A model generated the notes under the pieces. The model had not been told where the DNA came from, searched no databases, and saw only the letters and a list, made by a program, of their open reading frames with translations. A DNA stretch of 14,734 bases from Oscillospiraceae bacterium (GTDB taxonomy: Bacteria > Bacillota_A > Clostridia > Oscillospirales > JAAYXM01), in contig JAFQVE010000578.1 in NCBI GenBank assembly GCA_017408185.1, forward strand, positions 1 through 14,734, given 5' to 3'. Position 1 is the first letter of the stretch, and every line of letters begins with the position of its first letter. Position numbers and translations under genes: made by a program. Below, one piece after another: positions 1-14,734 of this stretch.

Positions 1-180
1 ATTAAAGCGGCGGGAGTTCGCGCACTCAAAACTGTAGCACAGACGGCTATTGCGACAATCGGAACGGCGGCGGTGCTTGATGAAGTGAACTGGATAGCAG
101 TTGCGTCTGCATCCGCGCTTGCAGGTGTGCTTTCCTTGCTCACATCCGTTGCGGGGCTGCCGGAGGTTAAGGGGGAGTAA
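1..180 (+). CDS. Phage holin, r1t type (3' part only)
   Basis: The first 59 codons of the window are open and end at TAA (178-180); the start lies off the left edge. The translation has a short amphipathic lead-in ([21 protein letters not shown]) and two hydrophobic stretches, roughly residues 12-22 and 31-54, the second holding [17 protein letters not shown]. It ends in [11 protein letters not shown]. The pattern [10 protein letters not shown]...[14 protein letters not shown]...[15 protein letters not shown] is what I know of the Phage_r1t_holin family, whose members are usually about 65-85 residues, so only some 10-20 residues are missing. Holins form membrane lesions that release or trigger the endolysin at the end of infection. 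The amidase gene starts 3 nt downstream, the usual lysis-cassette arrangement. Family by recognition; function inferred. Confidence 0.85.
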
Positions 181-183
181 GCT

Positions 184-870
184 ATGAAGATGCTTTTAAT
201 CGCAGGACACGGAGCGGGAGACCCGGGCGTTGTTCGGTTCGGACATAACGAAGCGGATCTCACGCGGGAGTTTGCAAGCCTTCTTAAAACCGAGCTTTCC
301 CCATACTGCGACGTTGACATTGCCGACACATCAAAGAACTGGTACAGGCATATTATAAAAAATTTCAACCGGTTCGACTTTAAGCCGTACAAATATGTGC
401 TTGAGCTGCACTTCAACTCAAATTCGAAGGGTGAAACGGGGGACGGCAAGACAACAGGCACGGAGATTTACGTCACGAGAGACGAGGCAGGGGTATCCGC
501 CGAGGAAAACATAGTTAAGGGTATAGCAAGCCTCGGGTTTAAAAATCGCGGTGTAAAGCGCAAGAATTACGACCTTATTTACTACATAAAGAAGCAGGGC
601 GTATCTTCTGCGCTGTTGGAAGTGTGCTTTCTTGATGATAAGGACGACTTCATACTGTATCAGGAAAAGAAGAAAGAGATTGCGAGGAAGGTTGCAGAGG
701 GAATTGCAAAGGGCTTTAAGCTTGAGAATTCTCTTGCCAACGACTGCAAGCTGCTTTGCGACAAAGGGATAATCAATTCTCCCGATTATTGGGCGAAGGG
801 TAAAGGATATTCCGATGCGAACACGGTGGCACTGATACAGAAATTTGCAAACTACGTAAGGGGGAAATGA
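184..870 (+). CDS. N-acetylmuramoyl-L-alanine amidase (Amidase_3 endolysin)
   Basis: A 228-residue phage endolysin that cleaves the amide bond between muramic acid and the stem peptide. The zinc-amidase pattern is complete. AGHGAGDPG gives ligand H9, GHNEADLTRE gives E23, LELHFNSN gives H76, and SSALLEVCFLDDKDDF gives the catalytic glutamate E146. The catalytic domain covers about residues 1-180. Residues 185-228 form a small helical module (DCKLLCDKGIINSPDYW, then LIQKFANYVRGK) often seen on Clostridia phage lysins and probably binding cell wall. No signal peptide is visible, so release should depend on the holin just upstream. The ATG is 8 nt after a strong site (GGGGGAG, 171-177), which supports this start over the second Met at codon 3. 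The long antisense ORF across this gene is a shadow. Confidence 0.93.
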   Translation: MKMLLIAGHGAGDPGVVRFGHNEADLTREFASLLKTELSPYCDVDIADTSKNWYRHIIKNFNRFDFKPYKYVLELHFNSNSKGETGDGKTTGTEIYVTRDEAGVSAEENIVKGIASLGFKNRGVKRKNYDLIYYIKKQGVSSALLEVCFLDDKDDFILYQEKKKEIARKVAEGIAKGFKLENSLANDCKLLCDKGIINSPDYWAKGKGYSDANTVALIQKFANYVRGK

Positions 871-871
871 T

Positions 872-1225
872 ATGACACCCAATAAAGCAATAGAGAGAGT
901 GAACAGCGTTTCTCCCGATGCGTACAGCGACGAGAGTAAGATGCAGTGGATAAGCGAGCTTGACGGAATGGTAAAGAGGCTTGTGCATCAGGAAACGGAG
1001 TTTCAGCCGTATAAGTTCCCCGAGGATATGAACAAGGAGCTTCTAATTCCCGCACCGTTTGACGGATTATACGAACTGTATATTATGTCAAAGGTTGATT
1101 TCCATAATCAGGAGTGGGGCAAATACAACAACTCTGCGACAACGTTTCATTCACTGTTTGACGACTACAAAAAGGCATATATCCGCGAGAATATGCCGAA
1201 GTCGGCAGGAAATATCAAGATATGA
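872..1225 (+). CDS. Small phage protein, neck/head-tail adaptor-like
   Basis: A 117-residue acidic, probably mostly helical protein starting 1 nt after the amidase stop, with a strong Shine-Dalgarno (AAGGGGGAAA, 859-868). It opens with MTPNKAIERVNSVSPDAYSD. Its most distinctive part is the C-terminal half: PAPFDGLYELYIMSKVDFHNQEW, then KYNNSATTFHSLFDDYKKAY. I associate the signature PF(D)xLYxLYLxxKIDFxNxExxxYNNSxxxFNxxYxxF with a widespread uncharacterised protein of Clostridia prophages, found between head genes and the tail/stabilisation gene. Position and helical character suggest a neck or head-tail connector, like gp6 or P22 gp4 adaptors. That role is inferred, with no catalytic motif seen. 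It sits directly before the gp10-like gene and is probably translationally coupled to both neighbours. Confidence 0.72.
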   Translation: MTPNKAIERVNSVSPDAYSDESKMQWISELDGMVKRLVHQETEFQPYKFPEDMNKELLIPAPFDGLYELYIMSKVDFHNQEWGKYNNSATTFHSLFDDYKKAYIRENMPKSAGNIKI

Positions 1226-1234
1226 GGTGATTAT

Positions 1235-2761
1235 ATGCTTTTACCTTATCTTGCAGAGGCAGAGAGCGCATCGAAGAAATATACCGTTGCTTTTCGCGGG
1301 TTAAACTACGGCGAAGGGTATCAGGACGGGGAAATGGAAGAATGCACGAACCTTTCAACGGAGAGATACCCTTGCATCAGCCCGAGGGCCGAGAGGCGCG
1401 AGAGAGCGCAGTTTTCTGCACCGAGCAGCATGCACGCAAAAGACGGAATAATCGTCGTTGACGGCACTGCCGTTTACTACATGGATAAAGACGGGACGAA
1501 GGAAGTAGGCACTGTCACCGAAGGACACAAACAGATGGCGACGATAGGAAACTACGTCGTAATTTTTCCGGATAAGGCGTACTTCAACGTTTCCACAAAG
1601 ACATTCGGAAGCCTTGAGGAAACATACACAGGTTCGGGGCTTGAGTTTACGCACAATACGATAACTACAACGGGGACGTTTAGTTTCAGAGACGGAGACG
1701 CGGTTACGATATCGGGATGCGCAACGGCGGAAAACAACAAGTCGATTATCATCCGAAGCCTGACGAGCAATACGCTTACATTCAAAGACAATTCCTTCAC
1801 TGCAGCAACGGAAACGGGAGAGGTTACGATAAAGAGAAAGGTTCCTGACCTTGAGTTCATATGCGAAAGCAACTACAGATTGTGGGGAACGAAGGGAAAC
1901 ACGATATTCTCAAGTAAATTTTCCGATCCGTTCAACTTTGAAGTGTTCGACGGGCTTGCGGACGACAGCTACAACATAGACGTGGGAAGCGACGGAGCCT
2001 TCACGGGATGCATTCCGTATTCCTCGCACATATGCTTTTTCAAGGAAAACACCCTGCACAAATTATATGGCACGAAACCGAGCAACTTTCAGATTGTTAC
2101 GGCGAATGTGTACGGCGTTCAGCAGGGATGTGAGCGAAGCATGTGCATCGTCAACGAACAGCTTTTGTATAAAGGCGTGGACGGGATATATTCCTACGCA
2201 GGCGGAGTTCCGGAGCTGATAAGCTCTAAGTTCGGGATGAAGAGATTTTCCGAAGCGGCGGCAACGTGCGACGGGGAGAGGTACTATATCTCGATGAAGA
2301 GCGGGGATGAGTGGAGCCTTTACGTGTATGACGTTCTCAAAAACATATGGATACGCGAGGACAACACACACGCTTGCGATATGGCGTTCTATGACGGGTA
2401 TGTGCATATCCTTGACGCGAACGGAGTTTTGTACAAGGTGGACCGGAAGCTCGGACGCGAGGATGTCGAGTGGAGCGCAACGTTCTGTCCGTTTAATGAG
2501 ACGGTGAATGAGAAGAAGGGATATTCCAAATTCCACTTACGCCTTGAAATGGGCGAAGGCTCACGGATAATGGTTGACGTTAAAACCGACAACGATACGC
2601 AGTGGAAAGAGGTTTACAAGACGCACAATGAAAAGGCGCGGACGATAAGCGTTCCGATAATTCCCACGAGATGCGACAACGTTTCAGTCAGACTCAGGGG
2701 AAAGGGAGAATGCACGGTAAAAACCTTCATCCGCGAATTTATAACAAGGAGTGACAAGTAA
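1235..2761 (+). CDS. P22 gp10-like stabilisation / tail hub protein
   Basis: A 508-residue beta-rich phage structural protein. Near the N-terminus is a 'FRGLNYGEGYQDGEMEECTNLS' block of the type found where DNA-stabilisation proteins describe the coordination region. Further on is the hallmark run: YRLWGTKGNTIFSSKFSDPF, then NFEVF, followed by several short strands (CFFKENTLHKLYGTKPSNFQ; LLYKGVDGIYSYAGGVPELIS; YYISMKSGDEWSLYVYDVLK). This pattern of W-G and Y-x-G repeats resembles the beta-propeller-like gp10 of P22 and tail tubular protein B of T7-type phages, which close the portal and hold packaged DNA. The start follows GAGGTGA (1224-1230) at 4-nt spacing. The stop overlaps the next start (TAATG). 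Role by similarity of motif and position; no enzymatic motif seen. Confidence 0.72.
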   Translation: MLLPYLAEAESASKKYTVAFRGLNYGEGYQDGEMEECTNLSTERYPCISPRAERRERAQFSAPSSMHAKDGIIVVDGTAVYYMDKDGTKEVGTVTEGHKQMATIGNYVVIFPDKAYFNVSTKTFGSLEETYTGSGLEFTHNTITTTGTFSFRDGDAVTISGCATAENNKSIIIRSLTSNTLTFKDNSFTAATETGEVTIKRKVPDLEFICESNYRLWGTKGNTIFSSKFSDPFNFEVFDGLADDSYNIDVGSDGAFTGCIPYSSHICFFKENTLHKLYGTKPSNFQIVTANVYGVQQGCERSMCIVNEQLLYKGVDGIYSYAGGVPELISSKFGMKRFSEAAATCDGERYYISMKSGDEWSLYVYDVLKNIWIREDNTHACDMAFYDGYVHILDANGVLYKVDRKLGREDVEWSATFCPFNETVNEKKGYSKFHLRLEMGEGSRIMVDVKTDNDTQWKEVYKTHNEKARTISVPIIPTRCDNVSVRLRGKGECTVKTFIREFITRSDK

Positions 2762-3141
2762 TGCCTATTTTTACGCAACAGCTGCAGAAGGTTGATTACT
2801 CAAATCCGCATGAAGCGTTAAAGAAGATGTACAGTCACATAAAGTATATCCAAGAACAGCTTGAATACACCCTTATGAACCTCGACAGCCGGAATATAAC
2901 GGAGATTGACACAGACAAGACCGTTATCACGGACTCTACAGGCGGTTCCTCGATAGGCTCATACATAACGCTTACGGGAGCGAAGGGAGAGAGCTTTAAG
3001 GTCGGCAAGAATGCAGACGGCGGGTTTGACTTCTCAATATCCGGAAAGAACGGTGTACAGACTTTATACCTCGACAGCTCAGGAAACTTAGTAATAACAA
3101 AGAACACCATCCTGACCGTAGACGGCGGGGAATGGTTATAG
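2761..3141 (+). CDS. Small phage structural protein, unrecognised
   Basis: A 126-residue protein whose ATG overlaps the preceding stop (TAATG at 2759-2763), so it is translationally coupled. Residues about 1-45 are predicted helical (SNPHEALKKMYSHIKYIQEQ then LEYTLMNLD). Residues 50-126 are beta-rich and Gly/Ser/Thr-rich (GSYITLTGAKGESFKVGKN, GGFDFSISGKNGVQTLYLDS, GNLVITKNTILTVDGG). A helix followed by short beta repeats is common in small tail-spike, fibre-tip or plug subunits that trimerise. I do not recognise the family. Its place between the gp10-like protein and the next virion protein supports a structural role. Confidence 0.65.
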   Translation: MPIFTQQLQKVDYSNPHEALKKMYSHIKYIQEQLEYTLMNLDSRNITEIDTDKTVITDSTGGSSIGSYITLTGAKGESFKVGKNADGGFDFSISGKNGVQTLYLDSSGNLVITKNTILTVDGGEWL

Positions 3142-3157
3142 AAGGGAGAGGACTATT

Positions 3158-4879
3158 ATGGGACTTAAAGCAGTATCGGTACCTGCAAAAAAGAAGACAA
3201 ACACTTGGAGCAAGACAATGACGAACAGGGGAACAACTTATTCAAACGGTTCGTCAGGCGGAAGCTCATCCTCAGGAAGCTCGGGCGGGACAAGCTATAC
3301 CGGAGTGCATCCGGATATCATAGCGAAAGCAACGGAAATTGCAAACCGACAGAATTCATCCTCAGGCGGTTCGTATTCGGGCGGCGGCTCGGGAACGGTA
3401 TCGAATAACGGAACAACGGTTAAAGCAGACGCTTACGGTAAGGCCCCGGGCGGGCTTTCGGTCGGCACAGATGTAGTAACGAACGGCGGGACCTATCGTA
3501 TAACGGGAGTGAACGCAGACGGAAGCTATAAGTCAACGAAGGTAAGCGACACAAATTCGTATAATTATTCAGGGGTATACAGCAATGCCGGCTCGGGGAC
3601 AAGCACCTCTGTCGGCGGTCAGACGTGGCAGAATCAGACTGATTACGGAATACTGGGACAAGAACAGATGGCGGCGGGTGCAAACTGGCAGGACGTTCTT
3701 GCTACATACAACAGCCGTTACAATAAGGCGATGGGAACGCCCGAGCTTAATCAGTTTGCAAACGACGAGATACAAAGCGCAATGTGGGATTATATAACAA
3801 ATGCCATAGAAGCAGAGAATACGCAGGAGCGAAATGAGTATATCGAGGACTGGAACGAGCTGTTCACCGAGGAAGCCCCGACGTATGAAAGCCAATACAA
3901 CCCTGCGATTGACGAAATGCTGAATAAAATACTCAACCGTGATGATTTTTCGTACAACGCGGCGGACGACCCGTTGTATCAGCAGTATCAGGCAATGTAC
4001 CGTCAGGAGGGAGACCGCGCAATGCAGGAGACGCTTGCAAATGCGGCAGCAAGCGCGGGTGGTATGAACTCCTACGCAATTACGGCGGCACAGCAGGCGG
4101 GAAACTACTACAACTCGCAGATGGCAAACAAGATACCGGAGCTGTATCAGCTTGCATATGAAATGTACCTTCAGGACAAAGCAAGCATGGTTGAGGATTT
4201 GGGAATCCTGCAGAACATGGACAACACGCAGTATAACCGCTACCGCGACACGATGAGCGATTATTACAACGACAAGAACTTTGCATACGGAATGTATCAG
4301 GACGCGGTAAATCAGGGCAATTATCAGCAGGAGTTTGACTACAACCGGCTTTTGAATGACCGGAACTGGAATTATCAGGTGGGACGTGACACCATTGCGG
4401 ACAACCGATATGAAAACGAGTGGAATTACGGCGTACAGCAGGATGCACTTGAGAACAAGAGATATGAGGAAGAGCTTGCACTCAAAAACGAGGAAGCAGC
4501 GAGAGAGCAGGCGAAGGAGCAGGTTTACGCACTCCTTGACCTCGGACAGATGCCGGATGCTTCACTTCTGCAGGCGGCGGGAGTTGATACATCGTTTGCA
4601 ACGGCGTATCTTGCGGGAGTAAAGAATCAGGCGAACAGTTCGAAAAAATCGAATACTTCGGGTTCCTCGGGCGATTCAGGTTCCTCACCACAGGGCACAC
4701 CGGTGGTTGAGGATTACGGAACGGGGTATGACTCCATACTTCTCAATGCAAGGGAAATGAAAACGCGAGGATACAGCAAGGACAGAATCGTTGAATATCT
4801 CGACAAGCAAGGTGTAAAAGAACTCTCGGATTCAGGATACATAGAAATTCTTAAAAAACTGTTTCCGGATGAGAGATAA
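3158..4879 (+). CDS. Large Gly/Ser- and Tyr/Asn/Gln-rich virion protein, probable internal or ejection protein
   Basis: A 573-residue protein with a Lys-rich start, then about 150 residues of low-complexity Gly/Ser/Thr (residues 20-150). Next is a long helical region rich in Tyr, Asn and Gln. The central block holds FSYNAADDPLYQQYQAMY, REGDRAMQETLANAAASAGG, MNSYAITAAQQAGNYY, then ELYQLAYEMYLQ. I know this signature from uncharacterised virion proteins of many Clostridia prophages. Residues 404-439 carry two imperfect 18-residue repeats beginning WNYxV and ending RYExE. A second Ser/Gly linker (about 492-520) leads to a small C-terminal helical domain. No enzyme motif is visible. The site GAAGGGAGAGG (3141-3151) supports the start. 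An internal/ejected or tail-assembly role is inferred from composition and position. Confidence 0.72.
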   Translation: MGLKAVSVPAKKKTNTWSKTMTNRGTTYSNGSSGGSSSSGSSGGTSYTGVHPDIIAKATEIANRQNSSSGGSYSGGGSGTVSNNGTTVKADAYGKAPGGLSVGTDVVTNGGTYRITGVNADGSYKSTKVSDTNSYNYSGVYSNAGSGTSTSVGGQTWQNQTDYGILGQEQMAAGANWQDVLATYNSRYNKAMGTPELNQFANDEIQSAMWDYITNAIEAENTQERNEYIEDWNELFTEEAPTYESQYNPAIDEMLNKILNRDDFSYNAADDPLYQQYQAMYRQEGDRAMQETLANAAASAGGMNSYAITAAQQAGNYYNSQMANKIPELYQLAYEMYLQDKASMVEDLGILQNMDNTQYNRYRDTMSDYYNDKNFAYGMYQDAVNQGNYQQEFDYNRLLNDRNWNYQVGRDTIADNRYENEWNYGVQQDALENKRYEEELALKNEEAAREQAKEQVYALLDLGQMPDASLLQAAGVDTSFATAYLAGVKNQANSSKKSNTSGSSGDSGSSPQGTPVVEDYGTGYDSILLNAREMKTRGYSKDRIVEYLDKQGVKELSDSGYIEILKKLFPDER

Positions 4880-5083
4880 GGGCACTATGCTCGCTTTTCG
4901 GGAACATCCCGAAGCGCTCTTATTACTTTCTTGATTCGCCAAGAAAGTAATGCAAAGAACGCGAAAAAGGGGAGAACTCGCGCGCCCACTCCCGTGGCGC
5001 AAGGAAACCTCCCCTTTTAACCCCTCCGCGCGCATCGCCGGAAGGGCTGAATAATGAGAAAAGGGTGAAAGGAGATTTTTGCA
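4880..5083 (+). ncRNA. Structured intergenic element with three hairpins before the giant gene
   Basis: This 204-nt gap is the only large one in the phage operon. Hairpin 1 pairs CGCTTTTCGGGA with TCCCGAAGCG (4892-4916, two bulged Ts). Hairpin 2 is a perfect 12-bp stem, ATTACTTTCTTG / CAAGAAAGTAAT (4922-4933 / 4940-4951), with loop ATTCGC. Hairpin 3 has a perfect 10-bp outer stem, AAAAGGGGAG / CTCCCCTTTT (4965-4974 / 5009-5018), enclosing an inner stem GCGCC(c)AC / GTGGCGC. A weaker CCCTCCG / CGGAAGGG pairing lies at about 5022-5044. From memory, hairpin 2 and its flanks resemble dispersed intergenic palindromic repeats in several bacterial groups. It could be such a repeat, or a transcribed RNA controlling expression of the next gene. 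The structures are seen directly; the function is unknown. Confidence 0.55.
4892..4930 (+). terminator. Weak possible rho-independent terminator or attenuator after the virion gene
   Basis: The first hairpin of the gap (4892-4916) starts 12 nt after the stop of the preceding gene. It is GC-rich and is followed by the interrupted T-rich run CTCTTATTACTTTCTT. The T tract is broken, so termination would be partial at best, which would lower transcription into the giant gene. It could equally be just the first arm of the larger structured element. Confidence 0.3.
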
Positions 5084-5086
5084 GTG
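5069..5086 (+). promoter_or_regulatory. Ribosome binding site deciding the GTG start of the giant gene
   Basis: AAAGGAG (5068-5074) lies 9 nt before a GTG codon at 5084. This is the only well-placed start before the open frame. The protein then begins with the repeated RSDYLLK motif, which supports GTG rather than a downstream ATG. Confidence 0.75.
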
Positions 5087-8000
5087 GCAAGATCTGATTA
5101 TCTGTTAAAAGAACACAGAGCAAAGAATAACCGGAACGAAACGAAGAAAGCGGGGACGAGAAGATCTGATTATCTGCTCAAAAATCCGTTGTCTGAAGAT
5201 GGACGCAAAGAAGCTCAGAAGGAACATCGAGCACTTGAGGGCGGACGCAAGGTTGATATTATTTCTGCGAAAGCACGCGAAGATGCGGTGCGGAAGCTTC
5301 GGAATGATTTTGCATTTGCAAAGGATTTTACGGAGAATTTCGGTGCAAGGGCGGCGGCACGTGATGATGCGAGATATTCAAACTATGATGCAGCCACAGC
5401 CGAACTGAATATTGATTCGGCAAAAGAAAAGGAACTTTCGCTGCAGAGAGAACTAAATAAAGCAAGAAGAAGCTCGGATATGAGCAAGCGGACGAGGCTT
5501 AACGAAGAGCTTGCCGAGGCGCGAAAGCTTACAGAACGCTTAGAACGTGAGCGGGAAGAATATTCCGATTATGAGCGCAGAAGTCTTATCAGACAAGGAT
5601 ACAGGGAGCCGACGTTTTCTGATTATTTGAGAGCTCCGATGAAGGGCTATGAACAGATGAAGCTCGGGACGGAGAAATTCAAGGAGATGTCAGGACTCGG
5701 AGGGAATGCAGAGGCTTACGAGGAAAAGCTTAACGGCGAAAAATACAGATATGTGCCGAGAAACGATTTTGAAGGCGCGGTTCTTGAGGGGCTTTCGCAG
5801 ATAGGTACGATGGGTTATGTTACTCTTAATCCGAGGACACTTGCCGGAGCAACAGCTGCAGGCGGAGCTGCGGCGCTTGCCGGGCAGGCGGGGCCACAGG
5901 TGGTTGCACCCGAGGAAATTGTGACTGTTCCTGCGGCAGCTATTACCGGAGCAACGGCGGCGGGTGCGACTGTTATGTATGAAGCCGAGGCGGGACTTGC
6001 TTATGATGAGATGATAAAAAACGGCGTTTCTCCGAATACAGCAAGGAATATCGCGGTTGGAGTAGGAACTGTAAACGCACTCATTGAGTCGGCGCAGATA
6101 GATGAGCTCATAGACATAACGAAGGTTTTGTTAAGAAACAAAGGAACAAAAAGCTTCGGGTTAAAAATGGCAGAGACGTTGACAAAAGCGGGAGTGAGCA
6201 TCACCGGCAACACGCTTGAAGAGGTTGCACAAGAGGGCTCTACAATAGCCGGTGCACAGATTGCGAATAAGGTTGATAAGGGCGAATGGGCGTATACCGG
6301 AGAGGAAGTTGCTGAAAGACTCGGAGACACAGCCAAAAGCGCGGCTATGTCATTCGGAATGCTTACAGCTCCGTCCGTTGCTGTGAACGTAGGAATGAAT
6401 GCAATAGATGCGCGGAAAAATACCGTTGCGTCGGGAGCAGATTTGCGGTATAATGAAGGCAATGAAAGGGGTGTTGTAAATGGACGAGAAGATGAAACAG
6501 GAAATGGAACAGGAGATAGAAGAGTTCGCACAGTCGATTTATCAAAACTCGAACAGCCCGAAGCGCAATATGGAGGAAGCTCGCTTTCTCGCAAGGGCAA
6601 TTATCGAACAACTGTACCTCGGATAACTGACATTTCCGACAAGAGGATAACGGAGACAGACATAGTTGAACCGGCAGAGGGAAGCGTTGGTCAATATGCA
6701 AAAATACAAGCTGACGAATACAACGTGCCATGCCATATTGTAAGCGACGAAGCTTTTGCAAGAGAGGGCATCGGATATGATGCCTATTCGCGCGGAGGAC
6801 AAGTATATATCCGAGAAAGTGCGGATGACAGCAAGAGGGATGCGTACATCCCGCACGAAGTTTCGCACGTGATGAAGCAGACGGGATATGCGCCGTATAT
6901 GGAATTTGTCGGTGATTTGCCTGAAAAGGTGAATATGTCCTCACAAAACACAAGCGAACTGATAGAGAAAGTAGCAAAGCACAGAAAGCTTGAAAACATA
7001 GAATTAACATCGTTGACGCAGGAACAGACTGTAGATTTCTGGGACGAGTTCAATGCTATGGTTTACGGGACGATACAAAAAGCAAAAGCACAAGGGAACA
7101 ATTATGAATGGTACCTCGGAGAGGTTCTGCACGACCTTGACGGGTATGTTGCCGGGATGGACTCGTTACATAACGATTTCAAGGCGCACAATAAGAAGAA
7201 CGCGCCTGCACCCGTTGTACGATCCGCACCGTTTAACGTTATGAGCAACGAGGCGGTTGATGCGAGAAGAACGAGAGAAGCGGGTATCCGCAGTTATTAT
7301 GGCTTTGGCGAACACGGAGCAAGAACGTTTGCCGACGTAATGGATAGCATGCCTGTGGATTCCCTTGCCACAAGAGCGTTTTCTGCGGCATACGAAGCAG
7401 GGCGTACAAATCTTTCTCCGAAACTGGCAGAGCTTAAAACAGACGTTCAGATAAAAGCTTTTGAAGCGGGACTGAAGGATCATAACGCAGAAACCAAGAG
7501 CAAGGAAGAGAATGTGAAAAACGTTGTTTCCCACGGCGACAAGGCGGGATTTGACGGAAACGGCAAGCCTTCCGACGTGACAGAAACAGAGATAGAGATT
7601 GTCGATAAACTTTACAAGGCTATGGGAGTAAAGGGAAGCCTTGCTGACGGGCTGTTGGGAAATGCAGAGCTTAAAACAAACATAGGCATCTCACCCATCG
7701 CAAGAGATTTCCAAAGGGAAGCCGAGATTGACGGCGAAAAGCGCAAGGTATCAATCGTATATCACGCGGCACACGAAATTGCGATGCACAGGCTTATGGA
7801 GCTTGCACCGAAGGAAGGGCAGGCATTCATAAACGCTCTCTATCGGTATATGGGTGTGGACAACGTAAAGAGCCTTGCCGAAGCGAAGAGAGAGGCATAT
7901 GCCGCGCAGGGCGTTGAGATATCTCTTTCCGAAGCTATGGAAGAGGTTGCGGCAAATCAGATTTTAGCTCTTTATAACTGGGATGAAGCAAAGTTTGCCG

Positions 8001-11000
8001 AGGCTGTGGATCGCATCGTAAACGGAAAGAACGAGCAGGCGAAGCAGGGTGCAAGCAAGTTTAAGCAGATTCTCGACTCCATTATTGCGAAGCTCAATTC
8101 CGTTCTTGAAAGTCTCGGTTTGAAGAAACGAGCGGAACTGAACGAGCTTGTGAAGCTACGCGACTTGTTTGAAACTGCATTTGCGGAGGCGGTTGCGAAG
8201 AACAAGGAGATTGCGGCACAGCAGACAACGGCGCAAAAAAACACCTCAGGAGAGGTGAAGCATTCAATACGGCATGGATTTGCTGCGGAAATTGATGCGT
8301 GGGACGGAAAAAGTAAAGTAACGTTCGATGTGGGAACTACTTCAAAGGCGCTGAAGAGTATAGGAATTAAAAATCGTCGAATCGTATGGCACGGCGGGAA
8401 AATATCCGAGATATTGAGAAAACACGAAAACATGAGTAAGGAGATAATAAAACAGGTTCCCGAAATGCTTGAGGAACCGATCGTCGTGTTGAAGTCGCAA
8501 AATTCGGATAGTCGAATAACTGTATTCGGAGAAGTGACAGATATAAAAGGAAACCCTGTTTTAGCCGTGCTTGAGCTTGAACCGACGGCAGGAAACGGTC
8601 GGCTTTTAAATTTAAATATAGTTGCCAGTGCGTATGGGAAAGACAGTAATCCTGCAGGGTTTATAAAAAATAGTGAGTTGTTATATCTCGATGCAAATAA
8701 AAATAGAACCAAAAGTTGGTTGCAGAGCGTCGGGCTCCAATTGCCCTCGGATACAACTACTTTAGGTTCTATAGGTACTATAACATATATTGATGGAAAA
8801 GTCAATATAAAAGGTGTACCATATGAACAGTATATGCAAGGCGTTGAGAATAATGCCGGCAAATCTTCCCAGAAGAGGAACGCCGACAGTAGAGGACACG
8901 AACTGACAGCGGAGCAAAAAAACACCGACCTTTCGGGCGGTGACGTAAAGTCTTCGCTGAAAAACAAGAACTTAACTATAAACAGTCGTATACCTTACAC
9001 TTCTCTTGGTGGGTATATCGCGGTTGCGAAAGGTGACAGTGTTGCGCTTGAGAACCTTGAGTCAGCGGTGAAGACAGTCACGAGAGGGACATACACAAAT
9101 GATGCAACGGGATATAGCGCAAAAATCACGAGTGATACGATAAGCAAAGCGATTAGACCGGCGCGGATAAACGGCACAGAGTTTACAGAAGAGCATATCC
9201 GAAATCTGAACGCAATGATAAAATTGCCCGAGCTGTTCAAGGCAGCTGTCTATGTAGACTCGAAACCGGAACAGAAACCGAAAAACCAAAACAAAGCTAA
9301 TAAGGAATATCATCATTTTGTTGCGCCAGTTCTTATCGGCAACGACACCTATCGTGCGTTGATAACGGCTCGTGAAAAGATTAATTCCAACACACTGTAT
9401 GTTCTTCAGGTTGAGGTTTTGCCCATGCAAAAAAGGCACACTCTCTCGACAGCACAGCAAAAAGCTGGTGGCTCTCGGTTGTTGAGTGTACCTTCTGACG
9501 TAAGTATACCAGATCTTGTCAACGGTGTCAAGATACATAATTACGACACAGGCATTACTGATATATATTCAGGCAAGGACATCAAGTTCTCTCTTAAAGG
9601 AACGAAAGCCACAACCTCAACCGAAGAGAAATTAAACGGAAGAGCTAAACATTCCATCAAAGACTCCGAGGGTCGCACACTTTCCGAAGGTCAGCAGGAA
9701 TATTTCAAAGACTCAAAGGTCAGGGACGAGAACGGAAACCTCAAAGTGGTGTATCACGGAACATCCAAAGGTGGCTTTACTTGGTTTGACACATATGCAT
9801 ACTATTCCAAGTTCGGTTTGTTTGGAAACGGAGCATACTTCACCGAAAACAAAGGCATCGCTGAAGAATACACCAAGAAGGGAAGAGGGAATAATCCGCA
9901 AGTGTACTCGGTGTATTTGAACATTTCCAATCCCATTGATATGGATGAAAAAGCCGACATTGATGCATGGAACGAAGCAATCCGAAAGTCAGGAGAAGAG
10001 ATTGAGTTGTTGCAGGGCGAAAAGACGAATGAACAAGCCTTCAAAAGCATAGTGGAAGACCTTGAATATCTTGAGGTGTATTCTTACGATGCGGCTGAAA
10101 TTGTTCGGAACATCTTTGAGTCTATGGGGTATAACGGAATCACACATATGGGTGGCGGCAGAGTCAACACCAACGGGGAGAAACATCGGGTATGGATAGC
10201 TTTTGAACCTGAACAAATCAAGAATATAGACAACGCCAATCCTACGGCAGATCCCGACATCCGCTTCTCTCTCCGCAATCAGAACGAAGTGTCCTTGCAG
10301 ACAATGACGAATGTGAGAAAAGCGATATCCGACAACGACGTTACTGCATTGGCTAAGTATGCCGAAAAGGGAGTAATAAGCACCGAATATTACAATCAGT
10401 TGGTTGAAAAGTACGGAGCTATTCCCAAAGGCGAAAATCCTCACAGAGACGTTGTAGTGCCGCAAAGAACGGAGAAAAACAAAAAGGTATCTCAGACTGT
10501 CCGAACAATTCTTGAGGCGAAGGCAACGCCTGACGAAGCTGTACCGACCATTGAAAAGATGGTCGAGGACGGTGTATTCTCTTATGATGTTTACACGGAT
10601 AAAGAAGCAATCGCCGATGCAGAGAAAAAGCTCCGGGATGAAGGCTGGGCTGAAAGCTTCAGCAAATGGCTTAATGCGGTAAACAAAGGCAAGGTTACGA
10701 AGAAAACAACCGTTACGGGATGGGCGTTATACAACAATGCTGCAAACATAGCAGCGACTACCACATCGGAAACGGAGCGAAGAGAAGCAGTTCAGACTTC
10801 GCTTACGATTTTAGACGCTATGGTAAAGCATCAGCGGAGCGCGGCGCAAGCTCTGCAGGCGACACGAGTCCTTAAAAAGCTTTCACCGGAAACACAGCTA
10901 TACGGGGTGCAGAAAAGCGTGCAGGCTCTGCAGAAGGAACTTGAGGAAAAATACGGAGACAAAGCACCTGACCTTAAAATTGACGAAGACCTTGCTGAAC

Positions 11001-13261
11001 AGTTCCTCAATGCAAAAACAGAAGAGGAAAGAACGGCGGCAAAGACGGAAATCTACAAAGACATCGGAAAACAAATGCCTTCGCGGTTTGCCGACAAGTG
11101 GAATGCTTGGAGATACCTTGCAATGCTTGGCAATGTGAGAACACACGTCAGAAATGTTGGCGGCAACGCAGGCTTCGCTCCTGTTGTTGTTCTCGGGAAG
11201 GATCTGGCCGCCACGGCAATCGAGTCTGTGGTTTATCTCTTGTCAGGCAAAAAGACTGCAAGAAGCAAGGCTTTTGTGGGCGTAAGCAAGGCTGACAGAG
11301 CGCTCTTGGCAGCGGCGTGGGAAGATTATGCAAACGTTGCCGATGTGATTTCTAACGGTGGCAAGTACAGTGACTTCGCGATGGCGAATAAGGCGATTGA
11401 AGAAGGCAGGCAGATATTTAAGACTAAACCATTGGAGTGGGCGAGAAAAAAGAACAGCGAGCTTCTTGAAATGGAAGATGTGTGGTTTTCCAAACCTCAC
11501 TATGCTTATGCTTTAGCTCAGTATTGCAAGGCGAACAAGATTACGGCAGAACAGCTGAAGCGTGGCAAGGCTTTAGGTGCGGCAAGGGAATACGCAATAA
11601 AGGAAGCGCAGAAAGCTACATATCGTGATACTAACATTTTTTCTCAATTGGTCAGTGAGCTTGGGCGAGTTGACAAGAACGAGGAAAATCTTGCAAAAAA
11701 GGCTTTAAGCACTGTTGCTGTGGGCATACTTCCGTTCCGCAAGACTCCCGCAAATATCTTGGTAAGAGGCGTTGAATACAGTCCGTTAGGTTTACTTAAG
11801 GGAATAACTTGGGATCTCTACCGAGTAAGCAAAGGGGAAATAACGTCAGCTGAAGCGATTGATAATATTTCTGCTGGATTAACCGGAACAGGACTCTTGC
11901 TTCTTGGGTTGCACTTTGCGAAACAGGGGCTTATCAGAGGGCGCGGCGAGGATGACGAAGAGAAAGAGTTCAAAGAGTTAATGGGGCATCAGGCGTATGC
12001 TCTTGAGCTTCCGAACGGCACATCGGTCACATTAGACTGGCTTGCACCTGAAGCTCTTCCGTTCTTCGTCGGCGTAAACATTTGGGAAGCGACAAAAGGT
12101 AAGAAGGAAGAGGTGAACGTCTCAACCATACTTCAGGTTGTAAGCGGCATAACCGAGCCGATGCTTGAAATGTCCTGCTTACAGAGCCTGAACGACGTAT
12201 TTGAAAGCGTTGGGTACGCTTCATCAAATGATATGTCGGGATTAGTTTCTGCTCTGTCAAGCGCAGCAACGAGCTATCTTATGCAAGGTCTTCCGACCAT
12301 TTTCGGTCAAGCGGAACGCACGGGCGAGGAAACCCGAATGACTACCTACACGGAGAAGAATGCTTTCCTCACAAGAGATATGCAATATACTCTCGGCAAA
12401 GCAAGCGCAAAGATTCCGTTTTGGGATTACCACCAAATTCCGTATATTGATGCGTGGGGAAGAAAGGAAGCCTCGGGAAATGCTCTCAAGAGAGGGCTGA
12501 ACAACTTCCTTAACCCTGCATATACGTCTACCATCGAGACAAGCTCAATGGAAAAGGAACTGCTGAGACTCTACGAGAAAACGGGAGAAGGCGGAGTGTT
12601 CCCGGAGAGAGCGGACAAGTATTTCACGGTAGACGGAAAACGCAAGGACCTTACGGCGGAAGAATATGTGAAGTATGCGACTCTGAAGGGAACAAAGTCT
12701 TATGAGTTGGTTTCCGACTTGGTGAAGAGCAAGACGTACAAAAGCCTTTCGGATGAAGAAAAGGCGGAAGCTGTCCGCAAGGCATACGACTATGCAAACC
12801 AAAAAGCTAAGAAAGCCATAGCGAACTACAAGCCTGAAACTTGGGTTACACACGCGGATAAGTTTGGGGACAATGTCAGCAACTTCATCTCGTTCAGAAC
12901 CGAGGTGGGAAGTAAACGAGATGATAACGGCGGTAAGATTTCCAAGCAAGAGGTCGTAGACATCGCTCTTGGTATGGCACAAAGCGACTCCGAGCTTTGG
13001 AATATGTATTTGTCTGAGTACAACTCCAAAGCAGATGTTCATCTGCACGAGTTTGGCATTGAAGGTGAGGATTATATGACCGTCATCAAAAAACTCGATG
13101 TGGTTGATCAACCGAACAAAAGCGGAAAGCTCGGTACATACACCAATGATGAAATCGCGGCGGCTATCTCAATGGTAAGAGGATTGGATAGCAACGAAAG
13201 AGCGGAACTTTGGCAGTCGATGACCGGCTCAACATCAACAAAAAATAATCCGTGGCGATAA
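5084..13261 (+). CDS. Giant phage polyvalent protein: metallopeptidase, MuF_C, LPD3, ART and LPD38-like domains
   Basis: A 2725-residue multidomain protein, probably a virion protein ejected with the DNA and carrying effectors. In order: the RSDYLLK motif twice (3-9, 27-33); a charged coiled coil (about 100-165); hydrophobic Ala/Gly-rich helices (about 230-445) that could insert in membrane; a low-complexity linker (450-525); a zinc-peptidase-like domain with HEVSH (591-595) and possible third ligand E655; a second peptidase-like domain with HEIAMH (897-902) and EE (953-954); a MuF_C-like module (about 1064-1250); an LPD3-like module (about 1297-1450); an ADP-ribosyltransferase-like module (about 1527-1724) with H1558 in YHGT, Y1585 in GAYFTE and FEPEQIK (1707-1713). 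A long helical C-terminus (about 1730-2725) has WRYLAMLGNVRTHVRN..GN and YLMQGLPTIFGQAER blocks typical of LPD38. Motifs are seen; domain names are from memory; ejection is inferred. It ends 8 nt before a strong terminator. Confidence 0.85.
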   Translation: MARSDYLLKEHRAKNNRNETKKAGTRRSDYLLKNPLSEDGRKEAQKEHRALEGGRKVDIISAKAREDAVRKLRNDFAFAKDFTENFGARAAARDDARYSNYDAATAELNIDSAKEKELSLQRELNKARRSSDMSKRTRLNEELAEARKLTERLEREREEYSDYERRSLIRQGYREPTFSDYLRAPMKGYEQMKLGTEKFKEMSGLGGNAEAYEEKLNGEKYRYVPRNDFEGAVLEGLSQIGTMGYVTLNPRTLAGATAAGGAAALAGQAGPQVVAPEEIVTVPAAAITGATAAGATVMYEAEAGLAYDEMIKNGVSPNTARNIAVGVGTVNALIESAQIDELIDITKVLLRNKGTKSFGLKMAETLTKAGVSITGNTLEEVAQEGSTIAGAQIANKVDKGEWAYTGEEVAERLGDTAKSAAMSFGMLTAPSVAVNVGMNAIDARKNTVASGADLRYNEGNERGVVNGREDETGNGTGDRRVRTVDLSKLEQPEAQYGGSSLSRKGNYRTTVPRITDISDKRITETDIVEPAEGSVGQYAKIQADEYNVPCHIVSDEAFAREGIGYDAYSRGGQVYIRESADDSKRDAYIPHEVSHVMKQTGYAPYMEFVGDLPEKVNMSSQNTSELIEKVAKHRKLENIELTSLTQEQTVDFWDEFNAMVYGTIQKAKAQGNNYEWYLGEVLHDLDGYVAGMDSLHNDFKAHNKKNAPAPVVRSAPFNVMSNEAVDARRTREAGIRSYYGFGEHGARTFADVMDSMPVDSLATRAFSAAYEAGRTNLSPKLAELKTDVQIKAFEAGLKDHNAETKSKEENVKNVVSHGDKAGFDGNGKPSDVTETEIEIVDKLYKAMGVKGSLADGLLGNAELKTNIGISPIARDFQREAEIDGEKRKVSIVYHAAHEIAMHRLMELAPKEGQAFINALYRYMGVDNVKSLAEAKREAYAAQGVEISLSEAMEEVAANQILALYNWDEAKFAEAVDRIVNGKNEQAKQGASKFKQILDSIIAKLNSVLESLGLKKRAELNELVKLRDLFETAFAEAVAKNKEIAAQQTTAQKNTSGEVKHSIRHGFAAEIDAWDGKSKVTFDVGTTSKALKSIGIKNRRIVWHGGKISEILRKHENMSKEIIKQVPEMLEEPIVVLKSQNSDSRITVFGEVTDIKGNPVLAVLELEPTAGNGRLLNLNIVASAYGKDSNPAGFIKNSELLYLDANKNRTKSWLQSVGLQLPSDTTTLGSIGTITYIDGKVNIKGVPYEQYMQGVENNAGKSSQKRNADSRGHELTAEQKNTDLSGGDVKSSLKNKNLTINSRIPYTSLGGYIAVAKGDSVALENLESAVKTVTRGTYTNDATGYSAKITSDTISKAIRPARINGTEFTEEHIRNLNAMIKLPELFKAAVYVDSKPEQKPKNQNKANKEYHHFVAPVLIGNDTYRALITAREKINSNTLYVLQVEVLPMQKRHTLSTAQQKAGGSRLLSVPSDVSIPDLVNGVKIHNYDTGITDIYSGKDIKFSLKGTKATTSTEEKLNGRAKHSIKDSEGRTLSEGQQEYFKDSKVRDENGNLKVVYHGTSKGGFTWFDTYAYYSKFGLFGNGAYFTENKGIAEEYTKKGRGNNPQVYSVYLNISNPIDMDEKADIDAWNEAIRKSGEEIELLQGEKTNEQAFKSIVEDLEYLEVYSYDAAEIVRNIFESMGYNGITHMGGGRVNTNGEKHRVWIAFEPEQIKNIDNANPTADPDIRFSLRNQNEVSLQTMTNVRKAISDNDVTALAKYAEKGVISTEYYNQLVEKYGAIPKGENPHRDVVVPQRTEKNKKVSQTVRTILEAKATPDEAVPTIEKMVEDGVFSYDVYTDKEAIADAEKKLRDEGWAESFSKWLNAVNKGKVTKKTTVTGWALYNNAANIAATTTSETERREAVQTSLTILDAMVKHQRSAAQALQATRVLKKLSPETQLYGVQKSVQALQKELEEKYGDKAPDLKIDEDLAEQFLNAKTEEERTAAKTEIYKDIGKQMPSRFADKWNAWRYLAMLGNVRTHVRNVGGNAGFAPVVVLGKDLAATAIESVVYLLSGKKTARSKAFVGVSKADRALLAAAWEDYANVADVISNGGKYSDFAMANKAIEEGRQIFKTKPLEWARKKNSELLEMEDVWFSKPHYAYALAQYCKANKITAEQLKRGKALGAAREYAIKEAQKATYRDTNIFSQLVSELGRVDKNEENLAKKALSTVAVGILPFRKTPANILVRGVEYSPLGLLKGITWDLYRVSKGEITSAEAIDNISAGLTGTGLLLLGLHFAKQGLIRGRGEDDEEKEFKELMGHQAYALELPNGTSVTLDWLAPEALPFFVGVNIWEATKGKKEEVNVSTILQVVSGITEPMLEMSCLQSLNDVFESVGYASSNDMSGLVSALSSAATSYLMQGLPTIFGQAERTGEETRMTTYTEKNAFLTRDMQYTLGKASAKIPFWDYHQIPYIDAWGRKEASGNALKRGLNNFLNPAYTSTIETSSMEKELLRLYEKTGEGGVFPERADKYFTVDGKRKDLTAEEYVKYATLKGTKSYELVSDLVKSKTYKSLSDEEKAEAVRKAYDYANQKAKKAIANYKPETWVTHADKFGDNVSNFISFRTEVGSKRDDNGGKISKQEVVDIALGMAQSDSELWNMYLSEYNSKADVHLHEFGIEGEDYMTVIKKLDVVDQPNKSGKLGTYTNDEIAAAISMVRGLDSNERAELWQSMTGSTSTKNNPWR
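5089..5176 (+). repeat. 16-nt direct repeat coding for RSDYLL
   Basis: AAGATCTGATTATCTG occurs perfectly at 5089-5104 and 5161-5176, 72 nt (24 codons) apart and in the same frame, giving RSDYLLK at residues 3-9 and 27-33. A looser relative (SDYLR) occurs near residue 178. The duplication at the extreme N-terminus suggests a short functional tag, possibly for virion packaging, but that is inference. Confidence 0.75.
6426..6454 (+). promoter_or_regulatory. Promoter-like sequence inside the giant gene
   Basis: TATAAT (6449-6454) is a perfect -10 hexamer, and TTGCGT (6426-6431) is a weak -35 (3 of 6 matches) at the ideal 17-nt spacing. It lies 26 nt before the start of a nested out-of-frame ORF that has its own ribosome binding site. 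TATAAT in the main frame simply encodes Tyr-Asn, so chance is possible. The combination of promoter, ribosome binding site and ORF is what makes it notable. Confidence 0.4.
6480..6626 (+). CDS. Nested 48-residue ORF in the +1 frame of the giant gene
   Basis: An ATG at 6480 opens a 48-codon frame ending in TAA (6624-6626), shifted +1 from the giant gene. The site AAAGGGG (6465-6471) is 8 nt upstream, and a TATAAT box lies further up. The product is acidic at the start (MDEKMKQEMEQEIEEF), then AQSIYQNSNSPKRNMEEARF, then LARAIIEQLYLG. It reads as two amphipathic helices around a polar turn, like many small phage or mobile-element proteins of Clostridia. The overlapping main-frame peptide (residues 466-514) is by contrast low-complexity and Gly/Arg/Asn-rich, between domains. 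Either this is an overlapping gene, or a fragment carrying a small gene was inserted and is now read through in another frame. Expression is not shown; I recognise no family. Confidence 0.45.
   Translation: MDEKMKQEMEQEIEEFAQSIYQNSNSPKRNMEEARFLARAIIEQLYLG
8233..8926 (+). repeat. 13-nt direct repeats flanking the MuF_C-like module
   Basis: GCAAAAAAACACC is found at 8233-8245 and 8914-8926, in the same frame (QKNT in the protein), just before the KHSIR and KSSLK linkers. The two linkers align further: A(x)QKNT, then S-G, then VK-x-S-I/L-R/K. The stretch between them codes for the MuF_C-like module and is AT-richer than its upstream flank. This fits duplication of a linker by insertion or recombination of a domain cassette. 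Confidence 0.6.
8258..10276 (+). other. Recurrent K/R-x-S-L/I-K/R linker motifs between effector modules
   Basis: Five short basic motifs occur at residues 1059-1063 (KHSIR), 1289-1293 (KSSLK), 1501-1505 (KFSLK), 1522-1526 (KHSIK) and 1727-1731 (RFSLR), at 8258-8272, 8948-8962, 9584-9598, 9647-9661 and 10262-10276. They bracket the MuF_C-like, LPD3-like and ART-like modules. Two are preceded by Asp-Ile (DIKFSLK, DIRFSLR). Such '(D)I-R-F-S-L' ends are familiar from other polyvalent proteins. They may be protease sites or hinge tags; the function is inferred. Confidence 0.6.
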
Positions 13262-13269
13262 AAAAAGAG

Positions 13270-13300
13270 AAGGACGAGCGGGAACGCTCGTCCTTTGTTC
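13270..13300 (+). terminator. Strong bidirectional terminator between giant gene and toxin gene
   Basis: AAGGACGAGCG (13270-13280) pairs perfectly with CGCTCGTCCTT (13285-13295) around a GGAA loop. On the plus strand it is followed by TGTTC, a short T tract. On the minus strand the run of six A at 13261-13266 becomes the T tract. It therefore ends the late phage operon and also the convergent toxin gene, whose stop codon is at its edge. Confidence 0.88.
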
Positions 13301-13767
13301 TACGTATGCTTCATTCTCGATCTGCAAACACAAGTGTCATTATCTCCGTGTTCAACATCGTACCATAGAATATAAAAAGTTGAATCAATGATATATCCAT
13401 AGAGTCTGTGTGTCCCCGATATTCGGAGAGAGTATACTGAACCTGACTCTACACGAAGCTCAAACAACCGTTTCCGTGCTCGAGCTGTTAATTCGTCCTC
13501 TTCAATGGAATGATTTTGTTTTTGGCTCACGACAAAAATATCTGCCCACGTTCTGGTTTCCATGCTTTTTAGGTACGGGAGAATTTCTGTCCATATCGCA
13601 CGTCCTACGCGCTCTTCAGCAAGAGCCCATACTTCGGTATCGCACGAATTAAAACACCACGATGGCTTCTTGTCATAAAAACTGTCAGGGTTTTCTTTCC
13701 TGTACACACTTCGCGATGTTGGTAGCGCAACAGTTTTAGGAACTTTCTTCTTTTTAGAGGCTGCCAT
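13300..13767 (-). CDS. Toxin-like protein paired with Panacea antitoxin
   Basis: A 155-residue protein starting MAASKKKKVPKTVALPTSRS. I chose this ATG (13767-13765) rather than a longer 195-residue frame, because the longer start lies deep in the upstream gene and its extra residues look non-coding. The middle holds KPSWCFNSCD, then WTEILPYLKSMETRTWADI and KQNHSI (H86). The C-terminus has YSLRISGTHRLYGY (R115, H120, R121), FYILWYDVEH (W135, D137, H140) and a final KHT. The pattern LRxSGxxRLxG...FYxLWxDxEH....KxHT is one I know from small proteins encoded beside antitoxin genes, possibly RelE/BECR-like RNases. Toxin action is inferred from the partner. It overlaps the antitoxin gene by 14 nt and reads into the shared terminator. 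Confidence 0.7.
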   Translation of the reverse strand: MAASKKKKVPKTVALPTSRSVYRKENPDSFYDKKPSWCFNSCDTEVWALAEERVGRAIWTEILPYLKSMETRTWADIFVVSQKQNHSIEEDELTARARKRLFELRVESGSVYSLRISGTHRLYGYIIDSTFYILWYDVEHGDNDTCVCRSRMKHT

Positions 13768-14185
13768 AGTAAATTGCCATGCTTTCCTTTGTGATAACCC
13801 TGTCACTGCCCATTCCGTCAGGAAGCCCTTCTCTTGTTTCTTTCCACGGGTCTTCCATATGGGTAAGGCGACTAAGCCACTGAGCATCGTGCGCTCCGTA
13901 ATATTCCAAAACCGAGTCTATTGTGTTTTTCTGTTCATCCGTAAGATTTCTGACGTTACCCGGTTCATCATCGGAAGAAACAGAGAATTTCCCTTGTGTA
14001 TTGGCAAACAACTCCTTGCACACCGGTCCATTTGCCCACGCGCGAAATTCCTCGTCAAATAATGGCTCGTCATCCCACACCAGCGCCCACGCTTGGCTAT
14101 AGTAGCACAGCTTTTGAAGCTTCATGGTAGACATTTCCCCTTGTTTTTCAAGTATATACTTTGCAACATCAAACACATTTGCCAT
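13754..14185 (-). CDS. Panacea-domain (DUF4065, SocA/GepA-like) antitoxin
   Basis: A 143-residue protein with the Panacea signature: KYILEKQGEMSTMKLQKLCY, then YSQAWALVWDDEPLFDEEF, then RAWANGPVCKELF (GPV at 53-55). The remaining part is helical (LTDEQKNTIDSVLEYYGAHD, then AQWLSRLTHMEDPWKETREG) and matches the usual C-terminal half of the family, including the L-S-x-x-T-H-x-E-x-P-W motif. Panacea domains are known as antitoxins that neutralise many unrelated toxins; SocA of Caulobacter is a relative. It is the first gene of a two-gene operon, with AAGGAGAGA before the ATG and a consensus promoter further upstream. Its last 14 nt overlap the toxin-like gene, so the two should be coupled and the antitoxin made first. 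Placement after the late operon, on the other strand, suggests an accessory cargo gene. Confidence 0.88.
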   Translation of the reverse strand: MANVFDVAKYILEKQGEMSTMKLQKLCYYSQAWALVWDDEPLFDEEFRAWANGPVCKELFANTQGKFSVSSDDEPGNVRNLTDEQKNTIDSVLEYYGAHDAQWLSRLTHMEDPWKETREGLPDGMGSDRVITKESMAIYYGSL

Positions 14186-14232
14186 TGTTCTCTCTCCTTT
14201 CGATAATATTTAATCTTTCTTCTTGCACCTTT

Positions 14233-14260
14233 ATTATACACTATTTTCTTTTTTTGTCAA
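14233..14260 (-). promoter_or_regulatory. Consensus sigma-70-type promoter of the toxin-antitoxin operon
   Basis: On the minus strand, TTGACA (14260-14255) and TATAAT (14238-14233) are both perfect hexamers with a 16-nt spacer. The antitoxin ATG lies about 48 nt beyond the -10 box, and its ribosome binding site AAGGAGAGA is at about 14200-14192. This is the best promoter in the window and should drive constitutive expression in the lysogen. I see no clear palindromic operator around it. Confidence 0.88.
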
Positions 14261-14262
14261 CC

Positions 14263-14439
14263 CGCAAGATAAGGTAGAGCGGAATGAGGTTCGCTTTATT
14301 TTGTAAGAAGGGAGATTAGGTTTTACAGAAGATTTTAACAACATAACAATAGGCTATTAGAATAAAAAGATCCTTAAAAGTTATGCCTGACCAGTCCATT
14401 ACTATTTTTGTGATAAAAAGGTATTTCGATAAAAAAAAG
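14263..14439. other. AT-rich stretch without a gene
   Basis: This interval upstream of the toxin-antitoxin promoter holds no convincing ORF. The longest candidate, a 29-codon frame from the ATG at about 14383, runs through the terminator hairpin and has no ribosome binding site. GAAGGGAGA at about 14308 resembles a ribosome binding site but no start follows. I see no strong repeat. Confidence 0.5.
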
Positions 14440-14470
14440 AGCCTCGTTCATAACGAACGGGGCTTCTTTT
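14440..14470. terminator. Bidirectional rho-independent terminator
   Basis: AGCCTCGTTC (14440-14449) pairs with GAACGGGGCT (14455-14464), with one T-G wobble, around a five-base loop. A plus-strand T tract (TCTTTT) follows and a run of eight A precedes it, giving a good T tract on the minus strand. It most likely ends the minus-strand gene on the right edge and insulates the toxin-antitoxin operon. Confidence 0.8.
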
Positions 14471-14481
14471 GACGTTTATTT

Positions 14482-14524
14482 GTGTGTATTAAATACAGGC
14501 GAAATCTACACATTTAATACACAC
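14482..14524. repeat. Perfect 13-bp inverted repeat
   Basis: GTGTGTATTAAAT (14482-14494) and ATTTAATACACAC (14512-14524) are perfect reverse complements separated by 17 nt. The stem is AT-rich and has no T tract, so it is a poor terminator. It could be a protein-binding site, recombinase arm or operator. Its function is not known. Confidence 0.65.
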
Positions 14525-14534
14525 TGCTTTTGAA

Positions 14535-14557
14535 AAACCTTGTATTTGCAAGGGTTT
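14535..14557. other. Possible attachment-site core (dyad with short spacer)
   Basis: AAACCTTG and CAAGGGTTT form an imperfect dyad (one bulged G) around TATTTG. Short inverted arms around a 6-8-nt centre are the shape of a tyrosine-recombinase crossover site. Similar CCTTG...CAAGG cores are, to my memory, found near Firmicutes prophage integrases. It sits where a prophage end could be expected, just after the stop of the right-hand gene. The second copy is not in this window, so this is only a candidate. Confidence 0.25.
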
Positions 14558-14571
14558 GCGGGTTCGCGATA

Positions 14572-14734
14572 TTAGACTTCGTTTAATTTCGCTTTTTTTC
14601 GCAGTTTATTGCGCTCGCGGAGCGAAAGAAAGAAGCGGGAAAGAAGCGATGCACACTCCTCTTCAAGCACGCCGCCGCAAAGAGCCGGTTTGTGGTTATA
14701 CGGCAAATCAAACAGATTTACCACCGAGCCGCAG
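14572..14734 (-). CDS. Unrecognised protein, C-terminal part only
   Basis: A minus-strand frame enters from the right edge and stays open for 53 codons to TAA (14574-14572). It reads CGSVVNLFDLPYNHKPALCG, then GVLEEECASLLSRFFLSLRE, then RNKLRKKAKLNEV. The region is GC-richer than the adjacent intergenic DNA and keeps a sensible amino acid pattern: a polar/hydrophobic segment, one helix and a Lys/Arg-rich tail. I do not recognise the family. It may be a host gene next to the prophage end, ended by the terminator at 14440-14470. The start lies outside the window. Confidence 0.55.
   Translation of the reverse strand, partial: CGSVVNLFDLPYNHKPALCGGVLEEECASLLSRFFLSLRERNKLRKKAKLNEV

Follow-up and report, generated by a model that had tools for sequence, protein, structure and literature searches.

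A putative small gene embedded out of frame in an interdomain linker of a giant polyvalent gene

The closest described counterpart of the arrangement analyzed here is the pair of spanin genes of phage lambda, in which the +1 frame of Rz harbors Rz1; according to the same source, embedded spanin genes are mostly unannotated owing to a bias of gene callers against overlaps (PMC6139136). The other relevant group is the polyvalent proteins of phages and conjugative elements. The metallopeptidase domains found in such proteins have been proposed to process them (Iyer et al. 2017, PMC5512222), and several untested possibilities for the control or processing of these giant proteins have been offered (PMC5512222).

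Like Rz/Rz1, the locus described here contains a small candidate phage gene that lies wholly within a larger one, on the same strand and in the +1 frame (PMC6139136). The product of the larger gene resembles the polyvalent proteins in being a giant multidomain protein with ART, LPD3, MuF_C and zincin-like metallopeptidase-like domains, and in containing modules that recur in different giant proteins (PMC5512222). In contrast to Rz1, the predicted small product is a soluble helical hairpin and not a lipoprotein, with no indication of a role in lysis, and in contrast to Rz, the surrounding gene is a polyvalent one of 8.2 kb, with the overlap in an interdomain linker. Compared with the polyvalent proteins of PMC5512222, in the main text of which the word 'overlapping' does not occur, out-of-frame genes embedded in linkers would be a new element. 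Embedded genes in polyvalent genes are not reported in the titles and abstract openings of the mostly non-subscription literature on polyvalent proteins, nested or overlapping phage genes, and TnpV in connection with phages.

The window, that is, the whole analyzed stretch of 14,734 nucleotides (contig JAFQVE010000578.1 of an Oscillospiraceae bacterium), looks like a phage late region and encodes an amidase (PF01520) at 184-870. Most of it is occupied by the giant gene (Table 1), in which ART-PolyVal, MuF_C and LPD3 all score over the Pfam cut-off, so that several unrelated effector-type domains are combined in one phage polypeptide. An NCBI protein of the same length from an Oscillospiraceae bacterium MAG (P0002) is 100% identical to it over the searched residues 180-800. 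The N-terminal region of the giant protein (residues about 103-440) is common to many polyvalent proteins and is followed by a low-complexity linker and by a domain with a HEVSH motif (about 517-703). The preliminary description had considered the main-frame peptide low-complexity and interdomain, and indeed the linker ends just before this conserved HExxH domain. The motif is kept in three IMG/VR contigs (L001, L027 and L028), and the structural model of the domain, which is of high confidence, points to a likeness to zincins at modest scores. Between the Pfam domains, the giant protein also contains five copies of a [KR]xS[IL][KR] motif, namely KHSIR, KSSLK, KFSLK, KHSIK and RFSLR (8258-8272, 8948-8962, 9584-9598, 9647-9661 and 10262-10276), which are possible cleavage or recombination sites. 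Downstream, on the minus strand, a SocA/Panacea-type antitoxin gene (PF13274, E 3.5e-18) is followed by an overlapping 195-aa ORF without a Pfam match that is probably its partner, and this pair (13300-14185) is preceded by a perfect TTGACA-16-TATAAT at 14260-14233.

Table 1. Coordinates of the giant gene and of the elements in and around its linker (positions in the window)
Feature	Position	Strand	Basis
Giant polyvalent gene, 2725 aa, GTG start; MuF_C, LPD3 and ART-PolyVal domains	5084..13261	+	ORF and Pfam
Main-frame linker (VASGADLRYN ... up to the HExxH domain)	6425..6631	+	Alignable with L001 in both frames
TTGCGT, weak -35-like hexamer, 3/6 consensus positions	6426..6431	+	Consensus match
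TATAAT, doubling as Tyr-Asn codons of the giant protein; promoter role unsupported	6449..6454	+	Sequence, L001 alignment
Shine-Dalgarno-like AAAGGGG, 8 nt to ATG	6465..6471	+	AAAGGAG at the equivalent position in L001
Embedded ORF, 48 aa, predicted helical hairpin, +1 relative to the giant ORF	6480..6626	+	ORF, L001 comparison, called homologue, AlphaFold2
Zincin-like HExxH metallopeptidase domain; HEVSH at 6854-6868	6632..7192	+	Motif, model, relatives

The embedded ORF runs from an ATG through 48 codons to a TAA at 6624-6626, is out of frame with and wholly inside the giant gene, and spans residues 466-514 of the giant protein. All elements listed in the preliminary description (TTGCGT, a 17-nt spacer, TATAAT, AAAGGGG, the ATG 8 nt further on and the 48 codons) are found at the reported positions, and the two helices predicted there agree with the AlphaFold2 model (helices 3-23 and 31-47; pLDDT 88.3, with an input of 3 sequences). 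No family in Pfam, PHROGs or NCBIfam matches the 48-mer over the cut-off or with a convincing E-value. A fold search of the hairpin model against the PDB gave nothing below E 3, a result that does not in itself point to a new fold.

The presence of such an ORF in a gene of this size is not unusual. When codons were permuted among identical residues (synonymous shuffle) and +1 ORFs of at least 45 codons with an ATG or GTG start and a Shine-Dalgarno match of at least 5 nt were counted, the window gene contained one such ORF, with 0.94 expected per shuffle (P 0.585). For the corresponding gene of L001, the values are one observed and 1.50 expected (P 0.785, or 0.39 with a 6-nt Shine-Dalgarno match). 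With the 6-nt setting, the gene of L030 contains three such ORFs vs 0.70 expected (P 0.010), and that of L028 two vs 0.54 (P 0.085), both of which are suggestive only. Within the linker stretch of the window (125 codons), the probability of the ORF under synonymous resampling is 0.074, the window satisfying the 5-nt setting only; with at least 5 and at least 6 nt, respectively, it is 0.072 and 0.012 for L001, 0.031 and 0.0095 for L030, and 0.057 and 0.037 for L028. Thus, the embedded ORF is not above chance from the window alone and gains significance only through comparison with relatives. The frequency of about one comparable ORF with a ribosome-binding site per gene is in line with an origin as a by-product of composition, whereby the purine-rich Gly/Arg/Glu/Asp/Thr codons of the linker are read in the +1 frame as Glu/Lys/Met/Gln and conservation of the main frame passes similarity on to the second frame. 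Codons rich in G/R/E/D/T in the linker do produce the acidic +1 helix, and the main-frame linker is itself conserved in two homologues, P0006 and P0021. Given the comparative evidence against it presented below, we consider this explanation rather unlikely.

The principal comparison is with L001, a contig of another phage and the sole viral contig found by a search with the linker and the HExxH domain (query A1), the giant ORF of which matches P0006. The linkers of the window and L001 align in both frames. At the equivalent place, L001 has a +1 ORF of 60 aa that begins with GTG. GGTATAAT and AAAGGAGTGTTGTAAGTG are in register there, and upstream of the ORF, a TAA, AAAGGAG and GGTATAAT are found in register with the window (TATAAT itself being shared). 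Read in the +1 frame, the two sequences are VDEKEQKRELTEEELAKEQRIEKLAQVFYRNSKKPGKDSKHLEEARKFARIIISQIEEMD (L001) and MDEKMKQEMEQEIEEFAQSIYQNSNSPKRNMEEARFLARAIIEQLYLG (window). A ribosome-binding site and a start are present in both, as AAAGGGG-8-ATG in the window and AAAGGAG-8-GTG in L001. The changes between the two in this region (GGGG to GGAG and ATG to GTG) replace main-frame residues (Gly to Ser and Asn to Ser) yet leave the ribosome-binding site and the start codon intact. The hidden peptides are identical in 24 of 48 aligned residues, and the segments AQ..Y.NS and EEAR..AR.I are unchanged where the main-frame residues differ, which argues against a mere by-product of composition. In a blastp comparison with SEG of 220 alternative-frame ORFs of giant genes, the window/L001 pair is not listed at E 1e-3, and therefore the pairwise similarity is modest.

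The +1 conservation was assessed against a null model in which the main-frame residues are fixed and the codon identity is taken from the HExxH domain (50/99). Between the window and L001, 19 of the 44 +1 sites of the nested stretch are identical, whereas the simulations gave 10.1-12.1 (P between 0 of 20,000 draws and 0.00135 for identity and <=1.5e-4 for score). A repeat with 8,000 draws gave P 0.0008-0.0020 (identity) and 0.0001-0.0004 (score), and the reverse direction gave 0.0001-0.0014 and 0.0003-0.0019, respectively. For the HExxH domain itself, 55 of 174 +1 identities were observed vs 55.2 simulated under the simplest setting of the null, and the other two settings over-predict them (58.7 and 62.1). 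This excess over the domain-calibrated null speaks against a composition effect. A stricter null that adopts the codon identity of the nested stretch (0.84) leaves, in both directions, P 0.02-0.17 for score and 0.08-0.25 for identity, values that composition could accommodate.

In sliding windows across the nested stretch, z reaches 3.7 in +1 and 2.3 in +2, whereas the maxima among 139 overlapping windows of the HExxH domain are 1.5 and 1.2; because +2 is also raised, some of the signal reflects nucleotide conservation in general. Identical residues are encoded by identical codons in 16 of 19 cases in the nested stretch, significantly more often than in the domain (Fisher P 0.010), and codon identity is raised across the linker (25/33). 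Such high codon identity is the expected effect of a second coding frame, but a DNA or RNA element could also be its source. A conserved element acting as DNA or RNA, such as a recombination junction or a regulatory RNA, would account without any protein for the extra conservation across the linker and for the raised +2 values; in the L028/L030 pair, a stretch described below also has the highest +2 z. In both stretches, however, the +1 excess is greater than that in +2, the +2 frame contains stops, and the start region of the embedded ORF is no more structured than shuffled sequences. We therefore regard this explanation as very improbable.

The main frame appears to be constrained as well. 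Directly upstream of the embedded ORF, 14 residues are kept between the window and L001 with only 9 identical codons. When only the +1 frame was constrained, 3.3-3.8 main-frame stops were expected in the nested stretch and none is observed (P 0.012-0.026); main-frame similarity above this null is borderline (P 0.0075-0.15 for score and 0.05-0.44 for identity). On balance, and judging from these sequence comparisons, both frames look constrained since the two loci diverged, so that the same DNA probably encodes two proteins. The alternative raised in the preliminary description, that of a captured gene that is now only a read-through linker, is disfavored by this apparent dual constraint. The core proposal of an overprinted gene with its own ribosome-binding site gains support from the L001 ORF, the +1 excess and a called 45-aa homologue (see below), with the qualification that the excess is weaker under the stricter null.

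A profile search with four nested peptides (query A4) retrieved 9 proteins out of 24 candidates: P0001 (the window's own, 44 aa), P0049, and seven relatives of a second family discussed below (P0043-P0048 and P0050). P0049 is a called 45-aa NCBI protein that is 67-69% identical to the hidden peptide of the window, and its existence as a called protein speaks against a composition by-product. In addition, the main-frame linker of P0021, a sequence available as protein only, permits a +1 match to the window family with a score of 144.5, compared with <=106 in 500 shuffles and an average of 73 (sd 8.7) for 7228 overlapping windows of giant proteins, the best of which outside three homologous linkers scores 102; the linker of P0021 is a main-frame homologue, and therefore this match is supportive only. 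The main-frame linker of P0007, another giant protein (residues about 500-600), permits a +1 match to the second family that exceeds the window average by 5.2 sd, which hints at further hidden ORFs.

With regard to the stand-alone homologues sought in the preliminary description, tblastn searches of 50,697 phage records with the window peptide, the L001 peptide and P0049 detected no homologue, and P0049 had no match in 72,556 plasmids either. The called proteins, P0049 included, may be stand-alone or nested. The second-family peptides yielded either no match in phages or two weak ones, both in Pseudomonas phages (E 6 and 8), and tblastn with the TnpV-like peptide described below gave no match. 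Five related viral records contain no copies besides the nested ones. The window peptide and query A2 were also scanned against viral_contigs and confirmed nothing, by a route insensitive enough for A2 to miss even L001, and an exact 34-base piece of the embedded ORF had no match there. Main-frame queries found 0 relatives in viral_contigs, 0 in genome_contigs and none in plasmids, and in phages one weak match to the N-terminal domain and none to the HExxH domain.

DNA encoding the HExxH domain is available in five IMG/VR contigs, of which L028, L029 and L031 do not differ where they overlap (1400 and 2130 bases) and were counted once. All four distinct sequences with the domain, the window included, contain a +1 ORF with a Shine-Dalgarno sequence in the preceding linker, the chance of which is 0.01-0.07 per linker. 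The linkers of L027/L030 and L028 encode a different +1 family of 55 and 62 aa, with GGAGGT-7-ATG and a common TDPEYRK (hereafter MQN/TDPEYRK), at the spot equivalent to that in the window, just before the zincin-like domain. The +1 excess of this second family is weak (z about 1-1.9; P 0.001-0.03 for identity and 0.006-0.31 for score).

Yet another +1 ORF, of 85 aa in L030 (G002:C1:15374-15556, minus strand) and 84 aa in L028 (reverse strand from about 12509), is located in a linker of the giant gene behind a strong ribosome-binding site (AAAGGAG/AAAGGAGG). It bears a weak likeness to TnpV (PF14198; E 4.6e-4 and 20.6 bits in L030, 0.075 and 13.5 bits in L028), below the curated Pfam cut-off (27 bits), and the window gene showed no ORF of this kind. 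Among 857 windows across the 4386-codon alignment of the L028 and L030 genes, 13 of the top 14 in +1 overlap the TnpV-like ORF, with z up to 6.0, and the remaining one, elsewhere, has z 3.1; the highest z values in +2 (up to 3.7) fall in this stretch as well. Of 80 residues, 47 are identical in +1, vs a main-frame identity of 0.51 and 23-26 identities under the null (0 of 5,000 draws). The presence of this ORF is not rare (chance 0.12-0.27 per stretch), and its conservation alone stands out. By sequence conservation, the TnpV-like ORF, which lies outside the window, is the cleanest case of a putative hidden +1 gene.

The alignment of P0021 to the window starts at residue 442, and that of P0006/L001 extends back to 406 with few identities before about 448, so that clear similarity to both runs from near the -35-like element through the HExxH domain. 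P0027 has 68% identity to the window protein over residues 1355-2725, and its close alignment starts at about residue 713; no counterpart of the linker or the HExxH motif is seen in this alignment. Given this boundary and the P0027 alignment, the linker and the domain look like one cassette. The start of similarity near the promoter-like element, with differing upstream regions, together with small homologues called as proteins elsewhere, would also fit a fossil, that is, a small stand-alone gene, once located before a metallopeptidase gene, that came to be read in another frame as the giant gene arose and is now silent. Such a history appears improbable considering that the main frame was apparently under constraint during divergence and that no main-frame stops arose, yet +1 stayed open and similar.

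The claim that the ORF has its own promoter and is expressed independently of the late operon was not borne out. Apart from the weak -35, the site is absent from the 26 promoter-like sites identified in a scan of the window (16.0 in shuffles, sd 4.2). TATAAT occurs 9 times in the window vs 5.7 expected, with at least 9 copies in 26 of 200 shuffles, and the Tyr-Asn that it encodes is conserved, with both codons being common (TAT 65-66%, AAT 45-55%). In two of the four distinct linkers (L030 and L028), TATAAT is missing within 120 nt upstream of the ORF, the best hexamer matching 4/6. A dedicated promoter is thus unsupported, though not disproved. In a separate search for the promoter and start pattern, 24 of 25 loci were unrelated and were dropped, only L015, on the contig of L001, being related.

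Taken together, these comparisons make it likely that ORF 6480-6626 is a real embedded gene. The overall explanation that we consider probable is that of an embedded gene translated by internal initiation on the late mRNA and forming a cassette with the HExxH domain. In the simplest reading, the internal ribosome-binding site would be used for initiation within the giant gene's late mRNA, yielding a 48-residue acidic helical hairpin, whereas the main frame of the same DNA would supply a flexible linker; the small +1 gene and the metallopeptidase domain would then move between giant polyvalent genes as one unit. As for its role, the leading guess, although a doubtful one, is that the peptide is a partner of the adjacent metallopeptidase, such as an inhibitor, chaperone or packaging adaptor.

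A more general, still speculative possibility, to which we assign somewhat less than even weight, is that linkers of polyvalent genes house hidden genes, with modules bringing their own small out-of-frame gene, much as if an operon were packed within a single ORF; three instances would then be the window ORF, the MQN/TDPEYRK ORF and the TnpV-like ORF. Gene callers tend to discard nested same-strand ORFs, as noted for spanins (PMC6139136), and phage annotations would therefore lack genes of this kind. Should the small gene and the metallopeptidase be partners, the linker would offer a direct handle on the control or processing of the giant protein. If the possibility of hidden genes holds, linkers set aside as low-complexity would carry coding information in two frames, and the shuffling of a domain into a giant gene would also bring in its small partner.
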